64,000 bases of DNA from Halocatena marina (GTDB lineage: Archaea > Halobacteriota > Halobacteria > Halobacteriales > Haloarculaceae), in the NCBI RefSeq assembly GCF_023276375.1, contig NZ_JALLPK010000003.1:62001-126000 (forward strand). The letters run 5' to 3'. Below are positions 1 through 64,000 of the stretch, in pieces (within the stretch, counting starts at the first letter, position 1; each line of letters starts with the position of its first letter). The notes below the pieces were generated by a model, which saw only the letters and a list, made by a program, of their open reading frames with translations, did not search any database and was not told the DNA's origin. Made by a program: the position numbers and the translations under genes.

Positions 1-80
1 CAATTCAGCGGGTGGGGATCTACGCCCTCAATGGAGAAAGTTTGGTACGTTCACTGAAAACGAATGGATAGGTTTGTGAG

Positions 81-308
81 GTGTTGGTGATGATTCACGA
101 TCGGAATCCGCTGTCTCATGAGCTCGTCACAGATGTATTTGAACAGGTGACACAACAAGTTAGCTTCGCTAAGAAGTGGGGTAAGAAATTCTTTGACTTT
201 CAAAATTATCTTGATCGTTACAAGACAGTCCGGCCGGAGTATCAGAACGCTAACCCACGTGCTCAAGAGACGTTCACAGACGGATTCGAAAAAAGCTGGG
301 TACTCTGA
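81..308 (+). other. Unrecognised ORF remnant
   Basis: An open frame of about 75 codons rich in Lys, Phe and Tyr, with no family I recognise. It is followed in the same frame by a stop and then by degenerate sequence leading into a transposase remnant. It is less acidic than the intact proteins of the window. It may be the tail of a decayed gene or chance open sequence. Confidence 0.2.
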
Positions 309-439
309 AAGACGGCAAGTACGCGGTCATTACAATCGAGCAGACACGAAAAGTGATGCAAGCGTATCTCATCCACGAATGATTTCTAAAAGCTGAGCGC
401 CCGACACCGGCAGCGTCGGGCGCATGGGATAGCGTCCAG

Positions 440-812
440 TTGCTTAGAGGACTGACAGCAGCGGGTGAAACGGTGTTTTTTCGACTGTGGGAGCAATTTC
501 ACGAGTAACGCTACAATCCATTTGCTACAGGCACTTCAGAAACTATTCGGTGAGAAGATTACCGTCGTACTGGATAATGCGCTGTACTTCACGGCGAACG
601 TCATGAAAGACTTCGTTGAGGACCCCCGGTTACATTGATCTACCTTCCACGGGGTTCACCGGAGCTGAACTCCGTCTAAGAGTGCTGGCGCCAGTTCATA
701 CAATTTCTTGGAAATCGCTCGTTTGCCTATATTTCTGATCTCAGAGGTACGATTTCAGTGGCGTTTGATGCTATCAATCCACCAGAACTGCACAGCTACT
801 TATGCTTCTAAG
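440..812 (+). pseudogene. IS630-family transposase, C-terminal remnant
   Basis: Joining frames gives the C-terminal catalytic part of an IS630-type DDE transposase: a segment reading VVLDNALYFTANVMKDF carries the second Asp region, followed by YLPRGSPELNSV, a stop, then ECWRQ and FLGNRSFAYISDLRG. The S-PELN-x-VE-x-CW block is the family hallmark around the last Glu. At least one frameshift (near 640) and one nonsense codon (at the VEECW site) break it, and the N-terminal half is not readable. It is a dead element; no terminal repeats were seen. Confidence 0.7.
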
Positions 813-879
813 TATGAGACCACGGCGCACCGCACTCAGGAGACACAACAGAGCTCATTCCGTCAGCAAGTGAGCGAAT

Positions 880-1190
880 AGGTACGAGAGATATTACAGA
901 CGTTTGACTGTGAGCCAGGTCAATCCAATAACGAAGGTACCGACGCCGGAAACCAACAGTGTTCGTTGGTATCCGAACACCGTTGCAGCCCCGACACTGA
1001 GCGGCGGGCCGATCGTCGTGCCGAGTCTGAGAACGCTCGTCCGGATGCTCATGATACTCCCGCGAAACTCGTCTGGTGCTCGTTCGTTGAGTGCAGTATC
1101 CGTAATCGGTTCTGCGAGGCCCTGACCAAGGTCGAATAGTAAGAGTGCGCCAGCGACAATATAGATAGAGTCCGCGATGGCGACGGCGGG
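880..1190 (-). pseudogene. Copied C-terminal end of an MFS transporter
   Basis: On the minus strand this segment encodes the last ~95 residues of a major facilitator protein, from the helix containing YIVAGALLLF through ERAPDEFRGSIMS to the stop. It is nearly identical in DNA to about 26490-26785, the 3' end of the intact plus-strand MFS gene. Similarity continues a few bases past the stop codon. The N-terminal three quarters are absent, and upstream on the same strand the sequence changes abruptly to a DapA-like remnant. This is a truncated, inverted duplicate about 25 kb from its source. Confidence 0.85.
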
Positions 1191-1199
1191 AGTCCCACG

Positions 1200-2032
1200 A
1201 ACCGGGGACAGGCGTCGAAGAAAGTGACATCCAGATGTGCATAAATCTCCTCCAGGCGGGCCTCGTCCTCGGCGGAAAGTCCCACCACCGGCCGCGGCCC
1301 GGACCGCCGTTGAGCCCTGCCAGTTTCAAGCCGCGCTTGATCACGGGAGCGTTGCTCCCCGCCGATAGGGTGCTCCCGGTGCCCGGCTCCTTGCGGAGGT
1401 CCTCCAACGACCGAAGGCGCGCTGGCATCCGCGGGCCTGGGCCCAGTCCCCGGCGTCGAGCGCGTCGAACAGGCCAGGGCCGCCTCCGGCAGGAAGTCTC
1501 CGATGCTGGTCGTGTAGCCGGTCGCCCCCTCGATGGGTAGGGAGAACTCGACAACGTTGTCGACAGTGAACTTCACAGAGACCTCCTCCTCGCGCTTGCT
1601 GAGGTGGACGAGTACGGAGCGGGGAACCGTCAGACCGCGCTTGTAGATGACGATCAGAAGGTCGATCTCGTCGCAGATCCGGTGTTAGTAGCCGGCCAGC
1701 CCCTGCTCGTGGTTGTAGGTGTGGTTTGGGTGCATGCTCTCAGTCTGTCCAAAACGACGACCTCGTAGGCCTCAGCCAGATCCTTGATCTCGGGGACGTT
1801 CCCGGCGGCGCCAGCGACGTCGGTAGCGTCGTCGGCCGTCGCCTCGACGTGAGTCTCAAAGATCGCTTTCCACTCGGCGTCGATCAGTGAGTAGTACTCG
1901 CCGGTGTACCGCAGGAGACGAGCAGATCCGTCCCCGCAGCCTCCAGCGCGGCGAGGTTCTCGTCCAGCGCGTCGTGATCGATCGCGTGTCGTCGGCGAAG
2001 GGGACGACGGTGGTGAACCCGATGGTTTAGAA
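1200..2032 (-). pseudogene. DapA / dihydrodipicolinate synthase-family remnant
   Basis: Minus-strand frames pieced together resemble a haloarchaeal lyase of the DapA (N-acetylneuraminate lyase/KDG aldolase) superfamily. Recognisable pieces are an N-terminal DALDENLAALEAAGTDLLV, a middle LPIEGATGYTTSIGDFLPEA, a RREPGT-like segment, NAPVIKRGLKLAGL and a C-terminal LSAEDEARLEEIYAHLDV. At least three frameshifts separate the pieces, so no functional enzyme is made. The segment is clearly more GC-rich than both flanks, suggesting import from a higher-GC haloarchaeon. Its 3' end is fused to the copied MFS tail near 1190-1215. Confidence 0.7.
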
Positions 2033-2978
2033 GTAAATGAGCAAGTGACTCCTGTCCATAACTCCTAAAAATCTACTTTTATTGGACTATTATATAGTCA
2101 TTTATGAATTGAGATTCTTTGAATTTCACTAGTGTGAGCAGCGTATGCTTGATAGCAGTGCTGATTTATGACCTGGTATCAGCTGAGACCGAATCGAGTA
2201 CAGGGGTTTTGAGATACCACTAATAACGGCGCTCCGTCAAAAGGAGCATGTGTCAGATTAGTTAACAAGACTGGCGGACACGCCCACTTTCTATCTAATA
2301 ATCTCATATCAGAGATACTAGTTGGATCAACTCAGTGCTCTTCGGAGCACCCAGTTTAACCCCGATTTAGCAGTGCCATATATTCTGTGACGATCGATAT
2401 TATTAGACTGAAACAATGATCGAACTGTTGGGATTACAAGCGTAGGTCTGTAATTCCAGTCCTACTTATTGAATCGGGTACACTCGGAACCGCGAATAAC
2501 AACAGTTCACTTGTTATGATGATTGGGTAGCGTATACCAGATTAGATCGCTAGTCCAAGTATACGGGACTTTTATAAGTGTCGAGTGGCCTGCTACATCT
2601 ACCATCATTTCCTAAGCTACTAAGCTAGAATCAGCACTCTGGCTCTGTTGTTACTCTCATCTATTGATATTCAATTGAGGGTTTCTACCATGCACTCACG
2701 ACCGATACAAAGAAAGAAATCGCTCTGCGAAATCGCACGATGACAAAAGGATTTCAACAAGGCCAGTATTCCAGAGTTCAAACAGTGAATTCACCAGCTA
2801 AGAACTCTCCCACTACACCGGGGAGACACGTATTGAATCCGTGAGTTGGCCGGAAAAGTGCCTCGTACCTTATCTCTAGTAGGGCGCGAGTTAGGGTCTC
2901 ATCACTGCTCTCCATTTCTAGATATCGGTTTGAAGCATCGTCGTCAACCATTTAAACGTCTGGACGACAGAGCATCAT
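2033..2978. other. AT-rich intergenic region
   Basis: Nearly 950 bases with no credible gene on either strand: short frames only, many stops and low GC. It contains one compact hairpin (2335-2350). I see no tRNA, CRISPR or insertion-sequence ends. Confidence 0.5.
2335..2350. repeat. Short hairpin with TTCG loop
   Basis: GTGCTC-TTCG-GAGCAC is a perfect 6-bp stem closed by a TTCG tetraloop, the most stable RNA tetraloop class. It lies in gene-free AT-rich DNA. It could be part of an unannotated RNA or a chance palindrome. Confidence 0.35.
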
Positions 2979-4106
2979 TCAGTCAATTATTTTCCCGAGT
3001 GCATCTACAACATGGTCAGCGTGGTTTTTATCGATGATTAGTGGAGGTAGAAGTCGTACGACAGTCCTGCCTGCAGGCAGTGCAAGGACACGATGATTTA
3101 TCGCCAGCTCCTGTAGGATACGGTTGGCTCCACGTTTAACCTCAACACCCACCATCAACCCCTCGCCGCGGATATCCCGGACTCGATCACCGAGTTCCGC
3201 CTCTAACTGCTTCTGCAGGTATGTTCCGATCTCGGCAGCATGGATGGGGAGGTTTTCATCGGTAATCGTCGATATTGTTGCTTCAGCTGCCACTGAGATA
3301 AGAGGGTTCCCGCTGAATGTCGACGCATGGTCGCCATATTCTTCTGCAATCCAGTCGCGACAAAGCGTTGCACCAATGGGCAATCCGTTTCCGAGTCCCT
3401 TTGCACTTGTGAGTATGTCTGGCACAACGTCTACACGCTCACAGGCCCAAAGTTTGCCTGTCCGACCCAACCCCGTTTGAACCTCATCCAGAATTAGCGC
3501 TGCTCCAGCTTCTGTGGTCGTCTCACGGATAGCCTTCATAAAATTGGGAGAGGCAGGGTTGATGCCTCCCTCGCCTTGGACGGGTTCGATTATGACAGCC
3601 GCTGTATTGCCATCAATTGCCGTCGTTATCGCGTCAACATCGCCATATTGGACGAACTCTACGTTCTCAAGAAGTGGCTCATAAGGATCTTTGTATTTGT
3701 CCTTCCACGTAGTGGAAAGCGCGCCCATTGTACGACCATGGAATCCCCCTACTGTGGTGATGATTTTCGTGTTACCGGTGGCTGCACGAGCAAACTTCAG
3801 TGCAGCCTCATTAGCCTCGGTTCCGGAATTACAGAGCCATACCTTCTCGATACCACCGGGCGCTACATGTCCCAGTGTTTCGTAGAGCTGACTCCGCACT
3901 GCAACGGGATACGAGCCTTGCACATAGGTCAGATCCAAAAGCTGTGTTGTGATGGCATCTGTAACTCTATCGTGGCCATGACCCAACGGGACACAGGCGT
4001 AGCTCGCACCCATATCGAGGTATTCGTCCCCGTTGTCATCGTAGAGATACGGACCATCCCCTTCAACGATCTCGATAGGTTTCTCAGAATACACGAATCC
4101 ACTCAT
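2979..4106 (-). CDS. argD: Acetylornithine/LysW-type class III aminotransferase
   Basis: A 375-residue PLP-dependent class III aminotransferase of the ArgD/LysJ family, which transaminates N-acetylornithine or LysW-bound glutamate/aminoadipate semialdehyde in arginine (or lysine) synthesis. Visible are the PLP-binding NSGTEANE (about 93-100), FHGRTMG (122-128), the LDEVQTGLGRTG block (206-217) with the cofactor Asp, and the Schiff-base Lys in TSAKGLGNG (K236). Length is normal for archaeal members and the frame is intact. Unlike the usual haloarchaeal argW-X-C-B-D-E arrangement it stands alone, so it could be a second copy; ArgD and LysJ cannot be separated by sequence here. A divergent small gene begins about 170 bases upstream. 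Confidence 0.85.
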   Translation of the reverse strand: MSGFVYSEKPIEIVEGDGPYLYDDNGDEYLDMGASYACVPLGHGHDRVTDAITTQLLDLTYVQGSYPVAVRSQLYETLGHVAPGGIEKVWLCNSGTEANEAALKFARAATGNTKIITTVGGFHGRTMGALSTTWKDKYKDPYEPLLENVEFVQYGDVDAITTAIDGNTAAVIIEPVQGEGGINPASPNFMKAIRETTTEAGAALILDEVQTGLGRTGKLWACERVDVVPDILTSAKGLGNGLPIGATLCRDWIAEEYGDHASTFSGNPLISVAAEATISTITDENLPIHAAEIGTYLQKQLEAELGDRVRDIRGEGLMVGVEVKRGANRILQELAINHRVLALPAGRTVVRLLPPLIIDKNHADHVVDALGKIID

Positions 4107-4274
4107 GGTCAGCTATCACAGATACTACTCTGAAACGTGCTGGGAAATATCTGTCCCACTCCGCTACAGCAGCAATTCTGACAGACCTCTATCGAACGGT
4201 CTAATTATTCCTTGTGTTGTCTTGACACACATCCGCTACGCTTATTGGTAACCCCTTCCAAGAATTAGACTCAT

Positions 4275-4454
4275 ATGGGTATGGGTAACTTCGATGAACG
4301 CGAGTTTGAACGCCGTGAGAAGAAACTCTCCGAAATTGAATTAGACTCCGAAGAGCAACCGACGGAATATCAGGGTCAAATAACGTTTGACACGGAGGAC
4401 ACTACGGAAGCGTTGCTCGATCGTCTAAAAGAGATGAAGTCCAAGGATGACTGA
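4275..4454 (+). CDS. Small acidic haloarchaeal protein (DUF5786-like)
   Basis: A 59-residue ORF starting MGMGNFDEREFERRE and ending LLDRLKEMKSKDD. The MG(x)GxFDE start, acidic middle and LLDRL tail match the pattern of the small conserved haloarchaeal DUF5786 family, whose function is unknown. It is soluble, strongly charged and has no Cys. Divergent from the aminotransferase, with a T/A-rich stretch upstream that could hold a promoter. The family assignment is from memory of the pattern. Confidence 0.65.
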   Translation: MGMGNFDEREFERREKKLSEIELDSEEQPTEYQGQITFDTEDTTEALLDRLKEMKSKDD

Positions 4455-4541
4455 TAAATGATCAAGAAATAAAACAATTGTCCCAACTCGAGTGGATTGA
4501 TACTGGGCTGGGGTTAAGTTCGATACAAGGTTAGTTGCCAT

Positions 4542-5522
4542 ATGGAATCCCTCCTGCTTGATTCAGAAGCAACACAATCAGTTCCGATAGAGGCAATAAA
4601 CGATGCCGTAGTAGAAGCATTCCAAGCCTACGAACGAGGGACTGTGGTTATGCCACCGAAGTCATATATCGATCTGCCCCAGTATAATGGTGATTCTCGG
4701 TCAATGCCTGCATATGCGGGGACTGATTCGTGAGAGGGTGCTGCAATTAAAGGGGTTAACGTCCATCCAGATAATCCATCAAACAATAACCTGCCAACGG
4801 TAATGGGGATAATTATCTACTCCGATCCAGAGACGCTTAGTCCGTTAACTATCATGGACGCCACCGTTCTTACTCGGAAACAGACTGTGGCAGCTGCGGC
4901 CGTCGCTACAGATCATCTCGCGGTTGACGATGTTCACAGTTTAGGCCTTATCGGTGCTGGAACGCAATCGTATGCACAATTTGAAGCTCTCATCCAAGTC
5001 CGGCCAATCAACAAGGTCATCGTGAATGATGTGGACGATGACGCGGTAGACACATTCATTGACACGTATCCTGATTTCGAGATTCAGGCCGGTACCGTTC
5101 ATGAAGCGGCCGCATGTGATATTGTCTCAACTGTTACCCCTGCTGAAGAACCAATTGTTCCGCTTAGCGCGGCCAATCCTCAAACACACATTAATTCGAT
5201 CGGTGCCGATGCCGAAGATAAACAGGAACTCAATACGAATATTCTCACTGGAGGGTGTGTTTTCGTCGATAGTTTTGACCAAGCAATTCACGCAGGTGAG
5301 ATCAACGTGCCGTGGGGTCGAGGAGATCTTGATGAAAATGATATCTACGCCGAGCTTGGTGAGTTAGTAAGTGCAACCGATGGGTTGGCAATACCACAAA
5401 ATGAACTGACGATATTCGACAGCACCGGTCTCGCGATTCAAGATGTCGCTGCCGCGCATATCGCATACGAATATGCAACCGGACTAAAGGATATCCCATC
5501 TACGATCTTATTCTCTAAATGA
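4542..5522 (+). pseudogene. Ornithine cyclodeaminase/alanine dehydrogenase family, one in-frame stop
   Basis: A full-length (~326 codon) member of the ornithine cyclodeaminase/mu-crystallin family, NAD-dependent enzymes acting on ornithine, alanine or similar amino acids. The N-terminal part (4542-4730) includes RSMPAYAGTDS. It is followed by one TGA at 4731-4733, then in the same frame VNVHPDNP, the substrate/cofactor segment IMDATVLTRKQTVAAAAVATDHL, the Rossmann GLIGAGTQS and a normal C-terminus. Only this stop breaks it. Neighbourhood with an ArgD-type aminotransferase suggests amino-acid metabolism. It could be a very young pseudogene, a sequencing error, or a restarted C-terminal fragment from the ATG at 4803. 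Confidence 0.8.
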
Positions 5523-5567
5523 TATCTTCTGCGCTGCTCACGTCGCGATTTACCGTGCGTTGGGATA

Positions 5568-6330
5568 TTATGGACCGTGGGTCACCCGTTCTTGTGAGAC
5601 TAATAGCCCCATAGATTTGTCGAACAGGCGCACCGCAGGATGTGTCATCCAGCCGGTATCCCTATCTCCTCCGTTACAGGTGAGATTCGGGAGTCCCTTC
5701 TGTCGGATGTTCTCAACTCCATTCACGTCAGCAATGGCGACCAATCCACAATCTTCGTAGACGTACAACCCACGCTCGATACGCTGGCTATCGTCCGTGA
5801 TCCCTCACGAGGTGCACGATTTTGACGTGTCATGTTCGCTCACGTGATCGACGCTGATGCTGTGTTCGGCAGCTTTGTATTCCACCATCTCGGTGAATCG
5901 GTCGAACGCCAACCCGTGCAAATCGAGGTTGCCGTGGTCGCCTCAATTAGTACCATCACTGAAACCAATCAGGTCGCCCACGGCGATCGTCCCAGCATTT
6001 CAGGTGGCACTTCGGCCACCACATCCTTCGAAACAGCGTGGAAGAAGTGGTGGCAGCGTTCGCGGCGTTTCCGGTCCAGCCGTTAGCCTCACGAGAATCG
6101 CTGTCTTCGCACGTCATTCGCACCTTCTGGAAGTAGTAATCGTCCTCCTTGAGTTAACCACCAGGATGCAGCAGGAGTCGTCACCGACTGCAACTGCCGG
6201 TAAATATAGATATCGGGTCGATATCCGCCACCCGGTGGATCGCCAACGTCTCGTCGATAATGCATATGTTTCACACGTGGATCGACATATGAACGGCAAA
6301 GCGGAAGATCGACTTGGAAACGACTGCGAT
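5568..6330 (-). pseudogene. TnpB (IS200/IS605-type OrfB) remnant
   Basis: The minus strand shows the conserved C-terminus of haloarchaeal TnpB, the RNA-guided nuclease of IS200/IS605 elements: FDRFTEMVEYKAAEHSISV, a decayed zinc-finger region (KSCTS then a stop where the second Cys should be), RIERGLYVYEDCG and ADVNGVENIRQKGLP, ending near 5568. Upstream (about 6000-6330) fragments such as RCHHFFHAVSKDVV occur in other frames. Several frameshifts and stops make it inactive. No tnpA or hairpin ends were recognised next to it. Confidence 0.75.
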
Positions 6331-6355
6331 TTTCTCAGATACCGACGGTGATCAT

Positions 6356-6887
6356 TTAGTGCCCGGGTTGGTCGGCTGGCGCTTCCATGCTCTTGATCCG
6401 GAGGATGAGGATGTTGTTGGTATCATCCTTGTCCTCGAGAACTCCGTTGATGACCAGTTTCGATAGCGGCGTCGGCCGACGTTAACTTCGTCGCCCTCGG
6501 AGAAGCTACGGATGGAACCCTGGAGGTGGATTTCTGCACGGCAGAGTTCGGGGTGGTGGACGCTTAAGAGGTCAATTTCCCCGACATTGGCGTTCTCGAC
6601 GGTTTCGCCGTCGTGGAAAAGTGGGACTGACGCCGGCTCTTTCATCTGTTCGACATCTAGCGCCTCGTAGGCATTCGCAGTGGGTTTGTATCCGCCCTTC
6701 GGCCCGGGACGCCCTCGACCAACTGGAGCACCTTGAGGCTCTGCATCTGGTTTCTAATTGTACCAGGGTTACGGTCGACTTCAGCGGCAATATCCTCGCC
6801 CTTGACGGCGTCCTCCGTCTCAGGATAGAGATTAATCAACGCCGTAAGAATAGTTTTCTGATTCGACGTAAGCTCGACCGACGACAT
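6356..6887 (-). pseudogene. Winged-helix regulator (Rrf2/MarR-like), twice frameshifted
   Basis: Starts [21 protein letters not shown] and continues with a winged-helix domain ([19 protein letters not shown]). The frame then shifts near 6690. Downstream frames give VPLFHDGETVENANVGEIDLLSVHHPELCRAEI, then a second shift near 6470 and a tail ending NILILRIKSMEAPADQPGH with stop at 6356. Joined, this makes a ~175-residue haloarchaeal DNA-binding protein whose C-terminal domain looks like an all-beta sensory or oligomerisation domain. The N-terminal domain is paralogous to the ORF at 8175. The two indels make it a pseudogene unless they are sequence errors. Confidence 0.7.
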
Positions 6888-7224
6888 ACGATAGCCTTGG
6901 GTGAGCAACCGATTAAAGGTGTATGAAAGAAGAACACCTCGAAAGCGATCTAGGCGGCGACAACCGAAAACGAATTTGTGGCTCTCGCTCCCCGATCACG
7001 TTATCGAAGGCGAGCACATCTTCAGAACCGGTGTCGAGACTTTATCGATTAAATCTCGCATCCAATTCTCTGCCAACGACCACTCCCTCGGAATACCCGG
7101 CAACCTCGCCGACGAAATCAAATTCGTGCGGGTGAAGGACTCAATGATGGCTTCCTGGTCAACGTCGATGTCTGCTTTCACCTTGTTACAATCATCTCCA
7201 TCCGTGTTCGGTTTAGCCGAGAAA
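6888..7224. other. Unassigned stretch between regulator and IS110 remnant
   Basis: Open frames exist on both strands, including a 61-codon minus-strand one (6996-7181) with an acidic N-terminus, but none matches a family I know. It may be the decayed 5' part of the IS110 element downstream. Confidence 0.3.
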
Positions 7225-7925
7225 TTGGGAGATAGTGCATCGTTGACGAGGTTAGTGGTGTAGACCAGTGGGAGGTGATCACCGAAGACGTGAAGCCACT
7301 GAGCGTGAAGGGACGAGAGTTCTTCTGGGAACTCTCGCTCCCGACGTCGTATGATGTGCTCTGTTGAATAGCGGTGCTAGTCGGGATGGTCGAAATTTGA
7401 GCCACCCTGTTGGCCGCTGACGCTAGTGATCTCGAAGTCGGTGTCGTCTTACTGTGGCTCATAAGCCGCTATTCAACAGAGCAGTATGATGAGTTGTTGG
7501 AGTCGTAACTCAACGTGGTAGAGACCTTGACCGAGAAAAATGGCAAAGCTCGAACTGCGATCGAGGAACGCACTGGGTTTTCTTCAGAGATCCAAGTGCT
7601 GATGACCATCCCATATGTCAGCTACTTCCCAGCGTTACTGATCTACGCGAAACTTGAAGAAGTCGATCGGTTCGACACTCACTGGGAGGTTGTGGGTTAT
7701 ATGAGACTGAATCCGACGATCCGCAAGTCGTCCGACTCGTGGATCAACGGAGGTGTCTCGAAACACGAATCTGGACGGGTTCGGTGGTCCAAGTTCAGAG
7801 TGCGTACACAGCGGTGTACAACAGTAAAAGCGAGTCTCTGATCTGGTTCTTCTACCGGTTGAATTAGTCGAATGAATTTGAAGAAGGTGATTGTCGCAAC
7901 GGCACAGAAACTACTCGACATTCAG
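7225..7925 (+). pseudogene. IS110-family transposase remnant, split by a MITE
   Basis: If the inserted element at 7358-7483 and one copy of its 8-bp target repeat are removed, the frame reads KGREFFWELSLPTSYDELLES, one stop, then LNVVETLTEKNGKARTAIEERTGFSSEIQVLMTIP. It continues with YFPALLIYAKLEEVDRFDTH and a SGRVRWSKF block, the C-terminal Transposase_20 domain of IS110-family enzymes. Frameshifts near 7790 and 7870 precede the end (KKVIVATAQKLL). The N-terminal DEDD catalytic half is not recognisable. It was probably dead or mobile before the MITE landed. Confidence 0.75.
7358..7483. mobile_element. 126-bp MITE with 18-bp inverted repeats and 8-bp target duplication
   Basis: Left end TGCTCTGTTGAATAGCGG (7358-7375) is the exact reverse complement of the right end CCGCTATTCAACAGAGCA (7466-7483). 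The element is flanked by perfect direct repeats GTATGATG at 7350-7357 and 7484-7491. It encodes no protein and interrupts an IS110-type transposase reading frame. These are the defining marks of a miniature inverted-repeat transposable element moved by a transposase that makes 8-bp duplications. The parent element is not in the window. Confidence 0.92.
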
Positions 7926-8174
7926 CCGCCGCTCACGCATTCAACAATTCCCTCGCAAGAGCGTAGCAGATTTTCCCATTGAGTCAGTAGATGCTCGAAT
8001 TCGGCGAGTCTCTTCGAAATGTCTTGGCTCGGCATCGCTGGATCGTCAGTCGAATCTTTCTTAGATCCACCATCCCTCGCTATTTATAGCGGGTCTGACT
8101 ATGTCGCAGATGTCATCGTGAACTTTTTCTGATTGAACCGACAGTATAAGAGCGCCGATCGCCAACATCTGCGT
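7926..8174. other. Intergenic region upstream of HTH gene
   Basis: No gene seen. An AT-rich patch around 8085-8095 (CTATTTATAG) is a candidate archaeal TATA region for the gene at 8175, although the distance is large. Confidence 0.3.
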
Positions 8175-8435
8175 ATGGCGTGGTTAGAGCTTTCCATGGC
8201 TCAAAAGAAAATCCTAACTGCACTGATACAATTGTATGAACAGGATAAAGGATATATAAAGAGTGAACTCATCGCTGAGAGCACCGGATTCGAATCTGAT
8301 AGCGTGCACTCGCAGATGCAGGAGCTCAAGAAGTTACAACTTGTCAAAGGTGTGATTGGACCGGTGGGTGCTTACAAGCCTACTGTTGGCGCATATGAAG
8401 TGTTGAACCGCGATGAATCGCAGAACACACCTTGA
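8175..8435 (+). CDS. Small winged-helix DNA-binding protein
   Basis: An 86-residue protein beginning MAWLELSMAQKKILTALIQL, with a winged-helix fold predicted from IKSELIAESTGFESDSVHSQMQELKKLQLV and a short tail ending VGAYEVLNRDESQNTP. It is paralogous to the N-terminal domain of the broken regulator at 6356-6887 but lacks its C-terminal domain, so it is either a genuine short regulator or a truncated copy. The ATG at 8175 is chosen over an upstream TTG at 8133 because alignment with the paralogue begins there. A T-rich run about 20 bases after the stop could terminate transcription. Confidence 0.65.
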   Translation: MAWLELSMAQKKILTALIQLYEQDKGYIKSELIAESTGFESDSVHSQMQELKKLQLVKGVIGPVGAYKPTVGAYEVLNRDESQNTP

Positions 8436-8454
8436 TTTCACTGGTTCATAGCCA

Positions 8455-8464
8455 TTTTTTATGT
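8455..8464 (+). terminator. T-rich terminator-like run
   Basis: ATTTTTTATG closely follows the stop of the small HTH gene. Oligo-T runs terminate archaeal transcription; no hairpin is needed. Confidence 0.35.
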
Positions 8465-8590
8465 TGTGAATCCACACATCAGGACAAGTCCACGGAGCTC
8501 ATCATATTGAGCTCGTACAAGCACTGTGTCGCCGAACGTGCTCTTGATTATCGAAATGACGGTTTTACAATCTATCGTTTTCGGTCGTGA

Positions 8591-8635
8591 GTTCCATCAA
8601 TCCGCGTGTTGTACGCGTGATTGATGGGCCGGAAC
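8591..8635. repeat. Long imperfect hairpin
   Basis: CCATCAATC (8594-8602) pairs with GATTGATGG (8619-8627), the inner CGCGT pairs with ACGCG, and the outer GTTCC pairs with GGAAC. A stem of this size in gene-free DNA between a regulator and an IS1595 remnant resembles the subterminal hairpins of IS200/IS605 elements, or it could be a structured RNA. It has no neighbouring TnpA. Confidence 0.5.
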
Positions 8636-8702
8636 TTCCGATGTTTGATTAAGAATCTCACAGTGTTTAGGGGAGATAGTGGGATCGCTTCTATGGCATA
8701 GA

Positions 8703-9240
8703 TTATTGGTGGGTTAGAGAGAGTTTCGAAGATGGGGTTGAGCGCTTCTTCTCCTGGTTTCGGAAAACCTCACAGAGGAGATAGAACGCTCGTAGATGCG
8801 TTGTGAATTTTTTGGAGTCGATACGATGCGGTGAGAGCCACCGTTGCGTCAGCGACGCGCGGGTCTCGAAGGTATTCATATAGGTATCTCTATAAACGTA
8901 CTCACCGTCGCCGTGGATGATATATTCATGGTTGAATGCGTCGTTCTCGTCTAGCGGTTCGTACGCTCGAAAACCGTCGGTATCGACAGTCAATAACTCC
9001 TACTGACCGACCGCCTGCAGGAGTCAAATCATCGATATGTCGACGGCTTTCATCGGGATCACGGACCGCTCACCGCCGCCGCGATTCGCGAGAATAAATA
9101 TGGGGAGTTTGTCCTCAGCGTACGTTTCACGTCCACGCGTCAACAGCCCACTTGAGCGCGATCAGCAGTCTCTCTCGCAGTCTTTGAGTCCGGCTTTCAC
9201 GTAGAGTTCGTCGATCCGTCGGCAGCACTTCCCTTTGGAA
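8703..9240 (-). pseudogene. IS1595-family (ISXO2-type) transposase remnant
   Basis: Minus-strand frames give DELYVKAGLKDCERDC, SSGLLTRGRETYAEDKLPIFI, then LLTVDTDGFRAYEPLDENDAFNHEYIIHGDGEYV, ASLTQRWLSPHR and a C-terminal YLRAFYLLCEVFR. These are in the order of the DDE domain of haloarchaeal IS1595 transposases; the DTDGF region holds a catalytic Asp. At least one stop and frameshift (near 9000-9030) split it, and the N-terminal zinc ribbon is not readable in the region to about 9480. Confidence 0.75.
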
Positions 9241-9491
9241 TTTGAATTATATGCAGCAAGTGCCAAACGACACTCCGGACGCTTCCCGCCGATCGGCGCG
9301 ACTACTACGACGAAGTGGAGGTCCAGAACCGGAACAGCGAGTAACTCGCCACGATTAGTTTCGTCGGCTGTGTGGTCGTGCCGGACGGCATCCCAGGGTC
9401 ACAAGTCGTGGATTGCACTTCATATCATTACGGTCGTAGTTGCGGTGGTCTGGCTATAGCTAGCGGCAAGGGTCGACGGGATTCTCTCTCG

Positions 9492-9725
9492 TCAGGGTCG
9501 CGGCGGAATCCTCAGTTCGCCATCGACTTCGTAGAGATAGCCCTTCAAAAGCAGTTGTTTGATGTGGGCCCGTGCATCAGTCTGTTCGACATCTTGCTCT
9601 ATAAGATAGGTGATAGCATCCTTTTGGGTGATGCTCTGGTCATTCCCGGCCGCGTCGCGGTACTGCTCGATGTGGTTGAGTGCGTCTTCCTCACCGGAGC
9701 TGATCGGTGTCCGTGAATTCTCCAT
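9492..9725 (-). CDS. Conserved small haloarchaeal protein
   Basis: A 77-residue acidic protein from the ATG at 9725: an N-terminal charged stretch, ITQKDAITYLIEQ in the middle and HIKQLLLKGYLYEVDGELRI at the end. The layout (an ISQKDA-like helix followed by LLLKGYLYEV) recalls a small conserved haloarchaeal family that may adopt a winged-helix fold; I know no function. An upstream extension to 9818 has a less typical composition, so the internal ATG is preferred. Confidence 0.55.
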   Translation of the reverse strand: MENSRTPISSGEEDALNHIEQYRDAAGNDQSITQKDAITYLIEQDVEQTDARAHIKQLLLKGYLYEVDGELRIPPRP

Positions 9726-9895
9726 TGCAGGATGTATGTACGTCCCCAGAAATATATTCGCTGTCTCTCCGACGACTACATCGCCTGTACAGACCGTAAC
9801 CGAATCACGATGCGTCATCCGCGGAGGATTTCAATATCATCCATCCTGACCACATATTTGTTTCAAGACAGACAAATACGTAAGTGAAAATATTA

Positions 9896-10174
9896 TTACT
9901 CGACGCTATCAACCTCCTGAATACGCCCAATCATCGACCAAGTATCCTCATCTGGTCCCTTTCGGCCGACAAGAACGGATTCATTATCTTCACTCGACAC
10001 GATCCGAGATAGGTTTTGGTCATTTTCACGGGTCCCTTCTGCCTGAAATTCCTGCTGGAAAAACTCCGCCTTGGATATCTGGAATATTATTTGCGTTCCA
10101 TCGTGAAGTATTATCTTGACGGGACCAGGACTGAGGTTATGAATTCGTTTAGCAACGGGGTTGAGATCTGCCAT
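9896..10174 (-). CDS. Conserved small hypothetical protein
   Basis: A 92-residue intact ORF beginning MADLNPVAKRIHNLSPGPVKIIL, Gln/Glu-rich and predicted to be mainly beta with no membrane segment. The opening (A-R-I-H-x-L-S-P-G-P-V) resembles a haloarchaeal family of unknown function. It lies 170 bases beyond another small gene on the same strand. It could be a small Sm-like or barrel protein, but I have no motif to prove this. Confidence 0.5.
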   Translation of the reverse strand: MADLNPVAKRIHNLSPGPVKIILHDGTQIIFQISKAEFFQQEFQAEGTRENDQNLSRIVSSEDNESVLVGRKGPDEDTWSMIGRIQEVDSVE

Positions 10175-10463
10175 AAGCTACCTACAAGAGGGTATAGTAA
10201 ATCGTGTCGATTTGTGATAACTGGTATCATTGTTACTCGTTCACACTCCAACAGAATGTCTGGATTGGGGTTTATCTTCTTCGAAGATCTTCGCCAAACC
10301 TCTTGTAGTGAACGGAAGGATGCTGAGTTAGTCCGGACCCACTATAGTAATCCCGATGAGAAGCACATTCTGAAATCAAGAGCCGATCATCTCAATTCTC
10401 CGAGATAGGTGACAGATATATAATTCAAACTTTATGCTCCAGCGGTTCTACTGTTAAGAACCA

Positions 10464-11287
10464 ATGGTTTGGTCTGTCCGGCTCGATGACGAAGAGCACG
10501 AAACAGAGCAATCTAACGACGAAATTGAAGGTACTACCTGCCCAAGATGTGGTTCAGACAAAATTATCCAACAGTCTAGCCGAGGGGAGCGGATCTGTGA
10601 AGAGTGCGGGCTCGTCATTGAAGAGGACTTGGTAGATTCTGGCCCAGAGTGGCGGGCATTCAATCATCAAGAACGACAGGAAAAGTCCCGTGTCGGGGCC
10701 CCGACCACCAGCACAACGCATGATAAGGGTCTGACCACCCAGATCGACTGGAAAGACAAAGACGCGTATGGGCGAGCAATCTCGTCAAAGAAGCGGTCGC
10801 AAATGCACCGCCTACGGAAATGGCAGGAGTGAATCCGGACGAAGGATGCTGGGGAACGGAATCTCCAATTTGCGCTCAGCGAGATTGACCGGATGGCGAG
10901 TGCACTCGGTGTCCCGCGAGACGGTCGTGAGGTAACGAGTGTCATCTACCGCCGGGCATTGGATGAGGATTTGATTCGCGGACGGTCGAAGGCGTGGCCA
11001 CGGCTGCGCTCTATGCGGGCTGTCGGCAGGAAGGTATCCCGCGGTCACTGGAGGAGATAGCGGAGGTTTCACGTGTTGAACGCATCGAAATTATCGAAGA
11101 GACTGCTGATCCGTTACTGTCGGGCCGAGGACCATCCGGATTCGCTGCGACTGCGATTTATGCCGCCGCAATGTTCTGTAACGAGAAACGCACACAGCAC
11201 GAGGTATCGGACGTGGCGCAGGTGACCGAGGTGACTATTCGCAACCGATACCAAGAACAGATCGAGATGTTAGATATACATCACTAG
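10464..11287 (+). pseudogene. tfb: Transcription initiation factor IIB (TFB), broken
   Basis: Archaeal TFB recruits RNA polymerase to TBP-bound promoters. The N-terminal zinc ribbon is intact (CPRCGSDKI then CEECGLVIEEDLVD), as are the B-finger/linker region and part of the first cyclin repeat. A TGA at 10830-10832 replaces what other TFBs have as Arg (KWQ-E-stop-IRTKDA). A 4-base loss near 10987 (GGTCGAAGG where the expected protein GRSIEGVA needs GGTCGATCGAAGG) shifts the frame. The C-terminal part ([18 protein letters not shown]) then lacks about 45 residues between SRVER-EI and [11 protein letters not shown], the start of the second repeat. Three independent lesions show it is dead. Haloarchaea carry many TFBs, so the loss is tolerable. 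Confidence 0.85.
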
Positions 11288-11315
11288 AAATGGCTACGAA
11301 ATTCATCCGAGAGAC

Positions 11316-12788
11316 ATGATCAAACCCACAGCCGTCTCGGTACGCGACCTTGCGTGTGAAATTATGACTGGAGGGCAGACTCCTCTAAATTTCCTTGAGT
11401 CAGTTCTTGATCGTATTGAGGAAATCGATGAGTTGAACGCGTTTATTACGGTAACCGAAGAATCGGCACGGAACCGTGCTCAAATGGCCGACGGTGCAGC
11501 CGAACGTGGTGACGATCTCGGCCCACTCCATGGCGTGCCGGTCGAAATCAAGGACCTTCGGACTCGAAAGGCGAGGGTCCGGCATACGATGGGACTCGCA
11601 CCGTTGACTGATAACGTGGCCGACGACGATTCCATCACGGTTGAGCGGCTGGAAGCCGCAGGAGCAGTGGTCGTCGGAACGAGCAATACGCCAGCCCTCG
11701 GTCACATCATCAAGACGGAGAACAAGCTTGTCGGAGTGACTCCGACACCGTTCGACCATGACCGGTCCGCTGGTGGGTCTTCCGGAGGGTCTGTAGCGGC
11801 GCTTGCGGCCGGTGCGGTACCGCTCGCGACCGGATCAGACATCGGTGGCTCACTCCGAGTGCCCGCCTCCTGCTGTAACGTCGTCGGGCTGAAGCCGACG
11901 TTCGGACTCATCCCCGAGCGCGTCCCCCGTGATGGCTTTAATACACACTCTCCGTTTTTTGTTGGTGGACCAATGCCACGGACAGTCGAAGATACGGCGG
12001 TTTTGCTTGATGTCCTTGCGGGCCAAGATGACCGTGATCCATTAAGCGTTCCTCAACCAGAGACAGACTACACGGGAGCGACTGATCGACCAACTAATGA
12101 GCTATCAGTTGCGTATAGCCCGAATCTGGACTTGCAGCCGGTCTCACCGGTGGTGCGTGAAATGGTCGACGACGCTGTTACAGAGTTGGCGGCTGCTGGC
12201 GCTACTGTTGATACTGTCGACATCTCACTGCCGTCTTATGAGGACCTGTCGATGGCGTATGTCACACAGGTTGGCGTCTTTTTCAGTGCGTTCGCCAAAC
12301 ATCTCGGAGACCAATACGGCATCGACTTTGCGACCGCCGACGTCGAAGACACAGTACATTCGACGATTGCATTAGGAACGGAAACAGACGCTGCCACCGA
12401 CCGGTTACAGAACGTACCTCGCACTGCTGCATACGAGGAAATTCAGGACACATTGGCTGGCTACGATGTCCTCGTGACACCAACTCTTACTGTTCCACCA
12501 TACAGTAAGCGTCTCGCTGACGGCTATCCAACGGAGATTGACGGACACTCAGTGATGGGTGTCCCGACAGACGTCATGTTGACATGGGTGTTTAACATGA
12601 CCGGCCACCCTGTGGCATCAATTTCCGCCGGAATTACCGACGATGACCTCCCTGTTGGAGTGCAGATTGTTGGCCGACAATTCGCCGAGGAAGACATCCT
12701 GAGCGTCGTCTCTGCGATGGAGCGAGTCCAGCCCCGAACAGATCAGTATACTAACACGCAAATAGAGTGTCATTATTGGATAGTCTAG
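11316..12788 (+). CDS. Amidase-signature hydrolase
   Basis: A 490-residue intact member of the amidase signature family (amide hydrolysis; the GatA relatives). The Ser-cisSer-Lys triad is visible: K79 in GVPVEIKD, Ser in GGSSGGS (153-159) and the nucleophile S179 in TGSDIGGSLRVPA. The C-terminus ends with an unusual QIECHYWIV tail, possibly from a drifted stop. The substrate cannot be told; there is no GatB/C partner and no transporter beside it, and the closest architecture is a stand-alone aliphatic or aryl amidase. It follows the broken TFB by 28 bases. Confidence 0.85.
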   Translation: MIKPTAVSVRDLACEIMTGGQTPLNFLESVLDRIEEIDELNAFITVTEESARNRAQMADGAAERGDDLGPLHGVPVEIKDLRTRKARVRHTMGLAPLTDNVADDDSITVERLEAAGAVVVGTSNTPALGHIIKTENKLVGVTPTPFDHDRSAGGSSGGSVAALAAGAVPLATGSDIGGSLRVPASCCNVVGLKPTFGLIPERVPRDGFNTHSPFFVGGPMPRTVEDTAVLLDVLAGQDDRDPLSVPQPETDYTGATDRPTNELSVAYSPNLDLQPVSPVVREMVDDAVTELAAAGATVDTVDISLPSYEDLSMAYVTQVGVFFSAFAKHLGDQYGIDFATADVEDTVHSTIALGTETDAATDRLQNVPRTAAYEEIQDTLAGYDVLVTPTLTVPPYSKRLADGYPTEIDGHSVMGVPTDVMLTWVFNMTGHPVASISAGITDDDLPVGVQIVGRQFAEEDILSVVSAMERVQPRTDQYTNTQIECHYWIV

Positions 12789-13038
12789 TGTTCGGAGTTG
12801 CTTGGGAGCTTCTCGAAAGCCAAGATAGTACCTATATAGACTTTCACACGAAATACACGGAGGATCAGTCGAGCATCAAACAATTCCCCGATATCCTGGG
12901 AAGATAACTGTACAGGTCGCCCTGTTGATCGGGACTACTATCGGAGTCATGGTGAGATATTCACTAAGTGTAACAATTCCATCAATATTTGATTTCAGCA
13001 AATGGTTATAATGAACGGGGCACAACGTCTCAAGTACA
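12789..13038. promoter_or_regulatory. Intergenic region upstream of superoxide dismutase
   Basis: No gene seen. An AT-rich stretch at 12975-13010 before the sod start is the likely promoter region; a specific TATA box could not be fixed with confidence. Confidence 0.3.
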
Positions 13039-13649
13039 ATGTCCGAGCAATCCGATCCCGAACTGCCACCGCTCCCGTACGACTATGATGCACTCGAACC
13101 GCACATTTCCGAGCAAGTGTTGGCGTGGCACCACGATACCCACCATCAGGGTATGTGAATGGCCTGGATAGCGCCGAAAAGACGCTGGCGGAGAACCGCG
13201 AATCAGGCGACTTCGGTTCCTCCGGAAGCGCGATGCGCAGCGTCACTCACAACGGCTGCGGCCACTATCTCCACACGTTGTTCTGGAACAATATGTCGCC
13301 CAACGGCGGCGGCGAACCTTCCGGCGGTCTCCGTGAACGCATCGAAGACGATTTCGATTCCTACGAGGGCTGGAAAGGAGAATTCGAGGCTGCCGCGAGC
13401 GCCGCTGGTGGCTGGGCTCTCCTAGTGTACGATCCGGTCGCCAAGCAACTGCGCAACGTTGTGGTCGACAAGCACGATCAAGGCGCGCTCTGGGGCGCTC
13501 ATCCCGTCCTTGCGCTCGACGTCTGGGAGCATTCCTACTACTACGACTACGGCCCGGATCGGGGAAGCTTCATCAATGCTTTCTTCGAGGTCCTCGACTG
13601 GGAACACGCGACCGAGCAGTACGAGAAATCCGTCGATCACTTCGAATAA
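13039..13649 (+). pseudogene. sod: Fe/Mn superoxide dismutase, one-base frameshift
   Basis: The enzyme family removes superoxide in the cytoplasm. The start at 13039 reads [24 protein letters not shown] with the first metal His in [11 protein letters not shown]. One base is then missing in the following Gly codon (about 13150; GGTATGTGA where GGxTATGTGA would continue [10 protein letters not shown]). The rest is in the +2 frame: HNGCGHYLHTLFW, GGWALLVYD, ALDVWEHSYYYDYG with the C-terminal metal ligands, to the stop at 13649. All ligands exist, so either this is a very recent pseudogene or a sequencing error. Confidence 0.85.
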
Positions 13650-13797
13650 GATTATCCAGATCACCAGGTTGAGTAGGCGGCGTGCTTTGGAATCGTCCGA
13701 GACGGCAAAAAACCATCTCGTGATGACGAGGGAGCAGATCTCTCGAACCACTTTCCCTCGAGGCGGTTCACACTATAGCGCTCCACACATCAATGAG

Positions 13798-15874
<2,077 letters not shown>

Positions 15875-15878
<4 letters not shown>

Positions 15879-17221
15879 GATGTGAGGATGTCTTGGTAGG
15901 CCTCGAGTGTCCGCTCGACGTCGGCTTCAGTGTGCGCGTAGCTGAGGAACTGACTCTCGAACTGGTTCGGAGTGAGCAGTACGCCATGCTCGGCCATCGC
16001 GGGCCAGAACACCCGTTTCCACCGGTCGGTCGCACCGGCCGCGACATCAGCACCGGTTTTCGGACATGTCTCGAACCGTGGACAGTCGCTCCGTTGCTCG
16101 CAGCCGCTCTGGCAGTGATCTGTCATCTCTGGCGGAGCATCACGCGTGAAGAGCAGTTTGAACATTGAGTCCGTCCCGGCGACAGTGTAGGCAGGGGCGT
16201 GGTCTTCGACAATATCCTCCAACCCACCTCGAAGCTGCTCACCGAGCTCGTTCACGTGCCCGTACACGTCGTTCTCCTCAGCGTACCGGAGCGTTTCAAG
16301 TCCGGCGGCCATCGTCACCGGATGGCCGTTGAACGTCCCGGACTCGAACACCTCCCCAGTCGGCGTGAACCCCTGCATGATCTCGGCCCGGCCACCGATT
16401 GCCCCGACTGGGAATCCGCCCCCGACGATCTTTGCGAACGTCGTCAGGTCCGGCGTAATCCCGTACTTGCCCTGTGCGCACTCAAGACCGCCGACGCGGA
16501 AGCCCGTGATCACCTCGTCGAAGATCAAAAGCGCGTCAGATTCGTCACACAGATCCCGGAGCGTCTCGTGGTACCCTTCGACCGGGGTAACGATTCCGTG
16601 ATTGCCCAGTAGTGGCTCGGTGAGGACGGCCGCGATGTCATCGCCATGGCGCTTGAAGACACTCCTCACTGCCTGCTCGTCGTTGAACGGGACCGGCAGC
16701 GTCTGTTCGGCGAACGCCTGTGGAACGCCAGCGCTGCTTGGACGCGGTCGTTCTGGCGTGCCTTCGACAAGGAATGACTCGTGGCCGCCGTGGTACCCAC
16801 CTTGCATCACGACGATTTTCTCGCGTCCGGTGTGGCCGCGAGCCAGACGGACAGCGGCCGACGTTGCTTCGGTTCCGGAGTTGACGAAGCGAAGCGTCTC
16901 GACCGATTCGACGTGCGACGCGATGAATTCTGCGAGCTCGATCTCGAGTTCGGTTGGCGCACCGTACATCGGTCCCGCGGTTACCGCCTCCTCGATGGCT
17001 TCACGAACTGGCTCGGGGAGATCGTGACCAAGTAGTAAGGGCCCGTATCCCATGATGTAGTCGAGATATTTGGTTCCGTCTGCGTCAACGATGTGGCCCC
17101 CCTCACCGTGATCGACGAACGCTGGCGTCGGCTGCGGATCGGCCCGAACAGGCGAGTTCACACCGCCCACCAGCGAGGTAAGCGCGCGGTCGTACAACCG
17201 CTGTGAATGCGATCCCGTCAT
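15875..17221 (-). CDS. hemL: Glutamate-1-semialdehyde 2,1-aminomutase
   Basis: A 448-residue intact class III PLP enzyme that converts glutamate-1-semialdehyde to 5-aminolevulinate, the committed heme/cobalamin precursor. Seen are GGVNSPVRA (19-27), [15 protein letters not shown] (114-128), [10 protein letters not shown] (236-245) and K264 in [16 protein letters not shown] Cys-rich insert (C370, C374, C380, C386) near the C-terminus lies where bacterial HemL has none; I believe other haloarchaeal HemLs carry it but cannot check. Its ATG overlaps the stop of a 41-codon ORF, which itself abuts protoglobin, and its stop overlaps glyA. No hemA or hemB is nearby. A decayed N-terminal copy lies at 20200-20403. 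Confidence 0.92.
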
Positions 17222-17343
17222 TGTTCGATGTTACCCTGTTCGAATCTACTAACGTGTGCTATGGTGTCCGGCAGGCGTGCCAACCACTCTTGAAGCGACG
17301 CGGAGTGGTCCTCATGTTCGAGGATGTCATTCAAGCAGGACAT
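17218..17343 (-). CDS. 41-residue ORF packed between protoglobin and hemL
   Basis: The ATG at 17343 follows the protoglobin stop with no spacer, and its TGA overlaps the hemL ATG by four bases (ATGA). The 41 residues start [15 protein letters not shown] and contain [15 protein letters not shown], a plausible amphipathic helix; there is one Cys (residue 3) and the peptide is acidic. I recognise no family. The exact packing suggests translational coupling and a real product rather than a gap. In the decayed second copy of the module (20388-20443) a GTG again follows the protoglobin-like stop directly, and the frame ends in the same ATGA overlap with the hemL-like start, but only 15 codons remain. 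Confidence 0.55.
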
Positions 17344-17931
17344 CTACCAGTCTTCCTCGGCGTAGGGGTAGCTCCAGAGCGCAACCTGTAGCGTGACGGA
17401 TTTAAACCACGCATGATACATCGCATTGACCTCTTCGGTACTGTGGTCACCGTCATCAAGGAAATCTCGAATCGTGGCGGTGATCGGGTAGATGAATGCG
17501 ATGACGTATCGGAGGTCGATGTTCGGCACGGCGTCGACGTCGTCAGTCTGGTTCTTCTTTGTTCGATGATGCCGTCGAGCGATCTCGAACTGGTAGTTCA
17601 GCCACTCTTCGTCGTACGGCGTGTCACAGGTATCCCGAATCCATTGTACGAATCGGTCACGCACACGGTCGAGATACTCATCAATTGGCTCTCCGTCGGG
17701 CTGGCTGAAATAATAGACGAGGAAGTCGTGATCGGCGACGAAGCCGTACCAGACATCAAGGATTTCGTCGCCCTGTGGTCCGAGAATGTCACCAGCTTCC
17801 TGAAGGTGCTCCTCGTCCTCCTCGGTGAACATCACGGTCTGCTTGAGTTGGTCGAACTCGTCCATACTGATCGGGGCCTCTTGGACTGAGTCTTCGCCCA
17901 TCGTGTAGCCGGGGATCTGGTCGTTGCTCAT
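17344..17931 (-). CDS. Protoglobin
   Basis: A 195-residue single-domain protoglobin, a heme protein that binds O2, CO and NO in archaea. Hallmarks are the N-terminal extension, WYGF (61-64, matching the distal Trp-Tyr of Methanosarcina protoglobin), the F helix with proximal His H121/H122 in ARRHHRTKKN and the conserved IDLRYVIAFIYPI and AMYHAWFKSV segments. No signalling domain is attached, so it is a sensor, scavenger or dioxygenase-like protein rather than a chemotaxis receptor. It leads a tight operon with a micro-ORF, hemL and glyA, and is divergent from an HxlR regulator. A decayed C-terminal copy lies at 20440-20640. Confidence 0.9.
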   Translation of the reverse strand: MSNDQIPGYTMGEDSVQEAPISMDEFDQLKQTVMFTEEDEEHLQEAGDILGPQGDEILDVWYGFVADHDFLVYYFSQPDGEPIDEYLDRVRDRFVQWIRDTCDTPYDEEWLNYQFEIARRHHRTKKNQTDDVDAVPNIDLRYVIAFIYPITATIRDFLDDGDHSTEEVNAMYHAWFKSVTLQVALWSYPYAEEDW

Positions 17932-18026
17932 CTGGAATCACCTCTATGGTGCTACTACGCTTGGGGCCTAAAATGAAGTAGTTATTTTGAAGGTAGTAGC
18001 TACGATAGAGTGAACCAGGTAGTCTC
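17932..18026. promoter_or_regulatory. Divergent promoter region with inverted repeat
   Basis: The 95-base gap between protoglobin (minus) and hxlR (plus) contains GCTACTAC (17951-17958) and its reverse complement GTAGTAGC (17993-18000), with another GTAG half-site between them. Symmetrical half-sites flanking both promoters suit autoregulation by the dimeric HxlR protein and co-control of the protoglobin-hemL operon. AT-rich sequence between the arms may hold the TATA boxes. Inference only. Confidence 0.55.
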
Positions 18027-18359
18027 ATGGGAACAGAATCAGAGACCGGACTTCCGGAACCGACCGAGTGGAGTGGCATCTGGGAAGTGCTCGGCTGTAA
18101 GTGGACGTTTCACATCCTGCGATTGCTCGCCCGCGGAGATGCACAGTTCAATCAGATCAAACACAGTATCGACGGGATACCGGCAAGTACCCTCTCGACC
18201 CGGCTCAAGAGCCTGCAGGAAGAGGACGTCGTCGTCCGAGCGGTCGATGAGTCAGCGACGCCTCCGACTGTCTCCTACTCGTTGACTGAGAAGGGTGACG
18301 AACTCGCCGGGATTATTACGCAGATCGAGGAACTCGAACAGCGGTATGCACACGACTGA
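18027..18359 (+). CDS. HxlR-family transcriptional regulator
   Basis: A 110-residue winged-helix protein of the HxlR type: GCKWTFHILRLLARGDAQFNQIKHSI forms the first helices and GIPASTLSTRLKSLQEEDVV the recognition helix and wing. HxlR proteins are redox- or aldehyde-responsive repressors or activators. There is one Cys (about residue 24) before the HTH, in a position used for redox sensing in some relatives. It is divergent from protoglobin-hemL and convergent with a decayed MFS exporter, both plausible targets. Confidence 0.9.
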   Translation: MGTESETGLPEPTEWSGIWEVLGCKWTFHILRLLARGDAQFNQIKHSIDGIPASTLSTRLKSLQEEDVVVRAVDESATPPTVSYSLTEKGDELAGIITQIEELEQRYAHD

Positions 18360-18594
18360 CTACAGTTGTTCCGTGCTATGGTCGTGGAGAAACGTTCGAT
18401 GACGCCAGTTCTGTGACGGAACACGAACTGTTTGCTACTCGCCGACTACGCCACCTCGCCAGCGATGATTCCAGCTTGAGTTCGGTACGATCCGGCTCGA
18501 TTTCTGCTCAAAGCCTGTCTCAGCCCTCCATTGAGCTAGAACGAATGGGGCGCCGGCAGCGTCTGGAAGCCGGACGTTCTCGATCAGTCTGTCG
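18360..18594. other. Gap with a short repeat shared with 23600-23640
   Basis: No gene. The stretch 18440-18478 (CTCGCC...CAGCGATGATTCCAG) closely resembles 23602-23642 (CTCGCTGGCTACGC...CAGCGATGATTCCAG) at the end of the DoxX-like ORF, so a small fragment of that region is probably duplicated here. Confidence 0.4.
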
Positions 18595-20038
18595 TTGGAT
18601 CGGGCATCTCTGAACTGGCGTCCCTCGCAGTGGCGAACTGCGGGATATTGAAGGCACAGTAGAGTGCGATACTGCCAACGAGTGCGGAGACGACGAATGC
18701 GGCTGAAAGGCCGTGTGAGAGAGCCTCGGCCGCCCCAGTCGGGGCAGTATCAGCTTTAAACAGTGCGCGTTGGAGGTCACCAAGGGTCGAAACGCCGGGA
18801 ACGGCCGCCAGTTGACTGCGAATGAGTGCGTTCATGATAAATCCAATCATGGACACACCGATCGCCCCACCGAGTTGGCGAAAGAACTGCTGCGAGGAGG
18901 TTGCGAGCCCCATCTGTTCCGACCTGAGGTGATTCTGGATTACGGTAAGTAAGGGCGGCGTCACTGTGCCCATCCCAAAGGCGACGAGTACAATGACCAC
19001 GAGTGACGTCGCTGGCGTCCAGAACGCCGCGGCAACGAAGCTACCCACGATACACGCAGACCCGATAATCGAGAGCCGACGTTAACCAACTCGCTCGGTG
19101 GCTCGTCCCGAGAGGAAACTCATTCCGGACCATCCGATCGAAATCGGAACGACGGCGATCGCTGAACTGTTCGCGCCACCGTGGATGCTCTGGACGAACA
19201 GTGGGATGTACGTCAGCTCGGCGAACACGACGGAGCTCGTGAGGAACCCGGCAGTGATGGTTGCGACGAACACCCGATCACCGAACAACGAAAGCGGAAT
19301 GATCGGTTCGCTCGTACGGCGCTCGGCTACGCAAAATCCGATGAGGGCGACGATACTGGCTGCCATAGCGACGCCAGCAATAACGGGGTGGGTTTAGCAA
19401 CTCGAGACCGAATAGTAGTGTGCCGACGCCAATTGCGATGGCAAGTGCGCCAGCGTAATCGATGTGTCCGTCGGCTTCGACCGTCATTCTTCGAGGGTGG
19501 TTGCGATGAACGCTACCGCGATGATCCCAATCGGAACATTCACGTAAAACACCCATCGCCAGCCGACTGTGGTGACGATTACGTAGCCGAGGGGTGGCCC
19601 GAGTACGCTCGCTATTCCCTAGATTGAACTCCCCAATCCGATTGCTTGGCCACGCCGCTCTGGCGGGTAGATCACGCCGAGGATAGTGTATGGAAGCGCG
19701 AGCATCGCGCCGCCGCCGATCCCCTGTACTGCACGGAAGGCGGTGAGTTCGGTCATACTCCCGGCGGCTCCCGAGAGGACGCTACCGGCCACAAATGTGA
19801 ATATCCCAACGTAAAAGAGCCGCTTCCTGCTGTAGGCGTCGGCAAGGCGACCGAACAGCGGCATCGTCACTGCTGCGAAGAGCATGTAGGTGGTGAAGAC
19901 CCACGAATAGAGTTCGAGCCCATCGAGTGAGGGGACGACTGTTGGCATCGCGGTTGTCACGACGGTCCCGTCGACGGCAGCGAGGAATATTCCGAGCAGG
20001 ACACCAACAGTCACAAATCGCCGTTCCCGTTCGTCCAC
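18595..20038 (-). pseudogene. DHA2-type multidrug MFS exporter, broken
   Basis: A 14-helix EmrB/QacA-like drug:H+ antiporter. N-terminus (19619-20038): MDERERRFVTVGVLLGIFLAAVDGTVV with motif D1-like LAAVDGTVVTTAMPTV and motif A GRLADAYSRKR. It stops at a TAG (about 19619) where GSSI-x-GIAS should continue. Further pieces (19280-19600, 19082-19366, 18584-19048) supply helices 5-14 in shifted frames, including LTYIPLFVQSIHGG and SSQQFFRQLGGAIGVS. At least one nonsense codon and two or three indels make it non-functional. HxlR regulators commonly sit beside such exporters. Confidence 0.85.
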
Positions 20039-20199
20039 GAACTACACCTTTTCGCCATCGGGATTGGTATTCAACCGGTAGCTAGTAAGACTATCCATAG
20101 CGAGGATACTTGATTCGGCTACTTTAACGATAGCCTTCTGGGTTAGTGTACTATCCTGAAGATTGGTGGAAGAGGCGGTATGTAAGAGCCAGTCGAGAA

Positions 20200-20403
20200 C
20201 GAAGGATAGTGGTCCGTACCCCCTGATGTAGTCACAGTACCGATTACCGCCGGTATCGACGATGTCGCCGCCTTCACCGTGAGCAACAGATGCTCACGTT
20301 GGCTGTGGATCAGCGCGCACCGGTGAACCGACACCGCCGACCAACGACTCGAGTGCGCGATCGTACAGTCGGGACGGGGGCTGTCGTTTCGATCTTGTGT
20401 CAT
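20200..20403 (-). pseudogene. hemL N-terminal remnant (second copy)
   Basis: After a frameshift the minus strand reads RLYDRALESLVGGVGSPVR followed by ADPQPT, a stop, then HGEGGDIVDTGGNRYCDY and YGPLS. This aligns with residues 8-62 of the intact HemL at 15875-17221, after which similarity ends. It sits downstream of a protoglobin remnant in the same order and orientation as the intact module. Confidence 0.85.
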
Positions 20404-20439
20404 ATTCTCTTTTCACGGTGGTCTCTGAAGCCGCTGCTG

Positions 20440-20640
20440 AAATCCACTTACCAATCTCCGTCGTGTACGTAGAGGGAAGCTCCAGAGCGTCACCTGAAGC
20501 ACGACAGCTTTGAACTATGCATGATACATCGCGTCAACCTCGTCGGTACTCATTCGTCGTCGAGGAAGTCTCAAATCGTTCCGGTAATCGGATAGAGCAA
20601 CTCGAACGGTGGTACGCCCACGATGACCTACCGACTACAG
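20440..20640 (-). pseudogene. Protoglobin C-terminal remnant (second copy)
   Basis: Frames on the minus strand give YPITGTI, a stop, DFLDDE, then sequence matching AMYHAWFKSV and LQVALWSYPY of the intact protoglobin, ending in Asp-Trp-stop exactly as the intact gene does. Frameshifts and stops are numerous. With the hemL remnant it forms a decayed twin of the protoglobin-hemL cassette. Confidence 0.75.
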
Positions 20641-21069
20641 CTAGTCAGTGAGGTATTCTCGGAGAAGCGTTCGATGACATCGTTTCTGAGTGGTGTTCTC
20701 GAAACAGACTAGGATGAGATGCTCCTCGTTACGAAGTCGATCGGTGAGTTCAGCGACTGCGTCTTGAGCATCCGCAGTTTCGGTGAGATGTGATCGGTAC
20801 CGGTCCTCGAATTCGACCTCGTCCCAGGCAGCATTATGGGCCCCTTCGTCACATAGTCCTTGCATCTTGAAATCCTCGTGACGCTGTTTGAACTCATCGA
20901 GAAGATCTGGCGGGGGGCCAAGTGCGGGGTAGTTCTCGTCGATCGTTGTTCTGAACCAGCCGGTTGGCCGTCGAACTACCCCCACGAGCGTGGCCTCCGT
21001 GGGAATGTCTACGAGATCGTGCTGCAACGCTGCGACGTACGTATCCTCGAGGAGGTCGGTCGTGGTCAT
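20641..21069 (-). CDS. DUF488 family protein
   Basis: A 142-residue intact protein with the C-terminal signature LVCFENTTQKRCHRTLLREYL typical of DUF488, where the C-F-E and CHR-x-L positions are conserved. The family is small, cytoplasmic and uncharacterised, with a suggested nucleic-acid or thiol-related role. Its end abuts the protoglobin remnant, so the duplicated module may have inserted just downstream of it. Confidence 0.75.
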   Translation of the reverse strand: MTTTDLLEDTYVAALQHDLVDIPTEATLVGVVRRPTGWFRTTIDENYPALGPPPDLLDEFKQRHEDFKMQGLCDEGAHNAAWDEVEFEDRYRSHLTETADAQDAVAELTDRLRNEEHLILVCFENTTQKRCHRTLLREYLTD

Positions 21070-21357
21070 GATCTCTGTCTTGGCCGTTCGACGCCCAGAG
21101 TAGTCAATCCCCCGGTGGACGCCTGTGCTTCAATCTAGTGGGGCTTCTGTGATAAGACGAGAGTCGAGGATACGATCGGCCTATGCTGTCGAGGCCGTTC
21201 AACAGCCAGGATGACCGACATCGACTATACCAGCGGATTGATGCACTGCTGTCAGAGTGCAAGCCAAATAGAAATTACTCGTCCAGCAGGTGTCACATTG
21301 AGAACTGTTCCTCGATATCGAAAATCTTAGTCCGATTTGTGAGCAAAAAATAAGGGA

Positions 21358-21679
21358 ATGTCGTGGCTCGTTCTCTTCGTCGCTGGTCTGTTCGAGATAG
21401 CTTGGTCGGTCGTCTTGGAATATTCTGACGGTCTCTCAAAACCGATCCTGACAGTGGGCACAGTCATCGCGCTCGTCATCAGTATGGTGTTACTCACCAA
21501 AGTGATACAAGACCTGCCGATCGGGACCGCGTATGCTGTCTGGACGGAGATCGGCACTGTCAGAACCGCTTCGCTCGGTATCGTCCTATTCGACGAACCT
21601 GCGACGAGTGTCCGCCTCCTCCTCATCCGTAATCGTCTTCGGAATCATCGGCCTCCAACTCGTCTCTGGAGGGCACTAA
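21358..21679 (+). pseudogene. SMR-family small multidrug transporter, frameshifted
   Basis: Four-helix EmrE/SugE-type transporter: starts MSWLVLFVAGLFEIAWSVVLEYSDG with the essential membrane Glu (E13 in FEIAW) and YAVWTEIGTV. The frame shifts in a CTC/CTC-rich stretch near 21625. The correct C-terminus FGIIGLQLVSGGH with stop at 21679 lies in another frame. In the shifted frame the ORF runs on to 21741 with a non-membrane tail. Either a fresh pseudogene or a sequencing error in a repeat. A more decayed paralogue lies at 52433-52754; SMR subunits often act in pairs. Confidence 0.8.
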
Positions 21680-21860
21680 CAACACGGCTCAAGTGTGTCA
21701 TAAACTCTCCGCAGGGAGTGATTTCATCCACGTTCCGGTGAACCGCCCTCTCAGTAGATCTGAGTAAAGACCGACCGATAATCATAATATTTAATATGTT
21801 AGTAGATTGTATCAATATAAATTCCAGATAACGACAGTGAGTTTCGAAAACCGCCTCGAT

Positions 21861-22823
21861 TCAACAGAGACAGAACGTCGACTCTTCGAGTCCTTCGTAC
21901 AGTCCGCCGGAGAGATACTTGAGCCCGGTATCGCAGGCGACTGTAACGACAGTGGCATCTGGATCACGATTGGCGGCGATTTGCTGGGCAGCTGTAACGT
22001 TCATCCCAGTACTCGTTCCAACGAGTATTCCCTCTTCCTGCGCTATCTCGCGGACACACTTGATGCCGTCCTCATTCGGGATTGTGTACACCCGATCGTA
22101 GGCGTCGTCGTCAACCAGCGGTGGTGACCCGACAATTGCCGTCCCCTGTACACTGTGTTCACCAGTCGTTCCCTCTGTGAGGACTGGAGACTCCGCAGGC
22201 TCGACGACGGAGATTCGAACATTGGCATCGGCGCCACGAAGTGCTCGCGCAGTACCCATCGCACAACCACCAGTACCGACGATCATAACGAACTCATCGA
22301 CATCGTGCCGCTGATTGAGAATCTCGTTCCCGAATGCCTCGTACCCGTCGAGCTGGTCATGGTTCTCGAACTGGTTAGTGAAGTAAGCGCCAGTCTGGTC
22401 ACGGACCCTCAGTGCTTCTTCACGGAGGTCGTCGAACAGTCCATCGTGTGCGGTTCCATCGGGTGTTTCGACGAGGTTGACCTGTGCTCCAAGCGCGCGC
22501 ATCGAGGCAATCTTCTCGTCTGCGACGCAGTCTGCTGTGACGACGTGAAACGGATGTCCGAGAACGGCACAGACGAATGCGAGACTCGTACCGGTGCTTC
22601 CACCGGTGAACTCAACGACGGGATCACCTGGCTCAATGTCTCCCCGCTTCCGGGCAGCCTTGACTATGGCAAGTGCCATCCGGTCTTTGAGACTTCCCGT
22701 AGGATTGGCTCCCTCCCATTTCACCGAAATCGATGCCCCTTCTTTGGGACGAAGTGATGGAAGATCAACCATCGGTGTTTCACCGATTGCCTCTAACGTG
22801 CTCAGATAGTTTCGAGAGCCCAT
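21861..22823 (-). CDS. Cysteine synthase/cystathionine beta-synthase-family PLP enzyme
   Basis: A 320-residue intact fold-type II PLP enzyme. K46 in NPTGSLKDRMA binds PLP and TGGSTGTSLA (about 74-83) holds the phosphate. GTGGCAMGTARAL and the C-terminal VTVACDTGLKYLS are as in CysK/CysM. It likely makes cysteine from O-acetylserine or O-phosphoserine with sulfide, or acts as a related beta-replacing enzyme; the substrate is uncertain because no CysE is adjacent. The C-terminal end (STFCLC) has two unusual Cys residues. Confidence 0.85.
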   Translation of the reverse strand: MGSRNYLSTLEAIGETPMVDLPSLRPKEGASISVKWEGANPTGSLKDRMALAIVKAARKRGDIEPGDPVVEFTGGSTGTSLAFVCAVLGHPFHVVTADCVADEKIASMRALGAQVNLVETPDGTAHDGLFDDLREEALRVRDQTGAYFTNQFENHDQLDGYEAFGNEILNQRHDVDEFVMIVGTGGCAMGTARALRGADANVRISVVEPAESPVLTEGTTGEHSVQGTAIVGSPPLVDDDAYDRVYTIPNEDGIKCVREIAQEEGILVGTSTGMNVTAAQQIAANRDPDATVVTVACDTGLKYLSGGLYEGLEESTFCLC

Positions 22824-22996
22824 ACCGGGATAATTATTAGTCTAGGAGTTAGAGATACCGGTTAGATTGCTCTGTAACAGTTGGATTGGGCTTCGGTCAC
22901 TGCTTTCCCTATACTAATCATTCATTGGACGGCGCATAGCGGTGTGTGAATTCTTCTATAACACCTCACGGATCGGCAAATTGGCGTTCGGAGGAG

Positions 22997-23461
22997 TCAC
23001 CAGTCGAACTCCTGGTGAATCTGGCGGCCTTCATTGTTCAAAATGGGTCCGACAACGTCGCTGATGCCATCTAGGATATCCGCGGAACGGACCGTTGGCT
23101 CGTTTCCTGTGAACGCCGCGATTTCATCAGTTTCAACACTGTAGACGACGCGTCCGAACCCAACTGTCGTCATCCCGCCAGCACACATCGGGCAGGGTTC
23201 AGTGCTCGTATACATGACCATCGTAGACCGCTCATCGGCGTCGTATTCTCAGCACGCGCGGTACGCGAGATGGAGTTCGGGGTGGCGCCGGATATCGTCG
23301 TCCGTGATCTCGTGGTTCGAATCGCTCATGATGACTGTATCGTCGCGGACGAGCACGGAACCGAACGGTTCATCGCCACGAGCGGCAGCCTCACGCGCGA
23401 GCTCGAAGGTCTCGCGCATATGTGCGTCGCGACCAAACTCGTCAAATTTGGGAGTAGTCAC
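22997..23461 (-). pseudogene. Nucleoside deaminase (CDA/TadA/GuaD-like), one in-frame stop
   Basis: A zinc-dependent cytidine deaminase-like enzyme (guanine or cytosine deaminase type). The N-terminal half has EPFGSVLVRDD and the zinc-His motif as HPELHLA (His-x-Glu). The C-terminal half has TEPCPMCAGGM with both zinc Cys. A TGA (about 23249-23251) separates the halves in the same frame at a position where relatives have Arg, consistent with a CGA to TGA change. A second start at GTG/ATG 23221 would lack the catalytic His-Glu, so the product would be inactive. Confidence 0.8.
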
Positions 23462-23627
23462 AGTTGTATCGTAGTCTTTGCGGATAAAGTACTTGTTTGG
23501 AACGTCGAGTAGTGTATCGTTTGGTCGGCGACAAATCCTATCAGTTATCCTATCTTTCGGGGAGTGATGACGTTGGTTGTCGTAGCAGAAACGAAGTGTA
23601 TGGCTGCTCGCTGGCTACGCATCCTCG

Positions 23628-23960
23628 TCAGCGATGATTCCAGAAATCGTGCATCGTGGGTGTGATACCGAAGAACAACACAACGATTACCGTGGCTGTG
23701 AGGCACGGCGCGCACCAGAGCATAACCCCAACACTACCAAGTAATAACATCCCACTCGCCGCCGGGACGAGAATATCAGAAAGCGGTACGTCCTTCGCGT
23801 CGGCATATTCGATGCGACCGTCTAGTTCGCGAAGATTCTCGGTTGTTGTATAGGTGAGGACGCCTCTGTACAGAAACCGCCGAGTCGTGACGGAGCCATC
23901 AGTGGGCTCCGTTCGCGATCGACGTCGACCGATTGTACGTTGTCCAACGTGTCTACTCAT
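23628..23960 (-). CDS. DoxX-like membrane protein, probably truncated
   Basis: Up to 110 residues, with homology starting about residue 28: LYRGVLTYTTTENLRELDGRIEYADAKDVPLSD, then two hydrophobic helices and GITPTMHDFWNH. This is the haloarchaeal DoxX pattern (four-helix membrane proteins tied to redox or sulfur metabolism), but the stop comes right after the conserved HDFW, so the last helix is missing. The preceding Arg-rich N-terminus looks foreign. The 3' end coincides with a short repeat also seen at 18440-18478, suggesting a recombination point. Confidence 0.6.
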   Translation of the reverse strand: MSRHVGQRTIGRRRSRTEPTDGSVTTRRFLYRGVLTYTTTENLRELDGRIEYADAKDVPLSDILVPAASGMLLLGSVGVMLWCAPCLTATVIVVLFFGITPTMHDFWNHR

Positions 23961-24305
23961 TATCGAATGAGGTTAAGGATTAGATGATGTTGTCTCACAT
24001 CCCTAGCTTGGAACCTCTCGACAAGAACTGTTCGAAGCAGCATGGTCCCTGATTGCCTGGATATCGGTGGCAACGACGAACATATCCTGCCAATGAAGAT
24101 CGAGTCTGGTGTTCTCAAGGTATCTGTTTCCAGTAGCGGTCCCCAAGCCTCCCATTGAATCATTGTTGAAATTGTTCGCAGGATCAGTTTGATCCCTCAC
24201 CCTCCGATAATTGACTCTCTGAGATTCTGTAGTCCTGATAAGGAGTGGTTAAGTATCTGTAGTTCAGATCTACCTACTGAGGAATGATTTCAAGTGGCGG
24301 ATAGA
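23961..24305. promoter_or_regulatory. Intergenic region upstream of the quinone oxidoreductase
   Basis: No gene that I can support; a 65-codon minus-strand frame (24003-24200) has no recognisable features. The T/A-rich stretch just before 24270 may hold the promoter of the downstream gene. Confidence 0.3.
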
Positions 24306-25247
24306 ATGAAGGCTATTCGTATGCACGAATTCGGTTCACCGGATGTCCTCAGGTACGAGGATGCGCCCCGTCCGGAGCCTCTCGATGATGAAGTTCTTGT
24401 TCGGGTTCACGCAGCGGGCATCAATCCAGTCGACTGGCGGATTCGTCAGGGAATGCCGATGGTGTCGATGCTACCCGAGAATCCGTTTCCGCTCATTCTC
24501 GGTATGGACGTTTCGGGCGTCGTCGAGCAAGTCGGCGTGTCAGTCACTGGATTTGAGAGCGGTGATGCAGTGTTCGGTGTCAATGGCTTCCCGGAGTTAG
24601 GCTCCTATGCGGAGTATTCAGCAACATCTACTGAGCAACTAGCTCCGAAGCCCGAATCGCTTGACCATGGGGAGGCAGCTGGCGTGCCGGTCGTCACGCA
24701 GACCGCCTGGCAAGCGTTATTCGAGTATGCTGATTGCACGGCCGACCAGCGGGTCTTAATCCACGGAGCAGCCGGTGGTGTCGGACACATGGCAGTCCAG
24801 TTGGCGAAATGGAAGGGGGCAGATGTAATCGCCACGGCATCGGGGTACAGCGAAGAATATCTCCGAAATCTAGGAGTCGACGAGTTCGTGAACTATCGCG
24901 AAGAGCGCTTCGAAGCAGTGATTGACGACGTCGATATCGTGGTAGATACAATCGGGGGTGAAACCCAAGAGCGTTCAGTCGATGTGCTCACTGAGAACGG
25001 AGTTCTCGTTTCGGTCGTCGGACAACCATCCGGAGCGCTCGCCGGCGAACACGATATCGATGTGGCGGTGGTAAGTGGACGTTCGAATACGCCGTCGCTC
25101 CTAACCACGATTAGCGAACTGATTGACGCTGGGGAAGTGCGCCCCACGATCAGTGCTGAAATCCCGCTCGAAAATACATCTCGCGCACACGAAGTGGGTG
25201 AAACAGAGCACGTACAGGGGAAACTCGTTCTCAGAGTGGTATCCTAA
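24306..25247 (+). CDS. Medium-chain NADP-dependent quinone oxidoreductase
   Basis: A 313-residue zinc-free alcohol dehydrogenase/quinone oxidoreductase of the MDR superfamily. Visible are VRVHAAGINPVDWRIRQG (substrate domain), the VSGVVEQVG strand and the NADP-binding HGAAGGVGHMAVQLAKWKGA. It likely reduces quinones or alpha,beta-unsaturated carbonyls with NADPH as a detoxification step. The ATG at 24306 is chosen (MKAIRMHEFG is the normal family start) over the upstream GTG at 24294. It stands alone. Confidence 0.88.
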   Translation: MKAIRMHEFGSPDVLRYEDAPRPEPLDDEVLVRVHAAGINPVDWRIRQGMPMVSMLPENPFPLILGMDVSGVVEQVGVSVTGFESGDAVFGVNGFPELGSYAEYSATSTEQLAPKPESLDHGEAAGVPVVTQTAWQALFEYADCTADQRVLIHGAAGGVGHMAVQLAKWKGADVIATASGYSEEYLRNLGVDEFVNYREERFEAVIDDVDIVVDTIGGETQERSVDVLTENGVLVSVVGQPSGALAGEHDIDVAVVSGRSNTPSLLTTISELIDAGEVRPTISAEIPLENTSRAHEVGETEHVQGKLVLRVVS

Positions 25248-25620
25248 CAGCTCAACTTCGGACGCCCACGTAAGCCAACTCGACGGGCTGGAGTTGGTTG
25301 GAAATCGGCATTTAAGGTGTACAGATAGTGTTCACGATCTCGGTCTCAGCCGTAGCCTATCGACGATACTCGTCTCGTTGGATCAAGACGAGACAGACGC
25401 CAGAGTTCCCTGCTAGTCGTGAATCATGTGGTGAGATTCGACGCATCGGAGTACAGTGAGATAAAATCGGCAGTCAAAGCCGGTGTGATCTGCTTCCCTT
25501 CTGAATCCAGTGAACCATTAAGTAAATTGTGAAATCTTCCCCCCGATACTGATTCAGTGCGACCACCATCCTGTAGCGGATGACTTACAGGGTGCAATCA
25601 CCGAGAGACTAGTAGAGCGA
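25248..25620. other. Intergenic region
   Basis: No supported gene; short frames on the plus strand (around 25425-25530) do not match a known family. The segment just before 25621 lacks a clear Shine-Dalgarno sequence, as is usual for leaderless haloarchaeal mRNAs. Confidence 0.3.
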
Positions 25621-26787
25621 ATGGAATGGATACGGAAGCTCCGGAACTCGCCGGCAGCAGCGGTGATCTTTGCGAGTACACTCGTGGCTGTCATGGGTGT
25701 CTCACTCATCAGTCCTGCACTCCCGGCGGTGCAGGAGGCGTGGAGCATTTCGGAGGCACAGGCCAGTCTCTTGCTATCGGTGTTTACACTGCCTGGGATC
25801 GTTTTCACACTCCCGATTGGGCTGCTGACCGACCGAATCGGTCGAAAACCGATTTTGATCCCGGCGCTCATTGTCTTCGGACTCAGTGGAGGTGGCATCA
25901 TATTCATCTCTGATTTCACCCTGATTCTCGCACTGCGAGCGATTCAGGGAGCGGCGAGTAGTGCGATCACGATGCTCACGGTTACGCTCCTCGGGGATCT
26001 CTTCACCGGTGAGCAACGGCGGATGTTGATCGGAACCAACGCGGCGATTCTCGCGGTAGGTGCTGCCGGATATCCGCTACTCGGCGGTGTGCTCGCTACA
26101 CTCGCATGGTCGGCTCCCTTCGCGTGTTTTCTCCTCGCGCTGCTCGTCGCTGTACTCGGCATAGCCTTGCTCGAGGAACCACAAAGGGACGAGAACAACT
26201 CGAATTCGAGTATCCGTGAGTTCCTCACTGGACCCACCCCGATGACTCCCTTCGTGGTGCTCTATCTCGCAATCTTCGGTATATTCATCATCCTCTATGG
26301 TGCGCAACTCACCGCCGTTCCGTTCTTGCTCGCCAACGAATATCACCTCTCTTCAGCGGGTATCGGTCTGCTCGTGGGATTACCCGCGGTTACGATGGGA
26401 GTGACTGCGATGCAGGGTGATCGCGTGCTTCGATCGTTCACGAGTTTCCAATCGATCGCGCTCGGATTCGTGAGTTACGGGATCGGACTCGTCGCCGTCG
26501 CCATCGCGGACTCTATCTATATTGTCGCTGGCGCACTCTTACTATTCGGCCTTGGTCAGGGCCTCGCAGAACCGATTACGGATACTGCACTCAACGAACG
26601 AGCACCAGACGAGTTTCGCGGGAGTATCATGAGCATCCGGACGAGCGTTCTCAGACTCGGCACGACGATCGGCCCGCCGCTCAGTGTCGGGGCTGCAACG
26701 GTGTTCGGATACCAACGAACACTGTTGGTATCTGGTACCGGTGTTTTCATCATTGGAATGACTTGGTTCACCGTCAGGAGTTTATAA
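25621..26787 (+). CDS. MFS transporter (12-helix exporter)
   Basis: A 388-residue intact major facilitator with about 12 helices. Motif A is GLLTDRIGRKP after helix 2, and PALPAVQEAW follows helix 1. It resembles DHA1-type drug or metabolite exporters (Bcr/CflA-like). The substrate is unknown. Its 3' end (about 26490 onward) is duplicated in inverted orientation at 880-1190. Convergent with hemD. Confidence 0.85.
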   Translation: MEWIRKLRNSPAAAVIFASTLVAVMGVSLISPALPAVQEAWSISEAQASLLLSVFTLPGIVFTLPIGLLTDRIGRKPILIPALIVFGLSGGGIIFISDFTLILALRAIQGAASSAITMLTVTLLGDLFTGEQRRMLIGTNAAILAVGAAGYPLLGGVLATLAWSAPFACFLLALLVAVLGIALLEEPQRDENNSNSSIREFLTGPTPMTPFVVLYLAIFGIFIILYGAQLTAVPFLLANEYHLSSAGIGLLVGLPAVTMGVTAMQGDRVLRSFTSFQSIALGFVSYGIGLVAVAIADSIYIVAGALLLFGLGQGLAEPITDTALNERAPDEFRGSIMSIRTSVLRLGTTIGPPLSVGAATVFGYQRTLLVSGTGVFIIGMTWFTVRSL

Positions 26788-26823
26788 TATCTCGTCCCCT
26801 GGATCCTTAGAGACGAAGCGAAG

Positions 26824-27559
26824 TTACTGCTGTATCTCTCGAATGTGGTTCACTGTATCCTCGGCCAGCCGCCTAAAATCTGCTCTGGCTGGTATAATGT
26901 CTACAGAACCTCCGTGTCTGCGGACAGCACGCTCTGTCTGCCCCAATTGCACCAATAACCGTCTCCTCTGGCTCGGATTGCAGCGGGGAGAGAGCGTCAC
27001 GTTCGGTAGCGATCTCAAAAAAATGCTCGACCGTCTTCGGTGACGTGAACAGTATGCCGTCTAATTCACTGTCTACGGCGAGTTTAACTGACTGGCTGGC
27101 AGTATCTGGTCGTTTCAAGCGATATAGATGCGTTTCATGAACAGATGCACCAGCTTCTTCTGGCCCCCGAATCAGTACATCACTTCCGTGTGCACTGCGA
27201 GCAATCTCCACCGTATTTCCTTCAACTTCGTCTGCCAACTCTTCGACGAGTCCAGTGGAAGTAAATGTCGAAGGAATCACGTCGACTGAATAGCCGCAAT
27301 TTCGTAAGACAGTTGCTGTCTGGCGACCTACTGCACATACTGTCGTCCCATCTTGATACCATCCCTGCTCCTCAGCGAGTTCAACCCCGGTCGGACTAGT
27401 GAAGATGCAACATTCTACCTGCTGTGGAGCCTGCCCTGTTGGAGAAATGGACAACATTGGATCTGCGATTGGCGACATTTCCAGTGATCGAAGATAGCAG
27501 ACGGCTTCGTCGATCCGCGTGTCGTCAGGGCGGAGGACAGCCACCTTCGGCTTAGGCAT
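26824..27559 (-). pseudogene. hemD: Uroporphyrinogen-III synthase, frameshifted near the end
   Basis: HemD cyclises hydroxymethylbilane to uroporphyrinogen III. The frame from 27559 reads MPKPKVAVLRPDD, then IFTSPTGVELAEEQGW, AVGRQTATVLRNCGYSVDV, DVLIRGPEEAGASVHETHLYRL and ILFTSPKTVEHFFE as in archaeal HemD. It then shifts near 26940; the correct end (QTERAVRRHGGSVDI, stop at 26824) is in another frame. Without the shift it would be a full ~245-residue protein. Its start overlaps the end of the truncated permease. If broken, a functional hemD must exist elsewhere. Confidence 0.8.
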
Positions 27560-29307
27560 AGTCGTCGCTGATGAACTGACGTCCTTGAGAGAGGGGTGTC
27601 TGTCGTGGTACAGTGATGACGTTCATCACGAGGATTTCACCACTACGATCCTCCACGATATCGACTGCGGTTCGCATAAGCTGGGACACATTTTCGGGAT
27701 TCGCGATAGGGACAACGAGCTGTTGGTCCGCATTCGACGGTGCCTGTTCGGCAACGACCGTCGGTGTCTCCTCTTCAAGCTGCACGGTTTCCTGTTGTTT
27801 CGAGTAGCCGTAGTAGACCACTATTCCGAGTGCCATCCAGACGACCGTTACGACAAGCGCGTACAGTCCCTCATTCCCTGAACCAGGAGGAGTGAGGCCG
27901 ACCGCTTCCAAACCGAGGACATACACGAGAAACGGCATGAGGGAAACGAGGAGGATCATCCCGATTAGCGGCGGCCACGGCATATACGGAATCTCGAAGG
28001 TTTGCGGCAGGTTTGGATGGGTATGGCGAATCTTGATCACCGTCCAGTTGACTTGCAAGAACAACAGAATGAACATGATATCGGCTGCCACGGCGACGCT
28101 TTCGATCGGTAACAGGACGGCCATCGCAATGATGAGAATCGTTGAGAACAGGAGTGCATAGTATGGCGTCTTCTTCTCAGAATGAATAGAATCGAAATTG
28201 TCGGGAAGCGCACGGTCACGCCCCATTGCGAATGAAACACGGCTCGATGAGTACACCGTGGCATTGAGTGCGCTCGTGGTTGCGGACATCCTGCGATTAT
28301 GAGGAGTGGAACGCCGTAGGGCAAGAATTGGCCAGCTGCCCGAATGAGCCCGAGCTCACCGAGCTCGCCGAGGAGTTGCCAGACGAATATCTTATTCGGT
28401 GGCTGGTTGATACCTGCAATCCAGAGGACCTGTGATGTCACATCAGCGCCATCAATAGCGGCGAATGCGACAAACACGTAGATAGGAATGACAATTATGA
28501 GCAAATAGAATACCGCCTTTGGGATTGTTTCGCCAGGGTTGACGACCTCTTCGCCGGACTGAACGATAATCTCGTAGCCCTCGAATGCGATTATCGTAAA
28601 GCCCATCGCGCCGAGTATGTCGATAATTCCCTCCGGTGCGAATCCAGGGCGGTCGAGGAATATCGCCGGCCAGTTAGGCTGCTGGACCGTCGTTAACGCA
28701 CCGAAGATATCGAAGAGACCGAGAATTATGAGTTTGATCGACGTGACGGCGATGGCTACCTTCCCCGTCTCTTCTGCGCCTCGAAAGTGGATATAGCTGA
28801 ACGCGAAGATGATTATGACAGCAACCGCATTCTAAATCATGTGCCGCGTGATGAACCCGTAGAGCACGAAGTCGTGTGCAAACTGCTCGGGGAACACTAC
28901 CAAGACAAAAAATTCAATGAAGAAGACACCGAAGGTCACGGCGTACAGTGAAGCAGCAACGGCATGCGCGAACCAACTCAACCATCCGGCGTAGAAGCCG
29001 TTCGGATTGACCAGCGCTTCTTTCACCCAGAGATACCCGCCCCCTGCTTCGGGGAACGCTGCCCCGAGTTCGGCGTAGGAGATGGCAATGAAGGTCGCGA
29101 CAATCCCGTTGAGAACGAACGCGAGGAGGAGTGCAGGACCGGCCAGTCCAACTGCAAACCCGGTCAGCGCGAATACTCCTGCGCCAATCATTGCCCCGAC
29201 GCTGATGAAGTGATATCGGCTAGACTCAAATCCTGGGAGAGTTCTGTTTCGACCTCTCCGGTCTGGTCAGCTTGATCGGTTTCCGTTTCCGATGGATTAT
29301 CAGACAT
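27552..29307 (-). pseudogene. Amino-acid permease-UspA fusion, multiply broken
   Basis: An APC-superfamily amino-acid transporter of the haloarchaeal type with a C-terminal universal-stress domain. Start MSDNPSETETDQADQTGEV at 29307. A one-base loss near 29207 shifts the frame (TSSASGQ instead of TFISVGAMIGAGVFALTG). A TAG near 28832 stops it, and another indel near 28288 divides ALNATVYSSSRVSFAMGRDRALP from the upstream frame. The UspA domain ends after only ~40 residues (QGRQFISDDYA) where hemD begins. Four lesions make it a clear pseudogene. Confidence 0.85.
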
Positions 29308-29354
29308 AGTGTCGATATGTCTCAAACGTACCGTTGGTCTTCTTCATCTCTGCG

Positions 29355-29762
29355 CTACGGCCCACCTAGGCCAGCGAGACATGCTTGGACCGGCCCGAAA
29401 GTGACCCGCATCGTGGCTGCCCCGAATCCGAATCCGATTAAACTCAGCAATATGACAATCTCCGCATTTGCATCCTTCACATCAACAAGTAAAGTGAGTA
29501 GTGTGAGCGACCCCGACATCAAACATATGAACGCTCCCGCCAGGAAACTCGATATGATAAAGAAGGGATCGGTAAAGCCCATCACTGCGAATTCAGGTTC
29601 GTAGATGCCAACCACGTTGAGTGTAAATCCGATGAACAGATATCCGAATAACCAAACTACGACAGCGACGGTGCCGAGTGATGACAGTCGGAATACTCGG
29701 AATAATCCTCGCTCAAGCGGGGTGGATGGCTGCCGGGTTCGCCTGAACGGAGGATGGTTCAT
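29355..29762 (-). CDS. Three-helix membrane protein linked to gdh
   Basis: A 135-residue protein with an Arg/Pro-rich cytoplasmic N-terminus ([20 protein letters not shown]) and about three membrane helices (WLFGYLFIGFTL; FIISSFLAGAFICLMSGSLT; IVILLSLIGFGFGAAT). It follows the gdh stop by three bases, in the same operon. A paralogue in the same position after a gdh fragment lies at 13798-14181. No known domain; it could anchor or modulate GDH, or be a small carrier subunit. Confidence 0.7.
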   Translation of the reverse strand: MNHPPFRRTRQPSTPLERGLFRVFRLSSLGTVAVVVWLFGYLFIGFTLNVVGIYEPEFAVMGFTDPFFIISSFLAGAFICLMSGSLTLLTLLVDVKDANAEIVILLSLIGFGFGAATMRVTFGPVQACLAGLGGP

Positions 29763-29765
29763 CTG

Positions 29766-31064
29766 TTAGGGCCACAACCCCCGCGCCTCGTGAGCTTCGG
29801 CAATCCGTGAGAGTGCAACGATATACGCCGCATCACGCCATGTGATGTCACGCCGTTCAAACTCTGATCGAACCGCATCCCATGCGGCCTGCATCTCCAC
29901 TTCGAGTTCGTCGTTCACCCGTTCGAGCGACCACGCCCGACGATTAATGTCCTGAAGCCATTCGAAGTAGCTCACCGTGACACCACCAGCGTTGGCAAGA
30001 ATATCGGGAATCACTGTGATATCTCGCTCGGCGAGGATTGAATCAGCCGTGGATGTCGTCGGGCCGTTCGCACCTTCGACGACGAAATCTGCCGCGATTG
30101 CCTCCGCATTCTCCTTTGTAATCACGTTCCCAAGAGCGGCTGGAATGAGAACGTCAACGTCGAGCGTGAGCAGCTCATCGTTTGGAATGACATTGTTGGC
30201 GTACTTCGTAACGGCTTCCGGCTCTTCGTCGTGCGAGGGGACTGCGGCTGTATCGATACCCGCTGGATCGTACATGGCTCCATTCACGTCGCTGATCGCG
30301 ACGACTGTCGCTCCCCACTCGTCGAGTAGACGGGCAGCATTCGCACCAACGCTCCCGTAGCCCTGGATTGCGACCGTCGTCTTCTCGAGTTGGCGGTCAT
30401 AGTACTCACAGACGAGCCGCGTGACGATCGCAACGCTCCGTCCAGGTGCTTCTTCACGGCCTTCACTGCCACCGACCGCCGGCGGCTTCCCAGTAACAAC
30501 GCCTGGTGTTGTTTCGTCTTCCTGCATACTGTAGGCGTCCATGATCCATGCCATTGTCTGGGCATCTGTTCCCATATCTGGTGCCGGGACATCCCGATTC
30601 GGACCGATGACACTGCGAATCTCCTCTGTAAACCGGCGAGTGAGTCGCTCCTTTTCTCCGGCACTCAGCTTCTTCGGGTTGACGACAACGCCACCTTTCG
30701 CTCCACCGAACGGGAGATCCATGACGGCACATTTCCACGTCATCCACATCGCAAGGCCCACACATTCATCGTGAGTCACATCGGGATGGTATCTGAGTCC
30801 GCCTTTGTAGGGACCGCGCACGCTGTCATGTTGGGCACGATACCCGATGAAGACATCAACAGCGCCATCATCTCGTTCGATAGGAACAGTGACTTCGTGA
30901 ATTTTCGCGGGATATTTGAGCCGTTCGACGATATTCGAATCGATATCGAGTTGACTGGCTGCATGAGTGAGCTGGCGACGAGCTGTTTCAAGTGCTGATT
31001 CGAACTCGGATGAGTCAGCTGAGCCCACGGCTGTCGTTGGGTTGTGCGGTGAGTTAGCAGTCAT
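29766..31064 (-). CDS. gdhB: Glutamate dehydrogenase
   Basis: A 432-residue intact hexameric-type Glu/Leu/Phe/Val dehydrogenase: interconverts glutamate with 2-oxoglutarate and ammonia. KGGLRYHP (87-94) binds substrate, K123 in PFGGAKGG is the catalytic lysine, [19 protein letters not shown] is the Rossmann NAD(P) motif and [16 protein letters not shown] the C-terminal substrate region. The symbol is a best guess, since haloarchaea have several gdh genes. It lies two bases after a zinc-ribbon gene and three bases before a membrane-protein gene: a three-gene operon. A C-terminal copy lies at 14185-14540. Confidence 0.93.
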
Positions 31065-31066
31065 GG

Positions 31067-31210
31067 TTATTCGATTGGTGTACTACGGTTTCGCATGGGA
31101 CTACTACAGTCAGGGCATCGTCCAGGATTCGATTCCTTAATCACGATTGTGCCACAGTTGAAGCACTCATATGGCGTTTCAGCGGTTGGATCGTAGTCGA
31201 CATCTCTCAT
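31067..31210 (-). CDS. Small zinc-ribbon protein (rubrerythrin-like domain)
   Basis: A 47-residue ORF starting [21 protein letters not shown], with CFNC and CPDC knuckles separated by about 13 residues and the end [10 protein letters not shown]. It matches the small haloarchaeal rubrerythrin-like/zinc-ribbon family (DUF7129 type), which binds one metal ion and often precedes metabolic or redox genes. It ends two bases before the gdh start, so it is cotranscribed. Function unknown; perhaps a redox or nitrogen regulator of the operon. Confidence 0.8.
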
Positions 31211-31237
31211 CGTCGCTTAGTGGTATGAATTGTTCAA

Positions 31238-31262
31238 GGATGATAATATCCCTTAAATAATC
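31238..31262 (-). promoter_or_regulatory. Candidate TATA promoter of the zinc ribbon-gdh operon
   Basis: On the minus strand the sequence reads ATTATTTAAGGGATATTATC, with a TTTAAG/ATTTAA TATA-like box centred near 31256. That predicts a transcript start about 25 bases downstream, close to the ATG at 31210, consistent with a short leader. Confidence 0.5.
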
Positions 31263-31610
31263 AACATAGGTCATGATTAGACGTTTGTTATTTAACCCCT
31301 ATGAGGTAGCATCTCGAAATGTTCACTTATACTTATGCGTCGTGAAGGTGATGAGAGACGTCAATAGACATGCTGGTAACTCCGTAAGAGACGTACGAGG
31401 GGCGCAAACGCGGGTCTACGTCTACAGGAAGAGAACGAACCGGCCACCAGTGACGAACAGAACCCCTGTCATCACGACATTGAGGATTCAATCCCACATG
31501 CTTCCCGCTGAGCGATTCATTGCTTCATATTTCCCATGAAAACGTGTTATTCTGTAGAATAAATGAACCAACAATATAACTCGATGATTTCCAAATATCC
31601 CATTAATTAT
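31263..31610. other. Intergenic region between gdh operon and Bat-like regulator
   Basis: An 88-codon plus-strand frame (31273-31539) is Arg- and Val-rich rather than acidic and matches nothing I know; it is probably chance. The region is AT-rich at 31545-31605, the 3' side of the converging regulator gene. Confidence 0.35.
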
Positions 31611-34484
31611 TTAGCCAGAAGTGGCGACGGCAGGGAGGCCGATCTCGTCAAACAGGGTCGAAAATAGTTTTCGTTGCACCGTTCGGACGTGCCGATAGAA
31701 TGCTGGTGGCGAAATCCCAAGCGTCTCTGCAACCTCTTCGCCTGTCCTCTCGCGTGGTGATTCGAAGAATCCACTATAGTAAGCTGTTTGGATTACCTCG
31801 AGCTGTCGGTCAGTTATCTGTTCCAGAAACTGTGAATAGAGAGTGCGGGACGAGGTACGATCGAACGTTTGCTTCGACCGAAGTTCTACATCCTCGAATG
31901 TTTCAATGAGGAGTTGATTGATATGGCGAACGTCGACACTGCTTGGGACGTCAATGACGAATGTCGCGGTCTCACCGTCAGCTGTGCTATGTCGAAGGAC
32001 AGCCCCGTGATCGGCCAAATCAAGCGCGAGGAACGGCTGGGAGAGTTGAAGCCGGAGTATCGCTTCATCGTCATCTTCACTGATCGGATGAACATCGTCA
32101 ATCGCTACCAGTTCCTGTGCAGCGGCTACAACAGTCTCAACAGCAGCATCCGTCACAGAGACGAACACATATCCACCGTTGGCGGTCTGTTGGACGCCAC
32201 CTTGGTAGGTAAGAGTACATTCCGCACGGTGGGCAAGCCGAGCAAACACGAATGTTGGGTCGTGGACCTCGAATTCAAGCCGGGTATTCGAGGTCGTCAA
32301 CAGCGCGTTTTTTCGCTCAACAGCACTGGTGGCCGACGCAATCGTCTCACCCAGTTCTGCCAGAACAGCTTGCGACCGCTCATCGAACGCATCCGATGTC
32401 CCCGCATAGACTGTCAGTAGCCCGTATTTGAACTCATCGTAGGCCAGCGGCACGCTGAGAACCGAGAGATAATCACGTTCGAGGGCTTTTTTTCGCCACG
32501 GTTCTTGGCGAAGCCGATCGGCCACGTTCGAAATTTTTGTAAGCTCTTGGGTGGTTGCGGTTCGCCCCGCCGGATCTGCCTCTTCTGTTCCGACGGGGAA
32601 TGATACGCTATCCAAGTAGCCCTGTTCAGCACCAGCCCAGGCTCGTGGCTGTACCGTCTCGGTGGTCGGATCAGTTATGCCTATCCACGCAAAGCTGAAC
32701 CGATTCTTGGTCGTCAGCAGGTCACAGACGGCGTGCTCGATCTCGTCACGCGTCTCTGCCTGCACGAGTGCCTGATCAATCTCGCGAATGATCTCATTAA
32801 TCCGGTTGAGTTGAGTGAGTTGACTATTTCGCTGCTGCAGTTCGCGATCCTGTTTCCGCAGCCGACTTTCACGAGTCACCCGATCAAGGGCGGCTTCGGC
32901 CGTCGCCGCGAGCAGGTCAGTAAGTTCCTGCAAAACCGCGTCGAACTGTCCGACGATATCGGATGCAGCAATGAACACTCCGTGCTCGCCGAGTGGGATA
33001 TATGCTCCGCTCCGAATCTCCGTTGCGAGATTCTTGAGCCGATCAGAATCATGTACATCGTCGAAAAAGCGAGCCTCATCCTCAACGAAACTGTAACCCA
33101 CGAGACTCTCGCTGTCGGTATGGAACGTTGGGAGCGGGCCATTCAATCGTGTCATCCCGGTCGAGTAAGCGACCGGCTCTAAGACGTTCTTATCAGCTTC
33201 GTAGAGGTAGACAGCACTCGCATCTAGATCGAGGACGGTCGCGGCGTCCTCGACGATCACTTGACTAATCTCTTGTTTGGTTTCGGCATAGAGAAGTTCA
33301 CGAGTTGTTTTATGAAGCGCAGCCAACGCCTCCTCGCGCTGCTTGCGCTTCGTAATGTCACGGCAGCTGTAGAGGAGCGTCCCGTCCTGAATGGAAACTT
33401 CCCGAACGTTCACAAGAAGGGTATGTTCCCGACCCGCCTTGTCTGTAGCGGTGCATTCAATGTTCTTTAGTACACCGTCAGCTGCGAGTTCATCACGGTC
33501 GAATAGCGTCTCACCGAGGAGGTGATCAATCGTCCCTACGTCGTGAATCTCATCAGCTGTATAGCCGAAAATGAAGTGGACATTCGGACAGACATAGGTG
33601 AATTCGCCTGTATCGTCAGTAATCAAGACCGTATCGGTCATGTTGTTGAGTGTGACACGGTGGAGCTTCTCGGACTCGCGAAGCTCACGCTCGAGCGTGA
33701 CTCGTTCGGTGATATCTACACCTTCAACTATGATGGAGACGATTGTCTCGGTTTCATCTCGAACAGGCCGAACCGAGAGTTCAATCGCTTGTGACTCTCC
33801 CTCTGCGAACGTCCGCGTAATAACTGTCTGAGTGAAGTCACCGTCGATGGCCCGTTCGACGATCCGGCGGACATCTGCTTGTGTTTCGTTCGATTGCGTC
33901 CACCAAGAAAGTGTCCAGAAGTGCTCACCAACGACTGCTGCTGTGTCGGGCTCGATCATCTCGCGTGCGGTCTGATTTACTCGCCGCAGCGAGCCATCCG
34001 GACCGAGTACCCATGTCGCCGTTTGGGTATCGTGAAAGATGGCGTCGAACTGTCGTGCTCGCTCTCGTTGGGTGATGGTTCGGCGAGACGTACGCACAGC
34101 GTGTGTAAGACGGGTCAAGATGTCATCGAAGAACTCCTCCTGTGGAGTTGTAACGGCGATGTAGTCTGTGACGCCAGCTGAAGTCGCATCACTGGCAATC
34201 GCTTCACTGCCCGATGCCGTACAGAGAATCACAGGAAGCGTCGTCGTTTCAGTACGAATTGTCTGCAGCAAGTCGAGACCCGATCTCCCGTCAAGAGCAT
34301 ACTCGCTCACAACACAGTCTATTGAATGCCGATCAAGCACTGAGAGTGCCTCGTCAGTGGTTGCAACCATCTGAATCGAGGCAGTCGTGTGCGTTTTGAG
34401 GGCCTCGGAAAAAGGATAAACCCACTCAGTCGTTCCGACGAGAAGCACGTGAGTTGAATTCAATGTGCGGAATGACGGTGCCAT
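31611..34484 (-). CDS. Bacterio-opsin-activator-like multi-sensor regulator (REC-PAS-PAS-GAF-GAF-HTH_10)
   Basis: A 957-residue cytoplasmic regulator with stacked sensor domains and a DNA-binding end. Residues 1-130 are receiver-like, 145-265 a first PAS, 270-385 a second PAS (FGYTADEIHDVGTI), 395-545 and 570-720 GAF domains, 730-880 the BAT GAF/HTH-associated domain, and 895-950 HTH_10 (ISPPAFYRHVRTVQRKL recognition helix). The receiver lacks the paired acidic residues (VLLVGTTE at 13-20) and has Glu (E61) where the phosphoacceptor Asp stands, so it is probably phosphorylation-independent. Related proteins include Bat of Halobacterium, which responds to oxygen and light. Target genes unknown; no sensor kinase nearby. 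Confidence 0.88.
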   Translation of the reverse strand: MAPSFRTLNSTHVLLVGTTEWVYPFSEALKTHTTASIQMVATTDEALSVLDRHSIDCVVSEYALDGRSGLDLLQTIRTETTTLPVILCTASGSEAIASDATSAGVTDYIAVTTPQEEFFDDILTRLTHAVRTSRRTITQRERARQFDAIFHDTQTATWVLGPDGSLRRVNQTAREMIEPDTAAVVGEHFWTLSWWTQSNETQADVRRIVERAIDGDFTQTVITRTFAEGESQAIELSVRPVRDETETIVSIIVEGVDITERVTLERELRESEKLHRVTLNNMTDTVLITDDTGEFTYVCPNVHFIFGYTADEIHDVGTIDHLLGETLFDRDELAADGVLKNIECTATDKAGREHTLLVNVREVSIQDGTLLYSCRDITKRKQREEALAALHKTTRELLYAETKQEISQVIVEDAATVLDLDASAVYLYEADKNVLEPVAYSTGMTRLNGPLPTFHTDSESLVGYSFVEDEARFFDDVHDSDRLKNLATEIRSGAYIPLGEHGVFIAASDIVGQFDAVLQELTDLLAATAEAALDRVTRESRLRKQDRELQQRNSQLTQLNRINEIIREIDQALVQAETRDEIEHAVCDLLTTKNRFSFAWIGITDPTTETVQPRAWAGAEQGYLDSVSFPVGTEEADPAGRTATTQELTKISNVADRLRQEPWRKKALERDYLSVLSVPLAYDEFKYGLLTVYAGTSDAFDERSQAVLAELGETIASATSAVERKNALLTTSNTRLEFEVHDPTFVFARLAHRAECTLTYQGGVQQTANGGYVFVSVTDAAVETVVAAAQELVAIDDVHPISEDDDEAILRLQLSQPFLALDLADHGAVLRHSTADGETATFVIDVPSSVDVRHINQLLIETFEDVELRSKQTFDRTSSRTLYSQFLEQITDRQLEVIQTAYYSGFFESPRERTGEEVAETLGISPPAFYRHVRTVQRKLFSTLFDEIGLPAVATSG

Positions 34485-34758
34485 TTCCCGGACCTATGCA
34501 TCTACTCGGGTTTAATGCACCGCCACTCGAATTCCGAGTACACATTTCTGGCAATCCATTCGATAATTCCTGTAACCTAAAGCTGACTAGATGGACTCGT
34601 CATGCGCAGCCCCCGTGAAATTTAGATCTGCCAATTTAACAGTATTTTGATATTATCCGCACCGGTAGGGAGTTAGTGAGGGGATCAATGTCTATTGAGA
34701 CACACATCTTCGAAAATGATTGATATTATCATTACAGGCATGAATGAATGTCAATACC
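34485..34758. other. AT-rich gap
   Basis: No gene seen. AT-rich sequence upstream of the large regulator may contain its promoter (about 34540-34700). Confidence 0.3.
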
Positions 34759-34947
34759 TCACAAAGCGTCCTCAACTAACCGATTCTGGAGCCTGAATGC
34801 TGTGTCGAAACGGTTACAGCACCGATATCGGCGTGAAGTTTTTCGGTTACGTACGACGACCCCGAACTCGTGCGCGAGGTCGTCAATCATGCCAGATGGA
34901 AACCACGAAGTCATCAAAGACGTAACTGCATTTGAGGAGAGTTTCAT
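34759..34947 (-). pseudogene. IS4-family (ISH8-like) transposase N-terminal remnant
   Basis: About 37 residues, SSNAVTSLMTSWFPSGMI and DLAHEFGVVVRNRK, resemble the start of haloarchaeal IS4/ISH8-type transposases (a WFP...L-A-x-E-x-G-V-V-x-R-x-RK pattern). After this the frame degenerates. Too short to carry catalytic residues. It adjoins the truncated cupin, so insertion here probably caused that truncation. Confidence 0.5.
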
Positions 34948-35004
34948 TCCACTCTCTCCTCATTGGTTCGAGTTCAGATAGCTGTCGGCTTGCGGTTTAT
35001 CTCC

Positions 35005-35244
35005 TTAACCGAATACGGATGCTGATTGGATGTAGAACACTTCTTCCTGATTAATGTGTCGATGAGACGAGTGGGCGAAGCTCTCTCCAGGTTTGAGTGT
35101 GCGGTGGTTGATTGTCAGGTCGGTGGTGTTGAGTGGTTCTGAAAGTGGACGAGCAGTGCCTATTGAATTTGCCACCGCTCCATCTAGGATGTTTTCGTCC
35201 GGTGACGACTGTGGCTCGATATCTTTGATGGTTACTTTCTCCAT
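35005..35244 (-). pseudogene. Cupin-domain protein, truncated
   Basis: A 79-residue fragment beginning MEKVTIKDIEPQSSP with cupin motif 1-like HSSHRHINQEEVFYIQS (His-x-His and Glu metal-ligand spacing) and no motif 2. The frame ends just after motif 1, beside a transposase remnant. Intact relatives are ~110-130-residue single-cupin proteins. Non-functional unless the short form folds by itself. Confidence 0.6.
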
Positions 35245-35991
35245 GGTCGAGACTTCACGTCATATGAGATTCGCGTACATTTTTAGCTACCGTGCTTCCT
35301 CTCACGATGATCGAGGGACGAGGGGTGGGAGACGGCTGATCAACTCTATCCCTACATCGATCAGACCGAAATACGCACTCGCTACGAACTGTTGAATCCA
35401 TCGTATCCCCCATTTCACGTTTCTATCCAAACGTGAAATTGGAGTATGAAGCAGAACGGGACTGAGACAGGGGTCGTCGGTATTCAGACGAGAATGTCAC
35501 TGGGTGCTGGTGGTCCTTTAAGTGATTCTGGCGATAGACTGGAGATATAGACGGGCTCCTGCTCTCTTCCACTATTTTGCGCACGCTCTTCTGTCGGAGA
35601 TTGTTGATACGGATGTCAGTGGAAGCCAGTCTGTGGTACTCGGCTGTTGTCACTGGTCACAGTATCAAATACGGACCCGGTTCAATCGCCATGAACCGCA
35701 AAAACAGCAGTTCATCAACAATGTACCACGCATGAGCGTTCGTCCTAAATGTACCAGAAATAGCCCGACACCGAGAACAATCATAGTCCAGAAAGTTAAC
35801 TGAGCAACGAACCTTGTTTCACAAGATTGTCCCAGTTTATGAGCCACGCACTAGCGAACACTACTGTCCGGCAGGCCGATGAGTGCTGGGAGAGCGTCGT
35901 GTTCATCTGCTCTGTATCAGGACGTTCGCTCATCATCGGAGTTTCCAGAAATATAAACCATGTTATTTTTTAACTCTGTTATGAAATTGTC
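35245..35991. other. Intergenic region without supported gene
   Basis: About 750 bases with several short frames on both strands (for example a hydrophobic one at 35665-35847 on the minus strand) but no recognisable family, start signal or structure. AT-rich toward 35960-35990. Probably decayed sequence. Confidence 0.35.
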
Positions 35992-37473
35992 TTAAATTCT
36001 CAGCTTCTCTTTGGTCGACTGGAGCAAGAGCTGAGCAAACATTTTCATGGGACCGCGTTTCGGGACATCGCGAAGCACTGAAAGCGTACTGGGAGTTTCG
36101 ATTCCGTCGATGTTGAACGTCCACCCAGTGTCCGCTTCGAACTGTTCCATAGCGTCTTCGACCCGATCAACCACTGCCGGGGGATGAAACGTCTTCACAT
36201 CCCCACCACGCATCACGGTGTTTCCGTCTACGAACGCCGTTTCCACGTCAGTAGGGTTCGTCTGATTCACTACGTGAGCGAAGACGTTGTTCACCGGCAC
36301 AAACTTGGGGGTACCCAGATCAAGCACGATCAAGTCTGCCCGTTTGCCTGCTTCGAGACTCCCGATCTCGTCGCCGACATTGAGTGCACGAGCCCCCTCA
36401 ATAGTGAGCATCCGAACTAGCTCTTTCGAGGTGAATTGTCCTGTCCCCCATTCGAGATTGGCTGCGAGTCGGGCCTGTCTAGCCTCCCCAAAGAAGTTAT
36501 ATGAGTCGTGCCAGTTGTGATCGTCGATTCCCAGACCGACATCGATGCTGGCTGCCCGGAGTTCCAGAACCGGAGTCCACTGTGCATCTGGGTCCGGATT
36601 CCAGTAGCAAAACACCGACGGACAGTGGGCAATCGAAGCATCTGCCTTCGACATGCGCCGAACGTCTTCGTCGCTCGCCATTCGGAAATGAGCGGCGATC
36701 AGTCGGTCGTCGAGTAATCCGACGTCATCGAGCAAGTCGAGTGAGTCCGCAGCGCCATTCGCCCGTGCCATCATGTTGCTCTCTTCGAGTTCGAGTAGGT
36801 GAGTGTGAACCAGCACGTCGGGATACTCCGCGGCGAAGTCGGCAGTCCGCTCCCATAGCTCACGGGTACACGTCCAATCGTCGTGGGGGCATATCGTCGC
36901 CCGTATCCGACCGTCATACGTTCGGTGATAGTCATGAATGAACTTCTGGGCACGCGTGAGCTGCTCGTCGAGAGGGATATCCCAGAACAGATCGGAGATG
37001 GGAGCGCCGAAAAACGCACGGAGTCCAGCCTCACCGAAGACTTCAGCGCCAAGTGTCGGACGCATATCCATCGAATTGATCATCGTAACACCTCCGTTGA
37101 GAAAGTTTAACGCAGCAAGTTCATAGCCCGCTTCGATAAGATACTCGAAGTCACCATCACCAATGCGGCTATAGACTGCGGACAGATAGATCCAGAGTTC
37201 GGCGAACCCCAGTTCACTAACGCCACCGATAAACGGTGTTAGTTCGAGATGAGTATGGACATTAACGAGCCCTGGCATGACGAGCTTCCCCGTTCCATCA
37301 ATGACGAGATCCGCGTCGATATCTGCATCGCCGGCTACCGATGGGCGAATCTCGATAAGCTGTCCATCGTCGATGACAACTGTGCCCTTCTCGAACAGAT
37401 CCTGCTCATCGTTGACTGTCAGTACGATGGCATCGTGGATGACAGTGTCTGGATGTGTAACTGAGGACGTCAT
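35992..37473 (-). CDS. Amidohydrolase (S-adenosylhomocysteine/chlorohydrolase deaminase type)
   Basis: A 493-residue metal-dependent deaminase/hydrolase of the TrzA/AtzB/MTA-SAH deaminase branch. Metal and catalytic residues are in place: H73 and H75 in NVHTHLE, H223/H225 in VHTHLLELE, H262 in AAHF and D317 in GIDDHN; AHCPS is the conserved block before the last Asp. It probably deaminates a purine- or triazine-like compound or opens a cyclic amide; the exact substrate is not visible. The C-terminal extension (~60 residues beyond the barrel, ending STKEKLRI) is longer than usual. A Bat-like regulator is divergently transcribed about 100 bases away. Confidence 0.85.
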   Translation of the reverse strand: MTSSVTHPDTVIHDAIVLTVNDEQDLFEKGTVVIDDGQLIEIRPSVAGDADIDADLVIDGTGKLVMPGLVNVHTHLELTPFIGGVSELGFAELWIYLSAVYSRIGDGDFEYLIEAGYELAALNFLNGGVTMINSMDMRPTLGAEVFGEAGLRAFFGAPISDLFWDIPLDEQLTRAQKFIHDYHRTYDGRIRATICPHDDWTCTRELWERTADFAAEYPDVLVHTHLLELEESNMMARANGAADSLDLLDDVGLLDDRLIAAHFRMASDEDVRRMSKADASIAHCPSVFCYWNPDPDAQWTPVLELRAASIDVGLGIDDHNWHDSYNFFGEARQARLAANLEWGTGQFTSKELVRMLTIEGARALNVGDEIGSLEAGKRADLIVLDLGTPKFVPVNNVFAHVVNQTNPTDVETAFVDGNTVMRGGDVKTFHPPAVVDRVEDAMEQFEADTGWTFNIDGIETPSTLSVLRDVPKRGPMKMFAQLLLQSTKEKLRI

Positions 37474-37577
37474 ACATCGGGATAGAGTTAGAGATGGGAA
37501 TTGTTTCTGCGGGTAATCATCGGGGGGTTTATGATCGGGTGATGTTCCGCTAGAGATGATGCCCGTTGGAGGTCCCG

Positions 37578-38255
37578 ATGAAACACATTCAAGTCACTGC
37601 CACGCCCGATCCGGATCTGATTCCGCATGTCTACGATGTCGTTTCTGAGTCTGAGTCCGTAACTGAACTGAGAGTCCTCGACTGGAATTTAGTAGCGGAC
37701 GATATCAGTACACTGCTTTACGCGATAGACGGTGGCGCCACTGAATTTCAGAGGGCTGCACGTGACACAGCGGGATTCGATAGTGTTACACTCACGAATG
37801 TTGATGCGGCGACCTCGTACGCGCTCATCGAGGCTCGACCGTCTGCAATTCCGTTCTTCAACACGATCGTGACAGCAGTGGCCCGCGCAGGGATGATCCT
37901 GCGTAGGCCGCTCGTGTACCGGAGTAACCGTTCGCACGGGCATGTCGTCGGAAAGCCGGCTCCACTCCAAGCAATGTTCGACGAGGTATCGGACGGTATC
38001 GATGTCCACGTGACGGCAATCGGCCCATTCCCTTGTGCGGCGGAGGATCAGGCGACAAGGCTTACGAACCGGCAGCGGGAGATTATTGAAACAGCGCTCA
38101 TGATGGGCTATTACGAACAGCCACGGAAAACAACGCACCAAGATATCGCCGATGAACTTGGGTGTGGATTGAGTACAGTCACTGAACATCTACAAAAGGC
38201 GGAAGATACGCTGGTTCGGTCGACAATCAACGACGAAGTTCACTACCGACATTGA
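37578..38255 (+). CDS. HTH_10 bacterio-opsin-activator-like regulator
   Basis: A 225-residue intact regulator with the Bat-type N-terminal domain (about 1-150) and a C-terminal HTH_10 (RLTNRQREIIETALMMGYYEQPRKTTHQDIADEL, split here as RLTNRQREIIETALMMGY then the recognition helix GLSTVTEHLQKAED). The ATG at 37578 is preferred to a TTG at 37566: GGAGGT just upstream is a good ribosome-binding site. Divergent from the amidohydrolase, its likely target; small relatives of this type control neighbouring metabolic genes. Confidence 0.85.
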   Translation: MKHIQVTATPDPDLIPHVYDVVSESESVTELRVLDWNLVADDISTLLYAIDGGATEFQRAARDTAGFDSVTLTNVDAATSYALIEARPSAIPFFNTIVTAVARAGMILRRPLVYRSNRSHGHVVGKPAPLQAMFDEVSDGIDVHVTAIGPFPCAAEDQATRLTNRQREIIETALMMGYYEQPRKTTHQDIADELGCGLSTVTEHLQKAEDTLVRSTINDEVHYRH

Positions 38256-38295
38256 GTATTGCTTAGTGGTCTGAAGTCAGGCAGGTAGATTGCTC

Positions 38296-38679
38296 ATGCC
38301 CGAGTGGGCTCGAATCTATACAAACGAACAGATTGCGTTGTTTCGCTGTTGGAGACGGCATGACGTTTTTCGGGCAGATTTATGGGATCTCGAACGCTCT
38401 GAGCCCCACGTAGCCTCCAAGTTGGAGAATAAGATCATCGCGATGCGTGGCGGCCGATCGACACAGCCGGTCGAGTTCGTCGTCGGTCAAGCAGTGGCAC
38501 GTCTCGTCGCCACAGGTGTTCTTGCGGATGTAGACCGTACTGTTCGTACCACCTTCGTCTGTCGAGACAGTTTAGACGTCGTCGGACAATTCTCTCTTGA
38601 GAACCCGACGGTGCTTGTGTTCGATCATCTCGGCGATGTAATCCTACATGACTTTGAGCGTGGCGATATCCTGCTTTGA
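38296..38679 (+). CDS. Hypothetical protein
   Basis: An intact 127-residue ORF about 40 bases after the Bat-like regulator on the same strand, perhaps cotranscribed. Begins MPEWARIYTNEQIALFRCWRR, ends LGDVILHDFERGDILL; moderately acidic with no membrane helix or known motif. The composition looks genuine for a halophile. Function unknown. Confidence 0.45.
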   Translation: MPEWARIYTNEQIALFRCWRRHDVFRADLWDLERSEPHVASKLENKIIAMRGGRSTQPVEFVVGQAVARLVATGVLADVDRTVRTTFVCRDSLDVVGQFSLENPTVLVFDHLGDVILHDFERGDILL

Positions 38680-38754
38680 AATCCTATCAGACAGATAATT
38701 CTAGAGCTATTGGATGAATTGGAGCAATTTTTCTATCATCTTCTCTACCTCTTA

Positions 38755-38896
38755 TCCAACAGCCGTCCGGACCTCCTTCCACGTGAAGTAGATGAGGAAG
38801 GGCGCAAGCCCCATGCTCATCACGGGGAAGATGATGTGGATGATGGTGGTGATCGCAAACTGAAGTCGACTTTCGATCACGGGATCAATCACTGAT
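38755..38896 (-). pseudogene. cydA 5'-end fragment (inverted copy)
   Basis: The minus strand encodes about 46 residues equivalent to the start of CydA: VIDPVIESRLQFAITTI, HIIFPVMSMGLAPFLIYF, TWKEVRTA, then loss of homology and a stop. It matches 42848-42975 of the intact cydA in inverted orientation about 4 kb away. No ATG is present. A small duplicate scar. Confidence 0.8.
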
Positions 38897-39317
38897 ATCA
38901 CCTTCTCACTAACAGTTGGACGAATCTCCCGTGACCGTGAGAGAATTTGCCCACGTTGGATCGATACAGCAGTCTCCTTCGCTGATATCTCTCATCGAGA
39001 TGGATATCACTGGGGACGCCTTAAGGTGCCATCAGTGGAACTTCATTAGTCAAGCAAATCAATCGGCGGCAGATTCCCCATTCCTTGGAAATTCACCGAA
39101 GGGACTTCATGCTCGGCCGCTAAATTTCGGGTATCGAGTGGTGGCAAGGTCTACAGTTGGAGCCGTCACATAGCATCGAGGCGCAAGCCCACGACTTTCG
39201 TTGCGGATTCCCGAGGGAGTGCTCCCACAGCATCTCGTTCTGCTACTCGAAACCGCCGCTCGACCAGTCCAGGATGACACTATCGCGCGGATAAGCTATA
39301 CGATGAATGAGGGTTGG
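38897..39317. other. Intergenic region
   Basis: No supported gene: an 85-codon plus-strand frame (38916-39173) matches nothing and has a non-acidic composition. Nothing else noted. Confidence 0.3.
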
Positions 39318-41102
39318 TTAGTCGGGAATGGCGACTCCGTCACCCAACCAGATTCCAACTGGATCAGGAGCGGGCGTTTCAGGATTACTCAACCAGTCAA
39401 GATAGAGTGTACTATTGATCACTCCGACGTGACTGAATGCTTGGGGGAAATTCCCCCGATGCATGCTGTCATCATCTGCAAGGTCGATCTCTTCAGCTAA
39501 CAGCCCGAGTGGACTGACATACTCGAGAAGGTTCTCGAAGTGTTCCTGAGCCTCTCTGACCTGCCCAGAGAGTGCGAGCACGTCAACAAGCCAGAATGAA
39601 CAGAGTGTGAATGTGCCTTCGTCACCTGACAGCCCATCCTCTCCGTTGTAGCGGCGGACGAACCCCTCCTCTGTTTCGAGTTCCCGTCGAATGGCCGCAA
39701 TCGTCCCTTGGATGCGGTCGTCATCGAAGGGGAGAAACCCAACTATCGGAATCAGTAGTGCCGTTGCATCAAGTGCATCACCGTCGAACGCACGAGTGAA
39801 CGTATTCCGTTCCTCGTCGAATCCTCGGTCAAGGATGGTCGTCCGAATGCGGTCACGGACGTTTCGCCAGCGGTCAAGTGGAGCGTCCCAGTCACTCTGC
39901 TCGGCCAGTGCGATAGCACGGTCAAGTGCTGTCCAGCACATTATCTTCGAGTGGACGAAGTGACGTGGCTGACTTCGAACCTCCCAAATACCGCTATCAG
40001 GCTGCTCCCAAATCTCTGTTACGTAATCAACAATATCACTGTATGCACGCCAATCATTCTCGCCGAGTTCCCAGCCGTGATGGACGGCGACCGCCACTGC
40101 GAGAACGAGTTCGCGTTCTTCAAGGTCAACCTCGCCGTGAAGTCCGTATAATGGCTGAATTTCGCCAGGTGGCATTCGACAGAGCTCTAGGAACCATTCG
40201 AAGTAGTCACCTGCCTCCTGAAGATGTCCCATTTGCGTGAGTGCTTGTACGGTGAAAGCAGCATCACGCGGCCAGCTATAGCGATAGTCCCAGTTCCGGA
40301 CGCCGCCGATCTCCTCGGGCAGAGAAGTGGTCGGAGCTGCCGCAATGGCGCCAGTCTCGGTGTGCGTCAGTAGCTTGAGGACGAGCGCCGAGCGGATGAC
40401 GAGATCGTTCCAAGAACTGTCGAAAACGCCGTTGAATGTCTGCGTCTCATCGTTGTTGTGCGTCCACTCTCGCCAGTACGAGATCGTTCGTTCAAGTGCT
40501 TGCTCGCATCCTGTGGCGCCTGGTGAGGAAACGTCACCATGCGTCAGGACGAGCCATCGGCTCTCGTCCGTGTTGAGCTGAATGGTTGCGGTCGCACTCA
40601 TCGAATCAGTTTCCGTTTGGAGGTCGATCTCGCTCGAGAGGGTGAGTTGTTGGCCACCACCTCTTGAGATAATATCGGCATCGTTAGAAGACACCTCCAT
40701 GTCCGCCAGCCCGTAATTGTGCCGTGGAGCGAAGTCGATCTTGAGATTGACCGTCCCGTCAGTGCATTTGATCTTGCGATAGAGAGCCCGACATGGCTCC
40801 TCTATCTCGTCCTCGGTTGGTGGCATGAAATCGGTTATCTGAACTGTACCATCGTCGGTTCTGAACTCGGTTTGCAAGACGTTCGTTCGGAAAAGATACC
40901 TTTGTTCAGTTTCGAACGCTCTGACTGGGCTGATTCGAAAATGACCACCTCGATTGGCGTCGAGGATAGCTGCAAAGACGCTTGGTGATTCGACGTGCGG
41001 CAATGGATACCACTCGATTGCGCCACCCGGATTAACGAGCGCACAGGTCTCCAAGTTCCCAATAATTCCATATGATTCAATCGGTGGGTATTTATCCATC
41101 AT
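39318..41102 (-). CDS. GH15 glucoamylase/trehalase-like enzyme with internal deletion
   Basis: A 594-residue glycoside hydrolase family 15 protein: N-terminal beta domain (1-240; SYGIIGNLETCALV) and an (alpha/alpha)6 barrel with NWDYRYSWPRDAAF (270-283) and the general-acid region PDSGIWEV (E374). Compared with the family, the segment after VDLEEREL (about 332) jumps directly to VLAVAVAVHHGW, missing ~32 residues that normally contain the GYRGS-PVR-GNAA-Q motif lining the active site. The frame is intact, so it is expressed as a full chain, but activity is doubtful. ATG 41102 is chosen for the GGAGG upstream and the MDKYPPIESYG family start. It would cleave alpha-glucans or trehalose-like sugars in the cytoplasm; no signal peptide. 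Confidence 0.85.
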   Translation of the reverse strand: MMDKYPPIESYGIIGNLETCALVNPGGAIEWYPLPHVESPSVFAAILDANRGGHFRISPVRAFETEQRYLFRTNVLQTEFRTDDGTVQITDFMPPTEDEIEEPCRALYRKIKCTDGTVNLKIDFAPRHNYGLADMEVSSNDADIISRGGGQQLTLSSEIDLQTETDSMSATATIQLNTDESRWLVLTHGDVSSPGATGCEQALERTISYWREWTHNNDETQTFNGVFDSSWNDLVIRSALVLKLLTHTETGAIAAAPTTSLPEEIGGVRNWDYRYSWPRDAAFTVQALTQMGHLQEAGDYFEWFLELCRMPPGEIQPLYGLHGEVDLEERELVLAVAVAVHHGWELGENDWRAYSDIVDYVTEIWEQPDSGIWEVRSQPRHFVHSKIMCWTALDRAIALAEQSDWDAPLDRWRNVRDRIRTTILDRGFDEERNTFTRAFDGDALDATALLIPIVGFLPFDDDRIQGTIAAIRRELETEEGFVRRYNGEDGLSGDEGTFTLCSFWLVDVLALSGQVREAQEHFENLLEYVSPLGLLAEEIDLADDDSMHRGNFPQAFSHVGVINSTLYLDWLSNPETPAPDPVGIWLGDGVAIPD

Positions 41103-41796
41103 TGGCGAGCCTCCCTCCCCGGCTGGCTTGGTTCTCAATGAACTGCACAGAGTAGATTGGTAGCGAGACAAAGCGAATCATATTTCACAGTACGGTGGCT
41201 GTGAGCATATCGGTTCGGAATGTGGAGGTAGATGAATATTTGGCTCCGAACATTTTACTGTGAAAGTGCGAGAGGAACGTCGAGAATAGCCAGTCTGGAA
41301 CTTCCTCGCACATCAGGAAGTGCCATACTGCTCGGTCTTCTCGGCCAGCAACGAGTATAGTTCCTAATACCCCAGCTGCGATTCACGTCCGACGCGGATG
41401 GCGACGAGATTGTCTTTGCGAATGGGAATCCATCTGTCTCTCGAAACAACCAGGGGACAGACACTGGACGAGACACCGACGGGAGAGAACGACGGATGGA
41501 AGCCAAGTAGGTGGTAAACGAGCAGCGTACCGAGCCGGAGTGAGCAGTCCCGGGCGGGCACGATACAACCGGAAAGACGATCCAGAAGCGATATACCACT
41601 TTCAGTGATCCGAGTTGCCATTGCACTAAGAGCGAAGGGCACGGTCCCTCCCTCTATGCGTATTGGCGCGAAGACGATACGCTTCACTCGGGATACGTCG
41701 GGAAACCTGTTTCTCCCGAGAACACGTGACGGACCATACACCGGATTTGTCTGACTAGTGGTAGGTATTATAGTAACGGGTGTGGTGGAGACTGGC
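41103..41796. other. Intergenic region
   Basis: Roughly 700 bases with no coding region I can support. Long minus-strand frames (41255-41626, 41364-41945) lack motifs and have a basic, Ser/Arg-rich composition unlike halophile proteins. The segment just upstream of 41102 is probably the GH15 promoter region. Confidence 0.35.
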
Positions 41797-41979
41797 ATGG
41801 AATCTGCCCTTCCGGATGATTTACCCGTTGATACGGAGAAGTTACTGACGTGGGAGACGGAGTACTGGAAGTGTGGAGAGCAAACGCCGGTTGTGTGGGC
41901 TCGTGACGATCCGCTTGATACACCGATCGGCAGTGTGCTCGCCAATTACGAGACGCCCGTCACTCGGGTCTACAAGTAA
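41797..41979 (+). CDS. Small acidic hypothetical protein
   Basis: A 60-residue ORF from ATG 41797 beginning MESALPDDLPVDTEKLLTWE, with one Cys and ending NYETPVTRVYK. Acidic and well matched to halophile composition; not a family I recognise. An upstream ATG at 41758 would add 13 hydrophobic residues. It stands alone and is convergent with the halocyanin gene. Confidence 0.45.
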   Translation: MESALPDDLPVDTEKLLTWETEYWKCGEQTPVVWARDDPLDTPIGSVLANYETPVTRVYK

Positions 41980-42065
41980 GACACTAGATAAAAAGGTGTA
42001 AGGGAAGTCTGCAAGCATTGTGATGTCTATCAAGACAATCAACGATTGGGTAGTGACCAAAGTGG

Positions 42066-42605
42066 TTATCCAGAGAAATTGCTGTACGAAACCGCTTTCT
42101 GATCGACGATGGTCTGGCTCTCGGGGACCTTTCCGTCGGGCGGCATACTGCCTTCGGCGGGGCCGCCAGGCTCGCCGACGACGATCCGACCAACCATGCC
42201 GAGGCTCTTGTGAGGGATACAGAAGTAGTCGTACGTCCCTGTCGTCTTGAATGTATGCTCGAAGGTTGCTCCCTGCTTGTTCAGAATTCCGCTGTCCCAT
42301 GATTTGGCGCCATCAGGAATGCGGGTGACTGATGCACCTCCAGTTCCCTTTTTGTATGCTGTCGCAGAGTGGCTTCCGTTGTCGATCTCGAACGTAATTG
42401 TTTCACCAGATTCGACGAAGAGTCCAATCGGATCGAAGTAATAGGTGCTCCCTTCCGTGACCATCAGAACCGTGTTCGTGGCCTCGTTCGATGGTGTACC
42501 TGTTTCCTCACTTGCGTCAGGATTCGAACTACTACACCCAGCGAATCCGGTTAGCCAAGCGGTTGCAGCAAAGCCAGTGGTCTTCAGTATCTGTCGACGC
42601 TCCAT
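42066..42605 (-). CDS. Halocyanin-like copper protein (Tat lipoprotein)
   Basis: A 179-residue extracellular blue-copper domain protein. The N-terminus has a twin-arginine signal (MERRQILKTTGFAATAW) and lipobox GFAGC, so it is exported folded and lipid-anchored. The cupredoxin domain carries His in NGSHSATAY and the C-terminal Cys-His-Met ligand loop YFCIPHKSLGMVG. ATG 42605 is chosen because the Tat signal begins there; the upstream extension to 42695 is unneeded. It probably shuttles electrons, and it lies upstream of the divergent bd oxidase. Confidence 0.9.
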   Translation of the reverse strand: MERRQILKTTGFAATAWLTGFAGCSSSNPDASEETGTPSNEATNTVLMVTEGSTYYFDPIGLFVESGETITFEIDNGSHSATAYKKGTGGASVTRIPDGAKSWDSGILNKQGATFEHTFKTTGTYDYFCIPHKSLGMVGRIVVGEPGGPAEGSMPPDGKVPESQTIVDQKAVSYSNFSG

Positions 42606-42838
42606 AACCAAGTTTTGGGGACTCAGTGATAGACCACTTTGGCGGAATCCCGGTCGATGGGAATCCGCCATCAGATTGACTGTCACTCCGTCCAATCATC
42701 TACTGATGGCAACGTCAGTCACCTACGCTCGTCGGTTCTGGCGTCCAAGTAAATCCGAACGACGATGCTCATCAGGTCCGCGATGGAAACCCCTCATTTC
42801 AACCTCACAGGTGGGGGGTACCGGAGGGTTGTACGGCG

Positions 42839-44272
42839 GTGGTGTCGATGGTTGATCCGGTCATCGCGAGCCGACTCCAGTTTGCGATCACCACCATCGT
42901 CCACATCATCTTCCCCGTGATGAGCATGGGGCTTGCGCCCTTCCTCATCTACTTCACGTGGAAAGAGATCCGGACGGAACGACCGCTCTACGAGCAACTG
43001 CGCCGGTTCTGGACGCGGATCTTCGCGGTGAGTTTTGTCGTCGGTACAGTTACCGGACTGATCCTCGAGTTCGAATTTGGGACGAACTTCGCGGCTTTTT
43101 CGACAACCGCCGGAGAGCTCTTCGGCGGCCCGCTCGCTCTTGAAGGGATGATGGCGTTCATGCTTGAAGCGACGTTCCTCGGAATCTTCGTCTTCGGTCG
43201 TGACCGTGTCTCTGACCGACTTTACTTCCTGTCAAGTATTGCTGTCGGCCTCGGCACGTGGCTCTCGGCTGTCTGGATCCTCATCGCAAACTCTTGGATG
43301 CAGACCCCTCGCGGGTTCGAAATCGTCGTCGAAAATGGCAACCGCGTCGTGAAACTTACTGACCCACTGGCGGCGTACTTCAATCCGCGATTCTCCTATA
43401 TGTTCGTCCACATGCAGAATTCAGCTGTCGAGTCGGTTGCACTCTTCATGGCTGGCGTCGCCGCTTACTATGTCTTCCGGCATCATGTCTGGGGCTACTC
43501 CATCGAACACATCAGTTTCTGGGAGAAAACGCTCAAGATCGCGCTTGTCGCGTTAATCATCACAGCGCCACTCCAAGTCCTGCACGGGGACGCCTACGCT
43601 CGACACGTCTACGAAACCCAGCCCCAGAAGTTCGCCGCGATGGAAGCCGTCTGGGAAACCGATTCGTACGTCCCCGAATACATCGTCGCATTCCCGACAA
43701 ATGTGAATGATCTGCTGAACCCCCAGACCAAGGATCTCTTCGGGATCGGTATTCCGGGTGGTGCCTCATGGCTCGCAAGCGGGGGTGAACCTCAGGCGAC
43801 GATACGCGGACTTGAATCGTTCTCGACGGAAGCCCCGCCAGTCGCAATCGTCTTCTGGGCGTTTCGCATCATGGTCGCGCTTGGGTTCTGGTTCATCCTG
43901 CTGGCGTTCTGGGGCACGTACCGCTGGTGGCGTGGGGAACTGTTCAAGGATGACCTCCTCCACAAAGCGTTAATGGGATCGTCACTCCTCGGGTTTGTCG
44001 CCGTCGAGGTCGGGTGGATCGTCACCGAGGTTGGCCGCCAGCCGTGGGTCATCCAGGGCGTCATGAAGACCGCAGACGGCGTGTCATCCGGCTTGACGAG
44101 TGGCGAAGCGACGTTCACCCTCCTCGGGTTCGTCACCGGCTATGCACTGCTGCTTGGACTGTACACCTACGTCGTCGGCCGCATCATCAGGGCAGGACCA
44201 CCTGCGGGTGACGACCTCGAGAGTACGTCCGAGCCACCATCAGCGGATCCGGAGGTGACCACAAGTGATTGA
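42839..44272 (+). CDS. cydA: Cytochrome bd oxidase subunit I
   Basis: A 477-residue membrane subunit I (nine-helix family) carrying hemes b558, b595 and d. Visible are the N-terminal RLQFAITTIVHIIFPVMSMG with the heme b595 His, LEGMMAFMLEATFLG with the conserved Glu, HMQNSAVES, the Q-loop region and the diagnostic GWIVTEVGRQPW. The Q-loop is short, as in CIO-type and archaeal enzymes. The start could be GTG/ATG 42839 or ATG 42848 (MVDPVIAS). It overlaps cydB by eight bases. A fragment of its 5' end lies inverted at 38755-38896. Confidence 0.92.
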   Translation: MVSMVDPVIASRLQFAITTIVHIIFPVMSMGLAPFLIYFTWKEIRTERPLYEQLRRFWTRIFAVSFVVGTVTGLILEFEFGTNFAAFSTTAGELFGGPLALEGMMAFMLEATFLGIFVFGRDRVSDRLYFLSSIAVGLGTWLSAVWILIANSWMQTPRGFEIVVENGNRVVKLTDPLAAYFNPRFSYMFVHMQNSAVESVALFMAGVAAYYVFRHHVWGYSIEHISFWEKTLKIALVALIITAPLQVLHGDAYARHVYETQPQKFAAMEAVWETDSYVPEYIVAFPTNVNDLLNPQTKDLFGIGIPGGASWLASGGEPQATIRGLESFSTEAPPVAIVFWAFRIMVALGFWFILLAFWGTYRWWRGELFKDDLLHKALMGSSLLGFVAVEVGWIVTEVGRQPWVIQGVMKTADGVSSGLTSGEATFTLLGFVTGYALLLGLYTYVVGRIIRAGPPAGDDLESTSEPPSADPEVTTSD

Positions 44273-45269
44273 GATCGGATTGCTGGCCACAGATCCGCTG
44301 TTCGGACTGCCGCTCCCAGAGCTCTGGTTTGCACTCCTGTTTTTCATCTTCGGGATGTTTCTCTTTCTCGATGGCTTCGACTTCGGCGTCGGGATTCTCT
44401 TCGCCACCCGTGACGACGAGCACGAGAAAGAGCAACTCCTCGCAGCTGTGGGCCCGTTCTGGGATGGCAATGAGGTCTGGCTCGTCGTCTTCGGTGGAGC
44501 ACTGTTCGCCGCCTTCCCCGCCGTGTATGCGAATCTGTTCAGCCGATATTATCTGTTGATGTTTGCGATCCTCGCCGCGTTAGGGCTGCGGGGACTCGCG
44601 CCGGAGATGTACGAAGAACGTGACGACAACCAATGGCAGCGGTTCTGGGGCTACGCGTTCATCGTTGGGAGCACGACGACGCCGTTTCTACTCGGCGTGT
44701 TCGTGATGAACTGGCTCCTCGGGTTGTCCACACTCGTTACAGTACAAGGACTACTCGCTGGGGTAACGGTCGTCGCACTGACTGTCGTCGACGGCGCGGC
44801 ATTCCTCGGCTTGAAGACGCGGGGATCACTCCGAGATGACGCACAGACGTACGGTATCCGAGCTGCGATCAGCTATCTTGTCCTTACGGGCCTCACGCTG
44901 GGGCTCGTCTACGTGACCACCCCAAGCCTGCGTGCCTCATTCCAGTCACCAGTCGTAGTCGTCCTCGTCCTCGTGACCGGGAGCCTGACAGCCGGCTACA
45001 TCGTCGCGTCTCGCAACCAACGATATTATGTAGCCTTCGCGACCGCGGCCGGACTCGTCTTTGCGCTCGTCGCACTGCTCGCGGCACTCATGTTCCCGCT
45101 TATCGATCGAGCGGCTGAGCTGACAATTCGCGATGCCATCATATCGACGCTGCCGCTCAATCTTATGACGATCATGGCGAGTGTGCTACTCCCGCTGGTG
45201 CTCGTCTATTTCGCTATTCTCTATTCCGCGTTCAGCGGTCCAATCGAGGGCGAGGAAACCTATGGATGA
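44265..45269 (+). CDS. cydB: Cytochrome bd oxidase subunit II
   Basis: A 334-residue partner subunit with eight or so helices: LPELWFALLFFIFGMFLFLDGFDFGVG (shown split: LPELWFALLFF, FLDGFDFGVG) and GPFWDGNEVWLVVFGGALFAAFP are the CydB hallmarks. It starts at a GTG overlapping cydA, implying coupled translation, and ends overlapping a 29-codon ORF. The oxidase reduces oxygen with quinol at high affinity, suited to microaerobic brine. Confidence 0.92.
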   Translation: MIEIGLLATDPLFGLPLPELWFALLFFIFGMFLFLDGFDFGVGILFATRDDEHEKEQLLAAVGPFWDGNEVWLVVFGGALFAAFPAVYANLFSRYYLLMFAILAALGLRGLAPEMYEERDDNQWQRFWGYAFIVGSTTTPFLLGVFVMNWLLGLSTLVTVQGLLAGVTVVALTVVDGAAFLGLKTRGSLRDDAQTYGIRAAISYLVLTGLTLGLVYVTTPSLRASFQSPVVVVLVLVTGSLTAGYIVASRNQRYYVAFATAAGLVFALVALLAALMFPLIDRAAELTIRDAIISTLPLNLMTIMASVLLPLVLVYFAILYSAFSGPIEGEETYG

Positions 45270-45351
45270 GCGACAGACAATTCCGGAATCCACACCACGG
45301 TCAGGTTCGACCACTCTCAAGGATAATCAGCAAACAACCTCACTCAATTAG
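45262..45351 (+). CDS. 29-residue ORF overlapping cydB
   Basis: ATG 45262 overlaps the last eight bases of cydB; the ORF reads MDERQTIPESTPRSGS and ends TSLN, six bases before the ATG of the next small gene. It is polar with no membrane helix, so it is not an obvious CydX. The tight overlap on both sides suggests either translated coupling or a leader. Low confidence as a stable protein. Confidence 0.35.
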   Translation: MDERQTIPESTPRSGSTTLKDNQQTTSLN

Positions 45352-45357
45352 GCACGA

Positions 45358-45573
45358 ATGACTACTCAAGCTCAATCCGGGATGAAACCGCATCTTGCAT
45401 CGCGAATCGTCGTAACGTGGGTCGAACTCACACTCGGTGGACTCGTCGGAGGCATTCTTGGTACGTCACTTGGAGGTCCTCCTGGACTCATCATCTATTT
45501 CATTACAACCCTCGTGTCAGTCGGTATCGTCTTCTACAACGTCAATCAGCTCATCCAACAATGGATTGAATGA
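45358..45573 (+). CDS. Small membrane protein in the cyd operon
   Basis: A 71-residue protein with two hydrophobic stretches (about 17-40, GGLVGGILGTSLGG; and 44-62, LIIYFITTLVSVGIVFY) and a polar C-terminus QLIQQWIE. It follows cydB by 88 bases in a compact run, as do small accessory subunits (CydX/CydS) in bacteria, though there is no sequence match I can claim. Candidate assembly or accessory subunit. Confidence 0.6.
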   Translation: MTTQAQSGMKPHLASRIVVTWVELTLGGLVGGILGTSLGGPPGLIIYFITTLVSVGIVFYNVNQLIQQWIE

Positions 45574-45638
45574 CGGTGGGAACACGACTGTGAATAACGA
45601 TCGAATGGGGTTTGATAAGGGTACTCTGACGTTTCAGT

Positions 45639-46155
45639 AGGTCTTCAATGACCAAATTCCTAGGATGTGTCCCGCATCGGTCCATGCTCCATCTGAATCA
45701 TAGCTGATGAGGCGGCCGTCGTTCGTTCCGGTCAGGAGATTCCCGTCGACAGCCGTCCACGCGAGGACGACCTCGTCGGGCTCACCGGGATACGAAACTG
45801 TCTCGAACGTCTCGTCGGTATCCGTCGACCCTACTAGTATCGCGTCGGAATCATTCCCCCGCTCCAGGTTCCCGGTGAGCTGCGAGCGGTGGCCACGTAG
45901 AGACGACCATCGAGCACGAACTCTTCGCGGAAGTACTAATGATCAAGGTCCGTGTCGAGACGCGTCCAGGACAGCCCAGCATCGTCTGTTCGGTAGAGTC
46001 CATCACCGGAAGGGGCGATGTACTCATCTGGACCGAGAACGAGGACGTGATGGACGTCCTCGTAGATTCCGTCGTGACGCTCGGTCTACATTCACCCTGG
46101 TCATCGCTAACGTGGACGCCTCCGATCCCGACGCCAGCAATCACGCGATCGGGCA
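45639..46155 (-). pseudogene. BNR/YCF48-like beta-propeller remnant
   Basis: Minus-strand frames show Asp-box-like repeats: VIAGVGIGGVHVSDDQG, GLYRTDDAGLSWTRLDTD, then FREEFVLDGRLYVATARS, and TFETVSYPGEPDEVVLAWTAVDG-type text ending IWSLKTY with stop near 45639. Repeated S-x-D-x-G-x-x-W motifs are typical of sialidase/photosystem-stability-like propellers, common in haloarchaea. Stops and shifts (near 45935, 46060) break it and the N-terminal half is absent, replaced by the plus-strand fragment at 46195. Confidence 0.65.
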
Positions 46156-46194
46156 TCTATCGGGCACACACCGAGACCCCGCTCATAGGCCTTG

Positions 46195-46405
46195 TTACGG
46201 CGGCGTGGCGTATGCCACTCGTCTCGGTCGGTCGCCAACTTGGCGGGAATTCGTTGAAGAATTTCGTGAGAACGACGTCGACATCGGTCTCGTGAACCAG
46301 CCGATCGAGACACTGGATGAAGACGATTGGATGGTCGAGATGATGGTGTTCGCCGATGTTGAGCAACTGAGCGATTACCTCACCCCCAGCCAGTGCGCCA
46401 AGTGA
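46195..46405 (+). other. Possible gene fragment of unknown family
   Basis: The plus-strand frame ends PTWREFVEEFRENDVDIGLV then QPIETLDEDDWMVEMMVFAD and SDYLTPSQCAK. Its acidic composition looks like the true C-terminus of a halophile protein, but no start is present upstream and the sequence before it belongs to the propeller remnant. An alternative minus-strand frame (46157-46447) is also open. Unresolved. Confidence 0.3.
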
Positions 46406-46623
46406 CTCTTGACGTTTCTCGTCGCGGATCGCGACGAGAATCATCATATAGTACCTACTATACGAATTTTAAATTTCGGGCCCTAAGATTTTCTGGACTC
46501 TCCAAGAATTCCAAAAAGCTATGAGCGAACGAACAAGCACAGTACCCGAGTTCGCATGTAACATAATGACCCTTTGGCGTGTTGGTGCCGTGTTGTAAGG
46601 ACCAAACAGTGTTGAATCAAAGC

Positions 46624-46842
46624 CTAAGCGAACTGCTCGAGCATTGGTTGAGAGGACTCACGACAGAACAACGCCCGAACGAGCGGATCTCTCTCGTATT
46701 TTTGAGATTCACTGTGCTTGCTATCCGTCTCGTGGAGCATTCTTTCGACAGGAAGCGTTCGAACGAGATCGATAAGCGTCGATGCTGTTTCGAGCTGTGT
46801 GTCTATGTCATCGAATCCGTTCAGAATAGCTGTCTCAGTCAT
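46624..46842 (-). pseudogene. Transposase N-terminal fragment (IS5/IS1182-like)
   Basis: A 72-codon frame, LIDLVRTLPVERMLHETDSKHS followed by KYERDPLVRALF, resembles the helical N-terminus of a haloarchaeal transposase (LIDLVR-LPIERML-ETDSKHS). The catalytic domain is missing and the frame ends near 46624. It lies directly downstream of the MMPL gene on the same strand. Family assignment is from memory of the pattern. Confidence 0.5.
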
Positions 46843-46868
46843 CGAATTCCACGAAAAATGGAGTGTGC

Positions 46869-49469
46869 CTAGGCGAGTCGAGCAAGCAAGCGCTTACGGA
46901 CGATGAGCAGACACGGAAGCACCGTCATGCACGCGATGAACGCATAGACGATACTGAGTCCTGTTACGATGCCAAATCGCTGGAGCGGTGGTGACAGCGC
47001 TAGTGCGAGTACACCGAAGCCAGCGGCTGTCGTTACGGCACTGCCGAGCAGCGCGCCACCGGTTCCAGTGAGTGCTGTCGTCAGCGTGTCTGCGAGTGAG
47101 TCGTGACGAGCACGTTCGTCGACGAACCGTTCGCTGACGTGGATACTGTAATCCACACCGAGTCCGATCGCCAAACTCGTGATAACGACGGTTTCGCTGT
47201 TGAACGGAATGTCGAGGACGGTCATCGTTCCGAGCAACCATGCGAGAGCAATGACGACGGGGGCGAGCGTTAGGACACCCAATCCTGGCGCCCGGTATCG
47301 CCACCAGTACAGCCCGATCAGAAGGGCAAGGATGACACCAAGCGTGATAGCGAATCCTTCGACGAGAGTTTCGAACAGCCCGCTCTGAACGACTGCAGTG
47401 ATGACCGGGCCACCCGTTGCGACCGCTGTCACCGGTGCCGCTCCTTCGACCGAGGTTGCGACATCCCGGACATCACCTGCGACCGACTGAGCAGAGGCGT
47501 TGCCTTGCACGCTGACGATCAGTCGAGCAGATTCGTACGATCCATTGTCTGCCCTGTAGAGCACCGAGGAGGCCTGGTCGGGAGCGGCTTCAAACAGGAG
47601 ATCGTAGATCATCGCAACATCTCTGTCCGGGAGGCCATCCCTATCTGTGTCACGTGCTTCGATAGCGGTGGCAACCGTTTGGTTTTCGGTGGCGACACTC
47701 CGAATGACGGACGCTGGACTCTCGATCGCGGCGCGTCCATCACCACCAACGACGATCGTCCCACTGCGGTCCATATTGTCGGTCGCGTTATCGGTGGCGG
47801 TGAGCACTGTCGGTGCAGTCACGTCACCGCGTATCAGTATCTGGCCCTCCGCGTCCTGTCCGCGTTGGCGGAAGTTGTCGCTCAGATAATCGAGATTCTC
47901 ACTCACCTCGTAGTTACCGGGTGCGAACGGTCCTGGAAGCGAGTCCATCCATGCTGGCGCATCCTGTGGGATGAAATCGGCCTGGTTGAACTCCGTATCG
48001 ATGCCGGTCGCGCTGTATGCACCTGCGGAGGCAAGCACCACCGAGATCACGAGGATGACGATGGGTGCTCGCTGGACGAGCGTCGAGACGCCCGAGAGAC
48101 CACGGTTCAACCGTCCGGAGCCCACACCAACAGCGGGATTGTGTCGGTCCCAGCCACGGCGGTCGAACAACCGTTCGAGTTCGAGCTTGAGAGCTGGGAC
48201 AAGTGCCGCAAAGACGAGGAAGATAGCGACGATGCCGATGCCACTCAGAATGGCGAAATCCTGAATCGATTCCAGCGGGCTGATGTAGTTCGAGAAGAAT
48301 CCGACGGCCGTCGAGAATGCAGCGGTCGCCAACGCGAGAACGACACCGCCGATCCCGACTCGCATCGCGGTCGTGGGGTCCCGCCGACTGACGCTCTCAT
48401 CGTCGGTGTCAAGCGCACCCTCTCGTGTCTCCCGATAACGCATGACGACGTGTAACGAATAGTCGATACTGAGACCGATGAGTAAGAATGGAACGGCGAT
48501 CAGGGTCGAATTCGACGGGATTCCGAGCCATCCCTGTATGCCAGTATACCAGATCATCACGACGCCAATCCCAAAGACACCCACGAGCACGTCCATGAGA
48601 TCACGGTAGGCAATGGCGAGAACGACAAGGAGGAGAATGATCGCAACGGGCGTAATAATGATGAACGTATCACCGATGGCCTGTGAGGATTCCGCATCGA
48701 TGATACCCTGTCCGAACACGAACGCATCGGTAAAGCGCTGCTCGATCAGCGAATCGATCGCGACCTGGGCATCGTTCACCGTCTGGGTAGTGGTATCTGA
48801 CCCACTCGGGCTCTGCTGAAAGACGAGCGTTGTTCTGGCTTCCGCAGTGGTCGTCCCTGGTTCGTACTCTGTCGAGAGGAATTCCGTCGGATCGCTGCCT
48901 GGAACGGTAGCATTCGGGGCAAGAATACGGCTGAGATACGTCTCGACCTGCTCGTCTGAGCTGGATTCAAGGGCTGCGATCTGCTGATCGAGTGCCGGTG
49001 ACGACTGCTGACTCTGCGGTGGAGCTGTTGTCGTAGAATTGTTGTCGGCGCCCGAGGAAGAAGGCTGATCGGCCTGTTCGCGAGCGTACGCGATGTTCGC
49101 AACCACGTTCTCGATACCGATTACCCCCGTCTCGTTACGAAGCGTTGCGTTAATAGACTCGTTTTCACGGATCTCCTGCTGCAGACGGAGGCTTTGTAGC
49201 AACGACTCACGCGTGAGAACGTCACCACCTTCGTCTCTGACGACAACCTGTGCAACGACGGCATCGTCGGTCCCATACGTCGAATCGATCTGATTGAGCG
49301 CTGCCTGTTCCGATGAATCGATGCCAGCTTGACCGATCTGCCCCTCTTCGGTCGGGCCAACGACGGCACCAGCGCCAACGATGGTCGTGACAACGAGCAA
49401 CAGAGCGATAATCAATGTACTGTGTGACGTGAGCATCTCCGCGTACCGAGACGTGAGCTTCCGGCTCAT
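46869..49469 (-). CDS. RND-superfamily (MMPL/HAE3-type) exporter
   Basis: An 866-residue intact transporter with the RND duplication: TM1, a large extracellular loop rich in Ser/Gln/Thr (about 40-240), six helices including GLSIDYSLHVVMRYRET, a second large loop, then helices with the matching GLGVDYSIHVSERFVDE. The paired G-L-x-[VI]-D-Y-S-x-H motifs with Asp-Tyr in TM4 and TM10 are those of proton-driven MMPL/HAE3 proteins, which export hydrophobic or amphiphilic molecules, lipids or hopanoids. No fusion or periplasmic partner is expected in archaea. The cargo may be membrane lipids or toxic amphiphiles. Confidence 0.9.
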   Translation of the reverse strand: MSRKLTSRYAEMLTSHSTLIIALLLVVTTIVGAGAVVGPTEEGQIGQAGIDSSEQAALNQIDSTYGTDDAVVAQVVVRDEGGDVLTRESLLQSLRLQQEIRENESINATLRNETGVIGIENVVANIAYAREQADQPSSSGADNNSTTTAPPQSQQSSPALDQQIAALESSSDEQVETYLSRILAPNATVPGSDPTEFLSTEYEPGTTTAEARTTLVFQQSPSGSDTTTQTVNDAQVAIDSLIEQRFTDAFVFGQGIIDAESSQAIGDTFIIITPVAIILLLVVLAIAYRDLMDVLVGVFGIGVVMIWYTGIQGWLGIPSNSTLIAVPFLLIGLSIDYSLHVVMRYRETREGALDTDDESVSRRDPTTAMRVGIGGVVLALATAAFSTAVGFFSNYISPLESIQDFAILSGIGIVAIFLVFAALVPALKLELERLFDRRGWDRHNPAVGVGSGRLNRGLSGVSTLVQRAPIVILVISVVLASAGAYSATGIDTEFNQADFIPQDAPAWMDSLPGPFAPGNYEVSENLDYLSDNFRQRGQDAEGQILIRGDVTAPTVLTATDNATDNMDRSGTIVVGGDGRAAIESPASVIRSVATENQTVATAIEARDTDRDGLPDRDVAMIYDLLFEAAPDQASSVLYRADNGSYESARLIVSVQGNASAQSVAGDVRDVATSVEGAAPVTAVATGGPVITAVVQSGLFETLVEGFAITLGVILALLIGLYWWRYRAPGLGVLTLAPVVIALAWLLGTMTVLDIPFNSETVVITSLAIGLGVDYSIHVSERFVDERARHDSLADTLTTALTGTGGALLGSAVTTAAGFGVLALALSPPLQRFGIVTGLSIVYAFIACMTVLPCLLIVRKRLLARLA

Positions 49470-49662
49470 CGATCACTGCTACCTCCGGTTACAAAACCGG
49501 TTTCTGCGTTCGGTCGACTGATGGAAGGGTCGAGCCAGTCCATACACGTTCTCTGAGAGCGACTAATAAGGAGTGATGGACGATTCCCAGGATGTGGGGC
49601 AACTGAATATTGCTCGAGAGTCCCTGTTTACGTATGGCGTTTGATAAGATTACACTCGGTTG
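49470..49662. other. Short intergenic region
   Basis: About 190 bases between the MMPL gene and the DUF7521-like gene; nothing more than a possible promoter for the exporter. Confidence 0.3.
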
Positions 49663-49938
49663 CTAGGTCTCGTAGAGTCCAACAATCATCACAACGAATC
49701 CGATAGAGAGTATCACACTTTCGAGGAGCATCCCGATCGTGACTGACGCGCCGCCAATGTGATGGAATACGCCAACGAGAAATGTTCCGAGTGTGATGAT
49801 CGTTAACCCTACCGCAAAGTACTGGAGGCCAGCGATTCGCGTTCGGCTGTAGGCTCGATATGCCATCAAAGAGACAACCCCTCCCAAGAGAAGTGCGGTC
49901 ATCTTGACGACGACGAGCAAGCCAACAAGTAGTTCCAT
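49663..49938 (-). CDS. Three-helix membrane protein (DUF7521-like)
   Basis: A 91-residue protein with three helices (VVKMTALLLGGVVSLMAY; YFAVGLTIITLGTFLVGVF; MLLESVILSIGFVVMIVGLY). The pattern, with AYRAYSRTR after the first helix, matches a haloarchaeal membrane family usually encoded beside a winged-helix regulator. Its start overlaps the regulator stop by one base, so the two are cotranscribed. It may act as the membrane signal receiver for that regulator. Confidence 0.75.
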   Translation of the reverse strand: MELLVGLLVVVKMTALLLGGVVSLMAYRAYSRTRIAGLQYFAVGLTIITLGTFLVGVFHHIGGASVTIGMLLESVILSIGFVVMIVGLYET

Positions 49939-50411
49939 TATGATTCCTCTTTCATTGCCGACCAGAATGTGGCCAGTCGTTCTTCTGCGTCCATCTCTGG
50001 ACGCCTAACGCTCATGGTAAACTCGCCAGAATCGTCGAGATCGATCGAAACCCCCGTAAAGTCTCGTTCATAGAGCGTGGCGTTTGGCCCATCCTTCCGA
50101 ACTTCCGTATACTCTGTAACGAGCGCAGCTTCGCGGAGTAATTCGAGCTTCCGGTACACTGTCGAGTTGGACAGGCCACATTCATCACAGAGTTCGCTCG
50201 CAGATTTTGGCGCATCCAATTGCGACAGTATTGTTCGACACTTACTGTCGTTGAGCGATTCCAACACCGCTGGGAGGTCAGAGTCATCCACTTCCTCCGA
50301 TGGTAGTTGCGTTGCTTCTGTCGATGAGTCTACCGAGCCGGCGTTTGACGGGATCAATGATAGTCGATTTGAACCAACGTGTTGGCCACTCATGTCAGAG
50401 ATGGTTTGCAA
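49938..50411 (-). CDS. ArsR-like winged-helix regulator
   Basis: A 157-residue regulator with an acidic N-terminal tail and winged helix: AVLESLNDSKCRTILSQL, SASELCDECGLSNSTVYRKL (recognition helix) and LREAALVTEYTEV. Two Cys in the HTH (CDEC) might sense metal or redox state. It forms an operon with the DUF7521-like membrane gene, a widespread haloarchaeal pair. Start at 50411 or the internal ATG at 50390; both keep the HTH. Confidence 0.8.
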   Translation of the reverse strand: MQTISDMSGQHVGSNRLSLIPSNAGSVDSSTEATQLPSEEVDDSDLPAVLESLNDSKCRTILSQLDAPKSASELCDECGLSNSTVYRKLELLREAALVTEYTEVRKDGPNATLYERDFTGVSIDLDDSGEFTMSVRRPEMDAEERLATFWSAMKEES

Positions 50412-50744
50412 TGTCTGTTATTTTGAGTGGCTGTGGGGATCATGTCTCGAAGTACCACTCCTAATGAGGGAGGGAATATAGGAATCACGATCAGTCCCAG
50501 GTTGTGGGAATGGGACGACTATGGTCTCTTTGTGCGGTTTCTGGTGGCCAATGAGCACTATCCCCAGACTTTGGGACTGCTCCATCGATGTTTATATTTC
50601 AATCCCGAACGTTCTATTGATGACTCACGAATTTACTCCCCGAGTCGAACCGAACTACACGACAACTGCTATCGAAGGCGACAGTGTACTTCAATCCAGG
50701 ACCGGCATTGGATGTGACGTTGATCTGAGTACAGAGGAGCATCG
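50412..50744. promoter_or_regulatory. Divergent intergenic region
   Basis: About 330 bases between the wHTH operon (minus) and the CopD-like gene (plus). Plus-strand frames are short and motif-free. AT-rich patches at 50590-50605 may be promoter elements. Confidence 0.3.
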
Positions 50745-51185
50745 ATGACGTCCGTACTTGAGATGGTTTTGACTATCCACACGATCCTTGCAGCGTTGTG
50801 GACTGGCGGTACGGTCGTAATTGCAGGTACTGTCATTCCAGCAGCGCGCAGAGAATTGCTGCAGTCGAACGGTCTTACTCTTATTGCACGACGATTCTGG
50901 TATCTCACTGTTGGCTCAGTCCTGCTATTGTTGTTCAGTGGTGGCCATCTTGCAGGAACGCTCTATACCGTCGAAACACTGCAAGCGACGGGACGGGGGC
51001 ATCTCGTGCTGACGATGGTCGGTCTGTGGCTGGTCCTTGTACTGTTGAATTTCTTCGGGTTCCGTCATCTAACTGGTGCTTCGTCAAATCAGCCAGTCGC
51101 TGCTGCAGCCACAAGGGCACGGCCGTGGTTTCTCAGCGGAAGTGTTGTCTCGATAGCACTACTCGTTGTTGCTGGGCTTCTATGA
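50745..51185 (+). CDS. CopD-like four-helix membrane protein
   Basis: A 146-residue protein with four helices: VLTIHTILAALWTGGTVVIA, FWYLTVGSVLLLLFSGGHLAG, LVLTMVGLWLVLVLLNFFGF and LSGSVVSIALLVVAGLL. The HTILAALWTGG and SGGHLAG signatures, with conserved His in helices 1 and 2, resemble the CopD/DUF2269 domain linked to copper handling or cytochrome-like heme sites. Its neighbour on the other strand is a halocyanin-type copper protein, supporting a copper role. Confidence 0.65.
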   Translation: MTSVLEMVLTIHTILAALWTGGTVVIAGTVIPAARRELLQSNGLTLIARRFWYLTVGSVLLLLFSGGHLAGTLYTVETLQATGRGHLVLTMVGLWLVLVLLNFFGFRHLTGASSNQPVAAAATRARPWFLSGSVVSIALLVVAGLL

Positions 51186-51260
51186 GTTGATACGAATTCC
51201 GATTGAGAATTGTATTGTTAGAGAAGCAAACGAAGAACGACAGATACTATTAGGGCTAAC

Positions 51261-51745
51261 TCACTCAACGACGACCACTCCTTTCATCCCCATTGTCTTG
51301 TGGGTTCGCAGAAATATTTATACACATCGGTGTTTTTAAATAGATACTCAAAGACAGTCCCTTTTGCCTCAGTCATCTTGCTCTGGAAGGTTCCCTCCTG
51401 TACAACAACATTGTGTGCTCCTCCTTTCCCCGTCCACTTCCACGTCACAGTCGTTCCCGATTCGATCCTGATCGCTGGCGGTGCGAATGCGTATAGGCCA
51501 TTATTTCCTGCAGCGCCCACAGTGACAGTGATCTCCTCGGTATTGGTCTTGTCTACGATCCCGTCGAAATTAGCAGTGTTGTCGAACCATCCGTCGAACG
51601 CTTGTTTTTCTTTGGTGGCAAGCGAATCGTCGTTCTTACTGGAATCGCCTGTGCTTGAACATCCAGCAAGAAGCGTTCCAGTAGTCGATATTGCTATTGT
51701 TTTCAAGAACGTTCGCCGTCCAATCGAAATTGTTGCCTTCACCAC
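51261..51745 (-). pseudogene. Halocyanin-like copper protein, frameshifted at copper loop
   Basis: A 160-residue cupredoxin lipoprotein with Tat signal (ISIGRRTFLKTIAISTTG), lipobox TLLAGC and GGAHNVVVQEG carrying the first His. The copper loop should read YFCEPHKTMGMKG, as seen in the other frame, but one base is missing (near 51303; ACCCACAAG), giving YFCEPTRQWG and a stop 19 codons early. The shifted frame loses His and Met ligands. Re-joined, the true end is the TGA at 51261. Young pseudogene or sequencing error. Confidence 0.8.
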
Positions 51746-51794
51746 ATATTCTTATAGGACTGTAGAACGATTAACGGTACTTTCGATTTCCATC

Positions 51795-52261
51795 AGCTGG
51801 GAGTACTCAAGTGGCGCTGGGATCTGGATGATGCAAGATGGCGCCACTGGTCAGACCAGCATTTGCACGAGCATATCAGCGAGTACGATACCGTTGTCGT
51901 TGATGAGATTGATCGCTCCGATCGGTCGCTGATTTCGCCGGATACGTCGAAGGCGTCTTGAGAGCACTGTTGATATCGATCTCGCCAAGCAGCCAATCGG
52001 CACAGTGGACGAAGATATCTGATGATCCGCTACGGCCACAGAAAGCATCGACGCGCGATCGTCGATGGCAAGTGGGTTGGATCCCCACCGTACGGCTACA
52101 CTGTTGAGGAGGTTCTACAGCAAATCCCAATGAGTACGTATAAGCCCAGATCTTTATTCGTGAGGTGGGAAAGGACCAAAAAACCGAACGACAGCTGAGT
52201 TCTTCGAAATTCCCACCTCCTAATGCGGACCATCCTCAAGTGGGCCGAAGAGAACTACTGA
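51795..52261 (+). pseudogene. Serine recombinase/resolvase remnant
   Basis: Plus-strand pieces: EYDTVVVDEIDRSDRSL (catalytic-domain-like), RKHRRAIVDGKWVGSPPYGYTV (the Recombinase domain joint) and a C-terminal FFEIPTSSMRTILK. The order matches haloarchaeal site-specific serine recombinases that ride in small mobile elements. Stops near 51959 and 52195 and frameshifts split it, and the catalytic Ser region is not readable. Confidence 0.6.
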
Positions 52262-52432
52262 AGTCAACTAGGTTGATTCGTCGCGCATGAGAATCCAACC
52301 TGTCCGACTGCAGGAGTTGGTCACACTCTGCCAGCAGGAGTGTCTCCGCTCGCAGAACGCTAGACGGCCCAAATTATCAGCAGACACAGCCATTCCGCAA
52401 CCACTATGATCCCATACTTATTCGTCTTCTAG

Positions 52433-52754
52433 ATGGTCTCAGCATGGTTCTACCTCATCGTCGCAGCATTCTTTGAAACCGGCTGGGCAATTGGTCTCGA
52501 ATACTCCGAAGGATTCACGTAACTCGTCCCGAGCATCGTCACCGTCATTTCAATGGCCATCAGTGCGGTTCTACTAGCGAAAGCAGTCCAATCGCTTCCT
52601 ATTAACAGCATACGCAGTCTGGACAGGTATTGGAGCCGCCACAACCGCCATTCTTGGTATTCTCCTCTTTAGCGAAACTTCAAGTGCAGCTCATCTTGGA
52701 TTCATCGACCTAATCATCGTCGGCGTTGTCGGTCTCGAAATCACGGGACATTAA
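52433..52754 (+). pseudogene. SMR-family small multidrug transporter, broken (second copy)
   Basis: Reads MVSAWFYLIVAAFFETGWAIGLEYSEGFT, a TAA, then LVPSIVTVISMAISAVLLAKAVQSLP, and a frameshift (near 52607) before the final TAYAVWTGIGAATTAILGIL and VGLEITGH. It is paralogous to 21358-21679 but with at least two lesions. The essential helix-1 Glu (FFETGW) survives. The pair of copies recalls the two-gene SMR systems. Confidence 0.8.
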
Positions 52755-53035
52755 CGTGTAGATAGCGGCCCAATCATCCTAAACGAAACGAATGTCAATA
52801 TAGACGAATTCGGCTCGGTCGATTTGTCATGCGTAGAACTGACGAAATATAAGTTGTCGTGATAGTGTTCAATAGTTATTCGTGTCTGAGCGATCCACCT
52901 TCCTACCGTCAGCTTCCCTCTTCGGAGATCCCGAACAACGAGAGACGTATCCTGATTTCTCGCACGCATTATCAAGCCTAATTGGTTTACGGACGGATCG
53001 GTTGGTACGAATATGCGTCTCAGAGTGAGTCTCGA
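52755..53035. promoter_or_regulatory. Region upstream of the FNT transporter
   Basis: No gene. A TTG-started extension of the transporter frame (52982) is possible, but the AT-rich text at 52980-53010 is more likely promoter or leader. Confidence 0.3.
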
Positions 53036-53881
53036 ATGAGCGACGATGCCGATGGGCCAACCGGTGCGACGCTCTCGTATCGTAATATTCTCGAACGTGA
53101 GATGGAGAACGCGCTCAAGGAGATGGATCGACCGTTAGTAGGGACGTTTATCTCCGGCTTCTCTGCGGGGCTCAACCTCAGCTTCGGAGCGCTGTTTATG
53201 GCGATGGTCCTTACCTTCGCGGGCGGATTCGGTTCGGATCTCACACAACAGGTCGCACTCGCAGGCATCTCCTCGATCGCCTTTCTGTTCGTGGTCATCG
53301 GACAAACCGAACTGTTCACCGCGCATTCGACGATGGCTGTCCTCCCGGTCCTCGACGGCCGCGCGTCGGTAGCCGATCTCGGGCGGATTTGGGGCGTGAC
53401 GTACGTCTCGAATCTGCTCGGCTGTGGGGCGTTCGTCGCGCTGATTGTCGCCATCGGTGAGCCGATGGGTATCGCCGAGCCGTCGGCGTTCGGCTCGCTT
53501 GCGGGGGCGCTGGTAGGACTTCCGTGGTGGGTCATCACGCTCTCTGGCGTCGTTGCGGGATGGCTCATGGGGTTAGCGACGTGGCTCTCGGCCGCCAGCC
53601 GCGATACGATTGGGCGTATCGTCTTCGTCTTACTCACGACCGCAGCCATCGGATTCGGCCCATTTCACCACGCCATCCTCGGGACGACCGAAGTGCTCTC
53701 GGCGGTGGTACTCGAGACAGGTGTTACCCTCGGGACGTTCGCCATCTTTCTGCTGTTTACGACGATCGGGAACATTATCGGGGGGACCGTCTTCGTCGGA
53801 CTGCTCAACTACGGGCACGTTGCCCTTGCGGGCGAACAGAAAGATGTCGACTTTCAGGCGGACGGGATTGAGGACTCCTAA
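53036..53881 (+). CDS. Formate/nitrite transporter (FNT) family protein
   Basis: A 281-residue pentameric channel-type protein with about six helices. Visible FNT marks: FISGFSAGLNLSFGALF (first half), IGQTELFTAHSTMAV with the conserved Thr/His selectivity region, and GFGPFHHAILGTTEVLS (second-half helix). The His-His in the latter matches the central-histidine position. It moves formate, nitrite, hydrosulfide or acetate passively or by proton coupling. ATG 53036 (MSDDADGP) is preferred over the TTG at 52982. It is followed by a nitrate/nitrite porter. Confidence 0.85.
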   Translation: MSDDADGPTGATLSYRNILEREMENALKEMDRPLVGTFISGFSAGLNLSFGALFMAMVLTFAGGFGSDLTQQVALAGISSIAFLFVVIGQTELFTAHSTMAVLPVLDGRASVADLGRIWGVTYVSNLLGCGAFVALIVAIGEPMGIAEPSAFGSLAGALVGLPWWVITLSGVVAGWLMGLATWLSAASRDTIGRIVFVLLTTAAIGFGPFHHAILGTTEVLSAVVLETGVTLGTFAIFLLFTTIGNIIGGTVFVGLLNYGHVALAGEQKDVDFQADGIEDS

Positions 53882-54220
53882 TGCAAAGGAGAGATAGACA
53901 TTGGTGATGTCTGGTACATAGCAACCTGTCCGACAAGAGTAGAAATGGAAAAACATAGCTGGAACAGGCTTTTCAGAGACGACACGAAATGGTACGAATA
54001 CTGATCATACGATTTTCCACGGCAGTGTAACACTACTGACGAGGAACTAAGAAAGCAGATTTGGGGTTCAAATAAATTGATATTCAAAATACAATTCGAC
54101 AGAGCCAAGGGGTCGACGCCGTGACACGAACTGTACAAAGATGGCTACGATTCATCCGCAAGATGTGGAGCAGAGGCGACACAGTATCTCCCGAGGCATC
54201 GGTAGAAATCTAGCTGCAAC
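53882..54220. promoter_or_regulatory. Intergenic region upstream of narK
   Basis: About 340 bases with no supported gene; AT-rich 54050-54095. Probably the promoter region of the nitrate porter. Confidence 0.35.
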
Positions 54221-55585
54221 GTGTCGACGGCAACGCACCGTCGCGAGCAAATAATGGACGACCCAGTAGTCGGTACACACGGGGTCACAGGCTCCCCGAG
54301 ACGGGGGCTGTTTATGGCTACATTTGGGTTTTTCGCGGGGCTCACGACGATCGTCTTTTACGGCGCAGCCGGCCCTATCTTCGAGGAGCACCTAGCGCTA
54401 ACAGGTGTTCTCCATGGGCTGTTGTTGGGTTCGCCGCACCTCAGTAAAGCAGTACTCAGAATTCCGTTTGGTGCCTGGGTCGACGAGGCCGGGGGCAAAA
54501 AGCCCATGCTCATCCTGTTGGCGGTGACGATTGTCGGAATAGCAGGGCTCGTTGTCACCCTGTTCGTAACGTATCCAGAGAATTTTGGGATGCATCTCTA
54601 TCCACTGCTGGTACTGTTCGGGTTGTTGGCGGGAGCAGGCGGGGCGACGTTCTCCGTCGGCATCAGCCAGACCTCCTATTGGTATCCCAGTGACAGACAG
54701 GGATTCGCGATGGGTGCATTTGCTGGTGCAGGGAATATCGGACCGGGAATGGTTGTCTACGTCTTGCCCGTTCTGATCGGGTTCTGGGGGCTGACCATGG
54801 CGTACTCGCTGTGGTTTGCGTTCGTCGTCGTCGTCACAGCTGTCTACGCGGTGTACGCCGTCGATCCCTACTACTTCCAGCTCATTCGGCAGGGAAAAGA
54901 CGAATCTGAAGCAGCACAGACCGCAGACGAGCTCGGGCAGGACATTTTTCCATCCGGGAACGCGTGGGAGTCACTACGAGTATCCGCCTCAATCCGACGG
55001 ACATGGGTACTCGTCTTCCTCTATACGGTCTCGTTTGGTGGAGGGTTCACCTCCTTGTCCGCCTGGTTCCCCACCTATTGGGACCTGTTCCACGGATTCG
55101 ATCTCTCGATCGCAGGCCTGCTCGCGGGCATCTTCATTGTCTACGGGTCGCTCATCAGAATTCCCGGTGGTAGTATTAGCGACCGGTTCGGCGGCGAAAA
55201 CGTCGCTATTGTGAGTTTCAGCATTATGGCAGTCGGTGCGGCGGTCATGACCGTCGCATCGGGATTCTGGCCCGCGTTCATCGGTATGATAATTCTTGGG
55301 ACTGGGATGGGGATCGCGAACGCAGCCGTCTTCGAGTTAGTTCCGAAGTTCGTCCCGGAAGCCGTCGGTGGAGCCTCCGGCTGGATCAGCGGCATCGGCG
55401 GTGGCGGGACCCTTGTCATCCTTCCGGCGTTGGGGTACTACACTGATATTTTCGGCCAAATTGGTTATGCACGAGGGTTCTCTCTCTTCGTGATATTGAG
55501 CGTACTCTGTGCTGCGGTCGCGGTGGCACTGAAGATATACGGCCCTGAAACAGAGGCACCTGCCGACGAAACGCCCGTTCACTGA
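54221..55585 (+). CDS. narK: NarK-type nitrate/nitrite porter (MFS)
   Basis: A 454-residue (442 from ATG 54254, MDDPVVG) MFS protein of the nitrate/nitrite porter family. The nitrate signature in helix 5, GAFAGAGNIGPG, is clear; the second, glycine-rich helix-11 motif is GWISGIGGGGTLV. Arg in helix 2 region (AVLRIPFGAWVDEAGGKKP) and RIPGGSISDRFG carry the family Arg residues for anion binding. It probably exchanges or imports nitrate and exports nitrite. No nitrate reductase is seen in the window. Confidence 0.85.
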   Translation: MSTATHRREQIMDDPVVGTHGVTGSPRRGLFMATFGFFAGLTTIVFYGAAGPIFEEHLALTGVLHGLLLGSPHLSKAVLRIPFGAWVDEAGGKKPMLILLAVTIVGIAGLVVTLFVTYPENFGMHLYPLLVLFGLLAGAGGATFSVGISQTSYWYPSDRQGFAMGAFAGAGNIGPGMVVYVLPVLIGFWGLTMAYSLWFAFVVVVTAVYAVYAVDPYYFQLIRQGKDESEAAQTADELGQDIFPSGNAWESLRVSASIRRTWVLVFLYTVSFGGGFTSLSAWFPTYWDLFHGFDLSIAGLLAGIFIVYGSLIRIPGGSISDRFGGENVAIVSFSIMAVGAAVMTVASGFWPAFIGMIILGTGMGIANAAVFELVPKFVPEAVGGASGWISGIGGGGTLVILPALGYYTDIFGQIGYARGFSLFVILSVLCAAVAVALKIYGPETEAPADETPVH

Positions 55586-55674
55586 GACAGGTATCTCACC
55601 TGTTCTGTCTCAGTAGCGGACAAATTGCTGAGCGGTTCCGACGCCGATCGATCCACCGGGAGAGTGGACGATGG

Positions 55675-56121
55675 CTACTCCTCTGGATCTCGGTGCACAG
55701 TCAGGACCGGAATCTCGGACTGGCGAACGACGGCTTCGGTTACACTCCCGAGTAGGGCCCGTTTGACACCCGTTCTTCCATGGGTTCCTATTACGATCAC
55801 ATCGATATCGTTCTCATTCGCATACGTGAGAATATCATCATGAGGACGCCCTTGCCGAACAGCAGTCGTTGTCTCAATCCCTCGATCGTTTGCACGCGCC
55901 GCGATTTCACTGGTGGCATCCTTCCCCTTCTTCCGTAGCGCATCCAACAGGTTATCCAAGCCGGGGACTCCCTCCCCAGTGCCGGAAACTGTGGTTGGCT
56001 GATCAACGATATAGAGGATATGGAGTGATGCCTCGTGTGTTTCAGCCAGTTCAATCGCGGTGTCTACTGCTGGTTTAACCGCTTTGCTACCATCGGTTGA
56101 GATGAGTATTTGATCGAACAT
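55675..56121 (-). CDS. Universal stress protein UspA
   Basis: A 148-residue single-domain UspA-type protein from ATG 56121 (MFDQILISTDGSK). The ATP-binding loop GTHGRTGVKRALLGSVTEAVV is present, suggesting nucleotide-binding type. Soluble. It lies next to nitrate and HPP transporters and is probably a stress or energy-status partner. Confidence 0.85.
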   Translation of the reverse strand: MFDQILISTDGSKAVKPAVDTAIELAETHEASLHILYIVDQPTTVSGTGEGVPGLDNLLDALRKKGKDATSEIAARANDRGIETTTAVRQGRPHDDILTYANENDIDVIVIGTHGRTGVKRALLGSVTEAVVRQSEIPVLTVHRDPEE

Positions 56122-56340
56122 ACACGGACACGTCTCGTATTGTACTACCAGAAGATACATTATAATAGTAGTCCCGAACCTTCTATCCCTCAGAGTAATC
56201 TGAGGAGGGGCCACAGTGGTATTTCAATCAGCAGGCTTCACGATATGAGACGAAGTAAGAGCCACACCGTCCCCACTCTTTCGCTGAACGCTTTCTCGCT
56301 TCTCAAACAGCGTTTGATTCTCCCTGCTCTGATGGGGCAG

Positions 56341-56859
56341 TCAGGGGAAATCACCGACGAGGGTGGTGGATTCGCCGTCAGATTCAGGCCCAAATTCCAG
56401 TCGAAGGACCTGAAGACAGGCGACGCACAGGATCGCGATCGTGACGACAGCGAGGGCGAGAATGGTCGGGAATGCCCCAATTGCTGCGATACATGCAATC
56501 ACATAGGCCATCGGATGGTCCACGTGTAGTACGTAGAAGACAGCGGTGCTCGCCCCACAGGCGAGTAACAGACTCCCAACGATGCGAAGTCCGGATTCTG
56601 ACATGGGTTCGATACTGGTCGGGGCAATGCCGTGGGCAACAACAGTATAGGCCACCCATCCAGCGATCAACGCAGTCAGATGGCTGACCAACACAGTCTT
56701 CGGGGAATTCTCCGACGCATGGGGAGACAGGACGAGCAGATACGCGGCAGGCGCAAGGGCGATTAGAACTCCCCAGAGTCCGGAGGCGAACATAATTCCT
56801 GCGAGTATGACAAGGAGTACGGCTCCTTGGCCGCTCGCCCACATCACTTGTTCATCCAT
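56341..56859 (-). CDS. HPP-family membrane protein
   Basis: A 172-residue membrane protein with four to five helices: VMFASGLWGVLIALAPAAYLL-like first pair, then SPHASENSPKTVLVSHLTALIAGWVAY, a region typical of HPP proteins (SP...P...V.GH...A), and YVLHVDHPMAYVIACIAAIG. HPP-domain proteins in cyanobacteria and plant plastids transport nitrite, so nitrite transport is a reasonable hypothesis here, next to NarK and FNT. The classic His-Pro-Pro triplet is not seen in this copy (HPM occurs). Confidence 0.65.
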   Translation of the reverse strand: MDEQVMWASGQGAVLLVILAGIMFASGLWGVLIALAPAAYLLVLSPHASENSPKTVLVSHLTALIAGWVAYTVVAHGIAPTSIEPMSESGLRIVGSLLLACGASTAVFYVLHVDHPMAYVIACIAAIGAFPTILALAVVTIAILCVACLQVLRLEFGPESDGESTTLVGDFP

Positions 56860-57185
56860 CGCTTGCCTCCAAGGTGGGACTTCGGCTTCAATGAGTGTTA
56901 CGTACGAGGTGTGGAGAGAGTCTCGACGTCTTTGACGGTGAACCAGATACGTTTGCTCTCATGTTTGTTATAATTATTCAGTTGTAATATGTGTGTATTA
57001 CTAGTTGGTTACTCTCATACGTAGGTACGTCAGGATTCGGATAAGTTTGGTGAACACGTGACAACCAGCCCATTAGGAGCGAGTAGGACGGGTTTCGTAC
57101 TGTTCGAGCAGTCGTCTGATTCGCTTGGCCGTGAAAAGGCCGTGTGCAAGTGGTGGCAAGAAGATCGCCATACCGTTTGTCATAG
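56860..57185. other. Intergenic region
   Basis: About 325 bases, AT-rich around 56955-57010. No supported gene. Confidence 0.3.
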
Positions 57186-57446
57186 ATGGACGTTACGCGA
57201 CGCTATTCCTTACAGGGCACTGTCTGGTCAAAGTATGAGCAGTTCCTGGGTCTGGTGTTCATGCACATCCAGAAACTGCTCGAAGAGACGTTGAACACCG
57301 CAGCTCTTGAGTGTTGGGCTGAGGAGAGCACCCCGAGCGCCTACACGCTGCGGGAAACGGTCCCTCTGCTCGAGTTGTTTGGTGTTTCTCGCTCGCATCA
57401 GGCGATCGAGAACCGCACCCCGGTTGAGGAGGTGTTGAAACGGTGA
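57186..57446 (+). pseudogene. Transposase N-terminal remnant (IS6-like)
   Basis: A plus-strand frame with FMHIQKLLEETLNTAALECW, YTLRETVPLLELFGVSRSHQAIEN and a stop. The last segment parallels the helical N-terminus of IS6-type haloarchaeal transposases (LSLSDTVSVLE-FGV-R-x-x-x-HNW). The catalytic domain is missing. Low-to-moderate confidence. Confidence 0.45.
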
Positions 57447-57555
57447 CTAGACAATATCGATTTCTCTTGACTTCCTACTTCTACGACATGTTTTATATTC
57501 GCTGTGGCTGACATGAACGTAGAGAGCACAGTCTGCACCAACCTCACCGAATCTA

Positions 57556-57747
57556 TTACTCGGCGATATCTGGCTTGTTGAGGACGCTCACGGACACGAG
57601 AAGAAAGATAGCGAACGCCGTGATCAACCCGCTAACGAGGGCGAGCTGTGTGTCGCGACTTCCTGTCGTCTTGATGACGGCGAGAGTGATTCCGGCCCCG
57701 ACCGGGAGTGAGAACAGGAGGGCAAAGCCGAGTTCTTCACGATTCAT
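57556..57747 (-). CDS. Small two-helix membrane protein
   Basis: A 63-residue ORF from ATG 57747, MNREELGFALLFSLPVGAGI, with two hydrophobic helices and a short tail ending KPDIAE. Composition fits a real small membrane protein. No family recognised. Confidence 0.5.
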   Translation of the reverse strand: MNREELGFALLFSLPVGAGITLAVIKTTGSRDTQLALVSGLITAFAIFLLVSVSVLNKPDIAE

Positions 57748-57753
57748 CGGCAT

Positions 57754-58527
57754 GAATGTCCCAAGCGTTATCGTATGTCGGCATCATCGTGTCCACCCGA
57801 CTCATCGCCATGTGAGTGTAATTGTCCAACGTCTCCGTTCGCAGGCATGTTACTCTCCACTGCCTTGGTCCTAGCTACTTTATCAAACCATACCGTTTTT
57901 ATTTCATTCGGTTTCCGTCGGGCTCTTGTCTCCACATTACGTGCTATTCGATACTGGACAATAGTTTTTCCGCGAGATTATTACCTACAATAGAGTATAC
58001 TCAATGGAATCCGCTTACAGCCGACTGATCCTGTACATCGGAAGCCCTTCGCAGTCGGTGTCAAGAAAATCTGTAAGATTTATGATAAACCCATCGCTTG
58101 TGTGTTGTTTCTCATCAGTGCCAGGTTGCAGAATGATCGCATCGACGGGATAGCGACAATCAACCAGAAGTGATTGCAGTGACGAGCGAGGGGACCGGCA
58201 ACATTCTTAACAGCTCATCCGAGTACGAATTTGCCGCATACAAACGAAACGTTCCGATTTGGACGCTTGCAACACCAGCGGATATCAATACCGACAGACG
58301 CAATGAAGGTCTCGTTCGGTACGGTCATGGTCGCGTTGTCGCACTTGACTACACTCGGTAGTCATACCTGGAAGGTCGAATCTCGACTTGTTATATGATC
58401 TTTACCCTACTCATCCTTATTTTCATTTTTCTATAACGATTTGAATATATAGATACATCTATCGAAACCTCCTGTTTACTTGCTATCAACTCAAGAATTC
58501 AAGTGTGCCTTCTAGACAGTTTCGTTG
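57754..58527. promoter_or_regulatory. Region upstream of the P1B ATPase with TATA-like box
   Basis: About 770 bases without a supported gene; short frames (58170-58361) have no motifs. GAATATATAG (58443-58452) is a good TATA-like element roughly 75 bases before the ATPase start and could drive it with a leader. Confidence 0.4.
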
Positions 58528-61116
58528 ATGAAGACTGGGGAGATGGAGCGATCGTATCTCAAAGCTAATTGTAACACGCTGCTAATCGCCGATGATCAGT
58601 CCGTGGTTATCGATCGTGCTCAAGCCGAGATATGCACTCTCTGTGGTCGGGAGCTACCGGAATCGCCTATCGGAGAGACAGACAAATCCTCGTTTTGTTC
58701 AATCGGGTGTCAAACTGTCTATGATACAATCGGAGGTGGTAAAACGGTGAGCGAACCCGACGAAGCGCGAAGTGAAGAAGACAGGCCCGAGAATGGTAGC
58801 TACCGACGCAGCAACGATACAGATTCACGTGAAGACGTCACTCGTACGTTCCTCCGTATTGACGGTATGCACAGTATCACATGTGAATCATTTTTGGAAG
58901 CGGTTGCTGAGGGATGTGACGGCGTCACCGATGCTGAGGCGAGTTACGTCACGGAAACGATACGGATCGACTACGATCCGGGCTCGATTTCACAAGCCAC
59001 GCTCTGTGATGCACTGAACATAGCCGGTTATACAGCAATTCCTCGCGAGGACGCACCGATTGACTCGAACGTCGCAGCCGAACAGGGTGAACGTCGGCTT
59101 GAGAGTGCATTGGGATATCGCTACGCCGCCGGTGTCATCTTTGGCTCCTTTTTGCTACTTCCGTACATTGTATTACTGTATCCAGCTCACCTCTCGTCAC
59201 TGCTCGGAGAGGGAGCCCTCCAGTCATTTGCGGGAGGTGCACAGTTAGATGGCGGAACTGGAGTCCTGATTTTACCACTCTATCTCGTACTGACGGGCGT
59301 CATCCTCTTTTTCACTGGGTTACCGCTGCTTCGTGGTGCGTACGTCAGTCTGAAGATGCGAGCGCCAAACGCAGAACTTCTCACCACACTTACCGTGATG
59401 GGTGCCTATCTGTACAGCACGGTTGCCGTCCTCCTCGGCCGAACTGACGTGTATTTCGATCTCACTATCGTGATTGCCGCGATTGTGGTGGCTGCCATCT
59501 TCTATGAATCACTGGTCAAACAGCGGGCGATGGATCTTCTGACGAACCTCACTCTCTCACAAATCGACGAGGCCAGACGATACGAACCGGACGGGACGAC
59601 AAAAATTGTTGCTGTCGATGATCTTCAGGCTAGCGATCGAATTCTCGTCCGAGAAGGGGAGCGAATTCCGGTCGACGGGATACTGACCACTGGAGAGTGT
59701 ACGGTTGAGGAGGCGGTCATCACTGGTGAGTCGCTTCCCATCGAAAAGCAAGGCGGTGACGATATTGTCGGTGGATCGATCGTCACTGCAGACGCAGCAG
59801 TGGTCTCGGTTGCTGACCGCGCTACCAGCAGTATCGAACAGCTCATTACGACTGTCTGGAATCTCCAGAGCGCCGACCACGGGGCACAACGACAGGCGAA
59901 TCAGTTCGCTGCACGCAGTATCCCGATCATCGTGGCAGTAGCTGTTATCATCGGTGGGACACGACTGGCACTCGATGGAAATCCAGTTACATCCCTTCTA
60001 GTCGCGCTGACGGTGCTCTTGGTGGCATCACCGTGGGCATTCGGTCTTGCGACACCACTCTCGGTCGCTACTAGTATCGAAGAAGCGATGCGGCGGGGAA
60101 TCGTCGTATTCGATGAAACCATCTTCGAACGGTTACGGGATGTCGATGTCATCATCTTCGATAAAACCGGGACGCTGACGACCGGCCAGATGAGTGTGAT
60201 CGAAGCGGATGCTCCTGCGGAGCTGTTGGAGGCAGCGGCGATGCTCGAGCGGCGGGCCTCACACCCCGCTGCGGACGCGATCGTGGCCGCATTTGCTCAG
60301 GAAAATGAGATCGCTGAAACAACCCTGCCCGATGGTAGTGGCTCTGAGGACCCAGACGATGTGGAAGGAGAAGTCGACGGAGTACGGGAGTTCAGTAGCC
60401 ATTCGACGGGCGTTGAGGGAGTCGTCAATGGCACAGAGACACTCGTCGGTCATCCCGATCTCTTCGAGATACGTGGCTGGTCGGTTAGTGACGAGCTTCT
60501 GACCCGGGCAGAGAGTGCGCGTGGCTTCGGTCGACTTCCAGTCCTCGTTGGGCGTGACGGGAATGCAGAAGGGTTCATCGTTGTCGGTGACGAGCCACGG
60601 GAGCGGTGGGACGAAACCATTACTCGCCTCAGCGAGCAAGGCATCGAAATCGTCGTCCTGACGGGTGACGATGAAGACGCCGCTAGGTTCTTCGGTCGGC
60701 ATCCACACGTCGATTACGTGTTTGCGGGCGTGCCTCCCGCCGGGAAGACGGCAACGGTTCGTCGATTACAGTCAAACCGGTCCGTCACGATGGTTGGCGA
60801 TGGAACAAACGATGCACCGGCACTTGCCCAAGCTGATCTCGGCATTTCACTGGGCAGTGGGACAGCGCTCGCGTCCGATGCAGCCGATATTGCGATTGTG
60901 GATGATGATCTCACAGCCGTCGAAACGGCGTTCGATCTCGCTCGTGCAGCCCGTCAGCGAATCAGACAGAATAATGTGCTGGCACTCCTTTATAATGGCA
61001 TCACGATTCCGTTAGCAGCTGTGAATCTCCTGAATCCCCTCCTCGCGATGGCGGCGGTGATCGTGAGTAGCACGCTTCTCGCAGCAAACTCAGTTCGAGC
61101 ACTACTTGACTCCTAA
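58528..61116 (+). CDS. P1B-type heavy-metal ATPase with non-canonical metal sites
   Basis: An 862-residue transporter. N-terminal zinc/metal finger (C36xxC39, C57xxxC61), then an HMA-like domain (about 105-172) whose loop is GMHSITCE, with Ser replacing the first Cys of CxxC. Membrane part: eight or so helices; the helix-6 motif is ASPWAFGLATP (500-510), so the usual CPC/CPx is SPW with no Cys. The soluble machinery is complete: TGES (399-402), DKTGT with phosphorylated D545, TGDDEDAA and GDGTNDAP. Acid dipeptides are common and it lacks a His-rich loop. It should hydrolyse ATP to move a metal, but the cargo must be bound differently from classic Cu/Zn pumps. Confidence 0.9.
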   Translation: MKTGEMERSYLKANCNTLLIADDQSVVIDRAQAEICTLCGRELPESPIGETDKSSFCSIGCQTVYDTIGGGKTVSEPDEARSEEDRPENGSYRRSNDTDSREDVTRTFLRIDGMHSITCESFLEAVAEGCDGVTDAEASYVTETIRIDYDPGSISQATLCDALNIAGYTAIPREDAPIDSNVAAEQGERRLESALGYRYAAGVIFGSFLLLPYIVLLYPAHLSSLLGEGALQSFAGGAQLDGGTGVLILPLYLVLTGVILFFTGLPLLRGAYVSLKMRAPNAELLTTLTVMGAYLYSTVAVLLGRTDVYFDLTIVIAAIVVAAIFYESLVKQRAMDLLTNLTLSQIDEARRYEPDGTTKIVAVDDLQASDRILVREGERIPVDGILTTGECTVEEAVITGESLPIEKQGGDDIVGGSIVTADAAVVSVADRATSSIEQLITTVWNLQSADHGAQRQANQFAARSIPIIVAVAVIIGGTRLALDGNPVTSLLVALTVLLVASPWAFGLATPLSVATSIEEAMRRGIVVFDETIFERLRDVDVIIFDKTGTLTTGQMSVIEADAPAELLEAAAMLERRASHPAADAIVAAFAQENEIAETTLPDGSGSEDPDDVEGEVDGVREFSSHSTGVEGVVNGTETLVGHPDLFEIRGWSVSDELLTRAESARGFGRLPVLVGRDGNAEGFIVVGDEPRERWDETITRLSEQGIEIVVLTGDDEDAARFFGRHPHVDYVFAGVPPAGKTATVRRLQSNRSVTMVGDGTNDAPALAQADLGISLGSGTALASDAADIAIVDDDLTAVETAFDLARAARQRIRQNNVLALLYNGITIPLAAVNLLNPLLAMAAVIVSSTLLAANSVRALLDS

Positions 61117-61127
61117 CGTGCTGTGCG

Positions 61128-62210
61128 ATGCGAGTTGGCCAGCTCAATCGGATGGAACGATCGCCGTCGATCCCTGAAGACGCATTCTGGGAATTACAGA
61201 CGTATCTCGGGCTGGGAGAAGAGCTCTGTGCCAACGAAGGGGCACGAAGTTTCATCACCGAGTCAACGCGAGAGAAGACACCACTTGGTCATATTCATCG
61301 TCACCACATCCGCCAACAGTTATCCATCGAGACGATTCGAGACATGTACCACGAGGCGATGCAACGCCTGCTCGCAGAAGCGACCAGCCGGTCAGAGTAC
61401 TTCGGGGAAGCAGCGGTGGCGATCGATACGACCGCAGCCGATTCCTTCACGGGTGATCGAGATGGGCACGAGGACGAAATCATCGGCACGAAAGAGGATG
61501 ACGACGAGTACGCCTACCAGTGGGCAACCATCCAGGTCGTCGGCTGGGGGCCACGGGTGATGCTCGACGTCCGTCCTGTTCGCAAAGGCGACACGCTCGT
61601 CGAGATCGTTACGGACCTGCTCGAATCAGCCGAGGAACTCATCCGCATCGATCGCGTCCTCATGGATCGGGAGTTCGACAGCCAACACGTTCTCGAAGCA
61701 ATCGTCGAGCGTAGGCACGACTATCTCGTGCCGAAGCGCAAACGGACCAGTGAGAAGGCCGTCGCCAGTCGCATGGAACAGCACGATGTTGAGACAGCAG
61801 TGAATGAACGAGGGCTTCATCTCGGGAACAACGAGTGGCACGAGACTCAACTACTCTACGTGCCGAAACGGAATTTTGACGGGGAGATCGAGGAAGGCCA
61901 TGACCGGCACGTCGTGTTCATGTCCTCAGAACCGATTCTCGGCTCGGTCGAGGCTCATATTGGACGATACAGTGATCGCCAGGAGATCGAAGCTGGCTAC
62001 AAACAGATCAAACGCTTCATGGCGAAAACGACCTCCACAGACTTTGTACTGCGATTTTTCTATTTTGCGTTCGCGTGTCTGCTCTACTCGCTGTGGCGGC
62101 TGATCGACCACTTGGTGCAGGTGTGCTTCACTGATTCGTTTACCGATGAACCGTGGGTGACGATGCACGACGTGCTCACATCGCTGAAGAAGCGCACTGG
62201 AGTTGGGTGA
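61128..62210 (+). CDS. DDE transposase (IS4-like)
   Basis: A 360-residue intact DDE transposase with D100 in AVAIDTTAADS, D180 in RVLMDREFDS and E288 in RQEIEAGYKQIK, the Y(2)R(3)E(6)K-like block of IS4 enzymes. The tail LRFFYFAFACLLYSLWRLID is also typical. An alternative start at 61152 (MERSPS) is possible. It begins 11 bases after the ATPase stop. I found no terminal inverted repeats or target duplication, so the element ends are unresolved. Confidence 0.85.
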   Translation: MRVGQLNRMERSPSIPEDAFWELQTYLGLGEELCANEGARSFITESTREKTPLGHIHRHHIRQQLSIETIRDMYHEAMQRLLAEATSRSEYFGEAAVAIDTTAADSFTGDRDGHEDEIIGTKEDDDEYAYQWATIQVVGWGPRVMLDVRPVRKGDTLVEIVTDLLESAEELIRIDRVLMDREFDSQHVLEAIVERRHDYLVPKRKRTSEKAVASRMEQHDVETAVNERGLHLGNNEWHETQLLYVPKRNFDGEIEEGHDRHVVFMSSEPILGSVEAHIGRYSDRQEIEAGYKQIKRFMAKTTSTDFVLRFFYFAFACLLYSLWRLIDHLVQVCFTDSFTDEPWVTMHDVLTSLKKRTGVG

Positions 62211-62423
62211 CTACCGCAGCCACCCCATGTTTGCTTGCTCAAGGAGCGACAGGACTGTCATCTGATTTCCTAATTATTACAATGACGGAATAACGATCGA
62301 TATTCCTCAGTAAATCACCACCAAATTCGGAAAATTATTGAGAGAGTCATGCATTGAGATGCGAAATGAGACAGTGATTCTCAACTTCACCGGAATACGG
62401 AAATTGAGTACGTTATTCCCAAT
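62211..62423. other. Short intergenic region
   Basis: AT-rich 62270-62345, no gene. It may hold the end of the transposase element. Confidence 0.25.
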
Positions 62424-62549
62424 TCAGGAATTCAGAGCCAATTCGTCCCAGGTGAGGCTCGCTGTTACGACGCCAGTCGCTGCACCGACTGCTACACCCA
62501 CGCTTACAAGCATGAAGGCGGCCATTGTCATGGAAATAAGTCGATTCAT
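62424..62549 (-). CDS. 41-residue membrane or secreted peptide
   Basis: ATG 62549 lies 15 bases after the beta-helix stop on the same strand. MNRLISMTMAAFMLVSVG and VAVGAATGVVTASLTW form one hydrophobic helix or signal peptide, then WDELALNS. No lipobox Cys. Tight downstream placement suggests cotranscription; it might accompany the surface protein. Function unknown. Confidence 0.45.
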   Translation of the reverse strand: MNRLISMTMAAFMLVSVGVAVGAATGVVTASLTWDELALNS

Positions 62550-62564
62550 GAGTAGTAGTTGGAT

Positions 62565-64000
62565 TCATTCATCACCGCCGGTACCCGGAAGCCCACTAGA
62601 GTCATCACACAGCTCAACGCCTTTACCACACAGTTCGACTGTCGTCGTCGGTTCGTCGGGGTCGTTGCTTTCGATCTGAAGTGTTGCGTGCTTCGTGCAT
62701 TTGGATGTCGGTGCGAACTCGACAGTGATGTTCTGACTCTCACCCGGTTCAAGGCTGAACGGTGCCTCACCACCGACAATGGTGAATGCGCTTGCGTCTG
62801 TGCCAACGATATCAGTCGCACTCACCTCAAGCGTGCCTGTGCCAGTGTTGGTGACGGTGACGTTCTTCGTCTTGGAGTCGCCAATAGTGACTTTGCCGAA
62901 GTCGAGACTGGTTGGTGAGACGTCGATGTCGGGTTGTTGCTGACCATTGACCTGCGTGAGTGGGAGGAAGTCCGTGTTGTTGTTATCGATGCCGAAGTCG
63001 TTGGGTTGGTCACAGAACCCATCGTTATTGGCGTCGGTGCAGGTCTGGCTGAATCCATCGCCAGTGGGTGTGGCGTAGTAGTTTCCACCGAGGTTGGGAC
63101 CGCCGATGATGTTGGGGCCGGATTGGTTCGAGACATTCCATGTGTTGGATTGGCTATCGAATTTACTTCCAAAGGCGACGTTTTGCGTATTGTTCAGTAG
63201 ATTATTGTAGACATGGTTATCCGTAGAACTATTATTGAGAAGGATTCCAGCCTCTCCATTGGCAGTGACACTATTACTGCTTATATTGCTATCAGTTGCA
63301 TTTTCGATGTATAGACCAGTATTCGTGTTTTTGGAGAGGTTATTATTCGATAGAAGATTGTTGGTGGTGTTTGCGAGAATAATTCCGTTTTCTTCATTTG
63401 AATGAGCAATATTGTTTGTTATAGTGTTATTCTTACTCGTTCCTTGAAAATTAGAGAATATAATGCCAATTCGAATCCCACTTTCTAGGTTATTGTTGAC
63501 TATATTATCTTTAAGGGTGACATTATTGACTGTTTGACGAAATGCAATTCCATTAACGTTATTCCTGTTAGCAGTACTATTAATAATCACACTGTTTTCT
63601 CCTGCGCCAATCCCATTATTAGTATTATTGTTGGCGGTATTGTTGATAGATACGCTGTTTCTCGATACTCCGATTCCAGTCTCATCGTTATCATTGGCGA
63701 TATTATTAATAAGTGTAGAGTTTTCTGATGAACTAATCCCCTCGCCTTCGTTATTATTTACTGTACTATTTACCACCTTATTATCCCTATTACTAAGTTC
63801 AATTCCTGTAAGACCATTGTTTACTACAGTATTGTTAACTATTGTGTTATCTGGAGTCACTCGGTCAAAGTAAATCCCACTTAATCGATTTCCACTAACA
63901 TAATTATTTGACAATGTATTGTTTGTGGTCGGTGATGATGGCCCACCAAATAAGATTATACCATCTGCTGTATTGTTTACCACTTTATTATTATTTATTG
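62565..64000 (-). CDS. Parallel beta-helix surface protein (partial)
   Basis: Runs off the right edge: about 478 codons are visible and the frame is open to base 64000, so the N-terminus (and any signal peptide) lies beyond. The upstream part is a stack of about 15 right-handed beta-helix coils of ~22 residues rich in Asn and Ile (NNTxxxN and SGIxL motifs, NosD/CASH-like). It is followed by a Cys pair in TCTDANNDGFCDQ (calcium-like DxNNDG loop), then an ASH-type beta-sandwich (IDVSPTSLDFGKVTIGD to CGKGVELCDD). This is a secreted or cell-surface carbohydrate- or lipid-interacting protein. It is strikingly AT- and Asn-rich compared with neighbours. Confidence 0.85.
   Translation of the reverse strand, partial: INNNKVVNNTADGIILFGGPSSPTTNNTLSNNYVSGNRLSGIYFDRVTPDNTIVNNTVVNNGLTGIELSNRDNKVVNSTVNNNEGEGISSSENSTLINNIANDNDETGIGVSRNSVSINNTANNNTNNGIGAGENSVIINSTANRNNVNGIAFRQTVNNVTLKDNIVNNNLESGIRIGIIFSNFQGTSKNNTITNNIAHSNEENGIILANTTNNLLSNNNLSKNTNTGLYIENATDSNISSNSVTANGEAGILLNNSSTDNHVYNNLLNNTQNVAFGSKFDSQSNTWNVSNQSGPNIIGGPNLGGNYYATPTGDGFSQTCTDANNDGFCDQPNDFGIDNNNTDFLPLTQVNGQQQPDIDVSPTSLDFGKVTIGDSKTKNVTVTNTGTGTLEVSATDIVGTDASAFTIVGGEAPFSLEPGESQNITVEFAPTSKCTKHATLQIESNDPDEPTTTVELCGKGVELCDDSSGLPGTGGDE

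Follow-up and report, generated by a model that had tools for sequence, protein, structure and literature searches.

A haloarchaeal branch of P1B ATPases in which tryptophan occupies the place of a copper-site cysteine

Introduction

The cargo of a P1B ATPase is predicted chiefly from its M4 motif, and the motifs named in the literature examined (CPC, CPH, SPC, TPC, CPS, APC) each contain at least one cysteine. What, then, would be the function of a P1B ATPase in which this motif reads Ser-Pro-Trp? Such a protein is encoded in the window analysed here, a stretch of 64,000 nucleotides from Halocatena marina that belongs to contig C3 (427 kb) of a genome of 5.3 Mb; this copy of the gene is plasmid-borne. 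A preliminary description of the locus suggested a hard metal (Mn, Co, Fe or Mg) as cargo, or else a regulatory role. No description of an xPW or CPW motif was found in a literature search that included haloarchaeal papers.

Results

The ATPase of the window

The open reading frame encodes a protein of 862 residues with the P1B fold (Table 1), matched by the Pfam families E1-E2_ATPase, Hydrolase and HMA. The features of the P-type superfamily (DKTGT, TGES, GDGxND and the HAD-type phosphorylation fold) are present, and in the window protein TGES, DKTGT, SHP, TGD and GDGTND are all intact. So are the P1B features, namely MA/MB topology, the HP locus, the HMA domain and a passing score in the general P1B model TIGR01525 (413 bits, cut-off 346). 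In helix M4 (TM6) the translation reads LVASPWAFGLATP, which corresponds to S501-P502-W503. The replacement of CPC by SPW and of CxxC by SxxC in the HMA loop, reported in the preliminary description, was thus confirmed, as was its broader view of a P1B ATPase that has lost the canonical soft-metal site and kept the catalytic machinery. A ligand-free AlphaFold2 model shows a confident P1B fold (mean pLDDT 85, pTM 0.82; pLDDT 96 around the SPW motif) in which the P1B helices are present. Its best PDB fold matches are the Cu P1B ATPases 7si6, 4bbj and 3rfu, with ATP7B and LpCopA the closest.

Table 1. Coordinates of the features discussed. Positions are those of the window unless a locus is named.
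Feature	Position (nt)	Strand	Remarks
xPW-type P1B ATPase gene	58528..61116	+	862 aa; start ATG 58528, in-frame TTG 58525 an alternative start
Four-Cys module C36, C39, C57, C61 (CTLC...FCSIGC)	58633..58710	+	N-terminal; as in CcoI-like relatives, whose extra Cys 58 is Ser here
HMA loop GMHSITCES, residues 113-121	58864..58890	+	SxxC for CxxC; C119 kept, position 116 Ser
A282	59371..59373	+	M1 copper-entry Met position (AfCopA M158); mostly Thr in clade, Met in 21/21 CPC relatives
C391	59698..59700	+	A-domain; 56/56 in xPW clade, Gly/Ala in nearly all CPC relatives
S501-P502-W503	60028..60036	+	replaces CPC in M4 (TM6); alignment, local pLDDT 96
DKTGT	60160..60174	+	phosphorylation motif, intact; 56/56 in clade
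Y822-N823	60991..60996	+	M5; sole retained canonical Cu-site motif (alignment)
V844	61057..61059	+	M6 copper-ligand Met position (AfCopA M711); Met in 21/21 CPC relatives, 0/56 xPW
IS transposase gene (DDE_Tnp_1)	61128-62210		starts 11 bp past ATPase stop codon
Plastocyanin-like copper protein	42066-42695	-	13-16 kb upstream of ATPase, with cydAB
cydA	42839-44272	+	13-16 kb upstream of ATPase
cydB	44265-45269	+	13-16 kb upstream of ATPase
Small membrane ORF	about 45358-45573	+	beside cydB
CPC paralogue, L148	8577-10991		window genome
ATPase remnant, L149	6728-7825		G000 contig C3, outside the window; RPC for CPC
c1, L086	7085-8293	+	plasmid-borne xPW locus
c1, L007	5564-6796	-	plasmid-borne xPW locus
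c1, L191	8668-9882	-	plasmid-borne xPW locus

Within the P1B family the protein fits none of the groups compared. Among the features of P1B-1 Cu(I) pumps it has YN in M5 and lacks CPC, MxxSS in M6 and the M1 entry Met, and its score in the Cu subfamily model TIGR01511 lies below the cut-off (358.6 against 397 bits). P1B-2 Zn/Cd pumps carry CPC and a pair of M5 Lys and M6 Asp; here there is no CPC and no Asp in M6, and the Cd subfamily model TIGR01512 gives 301 bits against a cut-off of 313.5. The CoaT-type P1B-4 pumps have SPC where this protein has SPW, and their HEGxT is absent from M6 throughout the xPW proteins. The CopA2/CcoI type combines an additional N-terminal metal site, HMA CxxC, CPC and an N/M/S site, of which the N-terminal module and N823 are present while CxxC, CPC and the M6 Met are missing. 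As the tests for all these groups failed, xPW proteins are best filed as an unassigned P1B variant.

A single clade with a single origin of the tryptophan

Homologues were collected by searching the genomes of the window's family and GTDB contigs. Close homologues are of two kinds: those in which Ser, Cys, Ala, Asn or Gly precedes Pro-Trp (xPW), and those with strict CPC and the same N-terminal architecture. The preliminary description had proposed a phylogeny of haloarchaeal SPW ATPases. A tree of 77 non-redundant sequences (56 xPW and 21 CPC) was built from an alignment stripped of the trait columns. It unites the 56 xPW proteins in one haloarchaeal clade, with SH-aLRT support of 100, and leaves the 21 CPC sequences outside it. 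An earlier tree of 68 rows agrees, with the xPW clade nested inside CPC CcoI-like ATPases. The nearest relatives are haloarchaeal CcoI/CopA2-like pumps, CPC in 21/21. At position 503 the xPW relatives have Trp in 66/66 sequences of the first set and 56/56 of the non-redundant one, and the sister group has Cys in 22/22 and 21/21.

On the tree, one change each accounts for W503 and for the disappearance of Met at 282 (M1) and at 844 (M6), and about eight for that of the first Cys (501). Sequences and tree thus establish a single origin of Trp and a coordinated loss of ligands on one branch. Because Trp needs one change and first-Cys loss about eight, Trp most likely came first and the first Cys was lost later, repeatedly.

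The catalytic motifs DKTGT, HP, TGD and GDGTND are each found in 56/56 clade members and TGES in 54/56. Between relatives dN/dS is 0.14-0.35; for the window gene against its nearest relatives it is about 0.18, an approximate value since dS is about 1.8. The invariant motifs and these ratios indicate that xPW proteins are under selection. A copper pump in decay, by isolated loss under relaxed selection, would suit the plasmid-borne position of the window copy just upstream of an IS transposase gene, and a relative, L038, in which even the M4 Pro is lost (CLW). However, the window frame is open with all motifs and the same Trp recurs in 56/56 homologues spanning the class, which refutes decay for the clade and makes it extremely improbable here. 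The preliminary description would have given up its proposal if the closest relatives had CPC and the change were an isolated loss with relaxed selection; instead the nearest relatives share the Trp at the ratios above. A pseudogene was rejected on the same grounds: the clade, dN/dS and the open frame. The L038 copy (genome G015), without the normally invariant Pro, is near-identical to L037 of another genome, which reads CPW.

Residues lost, kept and gained

The Cu(I) ligands and site residues of AfCopA are M158 (M1 entry), C380, C382, Y682, N683, M711, S714 and S715, and Ala replacement of M4-6 residues abolishes its function (PMC9433437). M158, C380, C382, Y682/N683, M711, S714 and S715 align to window positions 282, 501, 503, 822/823, 844, 847 and 848, and CPC relatives keep each of them in 21/21. 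In the xPW clade CPC is found in 0/56. Position 501 is Ser in 38, Cys in 14, Ala in 2, Gly in 1 and Asn in 1 (n=56), so about a quarter of members are CPW with one Cys left. Position 282 is mostly Thr, Ala or Ser (entry Met in 0/56), position 844 mostly Val, Ala or Leu and position 848 mostly Gly or Ala; M6 of the window ATPase reads NPLLAMAAVIVSS. The M5 pair is retained (Y822 in 53/56, N823 in 55/56), as is E327, and D458 is retained in most members and is Asn in the window protein. Over the eight TM helices Met plus Cys fall from a mean of 9.3 in CPC relatives to 4.4 in xPW proteins, and helix MA methionines from 3.6 to 1.2, while MA gains invariant Y199 and F208.

The cytosolic cysteines C36, C39, C57, C61 and C119 are kept in at least 90% of xPW proteins, and A-domain C391 is newly invariant. 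Neither this Cys nor the three linked losses (M1 entry Met, M6 Met, most MA methionines) had been noticed in the preliminary description. The N-terminal Cys pairs had been taken for an addition; they derive instead from the CPC relatives, with the loss of two cysteines (C58 to Ser, C116 to Ser). C391 and the single retained HMA Cys, C119, might form an interdomain metal bridge or a disulphide.

Haloarchaeal CPC pumps of the CopA2/CcoI (FixI) type, such as the paralogue of the window genome, have the same order of four-Cys module, HMA domain and eight-helix core. They are 39-51% identical to xPW proteins and share YN, the entry residues (Glu and usually Asp) and the catalytic core. They differ in having CPC, the M1 entry Met, the M6 Met with its two serines and the MA methionines, all lost in xPW proteins, in an HMA CxxC that is mostly SxxC in the latter, and at position 391, where xPW proteins have the new invariant Cys. 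AfCopA, LpCopA and ATP7B (P1B-1; PDB 7r0g, 4bbj, 7si6) are the best relatives of solved structure by sequence and fold. None of their Cu(I)-path Met ligands is conserved in the xPW clade, nor is the second CPC Cys, and the first survives in CPW members only. In the APC pump CtpG the first motif Cys is likewise replaced, but CtpG retains the second Cys, exactly the one that xPW proteins lack; the role of this Cys was probed by mutation in the CtpG study (PMC9045314).

A hard-metal pump (Mn, Co, Fe, Mg) draws on the likeness of the Ser-Pro-x start to the SPC of CoaT-type P1B-4 pumps, and on genes for a NicO/RcnA-like protein (assigned by eye) and a CDF protein in some of the gene islands described below. 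P1B-4 transport, however, requires both the Cys of SPC and HEGxT in the last helix pair (PMC8880997), and xPW proteins have neither; they also retain the HMA domain and lie on a different branch, grouped by the tree with CcoI-like Cu pumps. When the 56 xPW sequences were aligned with the 21 CPC ones, no Asp, Glu or His was found to be gained and conserved in the membrane domain. D311, E327, Y822 and N823, the polar residues that are conserved, occur in xPW proteins and the CPC copper-type relatives alike. With no carboxylate or HEGxT ligand gained in M4-M6, the hard-metal cargo first proposed is unsupported and very improbable.

A further alternative is a pump that still moves Cu(I) or Ag(I), the ion being held by a Trp pi-cation contact and Tyr/Asn, with the remaining Cys in CPW members. 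In CusF a Trp (W44) does cap Cu(I)/Ag(I), alongside two Met and one His (PMC6235853), and Y822/N823 and E327 are kept in the xPW clade, whose plasmid copies adjoin genes for multicopper oxidase, plastocyanin-like proteins and a CPH copper ATPase. But xPW proteins lack the entry Met, the M6 Met and usually both Cys, and their MA methionines are thinned. CcoI with both CPC cysteines replaced shows no transport (PMC8475189), an argument against SPW members being ordinary Cu(I) pumps. A Trp-held copper pump is unlikely. Some residual soft-metal binding is possible in CPW members, since one Cys remains there.

Distribution and paralogues

Among 117 near-complete Natrialbaceae genomes, 88 were matched by a strict DNA pattern. 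The matches lie for the most part on large, chromosomal-looking contigs, and a few of them may still be chance. The first class-wide pattern scan (144 of 392 genomes) was discarded as an over-count, many of its matches reading PWVVAVAR, a different motif. Of 146 genomes in the window's own family, about 25 have xPW. Many of the copies found outside Natrialbaceae are plasmid-borne, including that on pNG600 of Haloarcula marismortui, and a plasmid of Halocatena salina is among the homologue matches (H17). A genome of the window's own species (G040) gave no xPW match, so the gene is accessory in that species. Beyond the Halobacteria, a scan of about 310 genomes from the rest of the phylum yielded one match, in an unrelated ORF.

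Ten Natrialbaceae genomes with SPW also contain separate CcoI-like paralogues, which have CPC wherever the motif was read, and the window genome has a CPC paralogue as well. Since the two kinds occur together in one genome, xPW is an additional paralogue and no replacement. Genome G123 (L089, L090, L091, L064) shows an unusual expansion, with at least three SPW and several CPC CcoI-like copies, of which two SPW and one CPC share a contig of about 212 kb. The contig of the window also carries a 5'-truncated remnant of a CcoI-like ATPase, which overlaps the end of a gene for haem-copper oxidase subunit I.

Gene neighbourhood

Chromosomal xPW copies of Natrialbaceae have no conserved neighbours. 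The plasmid islands contain, in varying combinations, genes for cytochrome bd, plastocyanin-like copper proteins, multicopper oxidase, a CPH (CopB-type) ATPase, DsbA/DsbB, CtaA, SCO/CcdA and haem-copper oxidase subunits. The block of plastocyanin-like gene, cydA, cydB and small membrane ORF in the window (42066..45573) recurs beside several other xPW ATPases. As chromosomal copies lack conserved neighbours, the respiratory and copper context may hold for plasmid copies only. The island around the window ATPase looks rearranged relative to other plasmids.

An unannotated haloarchaeal membrane protein of about 400 residues, here called c1, is encoded near the ATPase in 15 plasmid-type xPW loci, usually as the next gene in convergent orientation, and also occurs near oxidase genes. 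Two of its features are invariant: a motif like CTCGCCGP and, following a signal-like segment, Ala-His-Gly. It matched no Pfam family, a fold search returned nothing significant, and its AlphaFold model is poor (pLDDT 63). One further c1 shares a contig stretch with a CPC ATPase (L061). In the window genome c1 lies on contig C2, adjoining DsbA, peroxiredoxin and oxidase subunit I, the genes of this contig being named by eye and by analogy with an annotated Halocatena marina plasmid. c1 is possibly a partner or a copper-maturation factor.

The nearness of plasmid copies to oxidase-biogenesis genes would also suit a regulator or assembly ATPase that is catalytically active and transport-dead, its membrane site plugged by Trp. 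An ATP-driven change in the HMA and A-domains (C391, C119, the four-Cys module) would then sense metal or redox state, or help partners such as an oxidase. Every sulphur ligand of the transport path is lost in favour of hydrophobic or neutral residues, and the persistence of the cytosolic cysteines and the invariance of the new A-domain Cys agree with such a role. Yet the whole P-type catalytic core and YN are retained under purifying selection, and no dedicated partner is conserved beside chromosomal copies. We regard this role as rather unlikely.

Discussion

At the level of sequence, the analysis established intact catalytic motifs, purifying selection, the coexistence of CPC paralogues, and the presence of copper-protein and terminal-oxidase genes around plasmid copies. 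The xPW proteins are most likely a neofunctionalised P1B branch that probably still pumps, with a cargo other than a thiolate-bound soft metal. In full, our preferred reading is of an active P-type ATPase whose branch is specific to haloarchaea, has a single origin among CcoI/CopA2-type Cu(I) pumps, had its Cu(I) route dismantled and now pumps something else. This reading is held tentatively, with confidence a little short of even.

In the ancestor the Cu(I) route lined with sulphur was dismantled (M1 entry Met, second CPC Cys, M6 Met, MA methionines), and an invariant bulky Trp came to stand where the central Cys ligand had been. Most likely it was after this that the first Cys, by then dispensable, was lost repeatedly. 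The E1/E2 phosphorylation cycle presumably still runs and would move the cargo, no thiolate-bound soft metal, through a remodelled M4-M6 cavity. On plasmid islands the pump would probably serve extracytoplasmic maturation of copper proteins or oxidases, or copper-stress physiology. The conserved changes in MA, M1 and M4 (Y199, F208, T289, W503, S512) could equally seal the cavity as remodel it. It is possible, rather than probable, that the clade is a new haloarchaeal P1B subfamily which has wholly abandoned soft-metal transport and uses a Trp-based M4 site for pumping or gating some cargo that is not a metal, or is otherwise unprecedented.

A class-wide haloarchaeal subfamily in which M4 is usually SPW and entry and exit ligands were lost together shows a re-use of the P1B scaffold. 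Annotations of xPW genes as 'heavy metal translocating P-type ATPase' are unsafe, and the job of these proteins is probably mis-assigned. The xPW clade is a natural experiment on the role of the M4 cysteines, and CPC and SPW paralogues within one cell offer a tractable system for finding a new cargo. If the clade is indeed a new subfamily that does not move soft metals, it would contain the first P1B pump with neither thiol nor imidazole in the M4 motif.
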